Shown here: positions 1 to 64,000 of the stretch, in pieces
Numbering within the stretch: the first letter of the stretch is position 1
Layout of the letters: each line of letters starts with the position of its first letter
Source of the DNA: Sulfurihydrogenibium azorense Az-Fu1
GTDB taxonomy: Bacteria > Aquificota > Aquificia > Aquificales > Hydrogenothermaceae
Length of the DNA: 64,000 nt
Direction of reading: 5' to 3'
NCBI RefSeq assembly: GCF_000021545.1
Contig: NC_012438.1
Coordinates: forward strand, 62,001-126,000
Position numbers and translations under genes: made by a program
Notes under the pieces: model-generated
Told to the model about the DNA's origin: nothing
What the model saw: the letters and a program-made list of their open reading frames with translations, nothing else
The model's database searches: none

Positions 1-662
1 TAAAACAGTGTTTAGACTTACAAGACACCCTTAACAAGAAGATAAACGAAAACTGGAAACAGATAAGAAAAAAGGAAGACTTTTACAGGGCTATATGGCT
101 TGAATGTGCAGAAGCTGTAGAAAGCCTTCCTTGGAAGTGGTGGAAAAAAGTAGAACCGGATTTAGAAAATCTCGAGATAGAACTTGCTGATATCTTCCAC
201 TTTATTCTATCTCTCATTCTTATGGAAAACAAGCCAGATTTAACCTACCTTTACAAAGGTTTAAATGAGGATTTTACCAATCTTAAAGGTATAGAAGGAG
301 ATTATATAAATCACTACTTAGCAGATATATACCAAAACAACGCTGATAAGTATAAAGAGTATATATTTTTACTTGAAAGAATAGCAGAAAAAGCTTTAAA
401 ACAAGATCTAAACGGTGTACTATTCTTTTTCGGATTAATCACAAAAAGGTTAATGGGTTTTGATAGGCTTTATTTACTTTACATGGGTAAAAACATATTA
501 AACCACATTAGACAGGAGATGGGATACAAATCTGGAGATTACAAGAAAGTGATTAACGGATTGGAAGATAATAAATATTTGATAAAATTAATAAAAGAGA
601 TTAATGACATGAACCAGCTGGAAACTAAAATAAGAGAAGAATTTACTAAAATAGGAGTGTAG
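1..662 (+). CDS. dimeric all-alpha dUTPase-like nucleotide pyrophosphatase (5' end outside window)
   Basis: The frame is open from base 3, so the start codon lies upstream of the window; the ATG at 222 is internal. The visible protein begins with a helix containing LDLQDTLN, then WLECAEAVESLPWKWW (an ExxE metal-binding helix) and ELADIFHFILSL (the ExxD helix). This is the pattern of the MazG-like dimeric dUTPase family, which hydrolyses dUTP to dUMP and keeps uracil out of DNA. It ends 3 bases before the next gene, so the two are probably co-transcribed. The substrate is inferred from the family only. Confidence 0.8.
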   Translation, partial: KQCLDLQDTLNKKINENWKQIRKKEDFYRAIWLECAEAVESLPWKWWKKVEPDLENLEIELADIFHFILSLILMENKPDLTYLYKGLNEDFTNLKGIEGDYINHYLADIYQNNADKYKEYIFLLERIAEKALKQDLNGVLFFFGLITKRLMGFDRLYLLYMGKNILNHIRQEMGYKSGDYKKVINGLEDNKYLIKLIKEINDMNQLETKIREEFTKIGV

Positions 663-665
663 AAC

Positions 666-1514
666 ATGGAAAATACAGGATTTTTTTTCATAAGCCAGTT
701 ATTTTGGCTGATATTCCTTTTTATGATTATAATGCCTATACTACAAGCTCAAATGCTTCAATGGAGCAGAGAGAGAATATTAAAAGCTATAGAAGATAAA
801 TACGGTAGCAAAGTCATAACTCTTATTCACAGACAAGAAACAAGGTCTTTGTTTGGCTTTTTTATGATGAGGATGATAACCATAGAAGACTCAGAAGCTG
901 TTTTAAGGGCAATAAGAATGACACCTAAAGACAAACCAATAGACTTTATTATTCATACCCCAGGAGGAATTGCACTGGCAGCTACTCAGATAGCAAAAGC
1001 ATTAGCAGACCATCCTGCGAAAGTAAGAGTAATTGTACCTCACTTTGCAATGTCAGGAGGAACTTTAATAGCCTTAGCAGCTGACGAGATATTAATGGAT
1101 AATCATGCAGTTTTAGGACCTGTAGACCCACAACTTGGAGCAGAACCAGCAGCTTCTTTAGTAGCCATAGAAAAACTAAAAGATCCTAAAGACATAGATG
1201 ACCAAACTTTGGTGAAGATAGACATGAGTAAAAAAGCATTAAAACAGATGTACGACACAGTAGTAAATCTTTTAGTTAAAAAAGGTCATCCTTTAGAAAA
1301 AGCACAGATAATAGCAGAAGAACTCTCTCAAGGAAAGTACACCCACGACTTTCCTATTACTGTAGAACATTTAAAACAACTTGGATTAAACGTATCTACA
1401 GATATGCCAGAAGAGGTTTACGCACTAATGGACTTATATCCTCAACCTACAGGTATACCTGCAGTTCAGTACCTACCAGAACCAGTAAGAAGACCAGAGG
1501 CAGTTAAAAAGTAA
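666..1514 (+). CDS. SDH-type Clp-fold membrane serine protease (SppA-like)
   Basis: 282 residues. An N-terminal hydrophobic segment (about residues 7-28) would anchor the protein in the inner membrane. The rest is a Clp/crotonase-fold domain with TPGG at 98-101, the probable nucleophile Ser130 in AMSGGT, and GPVDPQL at 151-157. This layout matches the SDH protease/DUF114 family of signal-peptide-peptidase-like enzymes, thought to act in membrane protein quality control. It overlaps the start of the DUF502 gene by one base. Natural substrates are unknown. Confidence 0.85.
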   Translation: MENTGFFFISQLFWLIFLFMIIMPILQAQMLQWSRERILKAIEDKYGSKVITLIHRQETRSLFGFFMMRMITIEDSEAVLRAIRMTPKDKPIDFIIHTPGGIALAATQIAKALADHPAKVRVIVPHFAMSGGTLIALAADEILMDNHAVLGPVDPQLGAEPAASLVAIEKLKDPKDIDDQTLVKIDMSKKALKQMYDTVVNLLVKKGHPLEKAQIIAEELSQGKYTHDFPITVEHLKQLGLNVSTDMPEEVYALMDLYPQPTGIPAVQYLPEPVRRPEAVKK

Positions 1515-2149
1515 TGAAAAGTATAAACTTTAAAAACATATTTATAACAGGATTATTTGTCTTAATACCTATAATTGTAACTGTATGGGTTATAAAGACC
1601 CTTCTCTCCGTAGTAAACAACTTAATACTTCCATATTTAGAAGAGATAGGAATTCCAACACCTCACATTCCGGGACTTGGTATAATAGTAACACTTTCTA
1701 TAATATTCCTGCTTGGACTTCTTGCCCAAAACTACTTCGGTAAAAAGTTCTTAGCGTACGTAGAATCCTTAATATCAAAAATTCCCGTTGCAGGTTCTGT
1801 TTACAATGCTACAAAACAGACGATGGAAACACTTTTCTCAAAGAAAGAAAACTTTTCAAAAGTTGCCCTTGTTAGGTTTCCCCATCAGGATACATACGCT
1901 ATTGGGTTTATAGCTAATCAGTTAAAAATATGTGACGAAGATTACTACATAGTTTTTGTCCCAGCTGCAATCAACCCAACTTCTGGGTTTGCCATTATGG
2001 TAAAAAAACAGGACATTATAATAACAGATTTAACCGTTGAAGAAGCAATGAGGACCATTGTATCAGGTGGACTTGTAATAAAAAAACATATAAAATTACT
2101 TAAAGACAACCAAGTCCCAGCAGGAGAAGTCTCTGCAAACGGAGAGTAG
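1514..2149 (+). CDS. DUF502 family inner-membrane protein
   Basis: 211 residues with two predicted membrane helices (about 11-33 and 53-72), followed by a soluble domain. The motif IPVAGSVYNATKQ around residue 90 and the overall length are typical of DUF502, a widespread family with no firm biochemical role. The gene starts in the last base of the protease gene and ends one base before ubiD, so the three are one transcription unit. A membrane-linked function together with the protease is plausible but not shown. Confidence 0.85.
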   Translation: MKSINFKNIFITGLFVLIPIIVTVWVIKTLLSVVNNLILPYLEEIGIPTPHIPGLGIIVTLSIIFLLGLLAQNYFGKKFLAYVESLISKIPVAGSVYNATKQTMETLFSKKENFSKVALVRFPHQDTYAIGFIANQLKICDEDYYIVFVPAAINPTSGFAIMVKKQDIIITDLTVEEAMRTIVSGGLVIKKHIKLLKDNQVPAGEVSANGE

Positions 2150-2150
2150 T

Positions 2151-3626
2151 ATGCCTTACGAAGACCTTAGAGAGTTTATAAGAGATTTAGAAAAAAACAA
2201 TGAACTTATCAAAGTAAAATCAAAGGTAAGTCCTATCCTTGAAATCACAGAGATAGCAGACAGAATGATGAAGATGCCCAACGGTGGAAAAGCACTACTG
2301 TTTGAGAATGTTGAAGGTTACGAAGGTATACCTGTCCTTATAAACGCCTTCGGTAGTGAAAAACGAATGAAGATGGCATTAGGAGTTAAAAATTTTGAAG
2401 ATATAGGATGGAAGCTCTACAAGATAGTAAAGCCAGAAATACCTAACACATTTTTAGAAAAGATAAAAAAACTCCCAGAGCTAAAAAAACTCAACGATGC
2501 TCTACCAGTTGTAGTAAAAGATGGAAAATGTAAAGAGGTAATAAAAAAAGGAAATGATGTTAACGTATTTGAATTTCCTGTTTTGAAATGCTGGCCAAAA
2601 GACGGGGGAAGGTTTATAACGCTTCCGATAGTAATATCAAAAGACCCTGAAAACGGTATAAGAAACATAGGAATGTATAGAATCCAACTGATAGATAAAA
2701 ACAAAGTAACAGTTCACTGGCAGATACACAAAGGTGGTTCACACCACTACTGGAAAGCCAAAAAGTTAGGACAAAAAATACCTGTAGCGATAGTTATAGG
2801 TGCAGACCCTGTAATAACTTACTGTGCCTCAGCTCCACTTCCAGAAGATGTTGACGAGTTTCTATTTGCTGGGATAATAAGAGAAAAAGGTATTAAATTA
2901 GTAAAGTGTGAAACAGTTCCGTTGGAAGTCCCTGCCGATGCAGAGATTGTTATAGAGGGCTACATAGACCCATCAGAACCTTTACACGATGAAGGACCAT
3001 TTGGAGACCACACAGGATTCTACACACCAGTAGATAAGTATCCTTTAATGCATATAACATGTATAACCCACAGGAAAGATCCTATCTATCAAACAACGAT
3101 AGTAGGAAAACCACCTATGGAAGACGGCTGGCTTGGAAAAGCCACAGAAAGAATATTCCTTCCAATGGTTCAGTTTAATCTACCAGAAATTGTTGATTAC
3201 AACCTACCTATTGCTGGATGTTTCCATAACTTTGCCTTTGTTTCTATCAAGAAAAGATATCCGGGTCATGCCTTTAAAGTAATAAACGCACTTTGGGGAC
3301 TGGGACAACTCATGTTTGAAAAAAATATAGTTGTATTTGATGACTGGGTAAACGTTCAAGATATAAATGAAGTATTATGGATATGGGGAAACAACGTTGA
3401 TCCATCAAGGGATGTAATAATACAAAAAGGAGTTATAGACGTTTTAGACCACTCAACAAACTACGTTGGTTTTGGTGGAAAAATGGGAATAGATGCTACT
3501 ACGAAATGGAAAGAAGAAGGCTACCTAAGAGATTGGCCAGAAGTTGCTAAAATGGATGAAAGTGTGAAGAAAAAAGTCCTTCCTGTTTGGGAAGAAATAC
3601 TAAAAAATATGTTAGAGATGATATAA
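2151..3626 (+). CDS. ubiD: UbiD family prenylated-FMN-dependent decarboxylase
   Basis: 491 residues, the normal length for UbiD. The N-terminal half carries GGKALLFENV, and the cofactor region has RNIGMYRIQ and VHWQIHKGGSHH. The stretches ADAEIVIEGYIDP and EGPFGDHTGFYTP hold the conserved acidic residues used in decarboxylation. UbiD removes the carboxylate from an aromatic quinone precursor using prenylated FMN made by UbiX, which is not in the window. In this kind of organism it probably serves (demethyl)menaquinone synthesis, but the exact substrate cannot be read from sequence. Confidence 0.92.
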   Translation: MPYEDLREFIRDLEKNNELIKVKSKVSPILEITEIADRMMKMPNGGKALLFENVEGYEGIPVLINAFGSEKRMKMALGVKNFEDIGWKLYKIVKPEIPNTFLEKIKKLPELKKLNDALPVVVKDGKCKEVIKKGNDVNVFEFPVLKCWPKDGGRFITLPIVISKDPENGIRNIGMYRIQLIDKNKVTVHWQIHKGGSHHYWKAKKLGQKIPVAIVIGADPVITYCASAPLPEDVDEFLFAGIIREKGIKLVKCETVPLEVPADAEIVIEGYIDPSEPLHDEGPFGDHTGFYTPVDKYPLMHITCITHRKDPIYQTTIVGKPPMEDGWLGKATERIFLPMVQFNLPEIVDYNLPIAGCFHNFAFVSIKKRYPGHAFKVINALWGLGQLMFEKNIVVFDDWVNVQDINEVLWIWGNNVDPSRDVIIQKGVIDVLDHSTNYVGFGGKMGIDATTKWKEEGYLRDWPEVAKMDESVKKKVLPVWEEILKNMLEMI

Positions 3627-3670
3627 TATTTTTTTAAAAATTTTTAACCAAAATTAGACAGGAGTGGAAT

Positions 3671-4102
3671 ATGAGTGTAAAGTGGGAATTTTCTGCAGGT
3701 GGAGTTGTATTTAAAGAAGACCAAGACCAAATTTATATTCTACTAATTAAAAATAAAGATAGGTACGGTTTTCCAAAAGGAAATATAGAAAGAACTGAAA
3801 AGAGAGAGGATGCAGCTGTAAGAGAAGTTAAAGAAGAAACAGGAGTAGATGCAGAAGTCCTTGATTACTTAGGAAATGTAGAGTACTGGTACAGGTCAGG
3901 TGTTGATACAATTCACAAGTTTGTTTACTACTACCTTATGAAATACGTAGGTGGAGAGTTAAACCCCCAAAAAGAAGAGATAGAATCTGCAGAGTGGGTT
4001 CCTATAAATCAAGTAGAGGAAAAACTATCCTTTGACAAAGATAAAAAAATATTCTCTTTGGCAGTTAAAAAGTTAAAACAGCTCTCAAAAGTTAATGCTT
4101 GA
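3671..4102 (+). CDS. Nudix hydrolase
   Basis: 143 residues. The Nudix box runs from about Gly37 to Gly58 (GNIERTE, then REVKEETG), matching Gx5Ex7REUxEExGU with all metal-binding residues present. The short single-domain form and the FPKGN lead-in resemble diadenosine polyphosphate hydrolases. The RBS CAGGAGTG sits just before the ATG. The gene overlaps the following acyltransferase gene by 8 bases. Substrate assignment to Ap4A is only a suggestion. Confidence 0.88.
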   Translation: MSVKWEFSAGGVVFKEDQDQIYILLIKNKDRYGFPKGNIERTEKREDAAVREVKEETGVDAEVLDYLGNVEYWYRSGVDTIHKFVYYYLMKYVGGELNPQKEEIESAEWVPINQVEEKLSFDKDKKIFSLAVKKLKQLSKVNA

Positions 4103-4979
4103 TAAACTTATAGACTTTACCTTCAATTATTTTAAAAGTTTAGACAGAGAAAAAGCACTAAGAAAAGCAAATCAGATTGGAAATTTTTTATACTTTATCA
4201 ACTACCGTAAGGATGTTATTGAAAAAAATCTAAGTATAGCTTTTCCAGATAAAGACCAAAACTGGAAAGATTTTATAAGAAAAAAATCTTTACAAAACAT
4301 AGGAAGAGTTCTTGTTGAATTTCCAAGGCAACCTTATTATGTAAAGTCCAGAGAGATAAAAGATATCGTTAAAATAGAAAAAGGTTTAAATCTTTTAGAA
4401 GAAATAAAAAAATCAGGAGGAATAATAGTATCAGGTCATATATCAAGCTGGGAAATGTGTGGAACAGGCCTATCCTACTACTTAAACGGTCTTACGAGCC
4501 TTGCTTACAGACAAAAAAATGAAAAAATTAACAAGATAATAACCCAGATAAGAGAACAGTCAGGAATAAAAATAATCTATCACGACCAACCTTTAAAGTA
4601 CTTTATAAACGCTTTAAAAAACAGGGAAGTAATAAGCTTCTTAGTAGACCAAAACGCTTTAAAACATAGAGGCTACTTTGTTGATTTTTTCGGGCTTAAA
4701 GCTTCAACGGTAAACTTTCCTGCTAAGTTAGTTGCAAAATATAAAGTCCCTATTTTGGTCTCGTACATTTACTTTAATGAAGAAGATAAAAAGTATTACA
4801 TTACGGTAGAAAGATTAGAGTATCAACAAGGCACTGCAGAAGAAGAAACAGCTTTTAATATCACACAAGCTTACACGAAAAAGATAGAAGAGTATGTAAG
4901 AAAACATCCTGACCAGTACCTATGGGTTCACAAAAGGTGGAAAACAAGAGAGAACGAGGATTTAGAAAAAATATATTGA
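4095..4979 (+). CDS. LpxL/HtrB-like lysophospholipid or lipid A acyltransferase
   Basis: 294 residues of the LpxL/HtrB acyltransferase family, which adds secondary acyl chains to lipid A at the inner membrane. The catalytic HX4E motif is His115-Glu120 in SGHISSWE. VDQNALKHRGYFVDFFG and VSYIYF follow in the order seen in family members, and the C-terminal YLWVHKRW is characteristic. lpxA, lpxI and lpxC elsewhere in the window support a lipid A role. An IS element begins 32 bases after its stop codon. Confidence 0.85.
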   Translation: MLDKLIDFTFNYFKSLDREKALRKANQIGNFLYFINYRKDVIEKNLSIAFPDKDQNWKDFIRKKSLQNIGRVLVEFPRQPYYVKSREIKDIVKIEKGLNLLEEIKKSGGIIVSGHISSWEMCGTGLSYYLNGLTSLAYRQKNEKINKIITQIREQSGIKIIYHDQPLKYFINALKNREVISFLVDQNALKHRGYFVDFFGLKASTVNFPAKLVAKYKVPILVSYIYFNEEDKKYYITVERLEYQQGTAEEETAFNITQAYTKKIEEYVRKHPDQYLWVHKRWKTRENEDLEKIY

Positions 4980-5011
4980 CAAATAAAAATTTGTATAAGT
5001 TTCAATACACA

Positions 5012-6073
5012 GTGAACACCTACCCCTTTAAAATAATTTCAACAAAAACAGGAGGTAGGTTATATGAAAGGTATTATAGGAACCCCTATGTATATGACAA
5101 CACTCTTTCCTAAAAAACTATCAAACAAGATTAAAGACATTCCTTTAACAAAAGAAGCCAAAAAAAGACTAAAATGGATACAGCACTACCAAGATACAAA
5201 AAATATATCCAAAACCTGCAGATACTTCGGAATATCAAGAACTACCTTCTATAAATGGTTTGAAAGATACAAAAAAGACGGACTTGAAGGACTTCTTGAT
5301 AGACCTAAAACACCAAAAAACACAAGAAAACCAACTATAAGAAATCAGTACAGAGAACAAATAATAAAAGTCAGGAAACAAAACCCAACTTGGAGCAAAG
5401 AAAAAATATCGGCATATCTACAAGAAGAAAAAAACATAAAAGTATCACCATCTACAGTGTATAAAGTATTAAAAGAAGAAGGATTAATAGAGAGAACAAA
5501 ATCAATTAAAATACAAAACAAAAGAAAAAAGAGTATAAAGAAGAAAAGGACAAAAAGAGGCTTGCAAGCACAAGCCCCAGGGGATGTAGTACAAATAGAC
5601 GTAAAACACCTGAACATCGCAGGTGCAACATATTACCAATTCACAGCTATAGATAAGTATAGCAGATTTTGTTTTGCACGGGTATATGAAAGTAAAAATT
5701 CAAAGAAAACAAAAGAATTTTATATTGAGTTAAATGAGTATTTTGAATTTGAGATAAAGAGGGTACAAACAGATAACGGGAGTGAGTTTTTAGGGGAGTT
5801 TAACAAGTATTTAACGGATATAGGAGTGGAGCATTACTTTAGCTATCCAAGGAGTCCAAAGACTAATGGTGTTGTAGAAAGATTGATAAGGACAATAGAA
5901 GAGGAGTTATGGTTGATAGAGGGATTAGATTACACATTAGAGGAGATGAATAAGAAGTTAAGGAAGTATGTAAGGAAGTACAATTTTATAAGGCCACATC
6001 ATTCTTTAGGATACAAAAGACCAGCAGACATTGTTTATGGAGTATGATAAAATTTTTAGGTGAAGGTGTTCAC
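5012..6073 (+). mobile_element. IS481-like insertion sequence with terminal inverted repeats
   Basis: The left end at 5012 reads GTGAACACCTACCCCT and the right end at 6073, read on the minus strand, is GTGAACACCTTCACCT. The two ends agree at 14 of 16 positions and enclose a single transposase gene, giving an element of about 1.06 kb. No clear target duplication is visible beside the ends, so the outer boundaries could shift by a few bases. It lies between the acyltransferase gene and the HU gene and interrupts neither coding region. Confidence 0.85.
5064..6047 (+). CDS. IS481-like DDE transposase
   Basis: 327 residues. An N-terminal helix-turn-helix (about 48-75, TCRYFGISRTTFYKWF) is followed by a second HTH-like segment and a retroviral-integrase-type core. 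The catalytic triad is visible: Asp179 in QIDVKH, Asp237 in QTDNGSEF and Glu272 in NGVVERLIRT. A strong AGGAGG lies before the ATG. The frame is intact and the terminal repeats are well matched, so the element may still be active. Confidence 0.93.
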   Translation: MKGIIGTPMYMTTLFPKKLSNKIKDIPLTKEAKKRLKWIQHYQDTKNISKTCRYFGISRTTFYKWFERYKKDGLEGLLDRPKTPKNTRKPTIRNQYREQIIKVRKQNPTWSKEKISAYLQEEKNIKVSPSTVYKVLKEEGLIERTKSIKIQNKRKKSIKKKRTKRGLQAQAPGDVVQIDVKHLNIAGATYYQFTAIDKYSRFCFARVYESKNSKKTKEFYIELNEYFEFEIKRVQTDNGSEFLGEFNKYLTDIGVEHYFSYPRSPKTNGVVERLIRTIEEELWLIEGLDYTLEEMNKKLRKYVRKYNFIRPHHSLGYKRPADIVYGV

Positions 6074-6148
6074 GATGTATAGAACTCATACAAAATTTTT
6101 TAGGTAAATTTAATTTTTGTTAAAAAACACGTTGTAGGAGGGTGTGAT

Positions 6149-6424
6149 ATGACAAAGAAAGAACTTATCTCAGCTGTTGCACAGAAAGCTGGTTTAAAAA
6201 AAGCTGCTGCAGAAAAAGCAGTAAACGCAGCTATAGAAACAGTAGTAGAGGCAATCTCTAAAGGAGAAAGAGTAGCTATTCCTGGATTTGGAATTTTTAA
6301 CATAAGAGAAAGAAAGGAAAGAAAAGGTAGAAACCCAAGAACAGGAAAAGAAATTAAAATCCCTGCAAGAAAAGTAGTAGCATTTACAGCTGCTAAAGCC
6401 TTAAAAGAAGCTGTAAATAAGTAA
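6149..6424 (+). CDS. HU family DNA-binding protein
   Basis: 91 residues, normal for HU/IHF. It has the N-terminal helix MTKKELISAVAQKAGL, the GFGIFNIRERKERKGRNP arm that inserts into the DNA minor groove, and the closing helix KALKEAVN. HU bends and compacts DNA as a homodimer. The RBS AGGAGGGTG is strong. Its upstream region has been altered by the IS element ending at 6073, 75 bases before the start codon. Confidence 0.95.
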   Translation: MTKKELISAVAQKAGLKKAAAEKAVNAAIETVVEAISKGERVAIPGFGIFNIRERKERKGRNPRTGKEIKIPARKVVAFTAAKALKEAVNK

Positions 6425-6432
6425 ATTAAAAA

Positions 6433-6454
6433 AAGGGGGTTTAAGAGCCCCCTT
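6433..6454 (+). terminator. stem-loop after the HU gene, weak terminator
   Basis: GGGGG at 6435-6439 pairs with CCCCC at 6448-6452, extended by flanking A-T pairs, with an 8-base loop. There is no long T run after the stem on the plus strand. An A-rich stretch before it could serve as the T tract for minus-strand transcripts. It probably limits read-through into the pseudouridine synthase gene. Confidence 0.5.
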
Positions 6455-6471
6455 GTAAAAAGGAGCTCAAT

Positions 6472-7203
6472 ATTAGACTAGATAGATTTTTAGCAAATCA
6501 AGGTTTTGGAAGTAGGTCTGAGGTTCAAAAACTTATAAAAAAAGGGTTTGTAAAAGTAAACGATAAAGAAGTTAAAGACCCTTCTATTCATATAGACCCA
6601 TTGAAAGATAAAGTTAGCGTAGAAGATGAAGATGTTAACTATCAAGAAAATTTTTACTTTATGTTAAACAAACCTTTAGGATATATAACTGCTACTTACG
6701 ATGAAAATTTTCCAACAGTAATAAGTTTGCTGGATGATGAAACTGTAAAAGACAAACTTTTTCCAATAGGCAGATTAGACTTAGATACAGAAGGACTTTT
6801 GATACTAACTACAGATGGTCAATTAGCACACAGATTAGCCCATCCAAAATGGAACATAGAAAAAGAATACTACGCCATCGTAGAAGGGGACGTATCTAAA
6901 ATTGATTTTTCACCTTTTGAAAAAGAAGGTATTTACCTAAAAAAAGATAAGTATAAAACAAAGCCTTTTAAAGTAAAAGTTTTATCAGCCTTAGAAGAAG
7001 AGTCTAAAGTTTTAATAACTGTTTCAGAAGGAAAATACCATATAGTAAAAAAAATAATGGAATCTTTAGGTCATCCTGTTAAATATTTAAAAAGAGTAAG
7101 GATGGGTAATCTAAAGCTTGATGAAAACCTTCAACCTGGAGATTACCGTCCTTTAACAGAAGAAGAGATAAGAAAATTAAAGAGTCTTGTTAAACTAGAT
7201 TAA
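6472..7203 (+). CDS. RsuA/RluB-type rRNA pseudouridine synthase with an ATT start codon
   Basis: 243 residues when read from ATT at 6472, the only start that gives a full S4 RNA-binding domain beginning (M)RLDRFLANQGFGSRSE. AGGAG lies at 6461-6465, six bases upstream. No ATG, GTG or TTG upstream in frame fits; the TTG at 6601 would delete the S4 domain. The catalytic Asp is in GRLDLDTEGLL (about residue 103), with KEYYAIVEG and YHIVKKIMESLG further on. The enzyme isomerises a uridine in ribosomal RNA; which position is not determined. Its stop codon overlaps the next start by one base. Confidence 0.87.
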   Translation: MRLDRFLANQGFGSRSEVQKLIKKGFVKVNDKEVKDPSIHIDPLKDKVSVEDEDVNYQENFYFMLNKPLGYITATYDENFPTVISLLDDETVKDKLFPIGRLDLDTEGLLILTTDGQLAHRLAHPKWNIEKEYYAIVEGDVSKIDFSPFEKEGIYLKKDKYKTKPFKVKVLSALEEESKVLITVSEGKYHIVKKIMESLGHPVKYLKRVRMGNLKLDENLQPGDYRPLTEEEIRKLKSLVKLD

Positions 7204-8321
7204 TGAAAAAAATTCTGTCTTTCTCTCTATTTGATACAGGAGAAACCATACTGGGAGCTATGGTTTACTCTGTATTCTTTCCCCTTTATATAACAAAGTA
7301 CGTAGACCCTAAAATCTATAGTTATGTTTACAGTTTTACATTTTTACTATCTTTCTTGTTTGCACTACAGCTGGGTAAGTATGTTGATAGAACTGGAAAA
7401 AGGAAAGAAGGATTTATCGTTTTTGCTACTTTGACGACTATTCTTTGTTTTTCTTTAGGATTTTTAGAAAGTATGCCAATTTTATCTCTAATTGTTTTTT
7501 CTCTTATGTCTATAGCTCATCAGCAAAGTTTTGTTTTTTATAACTCTTTACTTTTAAACTTTGAAACAAAAGGCTTAGCATCGGGACTTGGTGTAAGTTT
7601 TGGGTACATTGGTTCAGCTATTGCTCTTATCTTTTTTGCAAAGGTTTTGTCTATCCCAAATGTTTACTTTATAACAGGTTTGATTTTCTTCTTGTTTGCT
7701 CTTCCTTCTTTTTTCTTTTTAGAAAATCCATCTTTAAAACATAATGTAAGTCTAAAAGAGGTGTTTAAAGATAAAAAGTTTATCCTTACTATAGTATCAA
7801 TCTTATCCTTAACAGAGGTAGCAAATACATTAATAGCTATGATGAGTATATACCTAAAAAATGTGTTTGCTTTGGAAGATAGCCAGATTTATAAGGTAAT
7901 CGGTCTTTCAGCTGTAGGTGGTATAGTGGGTGGTATTTTCTGGGGTAAGGTTTTAGATAAATTTTCAAGTGATAAGGTATTTCCACTAGGATTTTTCTTA
8001 TGGGCAGGTTTTTTAATAGTTTTACCTGTTGTTCATGGGGATTTAATCTTAGTAGCTGGATTTGTTGCTGGATTTTCTTTAGCACATCTTTGGACAGTAT
8101 CAAGGGTTTATATCATCTCAAAATTTCCCCAAGAAGAAGTATCTACAAGGATGTCTTTTTTATCTTTAACAGAAAGACTTGCTTCAACAACTGGATTGTT
8201 TATCTGGGGAACGTTGCTTTTCATAACACAGGATAACTATAGGTTGTCAGCAATGCTTATGAGTGTTTTTCCGATTTTAGGTTTTTTTATATTTTTGTAC
8301 TCTAAAAGATTTTCTACTTAA
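7203..8321 (+). CDS. MFS permease, UMF1/Atg22-like
   Basis: 372 residues, highly hydrophobic, with about 11-12 membrane helices. The N-terminus SFSLFDTGETILGAMVYSVFFPLYI resembles the UMF1 (Atg22-like) branch of the major facilitator superfamily, and LGKYVDRTGKRK is the MFS loop 2-3 motif. Substrate is unknown. It starts at the stop codon of the pseudouridine synthase gene and converges on the cupredoxin gene, overlapping its end by 8 bases. Confidence 0.8.
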   Translation: MKKILSFSLFDTGETILGAMVYSVFFPLYITKYVDPKIYSYVYSFTFLLSFLFALQLGKYVDRTGKRKEGFIVFATLTTILCFSLGFLESMPILSLIVFSLMSIAHQQSFVFYNSLLLNFETKGLASGLGVSFGYIGSAIALIFFAKVLSIPNVYFITGLIFFLFALPSFFFLENPSLKHNVSLKEVFKDKKFILTIVSILSLTEVANTLIAMMSIYLKNVFALEDSQIYKVIGLSAVGGIVGGIFWGKVLDKFSSDKVFPLGFFLWAGFLIVLPVVHGDLILVAGFVAGFSLAHLWTVSRVYIISKFPQEEVSTRMSFLSLTERLASTTGLFIWGTLLFITQDNYRLSAMLMSVFPILGFFIFLYSKRFST

Positions 8322-8697
8322 CGTAAATATCACCTTTTGTTGGGAAAAAATCAACGCAGTATGGACAGGTAAATATGTGATGTCCTGGGTATATCATCTT
8401 TACTTTTACTTCTCTTGTTTCTCCGTTTTTTATATTTTCTACCATAACATCGTAAGGTGGAAGTATGTAAAAGCAGTGTCCGTAGTATTTTGAGTTTGGC
8501 TCTTGTTCTATCCCTTCATCTACAGCTGTAATTCTAAAAAGCACTACTTTGTTCCTTTCAACGGTTATAACATTTGGCTCGTATCCATTTTTTGACACTT
8601 TTATATCTACGACTAAATCTGGTTTTTCTTCTGTTTTGGTGCAGGATAAAATGATTAACAAAAGCCCTATTAAGTAAAAAATTTTTAAAAATCTCAT
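8314..8697 (-). CDS. cupredoxin-like lipoprotein
   Basis: 127 residues from the ATG at 8697, chosen because AAGGA lies 7 bases before it and a signal peptide follows directly; an in-frame ATG at 8730 would add 11 residues. The signal peptide ends in a lipobox (LLIILSC), so the protein is probably a periplasm-facing lipoprotein. The mature domain resembles cupredoxins (KVSKNGYEPNVITVERNKVV). Candidate metal ligands are in GHCFYI and in the C-terminal GHHIFTCPYC. Copper binding and electron transfer are inferred. Confidence 0.72.
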   Translation of the reverse strand: MRFLKIFYLIGLLLIILSCTKTEEKPDLVVDIKVSKNGYEPNVITVERNKVVLFRITAVDEGIEQEPNSKYYGHCFYILPPYDVMVENIKNGETREVKVKMIYPGHHIFTCPYCVDFFPTKGDIYVK

Positions 8698-8719
8698 TTT
8701 AGGTTCCTTGTTTTGAAAA

Positions 8720-8962
8720 CTATCCCCCACTTACAGGTGGTATTATAGCAACTTTATCATTTTCATTTAAAATACTGTCTTTTTCTGCATAGTTTTCATT
8801 AACTGCAATCATAGACTTTTGTAGTATGTCTCTAATGTTTGGATAAATCTTTGTTAAATAGTTGATTAAATCTTCTACGGTATTACCATTAAAATCAACT
8901 ATCTCACTACTTTTTCCTACTTTATCTTTTACCTGAGAAAAGTACAAAACCTCAACTTTCAT
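8720..8962 (-). CDS. moaD: MoaD/ThiS-like sulfur carrier, molybdopterin synthase small subunit
   Basis: 80 residues with a beta-grasp fold pattern and the diagnostic C-terminus VAIIPPVSGG. The final Gly-Gly is activated and thiocarboxylated to donate sulfur to precursor Z in molybdopterin synthesis. It overlaps the end of the RibD-type reductase gene by 11 bases. moeA and a sulfite-oxidase-like molybdoenzyme in the same window give it likely pathway partners. Confidence 0.88.
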   Translation of the reverse strand: MKVEVLYFSQVKDKVGKSSEIVDFNGNTVEDLINYLTKIYPNIRDILQKSMIAVNENYAEKDSILNENDKVAIIPPVSGG

Positions 8963-9617
8963 ACTTGACTTCCCACTCTGTAATTAGATGAGACCCTCTC
9001 ATAAAGTGAGCTCTTAACTTTAATCTTATCACTTCATCTAAATTTTTAAAACCTTCTCCTCCAACTAATGTAGGGGTGTCTGTTCCACCTACTATAAATG
9101 GCATATGTATTATTCTTATCTCATCAACAAGACCTAAATTTAAAAGATTCCAGTTAAGAGTAGAACCACCTTCAACCATTAATGTACGTATTCCTCTGTT
9201 GTAGAGAAAATCCATCATCTTTATTAGGTCAACTTTTTCATCTCCTATCTTCACAACTTCTACTTTTTCTGATAACGCTTTAATTTTCTCTTCGGGAGCT
9301 TTTTCAGTTGTTATTATTATAGTAGGTGCATCTTTTTTCAAAACGTTTGCATCCAGTGGAATATCAGCCGTAGAGGTTGGTATAATTCTGGTAGGATTTT
9401 TTCCTTTTACGTATCTTACTGTTAGATATGGGTTGTCTGTTCTTATAGTTTCTGCTCCTACCATTATCCCATCTACCTTTGCTCTTGTCTCGTGAAGATA
9501 CCTATTTGCCTCTTCATCCATAAATTTCATTATTTCTTTTGAAGAAACACCTTTTGCAAGTGTTAGTTTTCCATCGACAGTAACTTCCGAAATTATTATC
9601 GTGTAAGGTCTTTTCAT
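8952..9617 (-). CDS. 2,5-diamino-6-ribosylamino-pyrimidinone 5'-phosphate reductase (RibD C-terminal type)
   Basis: 221 residues comprising only the reductase domain of RibD, without the deaminase half. It has SEVTVDGKLTLA, DGIMVGAETIRTDNP, RTLMVEGGSTLNWNLL and DEIRIIHMPFIVGG in the usual order. The stand-alone form is the archaeal-type enzyme of riboflavin biosynthesis and uses NAD(P)H. It sits in a minus-strand cluster with moaD and the CDP-alcohol phosphotransferase. Confidence 0.88.
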   Translation of the reverse strand: MKRPYTIIISEVTVDGKLTLAKGVSSKEIMKFMDEEANRYLHETRAKVDGIMVGAETIRTDNPYLTVRYVKGKNPTRIIPTSTADIPLDANVLKKDAPTIIITTEKAPEEKIKALSEKVEVVKIGDEKVDLIKMMDFLYNRGIRTLMVEGGSTLNWNLLNLGLVDEIRIIHMPFIVGGTDTPTLVGGEGFKNLDEVIRLKLRAHFMRGSHLITEWEVKYES

Positions 9618-9626
9618 AACGTCCTC

Positions 9627-10250
9627 TTAATCGTAATCTTTATTGTACTTTATGTAAAGATATACAATCCTTTGAAGTAAAGACAACGTTGTTAACGCTG
9701 TTATTATAACAAATCCAAACTCAAGACCACCTAAAATTTTAAAATGTTCAAAAATAGCAAACACAATTATTGTTAAAAGTGTTTCTGGTCTTCCGAAAAA
9801 CCCTATACCTTCAAGTGGGTCATCTATCTTTCCTTTCTGTCTATTTGAAAACCCTATTTCAGCGTAAGCAACAGGTTTTATAAAAGTGTGAAGCATACTT
9901 GCAGTTATTGCTAAAGCTGTAAGGTAAGGAGTAGAGTATGTAATTCCTATAAAGAAAAGTAAAAATCCATCGACAAATTTATCTGCAAGCCAGTCAAACA
10001 CTGCACCGAACTTTGATGCTCTTTCTTTTTCCCTTGCAACAACCCCATCAAGTAGGTCAAAAAAACCACTGATAAAAACTAAGGCTGCACCTATTAAAGG
10101 CTTCTCTTTGTAAAAGGATACAGCTGCTAAAATACCGATTATAACAGATATTACCGTTATTATGTTTGGAGTTATACGGGTTCTCGCAAGGAGAACCCCT
10201 ACAGGCTCGTACACCTTTTTAATGCTTTTTCTTTTTGATGTTAAATTCAT
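9627..10250 (-). CDS. CDP-alcohol phosphatidyltransferase family membrane enzyme
   Basis: 207 residues with several membrane helices. The family signature DGx2ARx8Gx3Dx3D is complete (DGVVAREKERASKFGAVFDW then LADK). Such enzymes join a CDP-activated lipid to an alcohol headgroup at the inner membrane. The headgroup (glycerol phosphate, inositol phosphate or serine) cannot be decided from sequence. It follows ilvC by 12 bases on the same strand. Confidence 0.85.
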   Translation of the reverse strand: MNLTSKRKSIKKVYEPVGVLLARTRITPNIITVISVIIGILAAVSFYKEKPLIGAALVFISGFFDLLDGVVAREKERASKFGAVFDWLADKFVDGFLLFFIGITYSTPYLTALAITASMLHTFIKPVAYAEIGFSNRQKGKIDDPLEGIGFFGRPETLLTIIVFAIFEHFKILGGLEFGFVIITALTTLSLLQRIVYLYIKYNKDYD

Positions 10251-10262
10251 AACAACCCTTTT

Positions 10263-11279
<1,017 letters not shown>

Positions 11280-11291
11280 TTAATTTTTTAA

Positions 11292-11891
11292 TTATTCTAC
11301 TACAACTTTCTCTATTTTGTTATTTTCAATTAAAAGTTTAAAAACTTTACCAGCTGCCTCATCATCTAACGTTATAACATTTAGATTTACAAAGCCTTTT
11401 CCTACTTTTACACCATCTATATCTTTTGTAATATCTACATACCTTGTTAGGTTATCCCCTTTTTGGGATACTAACTTAACTTTGTTGTACTGGGGGTTAG
11501 TGTTAAGCTGTAGTTTTATGTTTATTTTTTTCTCAGGTATATCTTTTAGTTTAAAAAATTCGTTGTTTTGTAATGTTTTTAATCTTGAGTAAATATCTTC
11601 AGCGTAGTTAACTGTTATACAAGAAGATGAGTAAGGGTTGTTTGCTTTATACGTTTTTATACAGAGATTGTAAGCCTTTCCTTCCCATATTAAAGATGGA
11701 TATACCACGTATAAAGGTTCTTTGCCTTTTGTAAGTAAAGAAGCTCCTGATACATTATTTACTAAAAATTCTGTTAGATAGTCTGAATAACTATCTGGTA
11801 AGCTTTCTACAGATGCTTTTGCTATTGCTACTTCTTGAGCGTAAGTAGAAAGAGATGCAAAAGATAGGGTAATAAACAACTTTTTAATCAA
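11292..11891 (-). CDS. secreted protein of unknown function inside the ilv cluster
   Basis: 199 residues not recognised as a known family. A signal peptide is clear (MIKKLFITLSFASLSTYAQ, cleavage likely after AQ or nearby). The mature part has two cysteines (in LCIKTYK and SSCITV), which could form a periplasmic disulfide. The gene overlaps the end of ilvN by 8 bases and precedes ilvC by 30, so it is translated from the branched-chain amino acid operon. Nothing in it suggests a role in that pathway. Confidence 0.7.
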   Translation of the reverse strand: MIKKLFITLSFASLSTYAQEVAIAKASVESLPDSYSDYLTEFLVNNVSGASLLTKGKEPLYVVYPSLIWEGKAYNLCIKTYKANNPYSSSCITVNYAEDIYSRLKTLQNNEFFKLKDIPEKKINIKLQLNTNPQYNKVKLVSQKGDNLTRYVDITKDIDGVKVGKGFVNLNVITLDDEAAGKVFKLLIENNKIEKVVVE

Positions 11892-12450
11892 ACCTTTCCC
11901 CCGGTAAAATTTTACTTGTTGCTGATTCTCTTACCATCGCTAACGTTCCTGTTCTTGCCATTTCTTTAATACCAAAAGGTTTAATAAGACTTATAAAAGC
12001 CTCTATCTTATCTTCATCACCAGTTATCTCTACTGTGTAGGTATCTGTTGAAACGTCTACAACCTTTGCTCTAAATATATTTACAAGTCTCATTATCTCA
12101 TCTCTTGTTCTGTCATTTTCTGTATGGATTTTTATAAGGGCAAGTTCTCTTTCTATGTGAGGTATATCTGTTATATCTCTTACCCTTAAAGTTTCTATCA
12201 GTTTCCTTAGTTGTTTTATAATCTGTTCTATAACTCTTTCGTCCCCTTCTACAACTATTGTTATTCTTGCTATATGGGGTTCGTGGGTTCTTCCTACTGT
12301 AAGGCTTTCTATGTTATAGCCTCTTCCTGCAAAAAGTCCAGTAATCCTTGCTAAAACACCAAAGTTATGCTGAACTTTAACTGTTATTACGTGTCTTCCT
12401 ATCTTTTTCTCTGGCTGTGGTCTTTCTTTAATTACTTTTATCTCACTCAT
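11884..12450 (-). CDS. ilvN: acetolactate synthase regulatory subunit
   Basis: 188 residues, as in long-form IlvN. It begins with an ACT domain (VKVQHNFGVLARITGLFAGRGYNIESLTVG), followed by the C-terminal domain with RVRDITDIPHIERELALIKI and FGIKEMARTGTLAMVR. It binds valine and tunes the catalytic subunit encoded five bases upstream by ilvB. Confidence 0.95.
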   Translation of the reverse strand: MSEIKVIKERPQPEKKIGRHVITVKVQHNFGVLARITGLFAGRGYNIESLTVGRTHEPHIARITIVVEGDERVIEQIIKQLRKLIETLRVRDITDIPHIERELALIKIHTENDRTRDEIMRLVNIFRAKVVDVSTDTYTVEITGDEDKIEAFISLIKPFGIKEMARTGTLAMVRESATSKILPGERFD

Positions 12451-12455
12451 TCATT

Positions 12456-14201
12456 TTACCCCACTAAGTACATAGTTTCTGCTTCACCTTTTTGCTTTGG
12501 CGTTAAAATCATCTCTCTATAACTTTTTCCTGCTGGAACCATAGGTAAAACGTTTTCTTCTCTATCTACAACAAAATCTATCAACACTGGTCTATCGTTT
12601 ATCTCCATAGCTTTTGCTAAAACTTCTTTAACCTCTGAAGGCTTGGTTGCCCTTAATCCTACAGCTCCAAAACTTTCTGCCAACTTAACAAAGTCCGGCT
12701 GAACTGATAGGCAAACACTCGCATACCTACTATCATAGAAAAACTGCTGCCACTGTCTTACCATTCCTAAAAATCCGTTATTTATTATAGCAATTTTTAC
12801 AGGTACTCTGTACTGGACTGCCGTTGCTAAATCTTGTACATTCATTATAAAAGATCCATCTCCTTCTATTGCAAATACAGTTTTATCAGGTCTTCCTATT
12901 TTAGCTCCAACAGCTGCAGGGAAACCAAATCCCATAGTTCCAAGACCACCTGAGTTTAAAAACTGTCTTGGGTAACTGTATTTATAAAACATTGCGGCCC
13001 ACATTTGGTGTTGCCCTACACCAGCTGATATAATGGCATCTCCGTTTGTTATGTTGTAAATCTCTTCTATTACATACTGAGGCTTTATTATTTTATCTGA
13101 CTTTCTGTAAGATAGGGGATGTTTTTCTTTCCACTCTTGTATCTGCTTTAGCCAGTTTTCCCTTGCAGCTACCCACTCTACCGGTTTTTCTTCTAACTCT
13201 TTTATAAGTTTTTGAAGAACATTTTTTACATCTCCAACTATAGGAACATCAACGGTTATCGTTTTACTTATTGAAGCTGGGTCTATGTCTATATGTATGA
13301 TTTTTGCCTCAGGTGCAAATTCTGATATCTTACCTGTAACTCTATCATCAAACCTTGCTCCTACTGCTATAAGTAAATCACTGTGATAGACAGCCATATT
13401 AGCGTAGTATGTTCCGTGCATACCAAGCATATGTAAAGAAAGAGGGTCTGTTTCAGGAAAAGCACCTTTTCCCATATTTGTTGTGGTAACTGGTATCTTC
13501 GTTAACCTTGCCAGTTTTGTTACTTCTTCTGCAGCATCTGCAAGTATAGCTCCACCACCAACGTATAAAACTGGTCTTGTTGCTTTTCTTATCAACTCTG
13601 CAGCTTTTTTTATTTGGACAGGGTTGCCTTCTACGTGGGGATTGTATCCCGGTAAAGATTCTTTTACTTCTTCATCTGATGGTATGTAGTACTCTGAGAC
13701 TTGCTGTGTGATATCTTTTGGAATATCAACTAAAACTGGTCCTGGTCTTCCTGTTCTTGCAATGTAAAAAGCTTGTCTTAAAATAAGTGGAAGGTCTTTT
13801 ATGTCGGTTACTAAAAAGTTATGTTTTGTTATTGGTCTTGTTATTCCAATAACATCAGCTTCTTGAAATGCGTCCGTTCCTATGTAATGTCTTGGAACTT
13901 GACCTGTTATTGCAACCAGTGGAATAGAGTCCATATACGCTGTTGCAAGTCCTGTTACTAAGTTTGTAGCTCCCGGTCCCGATGTTGCAATTACTACTCC
14001 TACTTTCCCTGTTGCTCTTGCATAACCATCTGCCATATGACAAGCTGCTTGTTCATGCCTTGTTAAAACATTTTTAAATGGTGCATCAAAAAGGGCATCG
14101 TAAACTTCCATTATTGCACCACCGGGAAGACCAAATATAGTATCAACTCCTTCATGTAGTAATACATCTACAACTATATCAGCTCCTCTTTTCTTTTCCA
14201 T
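12456..14201 (-). CDS. ilvB: acetolactate synthase catalytic subunit
   Basis: 581 residues of a thiamine-diphosphate enzyme in the usual three domains. The N-terminal domain has [13 protein letters not shown] and the catalytic Glu in [15 protein letters not shown]. The central FAD-binding domain follows, then the C-terminal [12 protein letters not shown]...NN cofactor motif. It condenses two pyruvates, or pyruvate and oxobutyrate. It is the first gene of the ilvB-ilvN-secreted protein-ilvC run, preceded by an A+T-rich region with a TATAAT-like box near 14237. Confidence 0.96.
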
Positions 14202-14278
14202 CGCTGTACTCCTAATTTTTAAAGTTAAAAAAATATTATAAATCTAAAAAACTTTTTGGTATGATTTTTATTTGATTT

Positions 14279-15622
14279 TTAGCTAAAAATATCTAACATT
14301 TCTTTTAACCTTCTTATATTTTTTACTTGTATATCACTTTCTTTATAACTTGTCGGTGCAAGTACTTGATTTAAGCCTTTACTTTTACACTCCCTTATCC
14401 TTATATCCTCAAAATGAACAGACCTTACTTCTCCAGTTAAACCAATTTCTCCAAAGACTGCCATATCGTTTGGAATTGGGATATTTTTGTAGGCTGAAAA
14501 AATAGCTGTAGCAACTGCTAAATCTACCGCCGGCTCGTCTACCTTTATTCCTCCTACAACATTAACAAATATATCTTTATCTTTAAGATTTATCTTTAGA
14601 TGGTTTTCCATAACAGCTGTTATGATTGATATTTTATTTAAGTCTATGCCTTGACTTCTTCTTTGGGGAACAGGATAAAAAGTTTTTGATACAAGTGCTT
14701 GAACTTCTACCAGTATAGGTTTTGAGCCTTCTGTGTAAGGAAATATTACACTTCCCGGTTGGTTTTGTGGCCTTTGGGATATAAAAAACAGAGATGGGTC
14801 TAAAACCTGTTCCATTCCTTTATCTGTCATATTAAAAACAGCCATCTCTCCGGAGCTTCCAAACCTATTTTTTAAGACTCTCAGTATCCTGTAGGCATAA
14901 CCTTTTTCTCCTTCAAACTGGGCTACCGTATCTACAAGATGCTCTAAAACCTTTGGTCCGGCTATACTTCCTTCTTTGTTTACCTGACCTACGATTAAAG
15001 AGATAACACCTTTTGACTTTGAGATTTCTGTAATTTTACTACTTACATACTTAACCTGTGATACAGACCCTGCCGGTGATTCAAGGTTTTCTGAGTAAAC
15101 AGTTTGAACAGAGTCTAAAACTATCAAATCTGGATTTATATTTTCTATAGCTGAAACTATACTCTCTAAATTTGTATCAGAAAGTATGTATAGATTTTTT
15201 TCCAGAGCTCCTACTCTTTGGGCTCTTAGATAGATCTGATAAGAGGACTCTTCAGCTGATATGTAGAGAACTTTTTTACTTTTTGCAAGGTTTGAAGATA
15301 TTTGAAGAAGTAAAGTGGACTTTCCTATTCCCGGCTCTCCTGAGACTAAAACTACTTGACCGGGAACAAATCCACCACCTATGGCAGTATCAAAGTTATC
15401 AAACCCGGATTTTGTCCTTGATAAATTTAAATCAAAGCTTATTTCTGTTATAGGTTTAGGAAAAACATTTTTTGGTATAAAGCTTTTTTCTTTTTTAAAA
15501 TCTAATATCTCTTCAGAAACAGAGTTGTAAGCACCACATACAGAACATCTTCCTACCCAAGTAGGAAAGGTTGCACCACATTCATTACATACGTAAGTTG
15601 TTTTTGTTTTACTTTTTTTCAT
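14279..15622 (-). CDS. radA: DNA repair ATPase RadA/Sms
   Basis: 447 residues. The N-terminal zinc finger is CNECG and CSVCG. The RecA-like core has Walker A GEPGIGKST and the RadA-specific KNRFG motif (KNRFGSSGEMAVF), and the C-terminus is Lon-protease-like. RadA drives branch migration in recombinational repair. The start codon overlaps the end of the truncated rnhA frame by 14 bases, so the two are translationally linked even though rnhA looks broken. Confidence 0.95.
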   Translation of the reverse strand: MKKSKTKTTYVCNECGATFPTWVGRCSVCGAYNSVSEEILDFKKEKSFIPKNVFPKPITEISFDLNLSRTKSGFDNFDTAIGGGFVPGQVVLVSGEPGIGKSTLLLQISSNLAKSKKVLYISAEESSYQIYLRAQRVGALEKNLYILSDTNLESIVSAIENINPDLIVLDSVQTVYSENLESPAGSVSQVKYVSSKITEISKSKGVISLIVGQVNKEGSIAGPKVLEHLVDTVAQFEGEKGYAYRILRVLKNRFGSSGEMAVFNMTDKGMEQVLDPSLFFISQRPQNQPGSVIFPYTEGSKPILVEVQALVSKTFYPVPQRRSQGIDLNKISIITAVMENHLKINLKDKDIFVNVVGGIKVDEPAVDLAVATAIFSAYKNIPIPNDMAVFGEIGLTGEVRSVHFEDIRIRECKSKGLNQVLAPTSYKESDIQVKNIRRLKEMLDIFS

Positions 15623-15929
15623 CTTTCACTTTCAAAGCTTCTTGTTTAGCTATTTTATCACAGTACTCATTCTCAGGATGACCACTGTGTCCTTTTATCC
15701 AATGAGCCTTTACTCTGTGTTTTTTCAATAATTCATACAATCTTTGCCATAAATCTTGGTTTTCAACGGGTTTTCCAGAAGAAGTCTTCCAATTGTTTTT
15801 AATCCACTTTTCAAGCCAAGAGTTTATTCCGTTTATTACATAGTTTGAATCAGTGTACAGATCTATATCGTATGGAGATTTTTTTAATGCTTCAAGGGCT
15901 TTTATTACAGCACTCTTTTCTTGTTTCAA
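15609..15929 (-). pseudogene. rnhA: RNase HI remnant lacking its N-terminal strands
   Basis: 106 codons match RNase HI from helix A onward: KQEKSAVIKALEALKK holds the equivalent of Glu48, LYTDSNYV the second Asp, GHSGH the His and NEYCDKIA the last Asp. About 40 N-terminal residues, including the first beta strand with the primary catalytic Asp10, are absent. A stop codon (TAA) lies immediately before the possible TTG start at 15929, and exbD occupies the upstream DNA in another frame. A deletion joining exbD's tail to mid-rnhA is the simplest reading. Confidence 0.78.
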
Positions 15930-16314
15930 TTACGTACTTTTCCAATCCTACCTGTCTACAAACGTCGATAACACTCACTACATCTTGAAAAGGCACATCT
16001 CTTTCAGACCTTAACGCAACAACTTGGTTTTCTACATTCTGTTTTTCTGTCTCAAGTATAGATTTTAGCTGGTCTAAGTCTACTTTTTTATCTTGGAAGT
16101 ATACTCCATCTTTTTTTATGGTTATCTCTATTCTTTTTTGGAGCTGCTTTGATGGTTCTCCGGTTTTTGCTTTTGGAAGGTCAAGGGGTATTTTACCTTC
16201 AACCATAAATGTAGCAGTAGCCATAAATATAATAAGTATAACAAGGACTATATCAACAAGTGGAATCATATTTATTTCTGATATTTCTCTGTCGTTTTCG
16301 TCGGTAATCTTCAT
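15892..16314 (-). CDS. exbD: ExbD/TolR-type biopolymer transport protein
   Basis: 140 residues with one membrane helix (about 16-37, INMIPLVDIVLVILIIFMATATF) containing the proton-conducting Asp21 region, then a periplasmic domain ending VIDVCRQVGLEKYVIETRK. The last eight residues, ECCNKSP and neighbours, do not resemble an ExbD tail and overlap the rnhA remnant, so the native C-terminus was probably replaced. ExbD works with ExbB to energise outer-membrane transport. The usual tight exbB-exbD junction is interrupted by a 320-base insertion. Confidence 0.87.
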   Translation of the reverse strand: MKITDENDREISEINMIPLVDIVLVILIIFMATATFMVEGKIPLDLPKAKTGEPSKQLQKRIEITIKKDGVYFQDKKVDLDQLKSILETEKQNVENQVVALRSERDVPFQDVVSVIDVCRQVGLEKYVIETRKECCNKSP

Positions 16315-16326
16315 CTATCCTTTACC

Positions 16327-16638
16327 TCACAGTATTTTGTTTTTAACCTCTTCAAAACTATCAGCTGTAGCTACTATTCTCAACACCTCTTCAAATTTTT
16401 GTTCATCTTCAAAAGATGAGAGCTTGTTTTCTATGGTTTGGAGTTCTTCAGGGTTTGGTTGAAACTTTAAGTTTATTAAGTTTAGTATGCTTTTTATGTA
16501 ACCCTTTTTTAAACCTTCCTGTAAACCCTCTAATTTCCATTTATCTGTTAACAACATCATCTCTTCTTTACCTCCTGTTTCTAAAATCATACTTTCTATA
16601 ACTTCTGGTTTTTTGGTAATTGCTACTGTGTAGTTATC
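16327..16638 (-). pseudogene. C-terminal remnant of an Rpn/PD-(D/E)XK transposase-like gene
   Basis: The frame from 16638 reads DNYTVAITKKPEVIES, then ETGGKEEMMLLTDKWKLEGLQEG. This aligns with the intact Rpn protein at 54411-55439 (DYTVIVKKDLETIEK, GGEEKMMTLTEKWKMEGLKKG). Only the C-terminal third is present; the nuclease domain is missing. Homology begins at the exbB stop codon, so the insertion lies exactly between exbB and exbD. It could still be translated from the ATG at 16590, but I treat it as a fragment. Confidence 0.7.
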
Positions 16639-17077
16639 ATTTTTTACTCTCGTATATCATCAGTAAAAACTTCATCTTTCTTACAAAGTAGTTATAACCT
16701 ATAACGGCAGGGATTGCTACAAACAGTCCCATAGCAGTAGCAACAAGAGCTTCTGATATACCTGTCATAACAACTCTAACTCCAAACTCTGAAGAAGTCC
16801 CTAAGTGGTGGAATGCTTTTATAACACCTAAAACAGTGCCAAAAAGTCCTATAAATGGAGCGTTGTTTCCAAAAGTGGCAAGTATTCCAAGTCTTTTTTC
16901 AAGTTGGAGTCGCAGCTCCAGAGGGTCGTACTTGTCTAAGTTTTGCTCTATCACTTTGTAAGCCATAAACCTTTCTATGATTATGGCTATTGTGATAATA
17001 CTCATAATCAAAAGGATGTAAAGGACAGGATCACCACCCACCAAAGCCAGTTTTAGTATTATATCTGTTATACTCAT
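16637..17077 (-). CDS. exbB: ExbB/TolQ/MotA proton channel protein, short C-terminus
   Basis: 146 residues with three membrane helices: one near the N-terminus (about 18-38) and two in the conserved channel region (APFIGLFGTVLGVIKAF and SEALVATAMGLFVAIPAVIGYNYF). It pairs with ExbD to convert proton motive force to work on the outer membrane. It ends soon after the last helix with FLLMIYESKK, abutting the Rpn remnant, so the tail may have been trimmed by that insertion. Short ExbB proteins of similar size do exist. Confidence 0.87.
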   Translation of the reverse strand: MSITDIILKLALVGGDPVLYILLIMSIITIAIIIERFMAYKVIEQNLDKYDPLELRLQLEKRLGILATFGNNAPFIGLFGTVLGVIKAFHHLGTSSEFGVRVVMTGISEALVATAMGLFVAIPAVIGYNYFVRKMKFLLMIYESKK

Positions 17078-17181
17078 TCTAAACTCCCATATAAGATTTT
17101 AGAAAATTATATCACTGTTAGTGATGGTGATGTGTAAACATTATGTTAAAATTTTCAAAAAACTTTTAAAAGGTTGAGAAG

Positions 17182-17901
17182 ATGAGTTTGAAAGAGTTTA
17201 TAATTCCGGCAATAGATTTAAAAGATGGTAAAGTGGTAAGACTTTATAAAGGTGAGTTTGATAAAGTAAAAGTTTATAAAGATAATCCTGTTGATATGGC
17301 AAAGTATTTTCAAGACTGTGGAGCTGTGCATATTCACGTTGTAGACTTAGACGGGGCTCTTGAAGGTAAACCTAAAAACTATAAGGTTGTAGAGAGTATA
17401 GTTAAATCTGTTGATATTTTAGTAGAGTTTGGAGGGGGTCTTAGAAGCTACGAAGCTGTTAAGAGTATGTTTGAGATTGGCGTTGATAGAGTGGTAATAG
17501 GTAGTCTTGCTTATGAAAATCAAGAGGAGTTTTTAAGGATAGTTGAAGACTTTAAAAATAAAGTAATTGTTGGCATAGATGCAAAAGATGGCAAAGTTGC
17601 AATAAAAGGCTGGGTTGAAAAGACAGACTACACACCTTTAGAGTTTGCAAAAAAGTATGATGATTTAGATATATTTGGATTTTTATACACAGATGTAAAC
17701 AGAGACGGTGCAATGGTAGGTCCTAACCTTGAAGGGACTAAATATTTGGCAGAAAATCTAAAACACTTTGTTATTGCATCCGGAGGCGTTGGGTCGCTAC
17801 AAGATGTTATAAATTTATATAAGTTAAAAGATTACGGTGTTTTTGGTGTAGTTGTAGGTAAAGCAATATACGAAGGTAAGATAAAGTTAGAGGAGCTATG
17901 A
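17182..17901 (+). CDS. hisA: phosphoribosylformimino-AICAR ribotide isomerase
   Basis: 239 residues, a (beta/alpha)8 barrel. It starts IIPAIDLKDGKVVRLYKG with the first catalytic Asp, has VHIHVVDLDGALEGKPKN and EFGGGLRS, and carries the second Asp in YTDVNRDGAMVGPN. It performs the fourth step of histidine synthesis. AAAGGTTGAGAAG precedes the ATG. Its stop codon overlaps the ATG of a small frame that appears to be cut by the TnpB element. Confidence 0.95.
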   Translation: MSLKEFIIPAIDLKDGKVVRLYKGEFDKVKVYKDNPVDMAKYFQDCGAVHIHVVDLDGALEGKPKNYKVVESIVKSVDILVEFGGGLRSYEAVKSMFEIGVDRVVIGSLAYENQEEFLRIVEDFKNKVIVGIDAKDGKVAIKGWVEKTDYTPLEFAKKYDDLDIFGFLYTDVNRDGAMVGPNLEGTKYLAENLKHFVIASGGVGSLQDVINLYKLKDYGVFGVVVGKAIYEGKIKLEEL

Positions 17902-17933
17902 TTAGAACAATAGAATTATCAAAATATAGCTAA
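17898..17933 (+). pseudogene. 5' fragment of a small gene apparently split by the TnpB element
   Basis: ATG at 17898 overlaps the hisA stop (ATGA), with AGGAG at 17891-17895, the arrangement of a real downstream operon gene. It encodes only MIRTIELSKYS before a TAA. That TAA lies in a GCTAAAA...TTTTAGC hairpin that could be the left end of the TnpB element. A matching 3' fragment may lie at 19472-19573. Confidence 0.45.
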
Positions 17934-19475
17934 AATTTTTTAGCAACTCTTGACAAAATGCAGTCAAATGATTACTTTAATCGTATGAAACCACAAGAAA
18001 AAATAAAAAGAGTTTTTACCATAAGAGTAGGCGGAAAAGAAAGAAAAAGAAAAGTAAGAACTCTACTTTTAGACCTTGCTCACTTTAGAAACATACTTAC
18101 AATCCTTATCACAAAATATTATACCCTTTATAAAGAACATTTACTAAACCAATCTATTCTCTATGGTCTTGTTGCAAAAAACTATACAGGTAAATACAAA
18201 GAAGAGTTTGAAAAGGTCTTAAAAAATATAGAAAATAATCCTGAATTAGCAGACCTACTTATAAAACTTAAAAATCAGAAAGAGAAAGTAGATAATCCTC
18301 ACTACATCCAATACATCATCCGTCAGACTATAAAAGACTTTAAAAACTTTTTCAAATCTCTTGAAAGCTTTAAAACCAATCCTGAAAAATTTAAAGAAAT
18401 ACCAAGACCACCTAAAGCTAAAAAACTTAAATACCTTATAAACTTTTCTGTAGAAGGAAATGTTAACACCTTTAAGCAAGAAGGAGATAAAATAATAATC
18501 AGGCTCAAAAACAATAAGTATCTTAAAGTTAAATTACCTAAAGATTTCCCTTATAAAATTTCTTCACTAAGAATAAAACTCTTTGGAGATGACCTTTATG
18601 TAGATGCTGTTTATGAGCAAGAAGTAGAATTAAAAAATCCTGTAGGAGAATATAAAGCAGGAATAGATATTGGACTTGATGAAATGATATCTGTTGTAAG
18701 TGAAAATGTAGAGTTAAAAAGTTTCATAGTATCAGGAAAAGAAATAAAAGCTTTCAATCAGTGGTTTAACAAAGAAATGTCAAAACTTAGAGCTGAAATA
18801 AACAACTTAAAAAACTCTGTCAAGAGAGGTTTTATTGAAAACCAAGTTGCTACTAAGAAGATTTATGAATTAGAATTAAAGATGAAATCTCTATCTTCCC
18901 ACAGGAAGAGATGGCTTGACAATAACTTTCACAAAATAGCAAGGAAACTGGTTGATTTACTCCATGAAACAGGACATAAAACCATCTACATAGGAAAAAA
19001 TGCAATTGAAAGTAAAAACGGTATAGACTTAGGAAAGAAAACTAATCAAGAGTTTGTATCTATTCCTTTTAGAAGGTTGATAAAGTTAATAGAATACAAA
19101 GCTTATGAGTATGGGATGGAAGTTATAGAGGTTGATGAGAGTTATACATCTAAAACATCACCGTTAGCTAATATATTTGAAGTAAAAGAGACAAAAAATA
19201 AAGAAGTATGTCAAGGAAAAAGGGATGGAGATATATTTAAAGATAAAGTTTTAAATAAAGTATTTCACGCAGACTTAGTAGGAGCAGTGAATATTATTAG
19301 AGTAGGAGCCAAGCTCCTGAGACTTAGGTTTTACGAAAATCTTAAAACTTTCTTTATAAAGCTTTGCAATCCTGTAAAGCTTAAGTTGATTGATTTGTTT
19401 TACAAAGTATCTCCTGAGTCCTTACGGATAGGGAGTAGTAGGTGGGGAGCATCATTCCCTGCAGGGTGGATGGAA
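17929..19475 (+). mobile_element. IS605-type element carrying only tnpB (boundaries approximate)
   Basis: The left boundary is placed at a hairpin, GCTAAAA at 17929-17935 pairing with TTTTAGC at 17938-17944. The right boundary is placed just after a G+C-rich structured stretch ending near 19470. No tnpA transposase is next to it, so it would need a TnpA in trans to move. It lies between hisA and the porin gene, and flanking fragments suggest that it entered a small coding sequence. Confidence 0.55.
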
Positions 19476-19508
19476 AAATCAGGTTATTTGAATACATTTG
19501 GAACTTAA
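17958..19508 (+). CDS. tnpB: TnpB-like RNA-guided nuclease, rearranged RuvC site, no zinc ribbon
   Basis: 516 residues. RuvC-I is AGIDIGLDEM with Asp237, and RuvC-III is HADLVGAVNI with Asp439. The usual RuvC-II Glu position reads YIGKN, with Gly where Glu is expected; a Glu is instead found at 394 in VDESYTSKTSP. The CxxC zinc ribbon between II and III is absent (only Cys418). This matches the TnpB branch with a relocated Glu. The last 65 or so residues after RuvC-III overlap a structured stretch and the final dozen probably derive from flanking DNA. No good RBS precedes the ATG; MKPQEK at 17985 is an alternative start. Confidence 0.82.
   Translation: MQSNDYFNRMKPQEKIKRVFTIRVGGKERKRKVRTLLLDLAHFRNILTILITKYYTLYKEHLLNQSILYGLVAKNYTGKYKEEFEKVLKNIENNPELADLLIKLKNQKEKVDNPHYIQYIIRQTIKDFKNFFKSLESFKTNPEKFKEIPRPPKAKKLKYLINFSVEGNVNTFKQEGDKIIIRLKNNKYLKVKLPKDFPYKISSLRIKLFGDDLYVDAVYEQEVELKNPVGEYKAGIDIGLDEMISVVSENVELKSFIVSGKEIKAFNQWFNKEMSKLRAEINNLKNSVKRGFIENQVATKKIYELELKMKSLSSHRKRWLDNNFHKIARKLVDLLHETGHKTIYIGKNAIESKNGIDLGKKTNQEFVSIPFRRLIKLIEYKAYEYGMEVIEVDESYTSKTSPLANIFEVKETKNKEVCQGKRDGDIFKDKVLNKVFHADLVGAVNIIRVGAKLLRLRFYENLKTFFIKLCNPVKLKLIDLFYKVSPESLRIGSSRWGASFPAGWMEKSGYLNTFGT
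19300..19472 (+). ncRNA. candidate omega RNA (reRNA) scaffold overlapping the tnpB 3' end
   Basis: TnpB guides usually derive from the 3' end of their own element. Here the DNA after RuvC-III contains AGGAGCCAAGCTCCT (a hairpin), a CTCC...GGAG stem around 19411-19435, and GGGGAGC...TTCCC with a CCCTGCAGGG palindrome near 19458. The G+C content is unusually high for this genome. The guide would be the sequence following about 19472. This is inference from element architecture; no covariance evidence is available here. Confidence 0.4.
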
Positions 19509-19573
19509 AATCTGGTTTTTCTATACCTAGCAAAGTAGATGAACCTTTAACTTTATACTTAGAAATAGAGTGA
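19472..19573 (+). pseudogene. 3' fragment of the gene apparently split by the TnpB element
   Basis: In a frame different from tnpB, the DNA after the presumed right end reads GKIRLFEYIWNLKSG then FSIPSKVDEPLTLYLEIE and a TGA. It looks like an authentic protein C-terminus, not a random frame. Joined to the fragment at 17898 it would give a protein of roughly 43 residues starting MIRTIELSK. I do not recognise the product. Confidence 0.45.
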
Positions 19574-19875
19574 ATTACGGTTTTGGATTAAAAAAATTGA
19601 AACTTGAAAAATTTTTTTGCAAATTTGCAAAAAAGCAAAAGATGAAGCTGTGTAAGTTTATAAACTTAAATGGTTGATTTTTTAATATTTTTTAATTTTC
19701 TGATTTTTGGCACGGATTTTGATAATATACTTTTTGAAAAAAGAATAAGTTAAAGTTTTTTTGGTAAAAACCGAATAGGAATTATGATTTTAATCATAGG
19801 TATTGACAAAACGGTTAAAATGTGTTAACTTTTTTGTTAAGAAAATTTAAAAAAATTTTTTTAAGGAGGTTTACT
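19574..19875 (+). promoter_or_regulatory. porin upstream region with a palindrome and a sigma-70-like promoter
   Basis: This 300-base stretch has no gene. At 19613-19634 there is an exact 22-base palindrome: T6, GC, AAATTT, GC, A6. TTGACA at 19803-19808 and TTAACT at 19825-19830 form a sigma-70-like promoter with 16-base spacing. At 19707-19722 TTGGCACG and TTGA resemble a sigma-54 site, but the -12 GC is GA. AAGGAGG precedes the ATG at 19876. Confidence 0.5.
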
Positions 19876-20967
19876 ATGAAGAAAGTATTAGGATTAGCAG
19901 CAGCGGGATTACTCGCTACAACTGCAGCAAACGCAGGACAAATCACAGTAGCAAACACAGACATCACACTCTTTGGTGGTGTATCTGCAGCTTACAACGC
20001 TCAAGACAATGATCACGTATTATCACTTGGAGGTTTTTCTAAAGACGGCTTCTCTGTTAACAACGTGATAGTTGGATTAACAAAACCGGCTCAAGATGGT
20101 GGAATAGGCTTTACAGCTGCATTTGGTTCTTGGGAAGCTCCAACTGTAGTTGCAAGTTCTGATGTTGTGAATGGAAGATTTATAGGTTTAAATTTAATAG
20201 GCCACGGCAAAACTACAGAATTCAAACCATGGCTTGCGTTTGTTACTTACAAACCGGTTGCAGGTTTATCAGTTGATGCAGGTTTACTTTGGGCTAACTT
20301 CGGTGAAAGACCAGTTACAATCCTAAACCCTCATATCACAAGAGGTGTATTATTTACAGCTAACCCAGTTGTAATGGCAGGTGCAAGAGCTTCTTACGAT
20401 GCAGGAATTGCTAAAGTTTACGTAGGTACTGGTAAAGTTGGGGCTCAATTAATGAAACCTTTCTATGAAAACTTCTTAATAGTTATACCTAAAACTTATA
20501 TAGAAGCAGGTATTACAGGAAACTTAAAACAAGTTGGATTACCTGTTGATGTAGGCTTACACACTTACAACGAAGCTGGTGGAAGAGATATCTATGCTTT
20601 AACTGCTGGTGGAGACCTTGGAATAGTATCTCTCGGATTAGAAGTTAACTACTTTAAAGCTGATAAAGTATTAAAAGCTGCTCAAGGAAATAGTGATTCT
20701 GCATGGGGTGCAGCTCTCTGTGCTAACGTAAAACCAATGGCAGGTATTCAAATACCTGTAAGGATAGAGTATGCTGACGCTAAGAAGTCTCAATTAATAC
20801 CTACAATAGCTGATACTATAAACGGTAACTCTGTATGGACATTTACAATAACTCCAACTTACAACCCAACTAAAAACACATTCATAAGAGCAGAAGTTTC
20901 TTATGTAAATTCCAGACATCACACTCTTTGGTGGTGTATCTGCAGCTTACAACGCTCAAGACAATGA
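19876..20967 (+). pseudogene. outer-membrane porin-like gene, 5' copy, frameshifted by tandem duplication
   Basis: The start is ATG at 19876 behind AAGGAGG. The signal peptide MKKVLGLAAAGLLATTAANA is followed by a Gly/aromatic-rich beta-barrel sequence. At the duplication junction (20912/20913) the frame shifts and the ORF ends with an unrelated 15-residue tail (RHHTLWW and on), losing the final strands and the terminal Phe needed for outer-membrane assembly. Removing one repeat restores a 373-residue protein ending ELGFLF. The repeat is 955 bases, not a multiple of three, so neither copy makes the full protein. Confidence 0.85.
19958..20912 (+). repeat. tandem duplication, first copy, 955 bp
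   Basis: This block begins CAGACATCACACTCTTTG and ends TTATGTAAATTC. It is followed directly by a second copy at an offset of exactly 955 bases. No base difference between the copies was found by reading, and the encoded residues are identical. There is no microhomology at the junction. Confidence 0.95.
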
Positions 20968-21867
20968 TCACGTATTATCACTTGGAGGTTTTTCTAAAGA
21001 CGGCTTCTCTGTTAACAACGTGATAGTTGGATTAACAAAACCGGCTCAAGATGGTGGAATAGGCTTTACAGCTGCATTTGGTTCTTGGGAAGCTCCAACT
21101 GTAGTTGCAAGTTCTGATGTTGTGAATGGAAGATTTATAGGTTTAAATTTAATAGGCCACGGCAAAACTACAGAATTCAAACCATGGCTTGCGTTTGTTA
21201 CTTACAAACCGGTTGCAGGTTTATCAGTTGATGCAGGTTTACTTTGGGCTAACTTCGGTGAAAGACCAGTTACAATCCTAAACCCTCATATCACAAGAGG
21301 TGTATTATTTACAGCTAACCCAGTTGTAATGGCAGGTGCAAGAGCTTCTTACGATGCAGGAATTGCTAAAGTTTACGTAGGTACTGGTAAAGTTGGGGCT
21401 CAATTAATGAAACCTTTCTATGAAAACTTCTTAATAGTTATACCTAAAACTTATATAGAAGCAGGTATTACAGGAAACTTAAAACAAGTTGGATTACCTG
21501 TTGATGTAGGCTTACACACTTACAACGAAGCTGGTGGAAGAGATATCTATGCTTTAACTGCTGGTGGAGACCTTGGAATAGTATCTCTCGGATTAGAAGT
21601 TAACTACTTTAAAGCTGATAAAGTATTAAAAGCTGCTCAAGGAAATAGTGATTCTGCATGGGGTGCAGCTCTCTGTGCTAACGTAAAACCAATGGCAGGT
21701 ATTCAAATACCTGTAAGGATAGAGTATGCTGACGCTAAGAAGTCTCAATTAATACCTACAATAGCTGATACTATAAACGGTAACTCTGTATGGACATTTA
21801 CAATAACTCCAACTTACAACCCAACTAAAAACACATTCATAAGAGCAGAAGTTTCTTATGTAAATTC
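20913..21867 (+). repeat. tandem duplication, second copy, 955 bp
   Basis: Second copy of the block at 19958-20912. The two align without gaps. After 21867 the sequence continues into the unique 3' end of the porin gene. Confidence 0.95.
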
Positions 21868-21952
21868 TGATAAAAATATTTTTGTAAATGATAAAGGAAA
21901 CCCTAAAGATAGCAGAACAACTGGAGCTGTTGAGTTAGGATTCTTATTCTAA
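20913..21952 (+). pseudogene. outer-membrane porin-like gene, 3' copy without start or signal peptide
   Basis: The second repeat restores the correct porin frame from about 20918 and ends TTGAVELGFLF at 21952, with the C-terminal Phe typical of outer-membrane barrels. It has no signal peptide and no RBS; the GTG at 21020 is only an in-frame codon within a strand. The frame used in the first copy does not reach it. It is the distal half of one original gene. Confidence 0.85.
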
Positions 21953-21971
21953 GATATAAACCACTTTTTAA

Positions 21972-22004
21972 GGCAGGGTTAACAGCCCTGCCTTTTTATT
22001 TTTT
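21972..22004 (+). terminator. rho-independent terminator after the porin gene
   Basis: GGCAGGG at 21972-21978 pairs with CCCTGCC at 21986-21992 around a 7-base loop, followed by TTTTTATTTTTT. This is a strong intrinsic terminator for the plus strand. Confidence 0.93.
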
Positions 22005-22155
22005 AAACACTAAAACTTAACTTATAATTATCTTGCTTTCTATTAGCTTGTAAATATTTGACTAACTAAACTATATCACTTAAACTATTTGCAAGAAAAA
22101 CTTTTCTATGTAATTCTCTCAACTGGTTAACATCGGATATGTGATATATTATTCC

Positions 22156-23697
22156 TTATTTTAACTTCTCATATTCAAAATAAACTATATTCCTTTTTTC
22201 CTTACTAAACTCTATCCCAACTAAATAAATCTCTTTGCAGCTGCCTGTATACTTTTCATAATACTTCTTCTCTTTTATCTGATTTAAAGCCTTGCTTTCA
22301 GCTTCTTTCTCTACCACTTTAAACTCTATAATATAAGCTTTATCTTGATAAAATACTGTTAAATCTATCTTCCCTATATTTGTTGTATCTTCTGCTTTTG
22401 TGTTTAAACCACTTCCTGTAAATAGTGCATATACCACTGATGCGTAAAACCCTTCATAACTGTCTAAATCATTCTTCCTATACCAGTCGTTTGGTATGCT
22501 TACAAAGAAGCTGTATAGAGTGTCTTTTAATTTGTCTAAATTGTTTTCTTGTATACTTCTGTAAATTTGAGACTCTGGTCTGTAGCTTAGTCCAACTCTA
22601 TCAATGTAGTTTAAAAATGCCTTGTTAAAACTTGTTCTTACCTCAAAATTAGGATAACTCAAAAGATAATACATCTCATCTCCAAGAGTGTAAGTATCTT
22701 TTATAGTCAAATATCCACTTTGGAATAAGATATTTTCAACTTTTACATTATCCACGTCAAGATTAGAAATAATTCCTTCATCAGCTTCCAAGTTTTCTAA
22801 GTTTGGTAGATAATACCTATTTTTGTAAAACAATTTAACTAAAAAGGTTGGAGTTCCAGTTTCAAACCAGTATGGTCTAAATTCTTTCTTATCAAAAAAT
22901 AGTAAGATATCAAAAGGATTATAAACTTTATCTCCAAGCCAATTATAGCCGTTATACCAGTATTTTAGTTTTTCTAAGTCTATCCCTTCCAATCTGTCAG
23001 CAAATACAGTTTCAAGCTCTGACTGAGTATATCCGCAAATAGTAGAAAATCTTAAATCTATAGTAATATCATTTAATTGATTTAAACCGCTGAATATAGA
23101 TACCTTTGAAAATCTTGACACGCCTGTTAAAAATACAAACTTTAGATAAGGCTCCGCTGTCTTTAATACGCTGTAGAAGTCTTTTAAGACTTCTCTTATT
23201 TCAATTACTTTTTGCTGTTCTTCTATTTTGTCTAATATCGGTTTGTCGTATTCGTCAACTAATACTACAACAGGATTTTCATATGTATTGTATAGATTAA
23301 ATATAATGTCTGTAAACATAAATCTTACATTGTCTGTATCTTCTACTAAGATGTTATAGGTTAATGTATGACGTTTTAACTGTCTTATTATCCACTCTTT
23401 TAGGTCTTGGGAGTCTTTGATTACACCACCGCCAAAATCTATATGTATAACGGGATATTTTTTACTCCAATCCCAGTTATTCTCTAAGTATAATCCTTCA
23501 AACAGCTGTTTATTACCTAAAAAAGCCTGTTTTAGAGTATCAACAAAGAGAGACTTTCCAAATCTCCTTGGTCTGCTTAGGAAGAAATACTTTCCATTAT
23601 CTACTAACTTTTTAACAAAAGGAGTTTTGTCTACATAGTAGTAGTTATCTTCTCTAATACTTTTAAAGCTTTGTATTCCTATTGGTAGTTTTTTCAT
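22156..23697 (-). CDS. AAA-ATPase-like / PD-(D/E)XK nuclease family protein
   Basis: 513 residues. The N-terminal AAA-ATPase-like domain starts LPIGIQSFKSIREDNYYYVDKT and contains the FLSRPRRFGKSLF phosphate-binding loop and VVLVDEYDKPI (Walker B). The C-terminal domain has GKIDLTVFYQDKAYIIEFKV, a PD-(D/E)XK nuclease core. Such genes are multicopy and variable in many bacteria, and their function is unsettled; defence or mobile roles have been proposed. It lies directly after ychF on the same strand and the 150 bases between it and the porin terminator hold no visible gene. Confidence 0.88.
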   Translation of the reverse strand: MKKLPIGIQSFKSIREDNYYYVDKTPFVKKLVDNGKYFFLSRPRRFGKSLFVDTLKQAFLGNKQLFEGLYLENNWDWSKKYPVIHIDFGGGVIKDSQDLKEWIIRQLKRHTLTYNILVEDTDNVRFMFTDIIFNLYNTYENPVVVLVDEYDKPILDKIEEQQKVIEIREVLKDFYSVLKTAEPYLKFVFLTGVSRFSKVSIFSGLNQLNDITIDLRFSTICGYTQSELETVFADRLEGIDLEKLKYWYNGYNWLGDKVYNPFDILLFFDKKEFRPYWFETGTPTFLVKLFYKNRYYLPNLENLEADEGIISNLDVDNVKVENILFQSGYLTIKDTYTLGDEMYYLLSYPNFEVRTSFNKAFLNYIDRVGLSYRPESQIYRSIQENNLDKLKDTLYSFFVSIPNDWYRKNDLDSYEGFYASVVYALFTGSGLNTKAEDTTNIGKIDLTVFYQDKAYIIEFKVVEKEAESKALNQIKEKKYYEKYTGSCKEIYLVGIEFSKEKRNIVYFEYEKLK

Positions 23698-23699
23698 CT

Positions 23700-24812
23700 T
23701 TACACGTTAAATCTAAAGTATATTACATCTCCGTCTTTTACTTCGTAATCTTTTCCTTCTATTCTTACTAATCCAAGCTCTTTTGCTTTTTGTATTGAGC
23801 CTATTTTTATTAGGTCTTCGTAGTTTATGATTTCAGCTGCTATAAATCCTCTTTCTATGTCTGAGTGGATTTCTCCTGCTGCTTGAGGGGCTTTTGTGCC
23901 TTTTTTAATAGTCCAAGCTCTTGCTTCTTTTTCTCCTGCTGTAAAGTAGGTAATAAGTCCAAGTAAAGAGTATCCGGTTTTTATCATTTTGTTAAGTCCC
24001 GGTTCTTCTAAGCCAAGAGCGTTTAAAAACTCTTTTCTCTCTTCTTTTGGAAGTTCTATTAATTCCTGTTCTACTTTACCACATAGTACAACTACAGGAG
24101 ATCCTTCTTTCTCTGCTTTTTCTTTTAGTTGTTGTAAGTAAGGGTTATTTTTACCGTCTGGAAGGTCTTCTTCCGGTATGTTTGCTACATACATTAATGG
24201 TTTTATAGTTATAGGAAAAAGAGTTTTATTTAACCATTCTAACTCTTCTTTTTCAAATTTGTCTGTGTTTGTTCTAAGAGGTTTTAAATCTTCTAAAATT
24301 GCTTTTGCTTTTTCTAACACTTCAACTTCAAACTTTGCTTCTTTACTGCCTGTTTTTGCTGCTTTTGTTGATTTTTCCAATCTTTTTTCTATAGACTGTA
24401 AGTCTGCAAGAATAAGCTCTGTTTCTATTATCTCGGCATCTCTTACAGGGTTTACAGACCCTTCTACGTGTATTATGTCTGGGTCATCAAAACATCTTAC
24501 TACGTGTGCTATGGCTGAGACTTGTCTAATATTTGCTAAAAACTGATTTCCAAGTCCCTCTCCTTTACTTGCTCCTCTTACAAGTCCTGCTATATCAACA
24601 AACTCTATAGTTGCTGGGACTATGTTTTTACTTTTTTCAATTTCTGCTAACTTGTAAAGTCTTTCATCTGGAACGTTTACTATTCCTACATTTGGGTCTA
24701 TCGTACAAAAAGGATAGTTTGCAACGGAAGCTTTTGCTGTTTCTGTAAGTGCGTTAAATATTGTAGATTTTCCTACGTTTGGAAGTCCTACTATTCCTAC
24801 ATTCATCTTCAT
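23700..24812 (-). CDS. ychF: ribosome-binding ATPase YchF
   Basis: 370 residues of the Obg-type TRAFAC ATPase YchF/OLA1. The P-loop is NVGKSTIFNAL, switch regions include YPFCTIDPNVG and FVDIAGLVRGASKGEGLGN, and the G4 position has NIPEE as expected for an ATP-preferring member. A TGS domain closes the protein (KKGTKAPQAAGEIHSDIERGF). It associates with ribosomes and stress responses. Its start overlaps the end of the small gene upstream by four bases. Confidence 0.95.
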   Translation of the reverse strand: MKMNVGIVGLPNVGKSTIFNALTETAKASVANYPFCTIDPNVGIVNVPDERLYKLAEIEKSKNIVPATIEFVDIAGLVRGASKGEGLGNQFLANIRQVSAIAHVVRCFDDPDIIHVEGSVNPVRDAEIIETELILADLQSIEKRLEKSTKAAKTGSKEAKFEVEVLEKAKAILEDLKPLRTNTDKFEKEELEWLNKTLFPITIKPLMYVANIPEEDLPDGKNNPYLQQLKEKAEKEGSPVVVLCGKVEQELIELPKEERKEFLNALGLEEPGLNKMIKTGYSLLGLITYFTAGEKEARAWTIKKGTKAPQAAGEIHSDIERGFIAAEIINYEDLIKIGSIQKAKELGLVRIEGKDYEVKDGDVIYFRFNV

Positions 24813-25075
24813 CTATCTTCTACCACCTCTTTACCAAAGATTTTATTTAAACGGACCAATAAACTATCTTCATTTAAAAAAAGTGCAACTTTTCTCTCTT
24901 GTGGAATTTCGTATATAAGTTTATAACTACCATCTTTTAGTAGTTTTACAAATAAATCAAACTTTTTATTTTCTCTGTATCCTGTTATCCATATTTCTCT
25001 TGTTTTGTCATGGTAAAAAATTGGATAGTTGTTATCTTGGGCTACCTGGTTTAAAAGCTGTAAGATTTTTTCCAT
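24809..25075 (-). CDS. small conserved-looking protein of unknown function
   Basis: 88 residues, no recognised family. It reads MEKILQLLNQVAQDNNYP followed by an alternating beta-rich section (EIWITGY, KFDLFVKLL, KLIYEIP, VALFLN). There is no signal peptide or membrane helix. It is translationally coupled to ychF (ATGA overlap) and follows the DUF62 gene by 22 bases on the same strand. Confidence 0.7.
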   Translation of the reverse strand: MEKILQLLNQVAQDNNYPIFYHDKTREIWITGYRENKKFDLFVKLLKDGSYKLIYEIPQERKVALFLNEDSLLVRLNKIFGKEVVEDR

Positions 25076-25097
25076 AGCTACCTCTTTTTTATTGAAA

Positions 25098-25856
25098 TTA
25101 ATATTCTATCAAAATTTCATCTCCAATGTTGGCGTTAAACTTTTCTTTGAAACTTCCCATAGGTATAAAAAGCTCGTAAAATCCAAAACTTCCTTTTATA
25201 AGGTTTGGCTTGTCCTTCTCTCCCTCTAAAAAGTTATTTTTAACTTCTGTTATTACATAATCTTTGTAGTAAAGTTTAAAGTTTTGTGGAAGATAAGACA
25301 GGTTAGTTATTGCGTTTCCAAATTTATCAAACATAAGTATTTTACCTATTATTTTATGGTCTTTTTCTATTGGGTCAATGTTCGGTAATTTTTTATACTC
25401 TTGGATAACTTCTCCTAAATCTTCAATACTTACTCCTTTTGATAGGTATCCACAGGCAGGTGCGAATATATCTCTGCCATGAAAAGTGTTTGTATCTGAT
25501 TTTAAGTGGTAGTTTTTTATATGTACTATTTTTTCTATTTGTTGGTTTTTTAGTGCAAGGGTTAAAAGTCCGTTGTCAGGTGCTACAAAGTAGTAATCTT
25601 TTGTCTTTACTGCGATAGGTTTTCTACTTGTTCCTACTCCCGGGTCAACTACACACATAAATATGGTGTTTTGTGGAAAGTATTTATAGGTTGTGTTTAA
25701 AACTATAGCAGCTTCTAATATATCAAAAGAAGTTATCTCGTGGGATATATCCACAATGTTTAAATCAGGGTTTATAGACAGTAAAACTCCTTTTACAGCT
25801 CCCACAAAACCATCTTTCAATCCAAAATCTGTTAGAAGTGCAACTGTTCTTCTCAT
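25098..25856 (-). CDS. SAM hydroxide adenosyltransferase (DUF62 family)
   Basis: 252 residues. It shows VALLTDFGLKDGFVGAVKG with the substrate-binding Asp, CVVDPGVGTSRKPIAV, APDNGLLTLAL and FHGRDIFAPACGYL. These are hallmarks of the SAM hydrolase/chlorinase/fluorinase superfamily. Without the halide-binding signature, hydrolysis of S-adenosylmethionine to adenosine and methionine is the likeliest reaction. It overlaps cmk by 4 bases. Confidence 0.88.
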   Translation of the reverse strand: MRRTVALLTDFGLKDGFVGAVKGVLLSINPDLNIVDISHEITSFDILEAAIVLNTTYKYFPQNTIFMCVVDPGVGTSRKPIAVKTKDYYFVAPDNGLLTLALKNQQIEKIVHIKNYHLKSDTNTFHGRDIFAPACGYLSKGVSIEDLGEVIQEYKKLPNIDPIEKDHKIIGKILMFDKFGNAITNLSYLPQNFKLYYKDYVITEVKNNFLEGEKDKPNLIKGSFGFYELFIPMGSFKEKFNANIGDEILIEY

Positions 25857-26497
25857 TTTTTTATCAGATTTTCTATGTAGCTAATAACTTCTTCTATGGT
25901 TTTATCAGTTGTATCTATTATAATGTAGTCTTGTGTTGGTCTTAATGGAGATTCTTTTCTTTCGTAATCCATTTTATCTCTTTCTATTATCTTTTGGAGT
26001 ATATGATTGTAATCTACTAAAAAGCCTTTTTCTTTTAGTTGCTGCACTCTCCTTTGTGCTCTAACTTCAGGAGAAGCTGTCATAAATATTTTTAGGTCTG
26101 CATCAGGAAAAATTTTAGTGCCTGCATCTCTACCTTCTATAACTGCATTTTTAGCGTTTATTCCTATCTGTCGTTGTTTATTTACCATTTCTTCTCTTAC
26201 CTTTTTATACCTTGCTACAATTGAGGCTACATTGCCAACTTCTTCTGTCCTTATATGAGCTGATACATCTTGTCCATCAAGAAAAACTTTATCGTCCACT
26301 AAATCTATCTTTGTGTTTTCTAAGACCTTTAATACTTCTTCTTCGTTGTTTGGGTCTAATGATAGATTTATAACTTTAAGTGCTAAAGCTCTATACATAG
26401 CTCCTGTATCTATATATGTGAAACCTAACTTTTTTGCAAGTAATTTTGCTATTGTACTTTTGCCACTACCTGCAGGACCATCTATTGCTATTATCAT
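25853..26497 (-). CDS. cmk: cytidylate kinase
   Basis: 214 residues. It begins IAIDGPAGSGKSTIAKLLAKKLGFTYIDTGAMYRALA, contains the CMP-binding insert with VEGRDAGTKIFPDADLKIFMTAS and the lid RRVQQLKEKG, and ends with a helix. It phosphorylates CMP and dCMP. It overlaps both neighbours by 4 bases in the HAD-cmk-DUF62 run. Confidence 0.95.
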   Translation of the reverse strand: MIIAIDGPAGSGKSTIAKLLAKKLGFTYIDTGAMYRALALKVINLSLDPNNEEEVLKVLENTKIDLVDDKVFLDGQDVSAHIRTEEVGNVASIVARYKKVREEMVNKQRQIGINAKNAVIEGRDAGTKIFPDADLKIFMTASPEVRAQRRVQQLKEKGFLVDYNHILQKIIERDKMDYERKESPLRPTQDYIIIDTTDKTIEEVISYIENLIKK

Positions 26498-27243
26498 CTA
26501 ATCACCTCTAACAGTTTTTGTGGGTCTTTTACTTTAATTTTTGATGGGAGATTTGAGTTGTGATTGTTTTCAAGAAGTATAAACTCTACATTTTTTCCTT
26601 CTTCTTTGTTGTAGTTATAAACCATAAGGTAGTCTGCTAATGTATCTCCTATATAGTATGTAGGGTTTTTATACTCAAACTTTTTAAAAAATAGCTTCAT
26701 AGGGTAAGAAGATGGTTTTCTAAGGTGGGGCTGGGGTATATCATCTTCTGTAATTATCAGGTCAAAGTATTTGTATAAATCAAACAGTTTAAAAGTGTAG
26801 TCTAAATCTAAAAATGGTCTTCCTGTTATCACTCCCATAACATCAGATTTTTCTCTAACAGCTGCTAAAATTTCATGGGGAATTATGAGACTTTCTTTAT
26901 CTCTGTGTTGTCTGTACTTGTTTTCAAAGTACTCAACAAGCTCTTTGTAATCAGGAAGTTTTATATCATACTCTTTTGCAAATCTATAGAAATCTTCAAG
27001 TTTTGTACTGTATGGCTTAAAGATATTTTTAAATGTTTGTAAATCTTTATTGGATAAAGCGTATAAAATACCTGCCAAAGAAGCATCCCAGTCGTTATTA
27101 ATTCCAAAAGACAACTTTATATCAAGAAGGTCTTCTATGTTGTGGTCTTTTTTAGAAAAAAAATCAACTGTATCTTTTATAGAGTAATGGTAGGACTTGC
27201 TAACATCAATCAAAACACCATCAACATCAAAAATAACTATCAT
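26494..27243 (-). CDS. HAD superfamily phosphatase
   Basis: 249 residues of HAD subfamily IA. Motif I is IFDVDGVLIDVS, motif II TGRPFLDLD, and the motif III/IV region ends YYIGDTLADYLMVYNY. The long alpha-helical cap lies between residues 20 and 130. It resembles a HAD subfamily found near histidine and lipid A genes, but the substrate cannot be assigned. It overlaps cmk by 4 bases and the coiled-coil gene cluster by 1 base. Confidence 0.8.
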   Translation of the reverse strand: MIVIFDVDGVLIDVSKSYHYSIKDTVDFFSKKDHNIEDLLDIKLSFGINNDWDASLAGILYALSNKDLQTFKNIFKPYSTKLEDFYRFAKEYDIKLPDYKELVEYFENKYRQHRDKESLIIPHEILAAVREKSDVMGVITGRPFLDLDYTFKLFDLYKYFDLIITEDDIPQPHLRKPSSYPMKLFFKKFEYKNPTYYIGDTLADYLMVYNYNKEEGKNVEFILLENNHNSNLPSKIKVKDPQKLLEVIR

Positions 27244-27704
27244 TATCTAACAGCTCCAAATATTATTCTCATAAGTAGCTCAAGTGAGTTTTGGTTTAAT
27301 GCAACTATTAAAATACCTAAAACAATTATCCATATTTTTAATACTTTAATTTCTCCTTTTACCTCTTGCCTTAAAGCGTTGATTTCTCCTTTAACTTCTT
27401 GTCTTAAGGCTTCAATTTTACCTTCTAATTTTTGATTAACCGTTTCAATTTCTTGTCTAACAGTTTCAATCTCTTGTCTGACTATTTCAATCTCTTGTCT
27501 GGTTAGTAATATATCTTCTTTGGTAGCTAACTCTTTTCTAAGTTCGTCTCTGAGTTCGATTTTTCTCTTTTTGGTTTCTTCTACAACTTTATCTTCAAGT
27601 TGCTTCTGTGCTTCTTCAAAGACTTTAACTACTTCTAAAGCAGTTTCTTTACCTAACTTCTCTGCAAGTTTCTCATATAGCTCTACTGGTATAGCTAAAG
27701 GCAT
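27243..27704 (-). CDS. coiled-coil protein with C-terminal membrane anchor, paralog A
   Basis: 153 residues from MPLAIPVELYEKLAEKLG at 27704, chosen for GAGGT just before it; an ATG 9 codons upstream overlaps the previous gene. A globular helical head of about 65 residues is followed by a charged coiled coil and a C-terminal hydrophobic helix (WIIVLGILIVALNQ). It resembles the DUF1640/CCDC90-like group. The coil contains two copies of an 11-residue block (EIEALRQEVKG type). It is the last of three tandem paralogs and the most divergent. Confidence 0.75.
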   Translation of the reverse strand: MPLAIPVELYEKLAEKLGKETALEVVKVFEEAQKQLEDKVVEETKKRKIELRDELRKELATKEDILLTRQEIEIVRQEIETVRQEIETVNQKLEGKIEALRQEVKGEINALRQEVKGEIKVLKIWIIVLGILIVALNQNSLELLMRIIFGAVR

Positions 27705-28339
27705 GTAAGCACCTCTATTTAATGTTTCCAAATATTATTCTCATAAGTAGTTCGAGAGAGTTTTGGTTTAACGCAACCATCAAAATTCCTAAAATAATTA
27801 TCCACATCTTTAATACTTTTATTTCTCCTTTCACTTCCTGCCTTAAGGCCTCAATCTCACCTTTCAGCTCTTGCCTAACAGTTTCAATTTCTTGCCTGAC
27901 TGTCTCAATCTCTTGTCTGACTATTTCAATCTCTTGTCTGGTTAGTAATATATCTTCTTTGGTAGCTAACTCTTTTCTAAGTTCATCTCTGAGTTCGATT
28001 TTTCTCTTTTTGGTTTCTTCTACTACTTTATCTTCAAGTTGCTTCTGTGCTTCTTCAAAGACTTTAACTACCTCTAAAGCAGTTTCTTTACCTAACTTCT
28101 CTGCAAGTTTCTCATATAGCTCTACTGGTATAGCTAAAGGCATGTAAGCACCTCTATTTAATGTTTCCAAATATTATTCTCATAAGTAGTTCGAGAGAGT
28201 TTTGGTTTAACGCAACCATCAAAATTCCTAAAATAATTATCCACATCTTTAATACTTTTATTTCTCCTTTCACTTCCTGCCTTAAGGCCTCAATCTCACC
28301 TTTCAGCTCTTGCCTAACAGTTTCAATTTCTTGCCTGAC
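27468..28339. repeat. near-identical 439-bp-offset tandem repeat across the coiled-coil genes
   Basis: The segment 27468-27900 matches 27907-28339 at an offset of 439 bases with only a few substitutions. It covers the head of A plus the tail of B, and the head of B plus the tail of C. This indicates unequal crossing over or gene conversion between the paralogs. Confidence 0.85.
27715..28143 (-). CDS. coiled-coil protein with C-terminal membrane anchor, paralog B
   Basis: 142 residues from MPLAIP at 28143. The head is almost identical to paralog A and the tail is identical to paralog C. Compared with A it lacks one 11-residue coil block; compared with C it has 14 extra residues, two VRQEIET-type heptads. 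The C-terminal helix MWIIILGILMVALNQNSLELLMRI would insert in the membrane. The start overlaps the stop region of paralog C's frame, so translation is probably coupled. Confidence 0.75.
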   Translation of the reverse strand: MPLAIPVELYEKLAEKLGKETALEVVKVFEEAQKQLEDKVVEETKKRKIELRDELRKELATKEDILLTRQEIEIVRQEIETVRQEIETVRQELKGEIEALRQEVKGEIKVLKMWIIILGILMVALNQNSLELLMRIIFGNIK

Positions 28340-28540
28340 TAATAGAATATCTTCTTTAGTAGCAAGTTCTTTTCTAAGTTCGTCTCTGAGTTCGATTTTT
28401 CTCTTTTTGGTTTCTTCTACTACTTTGTCTTCAAGTTGCTTCTGTGCTTCTTCAAAGACTTTAACTACCTCTAAAGCAGTTTCTTTACCTAACTTCTCTG
28501 CAAGTTTCTCATATAGCTCTACCGGTATAGCTAAAGGCAT
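28154..28540 (-). CDS. coiled-coil protein with C-terminal membrane anchor, paralog C
   Basis: 128 residues, the shortest coil of the three and the first gene in the cluster. It starts at ATG 28540, with GGAGGAC a few bases upstream. The head, linker and anchor match the others; the coil has one VRQEIET heptad block and one hendecad. It faces the divergent cytochrome c peroxidase gene across 123 bases. Confidence 0.75.
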   Translation of the reverse strand: MPLAIPVELYEKLAEKLGKETALEVVKVFEEAQKQLEDKVVEETKKRKIELRDELRKELATKEDILLVRQEIETVRQELKGEIEALRQEVKGEIKVLKMWIIILGILMVALNQNSLELLMRIIFGNIK

Positions 28541-28600
28541 TTTTGTCCTCCGGATGTGGTAAGAATATTTTACAATAATAATTAAAGGTGGTTTTTAAAT

Positions 28601-28629
28601 TTGACAAGTCAAAGTTTGAGATTTATAAT
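28601..28629 (+). promoter_or_regulatory. sigma-70 promoter of the cytochrome c peroxidase gene
   Basis: TTGACA at 28601-28606 and TATAAT at 28624-28629 are both exact consensus with a 17-base spacer. The start codon is at 28664. A promoter this strong suggests that expression is limited by a repressor, and a candidate operator overlaps the -10 box. Confidence 0.85.
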
Positions 28630-28656
28630 TATTAATAATAATTACTAATAAGGAGG
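28624..28656 (+). promoter_or_regulatory. candidate operator/leader shared with the 32162 operon
   Basis: The sequence from the -10 box to the RBS is nearly the same as at 32170-32199 on the minus strand, and ATTACTAATAAGGAGGTT is identical in both. TTATAATTATTA at 28623-28634 fits the left part of the PerR box TTATAATNATTATAA at most positions. A Fur/PerR-type repressor is the best guess; a post-transcriptional site at the RBS is also possible. Confidence 0.55.
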
Positions 28657-28663
28657 TTCTAAA

Positions 28664-29725
28664 ATGAAGAAGTTGTCCATAATGGCTTTGTCTGCCTTAG
28701 TAGCTGTTGGTTCAATAGCAGGATACACCGTAGCACAGCAGAAAATTAACGACAAAGACCTTTTAAACCAAGCAAAAAACTACTTCCAACCACTACCTAA
28801 AGAAATTCCAGCTCCTTCTGACAACCCTACAACTAAAGAAAAAGTTCAGCTTGGTAAAATGCTCTACTACGACCCAAGACTATCTTTAAGTGGTGTTATC
28901 AGCTGTAATACTTGCCACAACTTAGCAACTTACGGAGTTGATGGAGTTGAGACATCTTTAGGACATAAGTTCCAAACAGGTGGTAAAAACGCTCCAACAG
29001 TTTTAAATGCAGGCTTCCATATAGCTCAATTCTGGGATGGAAGAGCTAAGACTCTCGAAGACCAAGCAAAAGGACCAGTACTCAATCCTGTTGAGATGTC
29101 AATGCCGGACCCTAACCTTGTGATAGAGAGATTAAAAACTATAGAAGGTTATGTAGCAGAGTTTAAAAAGGCATTTCCTAATGAAAAAGACCCTGTTAAC
29201 TATGATAACGTAGCAAAAGCAATAGCTGCTTTCGAAAGAACCTTAGTAACACCTTCAAGATTTGATGAATTTTTAAAAGGTAATACAAAGGCTTTAACTC
29301 AAAAAGAGAAAGAAGGTTTAAAACTTTTCATGGAAAAGGGATGTGCTTCTTGTCATAATGGAGTGGCTATAGGTGGAACTATGTTCCAAAAATTCGGTGT
29401 AGTTAAACCTTATCCATACCAAGACACTAACGATTTAGGAAGGTACAACGTAACTAAAAACGAAGCTGATAAGTATGTTTACAAAGTGCCTTCTTTAAGA
29501 AACGTAACAAGAACATATCCTTACTTCCACGATGGAAAGGTATGGGATATAAGAGAAGCTGTTAAGATAATGGGAGAAACTCAACTTGGAATAACGTTAA
29601 CTGATGATGAAATAGATAAGATTGTTGCATTCTTAGACTCTACAACTGGTAAAATCCCAGAAGATGCATTAAAAATGCCAGTATTACCACCATCTTCTCC
29701 AAAAACACCAAAACCAAGAATATAA
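28664..29725 (+). CDS. di-heme cytochrome c peroxidase
   Basis: 353 residues with a signal peptide (about 1-24, ending TVAQ) and two c-type heme sites, CNTCH at 81-85 and CASCH at 227-231. PRLSLSGVISCNTCHNL, FWDGRAKTLEDQA, NPVEM and VPSLRNVTRTYPYFHDG are standard for bacterial CcpA/MauG-type peroxidases, which reduce H2O2 in the periplasm with cytochrome c electrons. It has its own strong promoter and a downstream stem-loop. The regulatory block is shared with the convergent operon that begins at 32162. Confidence 0.94.
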   Translation: MKKLSIMALSALVAVGSIAGYTVAQQKINDKDLLNQAKNYFQPLPKEIPAPSDNPTTKEKVQLGKMLYYDPRLSLSGVISCNTCHNLATYGVDGVETSLGHKFQTGGKNAPTVLNAGFHIAQFWDGRAKTLEDQAKGPVLNPVEMSMPDPNLVIERLKTIEGYVAEFKKAFPNEKDPVNYDNVAKAIAAFERTLVTPSRFDEFLKGNTKALTQKEKEGLKLFMEKGCASCHNGVAIGGTMFQKFGVVKPYPYQDTNDLGRYNVTKNEADKYVYKVPSLRNVTRTYPYFHDGKVWDIREAVKIMGETQLGITLTDDEIDKIVAFLDSTTGKIPEDALKMPVLPPSSPKTPKPRI

Positions 29726-29730
29726 GGCAA

Positions 29731-29758
29731 AAAAGGAGCTTAAAAGCTCCCTTTATTT
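29731..29758. terminator. bidirectional terminator between ccp and the convergent operon
   Basis: GGAGCTT at 29735-29741 pairs with AAGCTCC at 29744-29750 around a 2-base loop, with A-rich sequence on the left and CTTTATTT on the right. It can stop both the plus-strand peroxidase transcript and the minus-strand operon ending at 29753. Confidence 0.75.
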
Positions 29759-30451
29759 AACATCAAAGTAATCTACTCTTCTTAGAGCTCTATCACTCCA
29801 ACCAGTTTTTTCCCAATAACCTTTGTAGTCATAATCTACAATTTCTATCTCTTTTAACCATTTTGCAGATTTATAACCCCATTTTTCTGGACAGATAACT
29901 CTCAAAGGATAACCGTGGTCTATTGATAAATCTTTTATAACTTTACCGTTTTCATCTTTGTTTATACCGTAAACTATTAAAGGGTGGTAGTTTTTTATAT
30001 AATCTAACTCTATACTTGTATGATAGCCATCAAAAGACCTAAATACTACTTCCTTAGCTGTTTTATCTGGATTTGCTATCTGTAATATATCCTGTAGTAA
30101 AACTCCTTTAACTTTTATTTTTCCTATTTTATCTCCTCTTACGTTAGATACACATTCCAAAATAACTTCCCTTTCAACAGATTTTAAAGACTTAATTTCA
30201 TCTAGAGATAGATAAGTGTTATTTTTAACCTTTCCAAAAACTTTTAATTTATACTCTTTTAAGTTTAAATTTTTTACTTCAGAAGGTACACCTTTTATGT
30301 CAACTATAAACAGTTTATCTTCAGGTGTATATTTCCCTTCTGGAGGAAGTTCTTCTTTTGACTTTTTAAAGTAGTCTAACAATCCAGCAAATGAGATATT
30401 ATGAAAGATTAAGGATAAACTGATAAATTTTAAAAAATTTCTCCTTTTCAT
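29753..30451 (-). CDS. sulfite-oxidase-type molybdopterin oxidoreductase, Tat-exported
   Basis: 232 residues. MKRRNFLKFISLSLIF carries a twin-arginine motif (RRNFLK), so the protein is likely exported folded. The molybdopterin domain has the molybdenum ligand Cys100 in VILECVSNVRGD, VKGVLLQDIL, RSFDGYHTSIEL and DHGYPLRVICPEKWGYKSAKWLKEIE. It is the small YedY/MsrP-like type without a heme or dimerisation domain. Substrate is unknown. It is the last gene of a five-gene minus-strand operon. Confidence 0.87.
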   Translation of the reverse strand: MKRRNFLKFISLSLIFHNISFAGLLDYFKKSKEELPPEGKYTPEDKLFIVDIKGVPSEVKNLNLKEYKLKVFGKVKNNTYLSLDEIKSLKSVEREVILECVSNVRGDKIGKIKVKGVLLQDILQIANPDKTAKEVVFRSFDGYHTSIELDYIKNYHPLIVYGINKDENGKVIKDLSIDHGYPLRVICPEKWGYKSAKWLKEIEIVDYDYKGYWEKTGWSDRALRRVDYFDVK

Positions 30452-30461
30452 GTTTAAAACC

Positions 30462-30752
30462 TCAGATAAAGTGTAGTATCAGTAAAAACAAAACAATCAA
30501 TACGTTTAATCCTAAAACTATATAAAAATTGAAAAATCTTTTTAAGGTTAAAGTTGTATGAAAAAGTATAAGTCCGTAAAGTAACATGGGAAAGATGTAA
30601 ACGTGAGTAAAATAAGCATCTCTTCTATCTAAAATGTTAAAAAACATATTTCCAATAATCCTTGGTTTTTCAATCCAGTAGCCCGTTATTGCTTCTACAA
30701 CAAATACAACATATAAAACAATTGCAACAGTTAAGGACAACTTCCTTTTCAC
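30462..30752 (-). CDS. small three-helix membrane protein, possible cytochrome-b-like partner
   Basis: 96 residues, three predicted membrane helices (about 5-24, 48-66 and 74-95). The start is GTG at 30752, overlapping the upstream stop (GTGA). Histidines in TH of YFTHVYIF and in LILFHTTL could ligate a heme, as in the membrane partners of sulfite-oxidase-like enzymes. The position directly before the molybdoenzyme supports an electron-transfer role, but no family was recognised. Confidence 0.6.
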   Translation of the reverse strand: MKRKLSLTVAIVLYVVFVVEAITGYWIEKPRIIGNMFFNILDRRDAYFTHVYIFPMLLYGLILFHTTLTLKRFFNFYIVLGLNVLIVLFLLILHFI

Positions 30753-30889
30753 TTTTCTTTACCGCAAGCAGAACCTAAATTACAAGCACCACATTTACCT
30801 TTGTTTATATCACTTTTTACCTTCTTAAAAATGTAGTACCCTGACCAAGCAACTATAATGCCTAAAACCAAGTAAGTTAAAATATCCAT
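30749..30889 (-). CDS. 46-residue Cys-rich membrane protein (FeoB-associated type)
   Basis: Start ATG at 30889 with GGAGG close upstream. One membrane helix (LTYLVLGIIVAWSGYYIF) is followed by KKVKSDINKGKCGACNLGSACGKEK with three cysteines. This matches the pattern of short FeoB-associated Cys-rich membrane proteins, although no feoB is in the window. The Cys cluster could bind a metal or an iron-sulfur centre. It lies between the ZIP transporter and the three-helix protein genes. Confidence 0.7.
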   Translation of the reverse strand: MDILTYLVLGIIVAWSGYYIFKKVKSDINKGKCGACNLGSACGKEK

Positions 30890-30903
30890 AACAAAACCTC
30901 CAT

Positions 30904-31674
30904 TTAACCAAATAAATTATCTAAAATCATCATTACAACAAAACCAAGCATCAGTCCAAAAGTAGCCTGTGTTTCAAAACCTTTTTTATGAGTTTGAGGA
31001 ATCATCTCTTTACTAACAACAAAAAGCATAGCCCCAGCTGCAAAAGAAAGTCCTATTGGTAGGATATAATGGGATATAGAAAAAAGTAAAACCGCAACAA
31101 CTCCACCTATAGGCTCTACTACTGCAGTTAAAAAAGTTATTAAAAATATATCTTTCTTTGAAAAGTTGTTTAAATATAAAGCCAAAGCTACAGCTAATCC
31201 TTCTGGAATGTTTTGAATACCAATACCCGTTGCAAGGGATATACCTTTCCCTAAATCTCCTGTTAAAAATCCAAGAGATGATGACATTCCTTCTGGAAAG
31301 TTGTGGATTGTAATTGCAAGTACAAAAAGCCACATCTTTTTTAAGGTTTTACTGTCAGAGTTTTGATATATCCTTATAAAGTAATCTTCTGGAATAAATC
31401 TATCAGCAATTAAAAATACAACTGCACCTGTAAGTAATCCAATAGAAACTATAAAAATTGCTAAATGTTTTTCAAATATACTGTTTGCCATCTCTATAGC
31501 TGGAGCAAGTAGAGAAAAAAATGAAGCAGACAGCATAATCCCACCACTAAACCCTAAAAGAATATCCTGCATAACAGGAGATACCTTCTTACCTAAAAAT
31601 ACAGGTAAAACACCTAAAACTGTAGCTAAACCTGCTAAAAAGCTTCCAGCAATAGCTACTACTGTTGTTTCCAT
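30904..31674 (-). CDS. ZIP family divalent metal transporter
   Basis: 256 residues and about eight membrane helices. The metal-binding helices are visible: HNFPEGMSSSLGF and GIQNIPEGLAVALAL, as in GufA/ZupT-like ZIP proteins. These import zinc, iron or manganese. The gene starts at the last base of the TlpA-like gene, so both are made together. The metal is not decided by sequence; its operator resembles Fur/PerR sites, which would fit iron or manganese. Confidence 0.9.
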   Translation of the reverse strand: METTVVAIAGSFLAGLATVLGVLPVFLGKKVSPVMQDILLGFSGGIMLSASFFSLLAPAIEMANSIFEKHLAIFIVSIGLLTGAVVFLIADRFIPEDYFIRIYQNSDSKTLKKMWLFVLAITIHNFPEGMSSSLGFLTGDLGKGISLATGIGIQNIPEGLAVALALYLNNFSKKDIFLITFLTAVVEPIGGVVAVLLFSISHYILPIGLSFAAGAMLFVVSKEMIPQTHKKGFETQATFGLMLGFVVMMILDNLFG

Positions 31675-32162
31675 TATAGTAATTTTTTAATATTTTCTTC
31701 TATCTTCTTAATATCTCTTGCTGTAGTCATTATGTCTACAATATTACCGTTTTTGTCAATAAATACCAGATATGGAACGTCTACTTTTTCAATAGAGTAT
31801 CCTTTTATAGAATCACTACCAGCAAGCCATACAGGCATATCAATAGGAATAAATTTTTTTGCTTCTTGGACTTCCTTTGGATTAGAGACACTAAGTAAAG
31901 GAGCTATAAAAATAACCTTATCTTTATACTTTTTATACAACTGATTTATTTTTGGTAATACTTTATACGTGTCTACATCTCCTATAGCCCAGTATACTAT
32001 TACAGCTGGCTTACCCTTTCCAATATACTCAGACGCCTTAACTACCTTGCCACTTTCATCTTTTCCATAAAAGTCAACAAATTTTTTACCTATTAAGTCT
32101 TGAGGATTGGCAAAAGACAATCCTACCAAAAGCAACACAACAGAAGCAAATTTTTTAAACAT
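31674..32162 (-). CDS. TlpA-like thioredoxin-fold secreted protein without CxxC
   Basis: 162 residues with a signal peptide (MFKKFASVVLLLVGLSFA). The thioredoxin fold is clear from GKPAVIVYWA, IFIAPLLSVS, the cis-Pro segment VDVPYLVFIDKNGNIV and a C-terminal helix. At the active-site position WAxxCxxC it reads WAIGDVD, so both catalytic cysteines are missing and disulfide chemistry is unlikely. It is the first gene of the operon; GGAGG and the shared operator lie upstream. Confidence 0.8.
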   Translation of the reverse strand: MFKKFASVVLLLVGLSFANPQDLIGKKFVDFYGKDESGKVVKASEYIGKGKPAVIVYWAIGDVDTYKVLPKINQLYKKYKDKVIFIAPLLSVSNPKEVQEAKKFIPIDMPVWLAGSDSIKGYSIEKVDVPYLVFIDKNGNIVDIMTTARDIKKIEENIKKLL

Positions 32163-32169
32163 ATCAAAA

Positions 32170-32199
32170 CCTCCTTATTAGTAATCATTATTAATTATA
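32170..32199 (-). promoter_or_regulatory. operator/leader of the TlpA-like-ZIP operon, matching the ccp leader
   Basis: Read on the minus strand, TATAAT at 32199-32194 is followed by TAATAATGATTACTAATAAGGAGG. The ccp leader at 28624-28656 is the same apart from a 3-base insertion and one substitution. The -35 region (ATAGTC) is poor, unlike that of ccp. The match covers far more than an RBS. Confidence 0.6.
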
Positions 32200-32291
32200 C
32201 TTCTAAATTTTTTAAAGACTATATTTTATCTCATATACTTCTTATTAAATTGATTTTAAATTTATTTTTAAATCTATGCAGGAGGAGTGTT

Positions 32292-32600
32292 ATGGAAAAC
32301 AAAACAGCTTTAACAAGAGAAGAAGTTCTAAAAGCGTTAGAGGATTTAGAAGGTTGGCAGTTAGAGTTTAAATGTATTACAAGAAGGTTTTATATAGAGG
32401 ACTGGGCTAAAATAACAGCATTCTTAAAGGAAGTAGCAAACGCAATAGAAAAAACAAACCATCATCCAGATATTATTTTCCACACCGCAACAAAAACCAT
32501 TACAATCTCAACTACAACCCATAGTCATGGAGGTATTACCCAAGCAGATATTGATTTAGCTAAAGCTTTAAATCAATCCCTTGAAAAAATCTTAGGTTAG
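32292..32600 (+). CDS. pterin-4a-carbinolamine dehydratase family protein
   Basis: 102 residues from the ATG at 32292, preceded by GGAGGAG; an upstream in-frame ATG would add an unrelated stretch. The active-site motif EKTNHHPDI and the later THSHGGITQADIDLAKALNQ are diagnostic of the PCD/DCoH fold. In bacteria without phenylalanine hydroxylase these proteins recycle pterins or assist molybdopterin-related steps; which applies here is unknown. A 20-base palindrome overlaps its stop codon. Confidence 0.9.
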   Translation: MENKTALTREEVLKALEDLEGWQLEFKCITRRFYIEDWAKITAFLKEVANAIEKTNHHPDIIFHTATKTITISTTTHSHGGITQADIDLAKALNQSLEKILG

Positions 32601-32613
32601 TATATACTAACCT
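32594..32613. promoter_or_regulatory. perfect 20-bp palindrome in front of the NifX-like gene
   Basis: AGGTTAGTATATACTAACCT is its own reverse complement. It overlaps the stop codon of the pterin dehydratase gene and lies at the -35 position of a TATAAT at 32619-32624. It fits a repressor or activator site, or a short attenuator hairpin. Confidence 0.55.
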
Positions 32614-32652
32614 TATGGTATAATTTTGTTCAATGAAAAGTGGAGGAAAAAG

Positions 32653-33015
32653 ATGAAAATAGCCTTACCTATAAAACCACAAAAAGATGAGTATTTAGTA
32701 TCACCAGCTTTTGGAAAAGCAAAGTTCTTTCTTATCTACGATACACAGTCTCAAGATGTTAAAATAGTAGAAAACGAGCATTTAAGTGGAAGGGATGTTG
32801 TAAACATTCTCTCAAAAGAAAAGGTTGAAATAGTGATAACAAACCACTTAGGTGGTGGAGCTTACCAGCATATGATAAATTGTGGAATAAAACCTTATTA
32901 CACAGAATCTAAAAATGTACCTTACAAAGAAGTGATTAATCAGTTTTTAGAAGGGAAACTAAGAGAGTTTCAACCTATAGATTTTATGCTTATGCCACAT
33001 GTAGATAAAAAGTAA
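32653..33015 (+). CDS. NifX/NafY-like dinitrogenase cofactor-biosynthesis domain protein
   Basis: 120 residues from ATG at 32653 behind GGAGGAAAAAG. It starts MKIALPIKPQKDEYLVSPAFGKAKFFLIYD and contains ITNHLGGGAYQHMINCGIKPYYTE, as in small stand-alone NifX/NafY-like proteins found outside nitrogen fixers. They are thought to bind metal clusters. It lies 11 bases before the sulfide:quinone-reductase-like gene, so the two are co-transcribed. Confidence 0.83.
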   Translation: MKIALPIKPQKDEYLVSPAFGKAKFFLIYDTQSQDVKIVENEHLSGRDVVNILSKEKVEIVITNHLGGGAYQHMINCGIKPYYTESKNVPYKEVINQFLEGKLREFQPIDFMLMPHVDKK

Positions 33016-33026
33016 GAGGGATAACG

Positions 33027-34193
33027 ATGAAAAAAGTAGTAGTTCTTGGTGGTGGGATAGGAGGTATTGAAGCTGCTATCTTTTTAAGAAAGTATAAATT
33101 TGATGTAGAGGTTATCTCTGATAGAGATTACTTTTACATCTATCCAATATCAATCTGGATTCCCACAAAAGAAAAGAAGTTTCAAGATGTTATCATACCT
33201 ATAAAAGACCTTGCAAATGCGCATGGATTTAAATTCACTCAAGACAAGGTTTTAAAAGTAGATAGAGATAGTTTTACTTTAGAGAAAGCTGGTGAGAGAA
33301 AAGACTTTGATTATTTGGTAGTTGCCTTAGGTCAGGATAAGTTAAAACACAAGGGTATTGAGTACACTTACTCTATATGTGGAAATCCCAATGAAACTCT
33401 TAAATATGCAGAGAAGTTAGACCAACTTGTTAAAAAAGGACATGGAAAACTTGCCTTTGGCTTTGGTGGTAATCCAAAAGCAAAAGAAGCTGTTAGAGGT
33501 GGTCCTGTTTTTGAGCTTCTATTTAACGTTGACTACTATCTTAGAAAATTAAAAATAAGAGAAAACTTTGAGCTTATATTCTTTGCTCCTATGCCAAAAC
33601 CAGGAGAAAGATTAGGAGAAAATGCTTTAAAAATGATGGATATGATGTTTAAAAAGTTAAATATAAAATCTTACACAGGAAAAAAGATAACAGAGTTTAC
33701 CCAAGACGGTATATTATTAGAAGATGGAACAAAGATAGAGTCTGATTTAACTTGTTTTGTGCCTGCTGGTGATGGTCATCCTGCTGTAAAATCTGGCAAC
33801 CTTCCTCAAACAGAAGCAGGATTTATAGTAGTAGAGCTTACAAACCAAGTAAAAGGTGTTGAAAACGTCTACGCTGTAGGAGACAGCTGTAGTCTTGAAG
33901 GTCCTGACTGGAAGGCAAAACAAGGTCATTTAGCAGAAGTAATGGCAAGGAATACAGCGTACAACATAGCCTTAAAAGAAGGATTAGAAAAAGGTAATCC
34001 AAAAACTTACATAGAACATATTAACATCCTATGTCTTATGGATATGGGGAATGGTGGAGGTCTTGCCTACAGAGACAATAAAAGGGCTCTACTATTACCA
34101 CTTCCTATAATAGGGCATTGGATGAAGAAAGGCTGGGGACTATACTACAAACTCTCTAAATTAGGAAAAATCCCAAGACTCCCAGGAATGTAG
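33027..34193 (+). CDS. FAD-dependent oxidoreductase, sulfide:quinone-reductase-like
   Basis: 388 residues. The FAD-binding motif is VVLGGGIGGIEAAIFL, the second FAD motif VENVYAVGDSCSLEG, and the C-terminus PIIGHWMKKGWGLYYKLSKLGKIPRLPGM is amphipathic, as in membrane-attached SQR and type II NADH dehydrogenases. Cysteines occur in YSICGN, LTCFVP and NILCLMD; SQR needs a redox Cys pair and which of these could form it is unclear. Oxidation of sulfide to sulfur with quinone reduction is the best guess. Confidence 0.8.
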   Translation: MKKVVVLGGGIGGIEAAIFLRKYKFDVEVISDRDYFYIYPISIWIPTKEKKFQDVIIPIKDLANAHGFKFTQDKVLKVDRDSFTLEKAGERKDFDYLVVALGQDKLKHKGIEYTYSICGNPNETLKYAEKLDQLVKKGHGKLAFGFGGNPKAKEAVRGGPVFELLFNVDYYLRKLKIRENFELIFFAPMPKPGERLGENALKMMDMMFKKLNIKSYTGKKITEFTQDGILLEDGTKIESDLTCFVPAGDGHPAVKSGNLPQTEAGFIVVELTNQVKGVENVYAVGDSCSLEGPDWKAKQGHLAEVMARNTAYNIALKEGLEKGNPKTYIEHINILCLMDMGNGGGLAYRDNKRALLLPLPIIGHWMKKGWGLYYKLSKLGKIPRLPGM

Positions 34194-34290
34194 ATTTAGA
34201 TTAATTGCATTGTTAGAAATTTGCTATCTATTTTTTTTTATATTTTCTGCTAAAATTATCTAATTAAACCATCTTTTTTGGAGTTGTTAA

Positions 34291-35307
34291 GTGAAGATAA
34301 CAGATTTTTTCTCTTTAGAAGATTTTAGTAAGACCATACCTTTTACTGCACTTGGGGCAAGGGTTTGTTATAACGATGGAGATTTACAGTCTTTGTTAAA
34401 CGACCCAAGGGTTGTAGATAAACAGACAAGGGCTAACTTTTTGTCAAAACTTGGAAACTATAAACACTTTTCTGTTTTCTCCCATTCTTTTGTATACAAA
34501 AAAGTCGGAGAGTTAAACGCTTTAAAGATAGCTGCAACAAAATTTAAATCTCACTACAACCCCAAATATCCAGATGTTATAGGAGTAAGTCTCAGACACT
34601 ACCTCGAGGAGCTGTTGGAAATAGACCCACAGCAGTATTTAAAAGCTTTTGAGAAGATAGCAGAGTTTGATGTACCTATAAACCCACTTGGAACTGTAGA
34701 AAATGTTTCTTTAATAGGTCTTATAACAGAGTATGACGGCTACGCCGTGTTTTTTATAGACAACGTAAGCAGAACTCTAACCCATCAGTTAGTCAGACAT
34801 ACAGCTCTAAACTTTTCTCAAAGAAGTCAAAGGTATGTAAGGGAAGAAGAAAATTACTGTATCATTCCCCCATCAGTAAAAGAGAACGATAAAACTGTAG
34901 ATTTAAAAACTGTAGAGAATATAAAAGACTTGTTTGACGAGATTTTAGACATAATAAAAAAATCTGTAGACAATACAAGTCAAACAGTAAAAGACAGTAT
35001 TGAGATTTTAGACAAAAGAGTAAACAATATAAGACTATCAAAAACTATGACTGCTCATGAAATGGCATTAGTTTATGATGAATTATCACAGCTTATATAC
35101 GACCTTTTTGTCCATTACTTTAAAATAAAAAGAGAAGATGCAAGATTTTTCCTACCAAACGGAAGAAGAACTACTATAGTGGTATCTGGAACGTTGAGCT
35201 GGATAAGAGACTTCATACAAAAAAGAAATACTCCCCACGCCCAGTGGGAGATAAGGAGTTTAGCATACAAGATGCAACAGCTTTTGGAAGAACAAGGTGC
35301 TTTCTAA
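34291..35307 (+). CDS. ThyX-type flavin-dependent thymidylate synthase, divergent and long
   Basis: 338 residues from GTG at 34291 (GGAG upstream), against about 220-250 for most ThyX. The signature at 169-182 is RHTALNFSQRSQRY, where the family has RHRxxSxNxxSxRY: the two ends are kept, but Arg3, Ser6 and Asn8 are changed. LSWIRDFIQKRNTPHAQWEIR at the C-terminus is a clear ThyX element. An insertion of about 85 residues separates FSVFSH from the signature. The reaction would be reductive methylation of dUMP, with activity not assured. Confidence 0.8.
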   Translation: MKITDFFSLEDFSKTIPFTALGARVCYNDGDLQSLLNDPRVVDKQTRANFLSKLGNYKHFSVFSHSFVYKKVGELNALKIAATKFKSHYNPKYPDVIGVSLRHYLEELLEIDPQQYLKAFEKIAEFDVPINPLGTVENVSLIGLITEYDGYAVFFIDNVSRTLTHQLVRHTALNFSQRSQRYVREEENYCIIPPSVKENDKTVDLKTVENIKDLFDEILDIIKKSVDNTSQTVKDSIEILDKRVNNIRLSKTMTAHEMALVYDELSQLIYDLFVHYFKIKREDARFFLPNGRRTTIVVSGTLSWIRDFIQKRNTPHAQWEIRSLAYKMQQLLEEQGAF

Positions 35308-36877
35308 AAAGTTAAAATTCTACAGTAGATTTAAAGAGATAACTCTACAACTTTCAAAACTTGGAATATACAACATTTACGAGTATTTTAAAGTTTTATT
35401 TGGTATAGAGGTTGACCCTTCTTTAAAACCTCAAAAGATACGCCAAACCCTTGAGTATTTAGGACCTTCCTTTATAAAACTTGGTCAGATACTCAGTATA
35501 AGACCAGATTTAATACCTCAGTCTGTGATAATTGAACTTATTAAACTTCAAGATAAAGTACAACCAATACCATTTGACCAAATAAAACCGATTATAGAAA
35601 ATGAGATTAACAAACCCTTAGAAGAAGTTTTCCAGTATATAGACCCAAATCCGATAGGGTCAGCTTCTATAGCACAGGTTTACTATGGTGTTTTAAAATC
35701 CGGAGAAAAAGTTGCTGTAAAGGTAAAAAGACCGGGTTTAGAAGATTTAATATCTCTTGATGCAGAGATATTTTTAAAAATAATCTCATTTTTAGAAAAA
35801 CACTCAAAAACAGTAAAAGACCTTGATTTAAAGTCTGTAATATACCAGTACAAATACACAACACTAAGGGAAGCTAACTTTGAGATAGAAGCATCTAACA
35901 TAAGAACTTTTAGAAAAAACTTTGAGAACTACAATAAGAATTTTTACATTCCTAAGTACTACCCACAGTACTCTACAAAAAACTTACTTGTTTTAGAGTT
36001 TATAGAAGGTTATAAACTATCTCAGTTAGACCAAATTAATATCTCTAGGAAACATTTAGCTGAAGTTATTACAGATGCTTACTACAAAATGGTGTTTAAA
36101 GATGGGTTTTACCACGCAGACCCTCATCCTGGAAACTTTATCATTAAATCTGATGGAACAGTTGTTTTACTTGATTACGGAATGGTTGGTAATATATCAG
36201 GAGAAAAAAGGAAGCTCCTTTACGAACATATATTTGCAGTGGTAAACAAAAACACAGAACTGGCTATGAACTTTTACGAAGGAATGGGAATGATAACTCC
36301 TAAAACAGATTTAGACAAACTTGAAAGTTTTGTAGAAACATTTATAGAAAAGTATTACAATAAGACCTTATCAAACATAAATCTAAAAGAGATGGTTTTA
36401 GAGATTATTGACCTCATGAGAGAATGTAATTTAAAACTGCCTACCTCTTTAGCATACCTTGGAAAATCAGCAATAGGTCTTGATGGAGTGATAAGAAACC
36501 TTGACCCATCCTTTAATCCAACTGAAAGACTATCCAAGTTTTTAACTAAGTCAGTAGTAGAGTATACAAGAGAAAAATTTAATGAAATATTAAAGATTTT
36601 TGACTTCTACTACAACTTAGCCTTTAAGTTAGATAGGATAATTAAACTTTTAAACATAGAAAGACTAACCCTTAGAATTCTGTTTAAAGATTTAGAGGAG
36701 CTACAGAACTTTTACAAAAGTCAAGTTTCAAAGATAGCATTATCTATAATTTTTGCGGCATTTTTAATATCTTCTGGTTTATTTTCAATGGCAGGAGATT
36801 TTAAGACTTCTAAGATTTTAATGTATCTGTCTTTCTTAACGTTTCTCTTTTTATTGTACAGATTAATCAGGTTTTAA
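35297..36877 (+). CDS. ABC1/AarF/UbiB family atypical kinase
   Basis: 526 residues from GTG at 35297, overlapping the ThyX gene by 11 bases. The KxGQ motif is KLGQILSIRPDLIP. VAVKVKRPG, the catalytic loop YHADPHPGNF and LLDYGMVG follow, and two C-terminal membrane helices lie at about 475-525. UbiB proteins are ATP-binding proteins needed for quinone synthesis or lipid movement at the membrane. With ubiD in the same window, a quinone pathway role is plausible. Confidence 0.92.
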   Translation: MLSKKLKFYSRFKEITLQLSKLGIYNIYEYFKVLFGIEVDPSLKPQKIRQTLEYLGPSFIKLGQILSIRPDLIPQSVIIELIKLQDKVQPIPFDQIKPIIENEINKPLEEVFQYIDPNPIGSASIAQVYYGVLKSGEKVAVKVKRPGLEDLISLDAEIFLKIISFLEKHSKTVKDLDLKSVIYQYKYTTLREANFEIEASNIRTFRKNFENYNKNFYIPKYYPQYSTKNLLVLEFIEGYKLSQLDQINISRKHLAEVITDAYYKMVFKDGFYHADPHPGNFIIKSDGTVVLLDYGMVGNISGEKRKLLYEHIFAVVNKNTELAMNFYEGMGMITPKTDLDKLESFVETFIEKYYNKTLSNINLKEMVLEIIDLMRECNLKLPTSLAYLGKSAIGLDGVIRNLDPSFNPTERLSKFLTKSVVEYTREKFNEILKIFDFYYNLAFKLDRIIKLLNIERLTLRILFKDLEELQNFYKSQVSKIALSIIFAAFLISSGLFSMAGDFKTSKILMYLSFLTFLFLLYRLIRF

Positions 36878-37419
36878 TAATCTAATCCTTTTTTGGCCTT
36901 TATGCCTTTTTGGTATGGGTGTTTAACTTCTTTCATCTCTGTTATTAAATCAGCTATATCTAACAACTCTTGTGGACAGTTTCTACCTGTAATTATAAAA
37001 TCTTTGTGGGGAAATTTTTTTAATAAATCTATTACATCTTCAACTTTTAAAAGTCTAAAATAAATGGCTATACAAACTTCATCAAGAACTATTAAATCGC
37101 TATTTTCTATGTTTTCTCTTACAAATTCAAGACCTTCGTAAGCAAGCTTTTTATCAATCTCTTCAAGAGGTTTTACTCCGTATTTGACTAAATCGGGATT
37201 TTTTTCAAGCATATCCTTTGGTAAATAAAACCCTTTTCTACCGAAGCTTTTTAGAGTAATGTTTTCTAATTTTCTTAAAATCTTTGTTTCTGAAGTGATA
37301 GTTTCATCTTTCATAAATTGGATAAAAAGAACTTTCTCACCATTTCCCAAAGCTCTTATGGCTGTGCCTATTGCTGCTGTAGTTTTTCCTTTACCGTTTC
37401 CTGTAAAAATGTATATCAT
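36874..37419 (-). CDS. cobO: cob(I)yrinic acid a,c-diamide adenosyltransferase
   Basis: 181 residues. P-loop GNGKGKTTAAIGTAIRALG, IQFMKD, and the C-terminal DLITEMKEVKHPYQKGIKAKKGLDY are typical of CobO/BtuR. It attaches the adenosyl group to cobalamin. The gene overlaps nrdJ by 4 bases, so the cofactor enzyme is made together with the adenosylcobalamin-dependent reductase that needs it. Its 3' end converges on the UbiB gene with a 4-base overlap. Confidence 0.95.
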   Translation of the reverse strand: MIYIFTGNGKGKTTAAIGTAIRALGNGEKVLFIQFMKDETITSETKILRKLENITLKSFGRKGFYLPKDMLEKNPDLVKYGVKPLEEIDKKLAYEGLEFVRENIENSDLIVLDEVCIAIYFRLLKVEDVIDLLKKFPHKDFIITGRNCPQELLDIADLITEMKEVKHPYQKGIKAKKGLDY

Positions 37420-39956
37420 AAGCTACACGCACTCCATCCACAGTTAGGACAGATTTTACAACCTTCTTTAACTATAAGAGGAGTTCCACATTGGGGACAT
37501 TTTTCAGATGCTGTTATATAATCTTCCTGAGTATAAAAAGAAGGTGTTATCTCTTTGTAGATAGTAGGACCTTTTACTTTTTCATCTTTTAAAGATGTCA
37601 TAACTTTTCTTTCTTCTTTTTGTTCTTGTGGTACTGTATAAACTCCAGCTATAGATTTTTCTCTATAAACTGTGAGACCTTTACATCCAAGTTCATGGGC
37701 TAAAAGGTAAGTTTCTTTCATCTCTTCTATACTAACATCTTCTGGAAAATTTATTGTCTTAGATACCGAAGAATCTACCCATTTTTGTATTGATGCTAAA
37801 GCTTTTACGTGGTCTTTTCCAGAAATATCTTTTGCTGTTTTAAAAACATTTTTGTACCTTTGAGGTATGTAAGGTATATTTTTTATACTTCCATTGTTTC
37901 TAACAACATCTTTTATTAGGTTATCATCAAATAAACCTTCTCTTTCCATAAATTTTTCAAAGACAGGATTTACGTAATAAAAAGAACCGATTGTAACTTT
38001 CTTCTCATAAACTAGGCTGTAAACAGGTTCTATACCAGCAGAACATCCTGCTATCATACTTATAGACCCTGTCGGTGCTATTACAGTAGTGTATGCATTT
38101 CTTAGTCCATGATTTTTTATATCCTGAGAAACCTTTTCCCAATCAAAATGCCAAGATTCTTTCTCGTAAAATCCTCTAAATGGTAAATTTCCATTTTTAT
38201 AAAAACTTTTGTTAAAGTATGGAAAAGAGCCTCTCTTTTTAGCTATTTCTATTGATTCTAATTTTGAGTAGTAGTTTATAAACTCCATTATCCTTTCCAT
38301 AAAGTCAAGGCCTTCTTTACTATCGTAAGGTAGTTCCAGCTCAAAAAGAGTATCAGCAAGTCCCATTACACCTAAACCTATCTTTCTTGTTTTTAGTGTT
38401 CTTTCTTCTATTTTTTTAAGAGGATACTTGTTTATATCTAAAATGTTATCTAAAAATCTCACAGCTAATCTTACCGTTTTTTCTAAATCTTCCCAGTTAA
38501 TCTTTACAACTCTCTTTTCTCCGTCGTACTCCTCCTCAACAAATGCCCATAGATTTATCGAACCTAAATCACAAGACTCGTTTGGATATAAGAGGACTTC
38601 TCCACAAGGGTTTGTAGATTCTATTTTTCCTAACGCTTTTAAAAAAGGATTGTATCTGTTTATGTTGTCATCAAAAAGTAGCCCTGGTTCTGCCGATTCC
38701 CAACCTTGATATACAATCAAATCAAAAAAATTTTTCGGGTTTATGTATTTTACTATTTGTTTGTTCCTTGGATTTATAAGAGGGTAAGGTTTATTTTCTT
38801 TGTAGTACTCCCAAAAATCCTCTTTTAAGAAAACAGATATGTTAAAGTTTGTAAGCTGTAAGTTGCCTTTTTTTGCAACTACAAATTTTTCTATATCTGG
38901 ATGATCACTGTTTAGAATACCCATATTTGCACCGCGTCTAACACCACCTTGTTTTATTACATCTGTCATTTTGTCAAAGAGAGTCATAAAAGCTATAGGT
39001 CCAGAGCTAACTCCATGTGTTGATCTTACAAAATCACCTTCAGGTCTTAATGTAGAAAAGTTATAACCGCATCCTCCTCCTGATTGGAATATTATAGCTG
39101 CGTTTTTTAAAGTTTCCATTATAGATAAAAGAGAGTCTTCCATACCTAAAACAAAGCAAGCCATACCCATTCCAAGAGGATTACCAAAATTGACAAGGGC
39201 TGGTGTGTTTGGCATAAATTTACGACTTACCATGAGGTTATAGTATTCATCTACCTCTTTTTCGTAATCTTTAAACTCATCCTTTGTTAACATATTAAGT
39301 ATTTCTGAAAAGTCTTTCTTCATTAATTTTTCTTTGTTCATTCTTTTATGAAGTCTTTCAAGGGCTTCTAAGTGGTATATGTTCAAAAAGTATTTTCCAA
39401 TCCTTGCTTTTCCAAGGTAGTCCTGTATTTTTATCTTACTTTCTTTTTGTAAGGAAGATTTTTTAGAAAATACTCTTTCATCGTATAAAAGAGAAGGTAA
39501 AGTTACATGGATTGCAACTCTTTGAAAAAGTTGTTTAGGGCTTTCAACAACTCTTCCCGACTCATCTTTGTTTAGATACCTTGAAACTAAGACTCTTAAA
39601 GCGTTAATATCAAAAGCTTTATCTACTTCATCTATATAATCTTTATTTAAAATTTGCATTTTTTCTTTTCTTATCTGAGCTCTTTTTTCTCTATAAAGAA
39701 TGTATGCTTTTGCTACTTTTGAAAGTCCTGCTTCTATTAATGTTTCTTCAACAATGTCTTGTACTTGTTCAACAGTTGGAATTTGATTAGAAGAGAGTTT
39801 ACTTTCCAGTTTTTCTACAACTTTCTTAGCTAAAGATTCTGACAAACTTTTATCTTTTTCTCCTACTGCTTGCATAGCTTTCCATATTGCATTTGCTATT
39901 TTTGAAATATCAAAATCTACAACTCTTCCGTCTCTTTTTATAATCTTTTCAATCAT
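37416..39956 (-). CDS. nrdJ: adenosylcobalamin-dependent ribonucleotide reductase
   Basis: 846 residues. An N-terminal ATP-cone (KIIKRDGRVVDFDISKI) precedes the catalytic barrel, which has GGGCGYNFS, NPCGEVLLYPNESCDLGSINL (active-site Cys, Asn-Pro and Glu region) and APTGSISMIAGCSAGIEP. The C-terminal tail has CPQCGTPL and CKICPNCGW, which shuttle electrons or bind zinc. It is class II, needing B12 but no oxygen, which suits microaerobic life. No intein or intron interrupts it. Confidence 0.96.
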   Translation of the reverse strand: MIEKIIKRDGRVVDFDISKIANAIWKAMQAVGEKDKSLSESLAKKVVEKLESKLSSNQIPTVEQVQDIVEETLIEAGLSKVAKAYILYREKRAQIRKEKMQILNKDYIDEVDKAFDINALRVLVSRYLNKDESGRVVESPKQLFQRVAIHVTLPSLLYDERVFSKKSSLQKESKIKIQDYLGKARIGKYFLNIYHLEALERLHKRMNKEKLMKKDFSEILNMLTKDEFKDYEKEVDEYYNLMVSRKFMPNTPALVNFGNPLGMGMACFVLGMEDSLLSIMETLKNAAIIFQSGGGCGYNFSTLRPEGDFVRSTHGVSSGPIAFMTLFDKMTDVIKQGGVRRGANMGILNSDHPDIEKFVVAKKGNLQLTNFNISVFLKEDFWEYYKENKPYPLINPRNKQIVKYINPKNFFDLIVYQGWESAEPGLLFDDNINRYNPFLKALGKIESTNPCGEVLLYPNESCDLGSINLWAFVEEEYDGEKRVVKINWEDLEKTVRLAVRFLDNILDINKYPLKKIEERTLKTRKIGLGVMGLADTLFELELPYDSKEGLDFMERIMEFINYYSKLESIEIAKKRGSFPYFNKSFYKNGNLPFRGFYEKESWHFDWEKVSQDIKNHGLRNAYTTVIAPTGSISMIAGCSAGIEPVYSLVYEKKVTIGSFYYVNPVFEKFMEREGLFDDNLIKDVVRNNGSIKNIPYIPQRYKNVFKTAKDISGKDHVKALASIQKWVDSSVSKTINFPEDVSIEEMKETYLLAHELGCKGLTVYREKSIAGVYTVPQEQKEERKVMTSLKDEKVKGPTIYKEITPSFYTQEDYITASEKCPQCGTPLIVKEGCKICPNCGWSACSL

Positions 39957-40040
39957 AAAACCACCCCTTTTAAAAGTATAAGTCTATTTTGTAAAGATTG
40001 CAATTATGATAAAAATCATTTTAATTTTGATTGTTTTATT

Positions 40041-40055
40041 TGAGAATAAATCTCA
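40041..40055. promoter_or_regulatory. Fur-like inverted repeat between nrdJ and the 56-residue gene
   Basis: TGAGAATAAATCTCA is a 15-base inverted repeat close to the 7-1-7 Fur-type pattern TGAGAATNATTCTCA. A second, shorter repeat, ATGATAAAAATCAT, lies at 40006-40019. Both are in the divergent region between nrdJ and the small gene at 40079, so either direction could be controlled. Confidence 0.45.
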
Positions 40056-40078
40056 ATTTATTTTGGGAGGTAGATGTT

Positions 40079-40249
40079 ATGGCAGTTAAAGATTTAATTA
40101 GTAAAATAGATTTGATAACAAAAGATTTTATAGTTGCTATAGAGTCGGTTGACTCTCAAAAGAGAGTTGAACTTTTTAAAACTTACTATGAAACCCTAAA
40201 GGTTTTAGAGGAACTACAGGTCAGCCATTATTCGAAGAAAAAAAATTAA
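40079..40249 (+). CDS. small helical protein of unknown function
   Basis: 56 residues from ATG 40079, chosen for GGGAGGTAGATGTT before it. MAVKDLISKIDLITKDFIVAIESVDSQKRVELFKTYYETLKVLEEL predicts two helices with a charged tail ending KKKN; there is no membrane helix or cysteine. Its upstream region carries the Fur-like repeat. It converges with the gene at 40246, overlapping by 4 bases. Confidence 0.6.
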   Translation: MAVKDLISKIDLITKDFIVAIESVDSQKRVELFKTYYETLKVLEELQVSHYSKKKN

Positions 40250-40806
40250 AATAGTATGTTGTAGTCTTTTTTTATAAGATACTTTCTCCTATAGTAAATA
40301 GCTTCTTTTAACTTTTTTCTATCTACAATTTTTAAGTTTTTTATATCTGAGATGGCTTTTTTTGTATAGAGTTTTTTCTCTTCTTCTGAAAGGTTTTGCC
40401 ATATTTTTTTATAAATCTCTTCTGAGATGTAAAACTTCCTTAAGTTTTTATCTAAAATGTTTAGTATTTCTTTATCAACTTTCAATCTAAACTTTCTTGT
40501 AATTATATCTAAATCATCTTCAGGGTGTTCGAGTGTTATAGAGTTTTCGTAGGCTTTAAGTGGTTGTTTTTCTTCACTTTGCTCTACTTCTTTTGCAATA
40601 GATACAAGTAAGGCTTGAGGTCTTTTTGATTTTTTTAAGGGATAGAGTTCTTTAAAGCGTTCTAAAAATAGCTTTACTTTTTCGTATCCATGCTCATTTA
40701 TTAATACTTCTAAAACTTGAGACTCTGATGCAGAAAGACTTAACGGGTCTTTACCTACAATACTTAAGTATATACTGACTATTTCATCAAACTTATCGTT
40801 TTCCAT
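40246..40806 (-). CDS. helical protein of unknown function
   Basis: 186 residues, no recognised family. It is rich in Lys and Glu and predicted mostly helical: an N-terminal domain (about 5-75, with GYEKVKLFLERFKELYPLKK) and a C-terminal basic domain (SEEIYKKIWQNLSEEEKKLYTKK and a run of basic residues to the end). The two-domain helical layout recalls replication or primosome proteins such as DnaD, but no motif is strong enough. It overlaps the aldolase gene by 28 bases. Confidence 0.65.
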   Translation of the reverse strand: MENDKFDEIVSIYLSIVGKDPLSLSASESQVLEVLINEHGYEKVKLFLERFKELYPLKKSKRPQALLVSIAKEVEQSEEKQPLKAYENSITLEHPEDDLDIITRKFRLKVDKEILNILDKNLRKFYISEEIYKKIWQNLSEEEKKLYTKKAISDIKNLKIVDRKKLKEAIYYRRKYLIKKDYNILF

Positions 40807-41351
40807 CTGTAAAAAATCTCCGCCGAGTTTTCCAAGGTTGATGTATATTTTAACGCTTCATTTAGACTTTTTCCAACTGCAAAACTGCCATGAGACCTAA
40901 CCACAGATACAACATAACCTTTTTTAAATATTTCTGCCAAACTTTCTGCCAGCTCCATCGATGCAGAGGGTTTACTAACTATACATGTAGGAACTTTTTT
41001 TATAAAGAGTTGTCCTTCTATGTCTATAGGCTCAAACTCATCTAAAAAATAAGCCAGTGTGGTAGCTGTTATTGGATGGGCGTGAACTATTGCTGATATT
41101 TCAGGATTTTTTTTGTAGATTTCTCTATGAACTATAAGCTCTATAGAAGCTTCTTTATCTTGTGGTGTTTCTTGAAAAATAGGTAGTTTTATTATATCTT
41201 CTTCTTTTAAAAAGCCTGCCATTCTTCCAGTTTTAGTTATGTAAATGTAATCTCCATCTCTTACACTTAAATTTCCACCATGAGATGAAACAAGTCTAAG
41301 TTGGTGTAAAACCATTCCTGTAAACTGCATCTGCTTTATAATCTCATTCAA
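40779..41351 (-). CDS. class II aldolase/adducin family protein
   Basis: 190 residues. Zinc ligands are visible as HAH in AIVHAHPITATTL and a third His in SHGSFAVGKSLNEAL, with the GNLSVRDGD substrate-phosphate loop. The family includes fuculose-phosphate aldolase and methylthioribulose-phosphate dehydratase. Specificity cannot be fixed. It overlaps lpxI by 4 bases, though a lipid A role is not expected. Confidence 0.87.
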   Translation of the reverse strand: MNEIIKQMQFTGMVLHQLRLVSSHGGNLSVRDGDYIYITKTGRMAGFLKEEDIIKLPIFQETPQDKEASIELIVHREIYKKNPEISAIVHAHPITATTLAYFLDEFEPIDIEGQLFIKKVPTCIVSKPSASMELAESLAEIFKKGYVVSVVRSHGSFAVGKSLNEALKYTSTLENSAEIFYRWKTISLMK

Positions 41352-42166
41352 AGTTTGACTCCTAAGACTGATATTTTATACTCTTTTGCTTTTTTTATAA
41401 ACTCATCTTTGTTTAATAGGTAAGTTTTTCCGGATTCTACAGCTAAAACTTTTGCTTTTGCTTTTTTCATACTTTCTAAGGTTTTAACACCTACAACAGG
41501 TACATCGTATCTCATATCTTGATTTTTACGTGCTGCTTTACACACAACAGTTCCTTCTCCACCTAACTCTCCACCTCTTAGTATACACTTATCTGTTCCT
41601 TCTACCCCTTCAACTGCTATCACAACACCGTCCTTTACAATAACAGTCTGTCCAATATCAAGGTCTGCAACTTCTTTTGCTATCTTCATTCCAAATACTA
41701 TATCTTTTTTTATATTCTCATCTTCTATGGGATTTACCAAAAATCCTTCCTCTACTAAAAGGGAAGATAAGAAAGGAGTAGGGTCTATAAACTCAAATCC
41801 TTCTTTTTCAAGTTCGTTTATTATGGAATGAAGAATTGATTTTGCTCTTTTGTCTTTTAGTGAAAATAAAAAATTCTTTGCCCTTTCATCAAACTTATGA
41901 AGGTGAAAAAGTATAGATTTATGTTCTATCTTCCCAAGCATTACTAAATTTTTAACTTTTTCTTTTTTTAGAGTGTCTATTATTTTTTGTGCTTCTGTGA
42001 AAGAAAACCAGTATGTTTTTCCATACTTTTCTAACTCTTTACTTGCAGAGGATTTTATGGCTATTATAGTTAAGTCTTGATTTTTTTCAAAAGCTGATTT
42101 TGCAAAGGTTAGTGGTAAGTCTCCCCAGCCTGCGATAAGTCCGATTTTATCACTCTTCATCTGCAA
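41348..42166 (-). CDS. lpxI: UDP-2,3-diacylglucosamine hydrolase, LpxI type
   Basis: 272 residues of the LpxI (DUF1009) family: KIGLIAGWGDLPLTFAKSA at the N-terminus, VMLGKIEHKSILF, VVAVEGVEGTDKCILRGGELG and ARKNQDMRYDVPVVGVKTLE. It cleaves UDP-diacylglucosamine to lipid X, replacing LpxH. It overlaps lpxA by 17 bases, as expected for a lipid A cluster. Confidence 0.93.
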   Translation of the reverse strand: MQMKSDKIGLIAGWGDLPLTFAKSAFEKNQDLTIIAIKSSASKELEKYGKTYWFSFTEAQKIIDTLKKEKVKNLVMLGKIEHKSILFHLHKFDERAKNFLFSLKDKRAKSILHSIINELEKEGFEFIDPTPFLSSLLVEEGFLVNPIEDENIKKDIVFGMKIAKEVADLDIGQTVIVKDGVVIAVEGVEGTDKCILRGGELGGEGTVVCKAARKNQDMRYDVPVVGVKTLESMKKAKAKVLAVESGKTYLLNKDEFIKKAKEYKISVLGVKL

Positions 42167-42965
42167 GTAGTAATTTTCTTTTTGATGCGTCTGGAGCTAT
42201 TCCTCTTTTTGTTGTTTTTACAAAGTTTAAAAGGTTTTCTACTTCTGGAGTTTTTGGAAGCTTTTCTTCTACTATCTTTATACCTTCTGTTATTGTGGGA
42301 GAGGTTCTAAACAAGATTCTATAGGCTTCTTTTATTATTTTAATCTGGTCTTGGGAAAATCCTCTTCTCTTTAGTCCAACTAAGTTAAGTCCGTAAAGTA
42401 GAGCATGATTTTTTGAGGCTCTTGTATAGGGTGGTATATCTTTATCTACTGCGGAAGCTCCACCAACCATTGCATAATCCCCAATTCTACAAAACTGGTG
42501 GATTGGAGTTAGTCCTCCTACAAAGACATAGTTTCCTATTTTAACATGTCCTGCCAGTGTTACACAGTTTGCTAAAATTGTATCGTGTCCTACTTTACAG
42601 TCGTGGGCAATGTGAACGTAAGCCATAAGATAACAGTTATCACCTATCTTTGTTATTCCATCATCAAAAGATGTTCCTCTGTGAACTGTACAGTACTCTC
42701 TTAAGACTGTGTTGTTCCCTATCTCTACGTAAGAGATTTCTCCTTTAAAGCCAAGGTGTTGAGGAATGTTTCCTATTACTGTACCTTCGTATATCTGACA
42801 GTTTGAACCTATTTTTGTGTAGTTTTTTATCTTTACTGATGAGTGAATAACTGTGTTATCCCCTATCTCAACTTCATCTTCAATAATAGAAAAAGGGCCA
42901 ACTTTAACGTTGACCCCTAATTTTGCTTTTTTACTTACTATTGCTGATGGATGTATCTCTACCAT
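42150..42965 (-). CDS. lpxA: UDP-N-acetylglucosamine O-acyltransferase
   Basis: 271 residues. A left-handed beta helix of hexapeptide repeats fills the first 190 residues; the catalytic His lies in AYVHIAHDCKVG, and HQFCRIGDYAMVGG follows. The C-terminal helical domain includes GLNLVGLKRRGFSQDQI. It performs the first step of lipid A synthesis. It lies 9 bases after trxA on the same strand. Confidence 0.96.
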   Translation of the reverse strand: MVEIHPSAIVSKKAKLGVNVKVGPFSIIEDEVEIGDNTVIHSSVKIKNYTKIGSNCQIYEGTVIGNIPQHLGFKGEISYVEIGNNTVLREYCTVHRGTSFDDGITKIGDNCYLMAYVHIAHDCKVGHDTILANCVTLAGHVKIGNYVFVGGLTPIHQFCRIGDYAMVGGASAVDKDIPPYTRASKNHALLYGLNLVGLKRRGFSQDQIKIIKEAYRILFRTSPTITEGIKIVEEKLPKTPEVENLLNFVKTTKRGIAPDASKRKLLLADEE

Positions 42966-42974
42966 AAAGCTCCT

Positions 42975-43292
42975 TTACGCTAAGAGGGCTTTTAAAACTT
43001 CTTTTGGTTGAACTCCTACTCTTGTATCAACAACTCTTCCGTTTTTGAATACCATTATTGTAGGTATTGCTCTTATTCCATACTTCATTGCAAGGTTTGG
43101 ATTTTCGTCTGTGTTTACTTTAACTACTTTTGCTCTTCCTTCCATTTCTTCTGCTATCTCTTCAACTATTGGTGCTATTAGTCTGCAAGGTCCACACCAA
43201 GGTGCCCAAAAGTCAACTAAAACTGGTACATCAGAATTCAAAACTTCTTGTTCGAAGTTTGATTCGTTAACTGATATTACTTTGCCTGCCAT
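42975..43292 (-). CDS. trxA: thioredoxin
   Basis: 105 residues with the active site [17 protein letters not shown], the cis-Pro at [13 protein letters not shown], and normal length. It is a cytoplasmic disulfide reductant. It follows the ArsR-family regulator by one base, so the two are co-expressed and the regulator may respond to thiol or sulfide status. Confidence 0.97.
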
Positions 43293-43293
43293 A

Positions 43294-43608
43294 CTAATCC
43301 TCCTGTATTAAATTTTTGTATAAATCTAAAACTCTCTTGTCCTTAATATAATAACACACAATTGAACCTTCTCGCTTGTATCCTAAGATTCCTCTGTTTC
43401 TAAGTATTGAAAGGTGTTGAGATACGTTTGGTTGAGGAAGGTCAAGAGCTTCCCATATATGTTTTACACACTTTTTACCACTTGCAAGGTATCCTATTAT
43501 CTTTAATCTGGCTGGATGGGCTAAAGCTTTTAAAAGTTCGGCTGTATCTTCTAAAAACTGTTCATCTTGCCATTTTTCATTTTCTATAATGTCTTGGTCT
43601 TTAAGCAT
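43294..43608 (-). CDS. ArsR/SmtB family transcriptional regulator
   Basis: 104 residues with a winged helix: [17 protein letters not shown], the recognition helix [19 protein letters not shown] and the wing GSIVCYYI. Cysteines at CVKHIW and IVCYY are spaced about 36 apart, which could form a redox or persulfide switch as in some sulfide sensors; classic metal-site patterns are not complete. Tandem 11-base repeats lie just upstream of its start, suggesting autoregulation. It heads the regulator-trxA-lpxA-lpxI run. Confidence 0.87.
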
Positions 43609-43621
43609 GTTACACCTACTT

Positions 43622-43643
43622 ATTAAGGATATATTAAGGATAT
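43622..43643. promoter_or_regulatory. two tandem 11-bp direct repeats upstream of the ArsR gene
   Basis: ATTAAGGATAT occurs twice, back to back, 14 bases before the regulator's start codon. TATAAT-like boxes lie in the A+T-rich stretch at 43646-43665 on the minus strand. One helical turn between repeats fits a side-by-side operator for the adjacent regulator. Confidence 0.5.
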
Positions 43644-43681
43644 TAGAATATATTATAATTATATTTTTTTATAAAAGCAAT

Positions 43682-43703
43682 AAGGCAGGTTTAAGCCTGC
43701 CTT
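43682..43703 (-). terminator. terminator after the HdrB-like gene
   Basis: AAGGCAGG at 43682-43689 pairs with CCTGCCTT at 43696-43703. On the minus strand it follows the 43712 stop codon and is succeeded by TTATTGCTTTT, an imperfect T tract. Confidence 0.7.
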
Positions 43704-43711
43704 GTAGAGGG

Positions 43712-44590
43712 TTATGCTACTTTTTCTATGATTGACTTCGTAGATATTACGTGTTTGTGGAGACCTAACTCTTTTGGTTTTAAGCCTATTGCAAGACCTA
43801 TAAGCTGTGGTAAGTGTAAAACAGGCATACCTATATTTACACCTATCTTTTCTTCTGCCTCTGGTTGCATAGCATCAAGTTGTGTATGGCAAAGAGGACA
43901 AGGTGTTACCATAAAGTCTGCTTTTTGTTTTTTTGCTGCCTGTGTATCCATAGCTGTAAGTCTTAGGGTTACTTTATCCTCAGCTGACCAGAATGAGTGG
44001 AAACCACAACAAGCTAGTCTTGCTTCGTGGTCTACAGGGTTTCCTCCTAGAGCTTCTATTAGCATCTCAATAGATTTTGGATTGTCAGGGTCTTCGTATC
44101 CTATCAAGTAAGGTGGTCTTATGATGTGGCAACCGTAAAACGGTGCTATGTTAAACTCTTTCAAAGGTCTTACTACCATAGATTTTAATTTATCTAAACC
44201 TACCGCATCTATAACTTCCCATAGAAAATGGGTCACTTCAATAGTTCCTTTATACTCTAAACCTACCTCTTTTAAAACTTCGTTTACTGCCTGTCTTACT
44301 TCTGGATTTTTGTCTAACTTAAACTTTGCTTCTCTTAGCATTAATGTACAGGTATTACAGATTGTAAGCATGTCCAGTCCAAGCTCTTCTGCCAGTGCAA
44401 GGTTTCTTGCGTTTATAACAAGGGACATAAACTCGTCTTTTTCTTGGACTGCTCCGGCTCCACAGCATGTTGCAGCTTCAAGTTCTATAAGTTCCATTCC
44501 TAATTTTTCCGCTACAAGTTTTGTTGAGTCATACAGCTCTGGTGCAACTCCTTTTGCTGAACATCCTGTATAAAAAGCATACTTTAACAT
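43712..44590 (-). CDS. HdrB/SdhE-type CCG-domain subunit of succinate dehydrogenase or fumarate reductase
   Basis: 292 residues with two CCG (cysteine-rich) domains: YTGCSAKG, ATCCGAG and ICNTC first, then YGCHIIRPP, ACCGFHSFW and PCPLCHTQ. These bind a noncubane iron-sulfur cluster, as in heterodisulfide reductase subunit B and the SdhE subunits of type E succinate dehydrogenases or thiol-linked fumarate reductases. It follows the iron-sulfur subunit gene by 16 bases. No flavoprotein subunit is within the window. Confidence 0.9.
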   Translation of the reverse strand: MLKYAFYTGCSAKGVAPELYDSTKLVAEKLGMELIELEAATCCGAGAVQEKDEFMSLVINARNLALAEELGLDMLTICNTCTLMLREAKFKLDKNPEVRQAVNEVLKEVGLEYKGTIEVTHFLWEVIDAVGLDKLKSMVVRPLKEFNIAPFYGCHIIRPPYLIGYEDPDNPKSIEMLIEALGGNPVDHEARLACCGFHSFWSAEDKVTLRLTAMDTQAAKKQKADFMVTPCPLCHTQLDAMQPEAEEKIGVNIGMPVLHLPQLIGLAIGLKPKELGLHKHVISTKSIIEKVA

Positions 44591-44606
44591 CTTTTTTTAC
44601 CTCCTT

Positions 44607-45656
44607 TTAGGCCTTTTGCTCTTTAAGTTTTTTTGATTTTCTCTTGTCTTCGTATACAGTTTGGACGTCTGGAATAATCTTTATTTTAACTTTGTCTTTG
44701 ACCTGTCTTGCTTTATCCATTATTTTTTGTACTTCTTCGTGTCTTTTTACTTTGTGTCCTCCAAAGAAATCTGCTATGTTTACCTTTCCTTTAAAGAACA
44801 TTCTTATTCCAAAAGGTGCTCTCTTTGCAGCTCCAAGTAGTCCTTCCTGTCTCATAGGAAGTAGCATCTCATTTAAAAGACCTCTGTTGTAGATATCTTT
44901 TTCAAATATCTCTGCGTGTATCTCTCCTGGAGATTTAAAACCTTCTTCTGCGGCTATTATTCTTGTTCTTATGATGTTTTCGTAAGGTTGGACTTCTTTA
45001 GGACATCTTGTTGTACACTCCATACATCTTACACACCACTCTAAGTTGAACTCTTTTAAGACTTCCTCTAATCTTTCTCTTTTAGCTCCGTCCCTTGAAT
45101 CTGCTATAAATCTGTAAGCTTTTGATATAACCATAGGTCCTAAGAAGTCTTTGTTAACTTTTAGAGCGTTACAGTCTGACATACAGCTGTTACATAAAAT
45201 ACAGTCAGATGCGTAGTCTATCTTTTGATGGTCAAATGGGTCTTGTCTATACTCTTTACCATCAGCAGGAGGAGGTTCTTTTGGTATAAACCAAGGTTTA
45301 ATTCTTTTGAGTTTATCAACAACCCAGTCCATATCGTATATTAAATCTTTTAACGGTTTTATATTTCCAACTGGTTCTACAACTATCGTATCCGTTTGAT
45401 ATTTATTTAAAATGTAAGTCACCTGAACCTTACAGGCCAAAGTTGCATGGCCGTTAATTCTCATAGCACATGAACCACAGATAGCAGCCCTACAGTTATA
45501 ACGGAATGATATGGATGGGTCTTGCTCTTCCTTTGCTTTAAAAAGTGCTGCCAGTACCGTCATTCCCTTTTCTACTGGAAGTTTGTAAGTTTTGTAGTAA
45601 GGCTCACTGTCTTTTGTAGGGTCATATCTAAAGACTTTTAGATTGAAAAACTCCAT
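44607..45656 (-). CDS. succinate dehydrogenase/fumarate reductase iron-sulfur subunit
   Basis: 349 residues. The N-terminal [2Fe-2S] ferredoxin domain has CRAAICGSCAMRINGHATLAC, and the C-terminal part has two cluster motifs, CILCNSCMSDCNAL and CVRCMECTTRCPKEV. It is longer than standard SdhB by about 100 residues, with a Lys-rich C-terminal extension seen in the type that partners a CCG subunit. It transfers electrons between the flavoprotein and the quinone or thiol side. In reverse TCA organisms it would act as fumarate reductase. Confidence 0.92.
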   Translation of the reverse strand: MEFFNLKVFRYDPTKDSEPYYKTYKLPVEKGMTVLAALFKAKEEQDPSISFRYNCRAAICGSCAMRINGHATLACKVQVTYILNKYQTDTIVVEPVGNIKPLKDLIYDMDWVVDKLKRIKPWFIPKEPPPADGKEYRQDPFDHQKIDYASDCILCNSCMSDCNALKVNKDFLGPMVISKAYRFIADSRDGAKRERLEEVLKEFNLEWCVRCMECTTRCPKEVQPYENIIRTRIIAAEEGFKSPGEIHAEIFEKDIYNRGLLNEMLLPMRQEGLLGAAKRAPFGIRMFFKGKVNIADFFGGHKVKRHEEVQKIMDKARQVKDKVKIKIIPDVQTVYEDKRKSKKLKEQKA

Positions 45657-45734
45657 ACTACTTCACCTCTTAAAAAAATTTACTCTACTATATTTAAACA
45701 TATTTTCATATAAAATCAAACAGCATTTTATTTT

Positions 45735-46499
45735 TTAATACCCCATTTTTTTAGCTTCATTCCACAGGTCATCCATCTCTTGTAAACTCATATCATCTAA
45801 AGATTTTCCCATCTGTTTTGCCTTTTCTTCTATGTAGTTAAACCTTTTTATCATTCTGTCTACTGATAGATGGAGAGCTTCTTCAGGGTCTATTTTCATA
45901 AACCTTGCTAAGTTTGTAATAGCAATTAAAAGGTCTCCGATTTCATGTACTTTTTCTTCTTGAGTTTTTGCTTCTTTTAACTCTTGGAGTTCCTCTTCTA
46001 CTTTTTTCCAAACTTGGTCTATGTTTTCCCACTCAAAACCTACCTTTGCAGCTCTGTTTTGAACTTTAACAGCTCTGGTTAAAGCAGGCATTCTTTTTGG
46101 GATTCCATCTAATATAGACTTTTTCTCTTTCTGTTTTATTTTATGCCACTGGTCTAACACTTCTTCTTCAGTTTTCACTTGAGTATCTCCAAAAACGTGT
46201 GGATGTCTTCTTATGAGTTTTTCTATGAGATTTTCTATTACTGTGTTAATATCGAAGGAGTTTTCATCTTTTTTTATCTGGCTGTGAAATACAACCTGAA
46301 GTAAAACATCTCCAAGTTCTTCAATCATTTTTTCGTTATCGTTTTCTTCTATTGCTTCTAACAGTTCGTAAGCTTCTTCTATCAGGTTATTCTTTATTGA
46401 TTGATTTGTCTGCTGTCTATCCCATGGACATTCTCTTCTTAATCTTTCCACTATATCAACTAATTTTTGAAAATTTTCTCCTTCTTTTCTACACTCCAT
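45735..46499 (-). CDS. mazG: nucleoside triphosphate pyrophosphohydrolase MazG
   Basis: 254 residues with the full tandem MazG layout. The first domain has RECPWDRQQTNQSIKNNLIEEAYELLEAI and EELGDVLLQVVFHS, and the second has KVGFEWENIDQVWKKVEEELQEL and EIGDLLIAITNLARF. The metal-binding ExxE and ExxD helices are intact in both. It removes non-canonical or surplus NTPs. Confidence 0.95.
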   Translation of the reverse strand: MECRKEGENFQKLVDIVERLRRECPWDRQQTNQSIKNNLIEEAYELLEAIEENDNEKMIEELGDVLLQVVFHSQIKKDENSFDINTVIENLIEKLIRRHPHVFGDTQVKTEEEVLDQWHKIKQKEKKSILDGIPKRMPALTRAVKVQNRAAKVGFEWENIDQVWKKVEEELQELKEAKTQEEKVHEIGDLLIAITNLARFMKIDPEEALHLSVDRMIKRFNYIEEKAKQMGKSLDDMSLQEMDDLWNEAKKMGY

Positions 46500-46600
46500 A
46501 TTTTTCCACCTTTTAAAAAGTTATTTTAACTAATTTATGATATCAGAACAGAAAGGATAGATGACAATGTGATAGCTGATAGAAAAGGATAAAGAAAAAA

Positions 46601-47494
46601 CTAAACTACCTTTACAAAAGTAGCTCCTTCCACAAACTCCTTTATTTCTGATGCTGGTTTTATAGAGATTGAGTCTGTGTGTAATAAAGCTTTAACAAAC
46701 TCAGCGTTTAACCTGTGTCCACCTTTAAATGAGTAGATTTCTCCTATTATTGGATATCCAAGTAAGTATAAATCTCCTACTAAATCTAAAACTTTGTGTC
46801 TAACAGGTTCATCTTCAAACCTTAAACCTTCTTGGTTTAACACTGTGTTGTTGTGAAAAACGATAGCATTTTTTAAAGAGCCACCTTTTGCAAGACCCAT
46901 ATTTTTTAGATACTCTACCTCTTCTAAAAAGCAGTAAGTCCTTGCTGAAAATAGACCTTTGTAAGACTCTTTATCGTTTGGCATGTAAGTAAAGGATCTT
47001 TTACCTATGATTGTGTTATTGTAATCAGCTTTGTAAGTAAATTTCATTATATTTGAAGGTCTTCCTTCTATGTATTTATCTCCTTGGTTTATATAAACAG
47101 GATTTTCTAAAACTGCGTAAAACTTTTCTTCGTTTAAAGTCTGTATACCTGCACTTTTAATTGCGTCTACAAACTCTTTACTACTTCCATCTAATATAGG
47201 AAGTTCTTCTTCATCTACCTCTACATAGATATTATCTATTGCCGTAAAATAGAGAGCTGCCATAAGATGTTCAACTGTTCTGATTACAACACCGCTTTTC
47301 ATTAATGAAGTAGAGTACTCAAAACTGTGGGCAAATTCTATTTTTGCAGGTATAAGTGTATTTTTTCTTATGAAGTTAATTCCTTCATTCTTTTTAGCTG
47401 GATAAAGTTTCACTTTTACTTTCTTTCCTGTATGTAATCCTACTCCTTCTATTACAACAGGTTTTTTTATCGTTCTTTGAAATTGGCAAATCAT
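46601..47494 (-). CDS. lpxC: UDP-3-O-acyl-N-acetylglucosamine deacetylase
   Basis: 297 residues. VEGVGLHTGKKVKVKLYPA opens the protein, the first zinc ligand is in RTVEHLMAALY, the others in EPVRHKVLDLVGDLYLLG, and GGHRLNAEFVKALL holds the catalytic His. This zinc amidase commits UDP-acyl-GlcNAc to lipid A. It is transcribed divergently from the double HepT-like gene; the shared 127-base gap holds A+T-rich promoter-like boxes (TATTAT near 47568). Confidence 0.96.
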   Translation of the reverse strand: MICQFQRTIKKPVVIEGVGLHTGKKVKVKLYPAKKNEGINFIRKNTLIPAKIEFAHSFEYSTSLMKSGVVIRTVEHLMAALYFTAIDNIYVEVDEEELPILDGSSKEFVDAIKSAGIQTLNEEKFYAVLENPVYINQGDKYIEGRPSNIMKFTYKADYNNTIIGKRSFTYMPNDKESYKGLFSARTYCFLEEVEYLKNMGLAKGGSLKNAIVFHNNTVLNQEGLRFEDEPVRHKVLDLVGDLYLLGYPIIGEIYSFKGGHRLNAEFVKALLHTDSISIKPASEIKEFVEGATFVKVV

Positions 47495-47621
47495 ATTAAT
47501 CTCCTACTATGATTTTCAAAACAGTGTAGGCAAAATTTATGCCCAAGCTATTTTCTTAAAAATGCTATTATATTGTAGTAGAGTGTTTTGCAGTTTTGCA
47601 AATTTTCCAAAAGGTGAGAAA

Positions 47622-48491
47622 ATGCTTAATATAGAGTTTTTAAACGAAAAAGCCACAAAGGTAAACAGTGCCTTAAAAAAAGTATCTAAAATACTTGAGA
47701 TGGGAGAAGATGCGTTTTTAAAAACTCCCATGTATCCTGATAGAGTAAAGTACTATCTTATAATACTTTACGATGAGCTTGAAGCTATAGCCTGTCATAT
47801 TTTATCTAACATACATAACGAAAAGATAAAAGAAAACTGTTTAGAAAGACTATCCCAAGAAGGTGTATTTTCAGAGAAGTTAAATAGATTACTTCAAGAC
47901 TTTACAAAGTTTAAGGTAAATCTATTTGAAAGTGGTTTTAACTACTCAGAAAGGGAGCTCTACTATCTGTCAAAAGAGATTGTAGATACTTTAAATTCTT
48001 TATTTTTAAAGGAATTATCACAAGTAGTCAAACAGTTGAAGGAAAAACAGCCAAAGCTTGCAATTCCTGTTAACTTAGTTAAACTAAACCATCATGCATC
48101 TGTAATAAAAGGTGAGATAAAGAGACTTGAACCTTTTAAGAAAATGTCAAAAGAAGAGTTTTTAAAAAGTAGTTTTGCAATTGATAGAAGCCGTTATTTT
48201 TTGGTAGTTGCAATAGATAGTGCATTGTGGATATGTAGACACGTATCAAGGCAGATAGGTTTAAAGCCAAGTAAAGACTGTTTTAAAGGTTTAGGAGGAA
48301 ATAACGTTATATCTCAAGATATTGCCCAGAAGTTGTCAACTATTTCTTCTTTAAGGGACACTTTGGCAGACCCTACAAAAGAAGTAGATAGAGAGTTTTT
48401 ATACAATCTTGTAAATTCAGAGTTTGAAGATATTACTAACAGATTTATTTTAGAGATAGCAAAATTTATCAAGTATGGGAAGAGAGAGTAG
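47622..48491 (+). CDS. tandem HepT-like (DUF86) domain protein, degenerate
   Basis: 289 residues from ATG 47622 (AGGTGAG upstream). Residues about 20-130 and 160-285 each show the HepT helical pattern: FLKTPMYPDRVKYYLIILYDELEAIACHIL and FLKSSFAIDRSRYFLVVAIDSALWICRHV, each followed by a segment like GVFSEKLNRLLQDF or NVISQDIAQKLSTIS. The HepT RNase motif Rx4-6H is lost in both: the second has SLRDTLADPTKEVD, with no His. No MNT nucleotidyltransferase partner is adjacent. Function is unknown. It converges on ruvA, overlapping by 23 bases. Confidence 0.72.
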   Translation: MLNIEFLNEKATKVNSALKKVSKILEMGEDAFLKTPMYPDRVKYYLIILYDELEAIACHILSNIHNEKIKENCLERLSQEGVFSEKLNRLLQDFTKFKVNLFESGFNYSERELYYLSKEIVDTLNSLFLKELSQVVKQLKEKQPKLAIPVNLVKLNHHASVIKGEIKRLEPFKKMSKEEFLKSSFAIDRSRYFLVVAIDSALWICRHVSRQIGLKPSKDCFKGLGGNNVISQDIAQKLSTISSLRDTLADPTKEVDREFLYNLVNSEFEDITNRFILEIAKFIKYGKRE

Positions 48492-49014
48492 ATATAGCTT
48501 TTTTTAAGATGTTTTCTACGTTGTTATCTTCTTTTAACAGTTTTCTAACAACTTTGTAAGATTGCTCTTTATCAAAACCTAAATTTGTTAGTGTTTTGAC
48601 AAAATCTTGTATTAAGGAGTTTTCAGAAAAATCTACTTTACCTTTTAACTCAACTATTATTCTTTGGGCTGTTTTTTTACCTATACCTTGGACTTTTGTT
48701 AAACTGTCTACATCTGATTGGTCTAATATGTCTATAAACTCATCTATTGAGAAGTGTCCAAGTATAGCCAGTGCATGTTTTTCTCCCACTCCATGTATCT
48801 GGGTAAGTTTATTAAACAACTCTTTTTCTTCTTGTGTTTTAAAACCTATGACACGGATTTCTTCTTCTTTTACTTTTAAAATTGTGTATACTGTATCTTC
48901 GTCTGAGAATTTTTCACTGTCTGGGACATTAATCTTTATTCCAAAACCATCTTTTTCAACAATAATTTTATTTTTATCTACTTTTACAATCTTTCCTTTT
49001 ATAAACTCAAGCAT
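48469..49014 (-). CDS. ruvA: Holliday junction DNA helicase subunit RuvA
   Basis: 181 residues: an N-terminal OB fold (MLEFIKGKIVKVDKNKIIVEKDGFGIKI), two helix-hairpin-helix motifs (LTQIHGVGEKHALAIL and LTKVQGIGKKTAQRIIVELKGK) and the C-terminal RuvB-binding domain. It binds four-way junctions as a tetramer. Its start overlaps rlmN by 8 bases. Confidence 0.94.
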   Translation of the reverse strand: MLEFIKGKIVKVDKNKIIVEKDGFGIKINVPDSEKFSDEDTVYTILKVKEEEIRVIGFKTQEEKELFNKLTQIHGVGEKHALAILGHFSIDEFIDILDQSDVDSLTKVQGIGKKTAQRIIVELKGKVDFSENSLIQDFVKTLTNLGFDKEQSYKVVRKLLKEDNNVENILKKAISTLSSHT

Positions 49015-50068
49015 TTAAAAATAGCATCTCCTTTTTTCTAAGTTGACCACAGGCTGCGTCTATATCTCTTCCTTTACTCCATCTTATGAAGGTTGCTATA
49101 TTGTTATCCCATAGTACTTTTTCAAAGGCTAAAACTCTACTTTCTTCTGGTCTTTCAAAATCAGAACCTGGATAAGGGTTAAATGGAATAAGGTTTACTT
49201 TAAATCTGTGTTTGTCTTTTTTAATAAGGTTTACTAACCTTTTAGCATCTTCAACTGTATCATTTACATTCTTTATAAGAACATATTCAAGGGTTATTCT
49301 CCAACCAGGTTTTAAGGGTAGTTTTCTAAGTAAATCCATAAGGTCTTCTAATGTGTTTGTTTGGGATATAGGCATAAGGTAAGACCTTTGACTTTGATGA
49401 GATGCGTTTAGCGATACAGCAAGTTTTACCTGTGGAAAGTCTTTATCTTCAAACATTCTCTTGATTTGGTGTAGTATTCCACTTGATGATATGGTTATCT
49501 TTCTATGGGAAAGTTTACACATATCAGGATGGGTAAATATTTGAACAGATTTTTTAACGTTGTCATAATTTGCAAGTGGCTCTCCCATTCCCATGTAGAC
49601 AATGTTAGATATTCTGTTTTCTTCTTCATCTCCCAAAAATCTTTGAACGTTTATATATTGGTCTACTATCTCCGCTGTTTCAAGATTTCTTATAAGACCA
49701 TCTTTTGTTGTGTAGCAAAACTTACACCCTACCGCACAACCTACTTGAGTAGATACGCATAGAGTTTTATGGTTTTTTTCGTTTATTAAAACTGTTTCTA
49801 TAGTGTTTCCATCTTTCAGCTGCCATAAAAACTTGATACTACCATCAATTTTGGACTGTTGGTAAGTAAGTAGCTTTAATGAGTTTATTTCACATTTTTC
49901 TTTCAAAGTCTGCCTTATCTCTTTTGATAGGTCTGTCATCTGGTCAAAAGATTCAACTTTTTTATTGTAAAGCCACTTTGCAATCTGTTTTGCTCTAAAT
50001 TTTGGCCATCCGTTTTCTACTACAAAATTTTCCAGCTCTTTAAAGTTAAGATTTTTTAAGTTAATCAT
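49007..50068 (-). CDS. rlmN: 23S rRNA/tRNA adenine-C2 methyltransferase
   Basis: 353 residues. The radical-SAM motif is GCAVGCKFCYT. The product has the N-terminal HhH-like domain WPKFRAKQIAKWLY, NIVYMGMGEPLANYDNV and the second conserved Cys in RDIDAACGQLR. It methylates A2503 of 23S rRNA and A37 of some tRNAs. It overlaps the JAMM protease gene by 8 bases. Confidence 0.95.
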   Translation of the reverse strand: MINLKNLNFKELENFVVENGWPKFRAKQIAKWLYNKKVESFDQMTDLSKEIRQTLKEKCEINSLKLLTYQQSKIDGSIKFLWQLKDGNTIETVLINEKNHKTLCVSTQVGCAVGCKFCYTTKDGLIRNLETAEIVDQYINVQRFLGDEEENRISNIVYMGMGEPLANYDNVKKSVQIFTHPDMCKLSHRKITISSSGILHQIKRMFEDKDFPQVKLAVSLNASHQSQRSYLMPISQTNTLEDLMDLLRKLPLKPGWRITLEYVLIKNVNDTVEDAKRLVNLIKKDKHRFKVNLIPFNPYPGSDFERPEESRVLAFEKVLWDNNIATFIRWSKGRDIDAACGQLRKKEMLFLNA

Positions 50069-50483
50069 TCTCTACAACTACCTCTTCCTCAAATTTTCCT
50101 TCTTCTAAAAAAAAGCTCCTATAAGACACTGCTCTTGCATTTTGAACACTTACTATAATATATGACATATCTTCAAGAGCGTAAAGCAGGTCTGTTTGAG
50201 ATGGTCTGTCTGGATGGTCTGGATGGGAATGGTATATCCCTACTATCTGTAAACCTTTACTATCAGCGTAATTTTCTACTCTCATATAATCTTTTGGTGA
50301 GATATCAAATCTATCGTTAGCCCTTTCTTTATTTTGATTTTCTACCTGAATTATCTCAAATACTTCCCTTGAGTTTTTTTCGTAATCTTGTTTACCGATT
50401 AAAAAGCCACATATTTCGTATGGATATCCTTCTTCTGCTTGTTTTTTTATCTGTTGTATTAACTGTTTTTTTATTGTCAGCAA
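50061..50483 (-). CDS. JAMM/Mov34-type metalloprotease (M67) with TTG start
   Basis: 140 residues from TTG at 50483, behind GGAGG with 7-base spacing. A longer frame to 50669 runs through a terminator and is unlikely. The JAMM motif is complete: Glu in YEICGFL and HxHx7SxxD in YHSHPDHPDRPSQTD. Bacterial members cut C-terminal extensions from sulfur-carrier proteins such as MoaD or ThiS homologs or act in cysteine synthesis, so a link to the MoaD-like protein in this genome is possible but unproven. Confidence 0.87.
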   Translation of the reverse strand: MLTIKKQLIQQIKKQAEEGYPYEICGFLIGKQDYEKNSREVFEIIQVENQNKERANDRFDISPKDYMRVENYADSKGLQIVGIYHSHPDHPDRPSQTDLLYALEDMSYIIVSVQNARAVSYRSFFLEEGKFEEEVVVEND

Positions 50484-50520
50484 AGTGCTACCTCCAGTGT
50501 TTATTAATATTATAAAATAA

Positions 50521-50556
50521 AAAAAATAAAAAAGGGCTTCCCTTTGACGGGAAGCC
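50521..50556 (-). terminator. rho-independent terminator of the NapH-like gene
   Basis: On the minus strand GGCTTCCC (50556-50549) pairs with GGGAAGCC (50542-50535) around a 6-base loop, followed by CTTTTTTATTTTTT. This ends the transcript of the gene at 51474-50593 and lies just upstream of the JAMM protease RBS. Confidence 0.9.
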
Positions 50557-50592
50557 AGGGGAGGGGATTTGGGAGGGGGGATAAATATAAAG

Positions 50593-51474
50593 TTAATGTT
50601 TTTGCAGAGATTTTCCAGATATAAAGTCAGGGTCTCTTGGAGGTAATTCTTTAACAATACCCATAGCAACTGGTAAACATTTTTCTGATTGAGCTTTTGT
50701 ACATGAGTCTATACAGTTATAACACTCTATACAAGCAGCTATTCCTTTATAAAAGTCATTTATGTAAGCCATCCTTCTTGGGTCTAGCGCCATAGGACAG
50801 TTTTTCACACATTCTCTACAGTCAGTACAAGCATCTACATTTACTAATGTTGGTTTGTAAAGATGGTGATAAGGTGTTATTTTTTGGTAAATTCCTGTAG
50901 GGCAGAAAACTCTACACCATCTTTTACCTATGAAAAGTTCAAAGTAAAACATTCCAGTCATACCTAAAAATACAAGCCACATAGGTATAAAAGAAGGATT
51001 TGTTTTATAGAAGAAAACTCTTAAATCTGTAACCCAGTTTAAAAATAAAAGCGAAAAAAGTACTGATGTGATTAGGGTGAATACTATATAAGTAATCTTC
51101 TCTCCTGCTTTTGATTTTGGAGTCCACCACATTCTTCTAAATTTTTCTTGTAGTTCTGCAAACCAACCACCTGGGCATATCCATCCACAGAAAACTCTTC
51201 CAAGTATAAGGTTTAAAACTATAACAAGTATGGCAAATATACCTGCGGCAAATATTACTGGAGCAAGTCCTTCAGCTAAAGAAACAGGTTTACCAAAAAT
51301 GAAAGATTGGTTTCTTGCTATATCTATTTTTACAATGTTAAATGTAGGAAGGACTATGAGTAAAAATATAACCGTTAAATACGCTATGTTTCTAAGAATT
51401 GTAAACTTATTTTTTTCAAAAAAGCTTGGTTGTGGACAACTTTGTCCTTGTGCCACTGTTGTTGACATAACCAC
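50593..51474 (-). CDS. NapH/CcoG-like membrane iron-sulfur protein
   Basis: 293 residues with about five membrane helices. Cysteine clusters on the cytoplasmic side are VFCGWICPGGW and WCRVFCPTG. Two ferredoxin-type [4Fe-4S] motifs are CTDCRECVKNCP and CIECYNCIDSCTKAQ. The layout matches NapH/MauN/NosR-type quinol-linked electron carriers. Which periplasmic or membrane enzyme it feeds is not evident from neighbours. Confidence 0.85.
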   Translation of the reverse strand: MVMSTTVAQGQSCPQPSFFEKNKFTILRNIAYLTVIFLLIVLPTFNIVKIDIARNQSFIFGKPVSLAEGLAPVIFAAGIFAILVIVLNLILGRVFCGWICPGGWFAELQEKFRRMWWTPKSKAGEKITYIVFTLITSVLFSLLFLNWVTDLRVFFYKTNPSFIPMWLVFLGMTGMFYFELFIGKRWCRVFCPTGIYQKITPYHHLYKPTLVNVDACTDCRECVKNCPMALDPRRMAYINDFYKGIAACIECYNCIDSCTKAQSEKCLPVAMGIVKELPPRDPDFISGKSLQKH

Positions 51475-51512
51475 ACCTCCAGTTAATATTCACTAACTAT
51501 TATACTCTTTTT

Positions 51513-52163
51513 CTAAAAATCTTCAAGAGATGGATTTACAGGTATAGTTCCATACTTTGCATCTTTAACTATCACTTTTCTCCCTTCAACTTTAACTCTA
51601 CCTTCCAATATCCATTTTATTGCCTGTGGATATATCCTATGTTCATAAGAAAGAATCCTTTCTGATAAAGTCTCTTCTGTATCTTCTGGTAAAACTGGGA
51701 CAGCTGCTTGAATGATAACAGGACCACTGTCTAAATCTTTAGTAACAAAATGAACAGAACAACCTGTAATAAGAGAGCCAAACTCTAAGGCTTGTTTTTG
51801 TGCATTTTTACCTTGAAAAGCAGGAATTAAAGAAGGATGTATGTTTACAATTTTTCCTTCAAAAGCATCAATAAACTCATCACTTAATATCCTCATATAA
51901 CCTGCTAAAACTATTAGGTCTGGCTTTTCTTTTTTAATAAGTTCTGCAATGTATATGTCGTATCCTTCCCTTGAAGAGAAAAAGGAGGGGTCTATAAACT
52001 TGGTTTTTATTCCATGATTTTTTGCTATCTCTAAACCTTTAGCCTCTTTTTTGTTAGATAAGACTAAAGATATTTTTGCATTTATCTTTCTACTTTCGAT
52101 AGCATTTATTATGGCTTTTAGGTTAGAACCTCTTCCAGATATAAGTACTACTAAGTTTTTCAA
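51513..52163 (-). CDS. purN: phosphoribosylglycinamide formyltransferase
   Basis: 216 residues. VVLISGRGSNLKAIINAIE at the N-terminus binds the substrate phosphate. The catalytic region has LAGYMRILSDEFIDAFEGKIVNIHPSLIPAFQG and GCSVHFVTKDLDSGPVIIQ with the conserved Asn, His and Asp. It uses 10-formyl-tetrahydrofolate in purine synthesis. It follows purM by 9 bases. Confidence 0.95.
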   Translation of the reverse strand: MKNLVVLISGRGSNLKAIINAIESRKINAKISLVLSNKKEAKGLEIAKNHGIKTKFIDPSFFSSREGYDIYIAELIKKEKPDLIVLAGYMRILSDEFIDAFEGKIVNIHPSLIPAFQGKNAQKQALEFGSLITGCSVHFVTKDLDSGPVIIQAAVPVLPEDTEETLSERILSYEHRIYPQAIKWILEGRVKVEGRKVIVKDAKYGTIPVNPSLEDF

Positions 52164-52172
52164 AGTATCTCC

Positions 52173-53195
52173 CTATACGATATTAACTGATTTTTCTCCT
52201 TCTTCTATATATCCTATTATGAAAGGTTTTTCTCCTAAATCTTCAAGTATTTTGATAGTTTCTTTTTCATCTTTTTTATCTATAGCTATAATCAAACCTA
52301 TTCCCATATTAAATGTTTTATACATCTCTTCTTTTGGTACATTTCCTTCTTTTTGTATCCATTTAAATATAGGTAAAACTTCCCATGAACCTTCTTCTAT
52401 AACTGCTTTAAGACCATCTTTTATAACTCTTATTAAGTTTCCGGGAATTCCTCCACCTGTTATATGGGCAATGGATTTTATATCTATCTTTTCTGCCAGA
52501 GTTAAAACAGTGTTAACGTATATCTTAGTTGGTGTTAAAAGCTCTTCTCCTAAGGTTTTACAAAACTCTTCAAAGTAATCTTTATAGTCATATCCCTTTA
52601 TCTCTACAATCTTTCTAACTAAAGAGTAGCCATTACTGTGAATACCTGAAGATGTAAGACCGATTAAAATATTTCCTTTTTCTGTTTTACTTCCATCTAA
52701 CATCTTGTCTTTTTCTACTATCCCTACTGCAAAACCTGCAAGGTCGTACTCTCCTTCATCGTACATTCCAGGCATTTCTGCGGTTTCTCCACCTACCAAA
52801 GAACATCCTGCTAATTCACATCCTTTTGCAATACCTTTTATAACTTCTACAGCTGTTTGTGGTTTTAGTTTTCCTGTTGCAAAGTAATCAAGGAAAAATA
52901 AAGGTTTTGACGTTGTAGTGATTAAATCGTTAACACACATTGCCACAAGGTCTATTCCTATTGTGTCGTGTTTATCAAGGATTTGAGCTATTTTAAGTTT
53001 TGTGCCCACTCCATCAGTTGAAGAGGTTATAACAGGGTTTTTGTACTTTAAGATATCTAAAAGATATGCTGAAGCAAAACCACCAATCGGTGTTATTACA
53101 TTTTTTGTAAAAGTCTTTTTAGCGTATCCTTTAATTTCTTCTACAAACTTATCAGCTTTTTCTATGTCAACTCCAGCATCTTTGTAAGTCAGCAT
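52173..53195 (-). CDS. purM: phosphoribosylformylglycinamidine cyclo-ligase
   Basis: 340 residues: YKDAGVDIEKADKFVEEIK, TSTDGVGTKLKIAQ, CVNDLITTTSKPLFFLDYFATGKL, GCSLVGGETAEMPGMY and AHITGGGIPGNLIRV. All are conserved PurM motifs for ATP and substrate binding. It catalyses the fifth purine step (AIR synthetase). It is in the minus-strand pgpA-purM-purN run. Confidence 0.96.
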   Translation of the reverse strand: MLTYKDAGVDIEKADKFVEEIKGYAKKTFTKNVITPIGGFASAYLLDILKYKNPVITSSTDGVGTKLKIAQILDKHDTIGIDLVAMCVNDLITTTSKPLFFLDYFATGKLKPQTAVEVIKGIAKGCELAGCSLVGGETAEMPGMYDEGEYDLAGFAVGIVEKDKMLDGSKTEKGNILIGLTSSGIHSNGYSLVRKIVEIKGYDYKDYFEEFCKTLGEELLTPTKIYVNTVLTLAEKIDIKSIAHITGGGIPGNLIRVIKDGLKAVIEEGSWEVLPIFKWIQKEGNVPKEEMYKTFNMGIGLIIAIDKKDEKETIKILEDLGEKPFIIGYIEEGEKSVNIV

Positions 53196-53209
53196 CTTCT
53201 ACCCCTTCT

Positions 53210-53698
53210 TTAAAATTTAAAAATCCAGATTAAAGAGTGTAAAGTCATCCAGCTGTAAATCCCTGCCATAACATCATCTACAACTATTCCCACACCCATA
53301 GGATACTTTTCAAGAGCTTTTATTGGAGGAGGTTTTACTATATCTACTATCCTAAAAATTATAAAACCCAAGATAAAGTAAGTTAATGCTTGATTTAACT
53401 GTATTTTAGAAGGGTCTATACCCAACATTGTAATCATATACCCAGCTACCTCATCTATACTTACAAAGGAAGGGTCTTTATCATTGTAAATCCTGCTAAC
53501 TTCGTAAGAAGCCCATATACCTATAAAAATAACAGACAACGTTATAGATATTTGAGCCATTAAACCTTTGTCCCAGTATAGGTAAAAAAAAGGTATTGCA
53601 CCTAACGTTCCTACAGTACCAGGAGCTATTGGAAACTTTCCTAAGTAGAAGGATGTAGCTAAAAATAAAGCAATTTTGTCTTTTAGGCTCATTTTCAC
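53210..53698 (-). CDS. pgpA: phosphatidylglycerophosphatase A
   Basis: 162 residues with three to four membrane helices. LATSFYLGKFPIAPGTVGTLGAIPFF and GVGIVVDDVMAGIYS, containing the catalytic acidic residues, are diagnostic of PgpA/YutG. It removes the phosphate from phosphatidylglycerophosphate. It complements the CDP-alcohol phosphotransferase encoded at 9627-10250 if that enzyme is PgsA. Confidence 0.92.
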   Translation of the reverse strand: MKMSLKDKIALFLATSFYLGKFPIAPGTVGTLGAIPFFYLYWDKGLMAQISITLSVIFIGIWASYEVSRIYNDKDPSFVSIDEVAGYMITMLGIDPSKIQLNQALTYFILGFIIFRIVDIVKPPPIKALEKYPMGVGIVVDDVMAGIYSWMTLHSLIWIFKF

Positions 53699-53749
53699 TC
53701 CGATGTTATTTAAAATAGGATATAATTATATCATATCGGAGGTGAGACT

Positions 53750-53851
53750 ATGGACGTAGGTACTTGGTTTCCCATCATAATCTTAGGAATGGTTATATTC
53801 ACTTTTGTTATTTTCGGGATTTTCGTTTATTTAGACAGAGATAAAGAGTGA
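53750..53851 (+). CDS. 33-residue single-helix membrane peptide upstream of thiE
   Basis: ATG at 53750 follows GGAGGTGAGACT, and TATAAT lies at 53721-53726. The product is MDVGTWFPIIILGMVIF then TFVIFGIFVYLDRDKE: one long hydrophobic helix with a short charged C-terminus. The stop codon overlaps the thiE ATG (TGATG). It resembles small respiratory-complex accessory subunits in shape only; no family can be assigned. Confidence 0.6.
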   Translation: MDVGTWFPIIILGMVIFTFVIFGIFVYLDRDKE

Positions 53852-54396
53852 TGCATAGGTTTTACTTTATAACAGATAGAAAAAAGTTTAAAAAACCTTT
53901 TTTAGATACTGTAAAAGAAGTTTTAGAAAAAGGTGTAAGACTTATTCAAATAAGGGAAAAGGACTTACCTGATGATGAACTATACAAGTTAGCAGAAAGT
54001 GTTTTAGAGATATCAAAAGGTTATGATGCTAAAATTTTTATAAATTCAAGGGTTGACATAGCTTATATGTTAGGGTTAGACGGTGTTCATCTTACCTCAA
54101 GAAGCGTTCCTGTAAGTGTTGTTAAACGAAAATTTCCTGATTTAATAGTTGGTAAATCTTGCCATAGTGTAGAAGATGTTTTAAATGCTGAGGATGAGGG
54201 AGCTGACTACGTTTTCATATCTCCTATTTTTGAAGTAGAGGGGAAAGGAAAACCAATTGGTATAGAAGGATTAAAAAAGGTTTTAGAAGTTGCTAAGATT
54301 CCTGTTTATGCCCTTGGAGGTATTAACAATTCCAATGTTGAAGAAATACTTAAAACTGGTGTCTATGGAGTAGCAGGAATAAGATTATTCTTATAA
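53851..54396 (+). CDS. thiE: thiamine-phosphate synthase
   Basis: 181 residues from ATG 53851 (a GTG one codon earlier is also possible). The TIM-barrel motifs are FITDRKKF, LIQIREKDL, FINSRVDIAYMLGLDGVHL, VGKSCHSVEDVLNAEDEGADYVFISPIF and VYALGGINNSNVEEIL. It couples the pyrimidine and thiazole halves of thiamine; the related TenI is an alternative. Confidence 0.9.
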   Translation: MHRFYFITDRKKFKKPFLDTVKEVLEKGVRLIQIREKDLPDDELYKLAESVLEISKGYDAKIFINSRVDIAYMLGLDGVHLTSRSVPVSVVKRKFPDLIVGKSCHSVEDVLNAEDEGADYVFISPIFEVEGKGKPIGIEGLKKVLEVAKIPVYALGGINNSNVEEILKTGVYGVAGIRLFL

Positions 54397-54410
54397 ACGA
54401 GGTAAAACAG

Positions 54411-55439
54411 TTGTCTATTGAAAAATCTCCTCATGACTGGTTTTTTAAGATGATATTTAGTCAAAAACAGAATGTAGAATCTTTCTTAGAGATATTTTTA
54501 CCTCAACTTTATGAATGCATTATTCCAAACTCTTTAAAACTTTCTGATACAGAGAAATTTTCTAAAAAGTATAAAAAATTTTTCCTTGATTTAGCATTTG
54601 ATTGTAAACTTAAGGATAAGGAAGGAAACACAATCGATGGACAGATATACATAGTTTTTGAGCATAAATCTTACCCAGATAAACATACTCCATCCCAAAT
54701 CTCATTTTATAAATCAGTTATGATGGAAGAAGATGAGAGACTATCAAGACCGTATAGACCTGTTATACCAATAGTTTTTTATCACGGAGAAAAAAGTTGG
54801 AACATACCCACAGACATACCTCAACAGTTTAATACTTTAGGTAATTTGGAAAAGTACTTACACTCTTTAAGTTATATACTTTTCGATGTATCTAAAGTAG
54901 ATGAGAGTTTCTTGATAGAAAAGATTTATTTGAATGCTTGCTTAATTTCTGGAGTGTTTACTTTAAAAAATATTTTCAAAGACCTAAAATACCTAAGACC
55001 TGTATTGGAAAAACTTATCCTTGATGATGTGAAAGACTGCCTTTATATTATTATCGACTATACAGTAATAGTTAAAAAAGATTTAGAAACAATAGAGAAA
55101 ATATTAGAAGAGATAGGAGGTGAAGAGAAGATGATGACTCTAACAGAAAAATGGAAGATGGAAGGACTAAAGAAAGGTATGGAAGAAGGACTACAACAAG
55201 GCCTACAACAAGGACTACAACAAGGCCTACAACAAGGTCTACAACAAGGTCAAATCTTAGATGCTCAAGATTCTATCATTGAGATATTAGAAGCCAAGTT
55301 TGATTTTGTTTCTGAAGATTTAAAAAACAAAGTAAAGTCTATCAATGATTTAACAGTATTAAAAGATTTAAGAAAAAGAGCTGTAAAGGTTAACAGTATT
55401 GAAGAATTTATAAGTATCCTAAAAGAAAAACAGGAGTAG
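54411..55439 (+). CDS. Rpn family recombination-promoting nuclease/putative transposase
   Basis: 342 residues from TTG at 54411 (GAGG upstream). SPHDWFFKMIFSQKQNVESFLEIFLP and DGQIYIVFEHKSYPDKHTPSQI (PD-(D/E)XK core with EHK) identify the Rpn/PDDEXK transposase-like family. ALTEKWK-type helix and a run of five GLQQ repeats precede the C-terminal helical region. It is intact, unlike the remnant at 16327. In E. coli such proteins stimulate recA-independent recombination. Confidence 0.9.
   Translation: MSIEKSPHDWFFKMIFSQKQNVESFLEIFLPQLYECIIPNSLKLSDTEKFSKKYKKFFLDLAFDCKLKDKEGNTIDGQIYIVFEHKSYPDKHTPSQISFYKSVMMEEDERLSRPYRPVIPIVFYHGEKSWNIPTDIPQQFNTLGNLEKYLHSLSYILFDVSKVDESFLIEKIYLNACLISGVFTLKNIFKDLKYLRPVLEKLILDDVKDCLYIIIDYTVIVKKDLETIEKILEEIGGEEKMMTLTEKWKMEGLKKGMEEGLQQGLQQGLQQGLQQGLQQGQILDAQDSIIEILEAKFDFVSEDLKNKVKSINDLTVLKDLRKRAVKVNSIEEFISILKEKQE
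55188..55247 (+). repeat. 12-bp coding minisatellite, five units
   Basis: GGACTACAACAA-type units repeat five times (GGA, GGC, GGA, GGC, GGT at the first codon), encoding GLQQ each time. The alternation of GGA and GGC suggests expansion in 24-base steps. Copy number changes would alter the protein by 4 or 8 residues without a frameshift. Confidence 0.95.
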
Positions 55440-55443
55440 TACT

Positions 55444-56010
55444 ATGAAAATACTTTACATTCACGGATTTAACTCAGCTGGCTACGGTGATAAGATTAAC
55501 TATTTAAGGGAGGCATTTAAACCAAGAAATGTAATATCTCCAACTTTACATTACGACCCGGAAGAAGCTGTATCTCAACTTGAGTTTTTGGTAAAAGCAA
55601 TAAAAGAAAAAGATAAGCTTTATATATTTGGCACATCTTTAGGAGGGTTTTACGCTCTTTACTTAACAGAGAGATTTAAAGTTCCTAGTGTACTAATAAA
55701 TCCTTCTATAGACCCTTACACTTCATTACAAAAACAAGTTGGACCCCAAAAAAACTTTAAAACAGACGAAGAGTACATATTCACTCAAGATCATCTTGAA
55801 AAGCTAAAAAATTACTATATTAAAGACTTAAACTCTTTAAAAGATTTAGTTTACGTTTATTTAGATGAAGAAGATGAACTTTTAGATAGTAAAAAGACGG
55901 CAGAATACTTTAAAGGTTTTCACGTTGTAATGTATCCCGGCGGTAATCACCGTTTTACCCATATGAAAGAGTTGATAGAAGATTTTAAAAAAATCTTGGA
56001 GGCAAAATGA
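55444..56010 (+). CDS. YqiA-like alpha/beta-hydrolase esterase
   Basis: 188 residues: MKILYIHGFNSAGYGDKINYLRE, the nucleophile elbow FGTSLGGFYALYL (Ser), the acid in LDEEDELLD and the His in PGGNHRFTHM. This is the UPF0227/YqiA esterase type. Natural substrate is unknown. Its stop overlaps the carB start (ATGA), so translation is coupled. Confidence 0.85.
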   Translation: MKILYIHGFNSAGYGDKINYLREAFKPRNVISPTLHYDPEEAVSQLEFLVKAIKEKDKLYIFGTSLGGFYALYLTERFKVPSVLINPSIDPYTSLQKQVGPQKNFKTDEEYIFTQDHLEKLKNYYIKDLNSLKDLVYVYLDEEDELLDSKKTAEYFKGFHVVMYPGGNHRFTHMKELIEDFKKILEAK

Positions 56011-57593
56011 AGAAAGTAATAATTTTAGGAAGTGGTCCTAACAGAATAGGACAAGGTGTTGAGTTTGATTACGCTTGTGTTCACTGTGTTTGGTCATTAA
56101 GAGAAGAAGGATACCAAGCAATAATGGTAAACTGCAACCCTGAAACAGTCTCTACAGACTACGACACTTCAGATAAACTCTTTTTTGAACCTATAGTTTT
56201 AGAGGATGTTTTCAACATAATAGAAAGGGAAAAACCTGATGGTGTTGTTGTTCAGTTTGGAGGTCAAACACCTTTAAAACTTGCAAAACCCCTTGAAAAG
56301 TTAAATGTCCCTATTTTGGGAACATCTCCAGAAAGTATAGATATAGCAGAAGATAGAGAAAGATTTAGAGACCTAATTATAAGTTTAGGTTTAAAACAAC
56401 CTGAAAGTGGTATAGCAAGGTCAAAAGAGGAAGCTCTAAAAATTGCTGAAGAGATAGGATACCCAGTTTTAGTAAGACCTTCCTACGTTTTAGGTGGAAG
56501 GGCGATGAGACTAGTTTACGATACATCAGAGCTACTTCAGTATATAGAAGAAGCTGTAACTGTAACAGAAGATAAACCAATTTTAATAGATAAGTTTTTA
56601 GATGGAAGTATTGAGGTTGATGTTGACTGTGTATGTGATGGTGATGATGTTTTGGTTGGAGCTGTGATGGAGCATATTGAAGAGGCAGGAATTCACTCAG
56701 GAGACAGTGCAACCTGTATTCCTCACTACACTCTTGATGATGAGATAGTAGTAAAAATAAAACAGCAATCTAAAAAACTTGCAAAAGCTTTAAACACAAT
56801 AGGACTTATAAACATACAGTATGCAATAAAAGACGGTGAGATATACGTAATAGAAGCAAATCCAAGAGCATCAAGAACAGTTCCATTTGTAAGTAAAGCT
56901 ATCGGTTATCCTTTAGCTAAAATTGCATCAAAAGTTATGGTAGGTAAAAAGTTAAAAGAAATAGTTCCTCAAGTTTTCCAAATAAAAGATGTTCATCCAG
57001 CTTCTGACTTTTTATCAGTTGACTTTCCTTACTACGCAGTTAAGGAAGTAGTATTTCCTTGGAACAGGTTTCCAGAGGTAGACCCTATACTTGGACCTGA
57101 GATGAAGAGTACGGGAGAAGTTATGGGAATAGACAAGGACTTTGGACTTGCTTACTGGAAAGCTCAAGCAGGAGCCGGACAAATACTACCTCAATCAGGA
57201 AACGTCTTTATCTCAGTAGCAGATAAAGATAAACCACAAATAATAGATATAGCAAAACAACTTTTAGACCTTGGATTTAAGATATACGCCACTTCTGGAA
57301 CCTATAGATTTTTACAACAAAACGGTATTAATGCAACTCTTGTAAACAAGTTATCTGAAGAAAGACCAAATATAGTAGATAGGATAAAAAATAGTGAGAT
57401 AGCTATGATTATAAATACTCCATCTGGAAAAAGAGAAAGGTCAGACGCATACTACATAAGAAGAGCGGCTGTAGCTACAAAAACACCTTACTTTACCACT
57501 GTAAGAGGAGCTTCTGCTGCAGTTATGGCAATAAAGTCTTACAAGGAAAAAGGTTTAAACGTCATTGCATTACAAGATATGGAGGCTAAGTAA
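56007..57593 (+). CDS. carB: carbamoyl-phosphate synthase large subunit, C-terminal half (split gene)
   Basis: 528 residues corresponding to the second synthetase half of CarB. It begins KVIILGSGPNRIGQGVEFDYACVH, which is internal in full-length CarB, continues through the ATP-grasp domain (RPSYVLGGRAMRLVYD, EANPRASRTVPFVSKAIG) and ends with the MGS-like allosteric domain (GFKIYATSGTYRFL). The first half is not in the window. Separate halves are known in Aquifex and some archaea. It makes carbamoyl phosphate for pyrimidines and arginine. Confidence 0.94.
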   Translation: MKKVIILGSGPNRIGQGVEFDYACVHCVWSLREEGYQAIMVNCNPETVSTDYDTSDKLFFEPIVLEDVFNIIEREKPDGVVVQFGGQTPLKLAKPLEKLNVPILGTSPESIDIAEDRERFRDLIISLGLKQPESGIARSKEEALKIAEEIGYPVLVRPSYVLGGRAMRLVYDTSELLQYIEEAVTVTEDKPILIDKFLDGSIEVDVDCVCDGDDVLVGAVMEHIEEAGIHSGDSATCIPHYTLDDEIVVKIKQQSKKLAKALNTIGLINIQYAIKDGEIYVIEANPRASRTVPFVSKAIGYPLAKIASKVMVGKKLKEIVPQVFQIKDVHPASDFLSVDFPYYAVKEVVFPWNRFPEVDPILGPEMKSTGEVMGIDKDFGLAYWKAQAGAGQILPQSGNVFISVADKDKPQIIDIAKQLLDLGFKIYATSGTYRFLQQNGINATLVNKLSEERPNIVDRIKNSEIAMIINTPSGKRERSDAYYIRRAAVATKTPYFTTVRGASAAVMAIKSYKEKGLNVIALQDMEAK

Positions 57594-58831
57594 TGTTAAC
57601 GTATCAAGAAGCATTAAGTGTAATACTTGAAAATACAAAAATCTTAGGAAAAGAAAAAGTTTTTTTAAATGATGCTCTAAACAGAGTTTTAGCAGAAGAC
57701 ATAGTGGCAGACAGAGATAATCCACCTGCTGATAACAGTGGTATGGATGGTTTTGCAGTAAGGTATGAAGATATAGTAGGTGCAAGCCAGACAAATCCAG
57801 CAGTTTTAAAAATATTCGGAGAAAGTAAAGCTGGAGACATTCCACCAGTATTAGAAAAAGGCTATGCTATACCTATATACACTGGTGCTCTCATTCCCCA
57901 AGGAGCTGACACAGTAATTCAAAAAGAGTTTACAAAGGTTGAAGATGGAAAAGTATACATATACAAAGAGTTAAAAAAAGGTTCTAACATAAGACCAAAA
58001 GCTGGAGATTATAAAAAAGGAGATGTTTTAATAAAATCTGGAAAAACCCTAAGACCACCTGAAATAGGAATACTTTCTTCAGTAAACAAACCTACAGTAT
58101 ACGTTTACCAAAAACCTAGAGTAGCAATAATCACAACAGGAGATGAGATTTTAGACTTAGCAGAGCCTATAACAAAAGAGTCCCAAATAAGAACATCAAA
58201 TACGTACTCTCTTTACGCCCAAGTATTACAAGTAGGTGCTTATCCTACAGTTATAGGATTTGCAAAGGATAACCCAGAAGATATAAGAGAAAAGTTAAAA
58301 TACGCTAAAAACTTTGATATAGTTCTTACAACAGGTGGAGTGTCTGTAGGAGAGTACGATTTGGTTAAGGATTTTGTAAAAGAAGTTTTAAATGTTAATA
58401 TTCATTTTTGGAAAGTTGCTATAAAACCGGGTAAACCTCTTGTTTTTGGAACTTGGGGAGAAGATAACAGTAAACTATTTTTTGGTATTCCGGGTAATCC
58501 GGTTGCATCTATGGTTGTTTTTGAAGTTTTTGTAAAACCTGCTTTAAGTAAAATGATGGGATATGAAAAAATACACAGTCTTACTGTAGATGCTATCTTA
58601 ACTCAAGATTTTAGCAGGAAATCAGCTGATAGACTTGAGTTTATAAGAGTCAATGTTGAATATAAAAATGGAAATTTCTACGCAACACCATTCGGAAAGC
58701 AAGGTTCCAACATATTAACAGGAATGGTTAACGCCAATGGCTTAGGTATAGTAGAAGTAGGTGTTGAATCGTTAAAAAAAGATGATAAAATTAGAGTAGT
58801 ACTGTTTGATACGGAGTTTTTGTATGGTTAG
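57593..58831 (+). CDS. moeA: molybdopterin molybdenumtransferase
   Basis: 412 residues. DNPPADNSGMDGFAVRYEDI, GYAIPIYTGALIPQGADTVIQ, the MoCF domain TTGGVSVGEYDLVKDF and KPGKPLVFG then FFGIPGNPVASMVVFEVF are conserved MoeA motifs. It inserts molybdate into adenylylated molybdopterin. Its stop codon is overlapped by the lipoprotein protease gene, and its start overlaps the carB stop by one base. Confidence 0.95.
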   Translation: MLTYQEALSVILENTKILGKEKVFLNDALNRVLAEDIVADRDNPPADNSGMDGFAVRYEDIVGASQTNPAVLKIFGESKAGDIPPVLEKGYAIPIYTGALIPQGADTVIQKEFTKVEDGKVYIYKELKKGSNIRPKAGDYKKGDVLIKSGKTLRPPEIGILSSVNKPTVYVYQKPRVAIITTGDEILDLAEPITKESQIRTSNTYSLYAQVLQVGAYPTVIGFAKDNPEDIREKLKYAKNFDIVLTTGGVSVGEYDLVKDFVKEVLNVNIHFWKVAIKPGKPLVFGTWGEDNSKLFFGIPGNPVASMVVFEVFVKPALSKMMGYEKIHSLTVDAILTQDFSRKSADRLEFIRVNVEYKNGNFYATPFGKQGSNILTGMVNANGLGIVEVGVESLKKDDKIRVVLFDTEFLYG

Positions 58832-60104
58832 AAAGTTAGGTATCTTTAGTTTATTTTTATTATTTTTGGTTTTGTCTTGTGCTACAGTTCAAGACCCTTT
58901 AACTGGTAAACCTACTTTTACATTATTACCACCAGAACAAGAGATAGCCATAGGGAAAAAAGTAATCCCTCAAGCAATAAATGAAAACAATGGACTTTAT
59001 CCTGATGAAGAAGTTCAAAACTACATAAGAAAAATAGGATATAAAGTAGCATCAAAATCTCCAAGACAAGTTGATTACCAATTTTTCTTAGTTAATTCAA
59101 AAGAAGTAAACGCCTTTGCTCTCCCTGGAGGACCAGTTTTTGTAAACAGAGGACTTGTCCTTATATTAGACAATGAGTCTGAACTTGCAGGTGTAATAGC
59201 CCACGAGGTAGGACACATCACAGCAAGACACCACGCAAAATTTTTAGAAAAGACTTACGGAATAAACATACTTTTAAACATTTTAGCTATTGCCACCTCA
59301 AACTCTCAGTATCAACAGCTTATAATGCAGCTGGCACAGGTATCAGCAGGACTTTTACAGTTAAAGTACAGCCGAGACCAAGAAAATGAAGCGGATGCCC
59401 TTGGAGTTAGGTTTACCTATGAAGCTGGATACGACCCAAGAGGTTTGATATCCACTTTTGAAAAATTCAAATCTATGGAAAAAGTAAACGCACCTAAGTG
59501 GCTTTTAACCCACCCTTTACCTGAAGATAGAATAAAAAATGTATCTATCTTGATAGAAACAAAGTATCCTGATAAATTACTTTTGAAAAAAGACAGTGAA
59601 GAGTTTAAAATCGTAAAGCAAAAACTTTTAAAAACCAATGAAAGTTTTCAACTTGTAGAAGATGCAAAGGAAAACATAAAAAATAAAAACTTCTCTGCAG
59701 CATTATCAAACCTTAACAAAGCTATTTCCCTATTTCCTAACAATAATGCTGCTTACACTTACAGAGCTTTAGTTTACTATAGTTTAAAAGACTACCAAAA
59801 AGCTTATTTAGACTCGGTAAAAGCTTACAATTTAGATAAAAACTACTTCCTCCCAAGACTGATTTTAGGAGCTTCTTTGGTAAAGATGAACCAGTATAAA
59901 GAAGCTATAATTGTATTAGAAGATGCTAAAAAACTCATAGATACTAATCCAGACCTTTACTACTTTTTAGGTGTGGCTTACCAAGAATACGGAGATAAAA
60001 ATCTTGCAATTGAAAACTTAAAGACAGCTCTCAATTTAACTGATGGAAAAAGAGGATGGGAAAGTGATGCAAAATTAAGGTTAAGAAGTTTAGGCTATAT
60101 TTAA
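58824..60104 (+). CDS. M48 family metalloprotease lipoprotein with TPR repeats
   Basis: 426 residues from ATG 58824 (GGAG at 58815). A lipobox (LVLSC) ends the signal peptide, so it is probably an outer-membrane or periplasmic lipoprotein. The M48 zinc site is VIAHEVGHITARHHA with the third ligand in QENEADALG. The C-terminal 150 residues contain TPR-like helices (ALSNLNKAISLFPNNNAAYTYRA). This is the BepA-like layout, used in outer-membrane protein quality control. It converges on the diguanylate cyclase gene. Confidence 0.92.
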   Translation: MVRKLGIFSLFLLFLVLSCATVQDPLTGKPTFTLLPPEQEIAIGKKVIPQAINENNGLYPDEEVQNYIRKIGYKVASKSPRQVDYQFFLVNSKEVNAFALPGGPVFVNRGLVLILDNESELAGVIAHEVGHITARHHAKFLEKTYGINILLNILAIATSNSQYQQLIMQLAQVSAGLLQLKYSRDQENEADALGVRFTYEAGYDPRGLISTFEKFKSMEKVNAPKWLLTHPLPEDRIKNVSILIETKYPDKLLLKKDSEEFKIVKQKLLKTNESFQLVEDAKENIKNKNFSAALSNLNKAISLFPNNNAAYTYRALVYYSLKDYQKAYLDSVKAYNLDKNYFLPRLILGASLVKMNQYKEAIIVLEDAKKLIDTNPDLYYFLGVAYQEYGDKNLAIENLKTALNLTDGKRGWESDAKLRLRSLGYI

Positions 60105-61330
60105 TAAATAACCTTGTTCCTTCCAGATTCTTTAGCCTTGTATAGTTTTTTATCTACATCTTCTATTATCCTATCTACAGGTTCTCCTGGATGTACTTCT
60201 TTAACTCCAAAACTTGCTGTTATCTTAATCTCTTTTCCGTTGTATATCAAAGGTGTTTTTTCTAAAGTTTCTCTTATTTTTTCAGCTATTACAATAGCTT
60301 CTTCTAAAGTTGTGTTTGGAAGGAGAATTATAAACTCCTCACCACCAAATCTGAATATATAGTCAGATTTTCTCAAGTTTTGCTTTATTATTTTAACGAA
60401 ATGTTTTAAAGCTTCATCTCCAGCTAAATGACCGTAAGTATCATTTATCTTTTTAAAAAAGTCAATATCTGCAATTATGATTGATATAGGAAGTCTTGTA
60501 AGCTCAGAAATTTCAAAGTGCTTTTGTAAAATTACGTTAAATCCTCTTCTTGTCGAAACTCCTGTTAATGGATCTTTAGCAAATTCAAGTGCTAAAAGTT
60601 TAGTGTTTAGGTAAGAAAAGTTATTTATATTCTGAAGTAGAATATTTTCTATTTCATTTAAGATGAAGAATAATTCTTTATAAAATCCTTGATTTTTATA
60701 GCTTTGAGCTATTTCTATTAAATTATGGAAGTTTTTATGTAAGAATTTAATGTTTTTGAATATTATCTCTTCTTCTATAAGCTGTTTTCCTTCTTCCTTT
60801 AACCAGATTCTAAACTCACAGGATTTGTAGTCTACACTATCAAAATCTCTATCAGTAATGATTGAGTATAGAAAGTTTCTAAGATACTCAATATGTGATT
60901 TTAAAGGTCTAGAGAGCTGATAAATCATCTCACTTGGTATTATATGGTTTTCTAAAAATGTTAAGTTGTTTATTTCTCTTTTAGTATAACTTTCAACATA
61001 TCCTTTTGAAAAGGAGTTTACTATATCTTCAAAAAGTCTCTCTACCCTCTTAGCTTCTCTTAAATCTACATTGTTAGGTAAGTGGGCTATGAAATTTTTT
61101 CTCAAAAAGTCAAAAAGAGATACAGCTTCAACAAAAATAACATCGCTTTCTGCAAAAAATAATCCTATTTCTTCAAAAGATTTAACCTTATTTTTATCTT
61201 TTAATGTTTGAGTAAGTAAATCTTTTATTTGGAATAGACTTTCTTTACATAAAAAAGATTTAAATTTTTTTTCAACGTATGTCAAAAGTCTAGAAAAAAT
61301 TACATCAATTTTTTCTTCTGTTATAACCAT
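60101..61330 (-). CDS. CZB-GGDEF diguanylate cyclase, probable zinc sensor
   Basis: 409 residues. The C-terminal GGDEF domain is complete: DPLTGVSTRRGFNVIL, IIADIDFFKKINDTYGHLAGDEAL and FRFGGEEFIILLP (residues 329-333). Residues about 140-210 fit a CZB zinc-binding domain: His146, Cys171 (CEFRIWL), His198 and His202 (LHKNFH). The Cys-His spacing of 27 and His-His spacing of 4 match E. coli DgcZ as I recall it. A further helical N-terminal region (1-130) is unassigned. It lies 4 bases after the EAL/HDOD gene. Confidence 0.83.
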   Translation of the reverse strand: MVITEEKIDVIFSRLLTYVEKKFKSFLCKESLFQIKDLLTQTLKDKNKVKSFEEIGLFFAESDVIFVEAVSLFDFLRKNFIAHLPNNVDLREAKRVERLFEDIVNSFSKGYVESYTKREINNLTFLENHIIPSEMIYQLSRPLKSHIEYLRNFLYSIITDRDFDSVDYKSCEFRIWLKEEGKQLIEEEIIFKNIKFLHKNFHNLIEIAQSYKNQGFYKELFFILNEIENILLQNINNFSYLNTKLLALEFAKDPLTGVSTRRGFNVILQKHFEISELTRLPISIIIADIDFFKKINDTYGHLAGDEALKHFVKIIKQNLRKSDYIFRFGGEEFIILLPNTTLEEAIVIAEKIRETLEKTPLIYNGKEIKITASFGVKEVHPGEPVDRIIEDVDKKLYKAKESGRNKVIY

Positions 61331-61334
61331 AACA

Positions 61335-62537
61335 TTACCTCACTATCTCAAAAATGGTATCTATCCATTTATAAGTTTCAACAGTAATGTCCCCTATTTC
61401 TTTGTCTGATAAACCATAATTTTCTTTAAACTTCTTTACTTCTTTTAAATTGTTTTTCTCAATGTTTATCACAAAATTTAACAACTCTCCAAAGTATCCA
61501 GATCTCTCTACTAAAACCTTTTCAAATTCTTGGGATAGTTTTAAATCATTTAAAATTGTCTTTATATCAACTTTAAATATCTTTTCTGCTAAAGACAAAA
61601 CACCGACTAAAAAAGCAGTATCTGCTATATTTTGATCAGGGTTTATTTTTAAGCTCAACAATTCCATAAATTTACCTCTAAACAGTTCCATTTTAACAGC
61701 TTCTATATCCATATCATTTTTAGCTACAGAAATCATAGAAATTAAAAGCAGCCAACTTAAAATGTTCTTTCTCCCCAGATAAATAACAGCTCTATTTATT
61801 GATGTAATAGGATTTGCTAAGTAAAAGAATGATGAGTTTACATACTTAAGTAGTGCTACACTTATATCAGGATTCGCTTTTATCGCTTCTGCAATATCGT
61901 TTAGATCATCTTCTTCAGTTACATATCTAATTAATTTTAAAACCTCTAACTTATTAAAACTTTCTTCTTTCGTAGTTAACTGCTCTGGTTTTGTAAAAAA
62001 TTCTCCTTCAAAGAGTTTAAATCCAAGATTTAATGCTTTGTTAAAGTCTTCATTACTATCGACATCTTCTGCTTTTAGCATAAAAGGTAGCTCATGAATA
62101 AGACTTATAAATTTTTCTTTATCTGAGTTAAAGTTTTTTAAACTTACAGATAAATACTCAAATATACTTACGGCAGGTAGGTATGTGTCTGGGTTAAACT
62201 CTCCTTCAGAGACTTCTAAAGAGAAGGTAAATCCTTCTTCCTTTAAGGATTTTAACTTATCTAATAAAATTTTAGATTTTAAATATTTTGACTCTACTTC
62301 TAAAATAAATACTTCCTTGTTTATCAGATTTAAAAAATCTGTGAAAATTATTACATCCGGGTGAACCTTTATAAAGGCATTCTTTCCACTTAAAAATTTT
62401 TTTATATCTAATTGAGATATGGTGTAGTATAAATCTTTTATCATTTGGTTTAGATTAGATTCTTCTCTTTCGTATTTTATTTCATAGGCATAGAGATTTT
62501 TTTTATCATCAAAAACAGGAACCTTACATAAAATCAT
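61335..62537 (-). CDS. EAL-like/HDOD domain signalling protein
   Basis: 400 residues. The N-terminal 190 residues resemble an EAL domain (VPVFDDKKNLYAYEIKY, KVHPDVIIFTD, FILEVESKYL) but lack the EAL triplet and other catalytic residues, so c-di-GMP hydrolysis is unlikely. The C-terminal HDOD domain has NPDISVALLKYVNSSFFYLANPITSINRAVIYLGRKNILSW, as in YuxH-type proteins. Co-transcription with a diguanylate cyclase suggests a c-di-GMP or scaffold role. Confidence 0.85.
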   Translation of the reverse strand: MILCKVPVFDDKKNLYAYEIKYEREESNLNQMIKDLYYTISQLDIKKFLSGKNAFIKVHPDVIIFTDFLNLINKEVFILEVESKYLKSKILLDKLKSLKEEGFTFSLEVSEGEFNPDTYLPAVSIFEYLSVSLKNFNSDKEKFISLIHELPFMLKAEDVDSNEDFNKALNLGFKLFEGEFFTKPEQLTTKEESFNKLEVLKLIRYVTEEDDLNDIAEAIKANPDISVALLKYVNSSFFYLANPITSINRAVIYLGRKNILSWLLLISMISVAKNDMDIEAVKMELFRGKFMELLSLKINPDQNIADTAFLVGVLSLAEKIFKVDIKTILNDLKLSQEFEKVLVERSGYFGELLNFVINIEKNNLKEVKKFKENYGLSDKEIGDITVETYKWIDTIFEIVR

Positions 62538-62594
62538 GCTGAAAACCCCTTTTATTTTAAGGATGTAAAAATTATAGCATTTATTAAATTTTTT

Positions 62595-62603
62595 TGCTAT
62601 AAT
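62595..62603 (+). promoter_or_regulatory. extended -10 promoter of rpsP
   Basis: TGCTATAAT at 62595-62603 is an exact extended -10 (TGnTATAAT). The -35 region is weak (TAGCAT around 62575). It lies 37 bases before the start codon of rpsP. Confidence 0.7.
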
Positions 62604-62639
62604 ATCTTATTCAAAAACTTTGTGAAGGAGGTTAACCTT

Positions 62640-62876
62640 TTGGTTAAGATAAGACTTGCAAGAGCAGGAAGAAAGAAGCATCCAGTTTTTAGAATGGTAG
62701 TTATAGATAGTAAAAAACCAAGAGAAGGAAAGGCTATAGAGTATTTAGGAACTTATGACCCAATATTAAAAACTGGGAATGTAAATGTAGAAAAGGCAAA
62801 AGAATGGATCAGTAAAGGAGCTCAACCTACTGAAAGGGCGCTTAAAATATTGAAATCTTTCGGATTAGAAAACTAA
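62640..62876 (+). CDS. rpsP: 30S ribosomal protein S16
   Basis: 78 residues from TTG at 62640, chosen because the family begins (M)VKIRLAR and GGAGG lies 8 bases upstream; a GTG at 62622 falls within the RBS region. It has [36 protein letters not shown] and [12 protein letters not shown]. Ribosomal protein S16 assembles early in the small subunit. It is followed by khpA, the usual bacterial order. Confidence 0.95.
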
Positions 62877-62898
62877 CTACTTGAAAGGAGGAATGGTG

Positions 62899-63138
62899 AT
62901 GAGCAAGCTTACAGAAATTGTAGAACAGATGGCAAAAGCTATCGTAGACCACCCTGAGAAAGTTGAAGTTAAAGAGATTGAGGGAGAAAAAACAACTGTT
63001 GTTGAGCTTAAAGTAGCTCCAGAAGACTTAGGAAAAGTAATCGGAAAGCAAGGTAGAACAGCAAGAGCTATGAGAACTATTCTGGCAGCTGTTTCAAGAA
63101 AAGCCAATAAGAAAGCAGTTTTAGAAATATTAGAATAA
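62899..63138 (+). CDS. khpA: KH-domain RNA-binding protein KhpA
   Basis: 79 residues from ATG 62899, with GGAGG 7 bases before. The KH motif [17 protein letters not shown] contains the GxxG loop. KhpA (YlqC) binds RNA with KhpB and affects cell division and sRNA use in other bacteria. The rpsP-khpA order is widely conserved. Confidence 0.93.
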
Positions 63139-63144
63139 TTTTTG

Positions 63145-63164
63145 GAAGGGGGTTATCCCCCTTC
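63145..63164. terminator. bidirectional stem-loop between khpA and tsaE
   Basis: GAAGGGGG at 63145-63152 pairs with CCCCCTTC at 63157-63164 around TTAT. The tsaE stop codon lies within the hairpin. A short T-rich run follows on the plus side (TATTAT), so it is a moderate terminator. Confidence 0.65.
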
Positions 63165-63548
63165 TATTATAAACAATCTACTATCATCTTCTAACTGGTT
63201 TATGGTTATCTTGTAAACATTTTTATAATCAATGTTTTCCTTTGGCCACTCAATGATAACTAATCCTTTCCCAATAAAGTCTGATATGTCAAAGCTGTTT
63301 ATTCTATACATATCCAGATGATATATATCAAAGTTTTTCCCTTCATACTGATTCATTATTCCAAAGGTAGGAGATGTTACTTCCTCTTCAACCCCTAAAG
63401 CTTTTAGTAAATACTTTGTAAAAGTTGTCTTTCCAGCTCCTAAGTCTCCTTCAAGTAAGATAACTTCGTTTCCTTTTAATCTTTTTGAAAAATCTTGTGT
63501 AAAGCTTTCCAACTCTTTTAAATTTTTTACTAAAACTTTCTCTTCCAT
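63153..63548 (-). CDS. tsaE: tRNA threonylcarbamoyladenosine biosynthesis ATPase TsaE
   Basis: 131 residues. The P-loop is [21 protein letters not shown], followed by [23 protein letters not shown] and LVIIEWPKE, the typical TsaE order. It works with TsaB and TsaD to modify adenosine-37 of ANN-reading tRNAs. It is divergent from dapA with 72 bases between the start codons. Confidence 0.94.
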
Positions 63549-63620
63549 TTGATATACAACCTTGTAAGTTTATTAAAAAACATCTATAATTATTCTATCA
63601 TTTTAAAACCGGAGGCAGTT

Positions 63621-64000
63621 ATGTTTTACGGCTCTGTTGTTGCTCTTATAACGCCATTTAAAGATGGTTCCTTAGACAGAAAATCTCTAAAAAAATTAAT
63701 AGAGTTTCATATAGAAAATCAAACAGATGCAATCGTTGTAGCAGGAACAACGGGAGAGTCTCCTACTTTAACCTATGAAGAACATGAGCTTTTAATTGAG
63801 CTTGCTGTTGAGTATGCCCATAAGAGAATACCTATAATAGCAGGAACAGGAGCAAACTCTACCCATGAGGCTATACTCCTTACCAAGTTTGCAGAAAAAG
63901 TAGGAGCTGATGCTTCTTTACAGGTTGTACCTTACTACAATAAACCTACTCAGGAAGGGATATACCAGCACTTTAAAGCTATAGCAGAAGAAACCAACAT
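63621..64000 (+). CDS. dapA: 4-hydroxy-tetrahydrodipicolinate synthase (3' end outside window)
   Basis: 126 codons are visible from ATG 63621 behind CGGAGG. It begins [19 protein letters not shown], has [19 protein letters not shown] (the phosphate-loop Thr-Thr), [13 protein letters not shown] and [20 protein letters not shown] (the active-site Tyr). The Schiff-base Lys lies beyond the window. It condenses pyruvate and aspartate semialdehyde for lysine and diaminopimelate. Confidence 0.95.

Follow-up and report, generated by a model that had tools for sequence, protein, structure and literature searches.

An exact doubling within a porin gene of Sulfurihydrogenibium azorense Az-Fu1 is very probably an artefact of the published chromosome record

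The second of two identical 955-bp units in a porin gene of Sulfurihydrogenibium azorense Az-Fu1 is, with a probability that we put at about 0.96, an artefact of the strain's published chromosome record. That second copy is very probably absent from the chromosome of the organism, which very probably carries one intact 373-codon gene for a BBP2-family porin, like its close relatives. This reading rests on the exactness of the copies, on the unrelatedness of the duplicated units, on a grid common to their starts and on the absence of the duplications in relatives; the public record itself contains the extra copies. Unless the record is named, positions refer to the window, i.e., the whole stretch of 64,000 bases that was analysed (bases 62001-126000 of one contig of 1,640,877 bases).

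Exact comparison of the two blocks within the window (Table 1) showed them to be identical at 955/955 positions, which settles the comparison called for by the preliminary description, where they had been reported as recurring without visible change. The run of period 955 spans exactly 1910 bases, meaning that there are two copies with zero bases shared beyond them, and this doubling, from 19958 to 21867, is the sole repeat of such kind in the window. The remaining long direct repeats of the window, at 27244-28506, are diverged paralogous genes. At this latter locus (27243-28540), three tandem paralogues that are 71-92% alike in DNA encode small proteins of 128-162 aa, for which coiled-coil-like matches lie below the cut-off, and genes of this kind are present in at least two copies in the nearest relative, G006.

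Several origins for the doubling were considered and rejected. The 955/955 identity rules out a repeat arising by chance, while the zero bases common at the joint of the porin unit dismiss a duplication seeded by short end homology. A mobile element was discarded as the cause, given that the porin unit sits within the porin CDS and that the other duplicated units (see below) differ in sequence. A TnpB/IS605-type element (OrfB_IS605 and TNB domains) is found between hisA and the porin gene (17924-19528); in G006, this site lacks the element and has about 170 bp of other sequence instead, whereas a 97% identical copy of the element lies near record base 1.073 Mb. Although specific to Az-Fu1 at this site, the element was also rejected as the source of the doubling, since it ends before the 955-bp unit begins.

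The 955-bp unit is located wholly inside the porin gene, the frame of which it shifts. Because 955 = 3x318+1, the first copy enters a wrong frame and meets a stop at 20967; the first fragment begins with an MKK...ANA signal peptide and ends at this stop. The frame of the second copy opens no earlier than 20909, lacks an ATG at its beginning (the first listed start being GTG 21020) and reaches its C-terminus, ...ELGFLF followed by a stop, at 21952. The frame details given earlier, i.e., a wrong-frame tail on the first copy and the lack of a signal peptide on the second, were recovered from the ORFs, and the prediction made for a single copy also held: when one copy is omitted, the sequence reads as a 373-codon porin with Phe as its last residue. 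The scores of the two fragments against PF07642 (Table 1) exceed the curated cut-off of 26.2 and place both in the BBP2 family, while the MKKVLGLAAAGLLATTAANA start and the GFLF end, assessed by eye and both conserved in orthologues, are those of an outer-membrane barrel. The region upstream of the gene is conserved with G006, as would be expected of a gene in use. A search of the genome for another full copy of this porin yielded just a 35% paralogue at C1:1068513.

Table 1. Coordinates of the doubled unit, the porin fragments and the further duplications (window positions, or record positions where so marked).
Feature	Position	Strand	Content or basis
First copy, 955-bp unit	19958..20912	+	Record coordinate 81958 = 20 x 4000 + 1958; exact comparison and grid test
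Second, identical copy, 955-bp unit	20913..21867	+	Exact comparison; one copy only in syntenic G006
Joint between copies, ATGTAAATTC followed by CAGACATCACAC	20903..20924	+	Microhomology 0
Upstream region: TTGACA-like element and AAGGAGG ribosome-binding site	19800..19875	+	Conserved in G006
First porin fragment: signal peptide, most of BBP2 barrel, wrong-frame tail, 363 aa	19876..20967	+	ORF list/translation; Pfam PF07642, 87.2 bits
Second porin fragment: frame open but lacking a signal peptide, GFLF and stop at end	20909..21952	+	ORF list/translation; PF07642, 91.8 bits
Duplication 2, 955 bp	record 389958-391867 (L090:9958-11867)		3' part of NfeD gene and mutL start; microhomology 0
Duplication 3, 955 bp	record 397958-399867 (L090:17958-19867)		GGDEF-EAL gene; microhomology 1
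Duplication 4, 954 bp	record 1321958-1323865 (L062:1958-3865)		Oxidoreductase region; microhomology 0

Tandem duplications were searched for in separate stretches covering about 1,320 of the 1,641 kb (~80% of the record), and this sample contained three further exact two-copy tandem duplications (955, 955 and 954 bp) of unrelated sequence, the unit at 1321958 bearing no real resemblance to the porin unit. Mismatches between copies number 0 in 4/4 pairs, and the microhomology at the joints amounts to 0, 0, 1 and 0 bases. The duplication at 389958 leaves a truncated mutL fragment upstream of a complete mutL, the one at 397958 leaves a 263-aa fragment adjoining a 418-aa GGDEF-EAL gene, and the one at 1321958 doubles a 209-aa pyridine-nucleotide oxidoreductase gene along with the end of its convergent neighbour. 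In record coordinates, the first copies start at 81958, 389958, 397958 and 1321958, all of which equal 1958 modulo 4000, and the greatest common divisor of their differences is 4000; by comparison, in 2,000,000 random draws of four starts, a divisor of at least 1000 never occurred. Moreover, the spacing of exactly 1,240,000 between 81958 and 1321958 had been noted before 389958 and 397958 were found, so that the later pair constitutes an independent confirmation of the round spacing.

The sample also contains short-period repeats of ordinary kinds that are off this pattern, such as those with a 120-bp period at 330645 and a 67-bp period at 1083310. This also applies to a CRISPR-like array near 1494000 (L064:14089-14643; record about 1494089-1494643), in which a three-spacer run is present twice, as an exact repeat of 229 bp with its copies 327 bp apart. 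As a separate observation on the same genome, its alpha-carbonic anhydrase shows no difference over 228 aligned residues from PDB 4x5s, the S. azorense enzyme.

The artefact is favoured because the coordinates of a finished record have no bearing on where a biological process acts. The grid of first-copy starts holds in the final coordinates, earlier insertions included, and the duplicated length is nearly constant, which together fit a block-wise writing step. In such a scenario, 954-955 bases would have been written twice at no fewer than four places of the finished record, each starting at 1958 modulo 4000, at a stage when the sequence was assembled, finished or handled as a file in 4,000-base blocks; the presumed fault would be that about 955 bases of a block were written, after which the block was rewritten from its start. 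A block-wise fault whose grid survives in finished coordinates would be unusual, and one unit measures 954 bp, as opposed to 955 bp, both of which count against an artefact. For this last difference, a byte-block origin with a fixed FASTA line length was tried and abandoned, as the phases of 60-, 80- and 100-column lines, worked by hand, fail to separate the third and fourth cases. The preliminary description had listed an assembly error as the third of its possible causes, and this is the one that gains from the three additional duplications of 954-955 bp with starts at one residue modulo 4000. In contrast, its headline, a duplication breaking the porin in the organism with possible reversible switching, finds no support in view of the same-length duplications on the grid elsewhere in the record.

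Wherever a close relative carries the porin complete, it is a single gene whose frame runs unbroken from the signal peptide to the terminal Phe. The neighbourhood in G006, whose porin is 88% identical, is collinear except for the TnpB insertion; its porin is single, and so are its counterparts of the other duplicated units. A search of 24 related genomes that tolerated up to 3 mismatches did not recover the joint sequence of the porin unit, and the porin neighbourhoods fetched from other relatives contain no such duplication either. Samples of 400 kb from each of G004 and G008 were likewise devoid of exact tandem duplications of this kind, each of these controls being weak when taken alone, since about 1.7 events would be expected per 400 kb at the Az-Fu1 rate.

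Exact copies, both otherwise undamaged, facing a single copy in relatives are also what one would expect of a very young event, that is, a real tandem duplication that occurred very recently in the sequenced culture, inactivated the porin and would revert through RecA-dependent recombination or slippage. Such an event leaves unaccounted for the three other duplications of the same length, which affect unrelated sequence and lie on one 4,000-base grid, and the ends of the unit share no homology; we regard it as very unlikely. An even less probable variant would make the doubling a reversible phase-variation switch, in which two copies turn the porin off and precise loss of one turns it on, a mode known from pneumococcal capsule genes. 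Its anatomy would be workable, the frame being lost with two copies and regained with one, and switches of this type are known (Waite et al. 2001 and 2003, cited in PMC4022640). However, the duplication is not particular to the gene that would be switched, as three unrelated places share the grid; the same length and grid in the NfeD/mutL, GGDEF-EAL and oxidoreductase genes point to a single non-biological cause, and the two-copy form was seen in no relative.

An error in the record could also have occurred locally at each place without any block-wise step, for instance if overlapping contig ends, one Sanger read long, had been joined untrimmed. Tandem insertions count among the recognised types of mis-assembly (PMC2397507), a length of about 955 bp is near that of a long Sanger read, and the absence of microhomology fits end-to-end joining, but independent errors would share neither a 4,000-base grid in finished coordinates nor nearly one length, and we accord this explanation hardly any weight. 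Finally, it is scarcely credible that a real bacterial process produces exact tandem duplications of ~955 bp without end homology, with the 4,000-base spacing being a coincidence.

As an artefact of the record, the pattern means that a complete reference genome very probably includes at least four false insertions of ~955 bp, by which a conserved porin, mutL, a GGDEF-EAL regulator and an oxidoreductase gene are split or part-copied and false fragments are added. Anyone who uses this record to count genes, call pseudogenes, survey duplications or study porins would be led astray. Looking for the grid signature is a simple check that could be extended to further finished genomes from that project and period, and the porin doubling calls for a note correcting the record rather than for study as a switch.

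Compared with the BBP2 porins (PF07642) of other Hydrogenothermaceae, the Az-Fu1 gene shares their signal peptide, their conserved core and the GFLF terminus, with 50-88% identity to its orthologues, which are single and intact; the doubled block in the record is the only difference. Regarding the pneumococcal capsule genes cap3A, cap8E and tts, which are switched by internal tandem duplications (Waite et al. 2001, 2003; as cited in PMC4022640), the resemblance is that a tandem duplication within a gene disrupts the frame, which loss of the duplication would restore; unlike these genes, Az-Fu1 has its doublings in four unrelated places on a grid, and its relatives have one copy only. Tandem-insertion (or expansion) mis-assemblies are recognised in bacterial genomes, finished ones included, and mostly correspond to miscounted repeats (Phillippy, Schatz and Pop 2008, PMC2397507). 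The Az-Fu1 record differs from these in that unique sequence is doubled, at a near-constant length and on a 4,000-base grid, which is unusual. As in such mis-assemblies, it contains an extra exact head-to-tail copy, undiverged and missing from relatives, and the pattern follows the coordinates of the record, not the sequence, with four unrelated units at 1958 modulo 4000.
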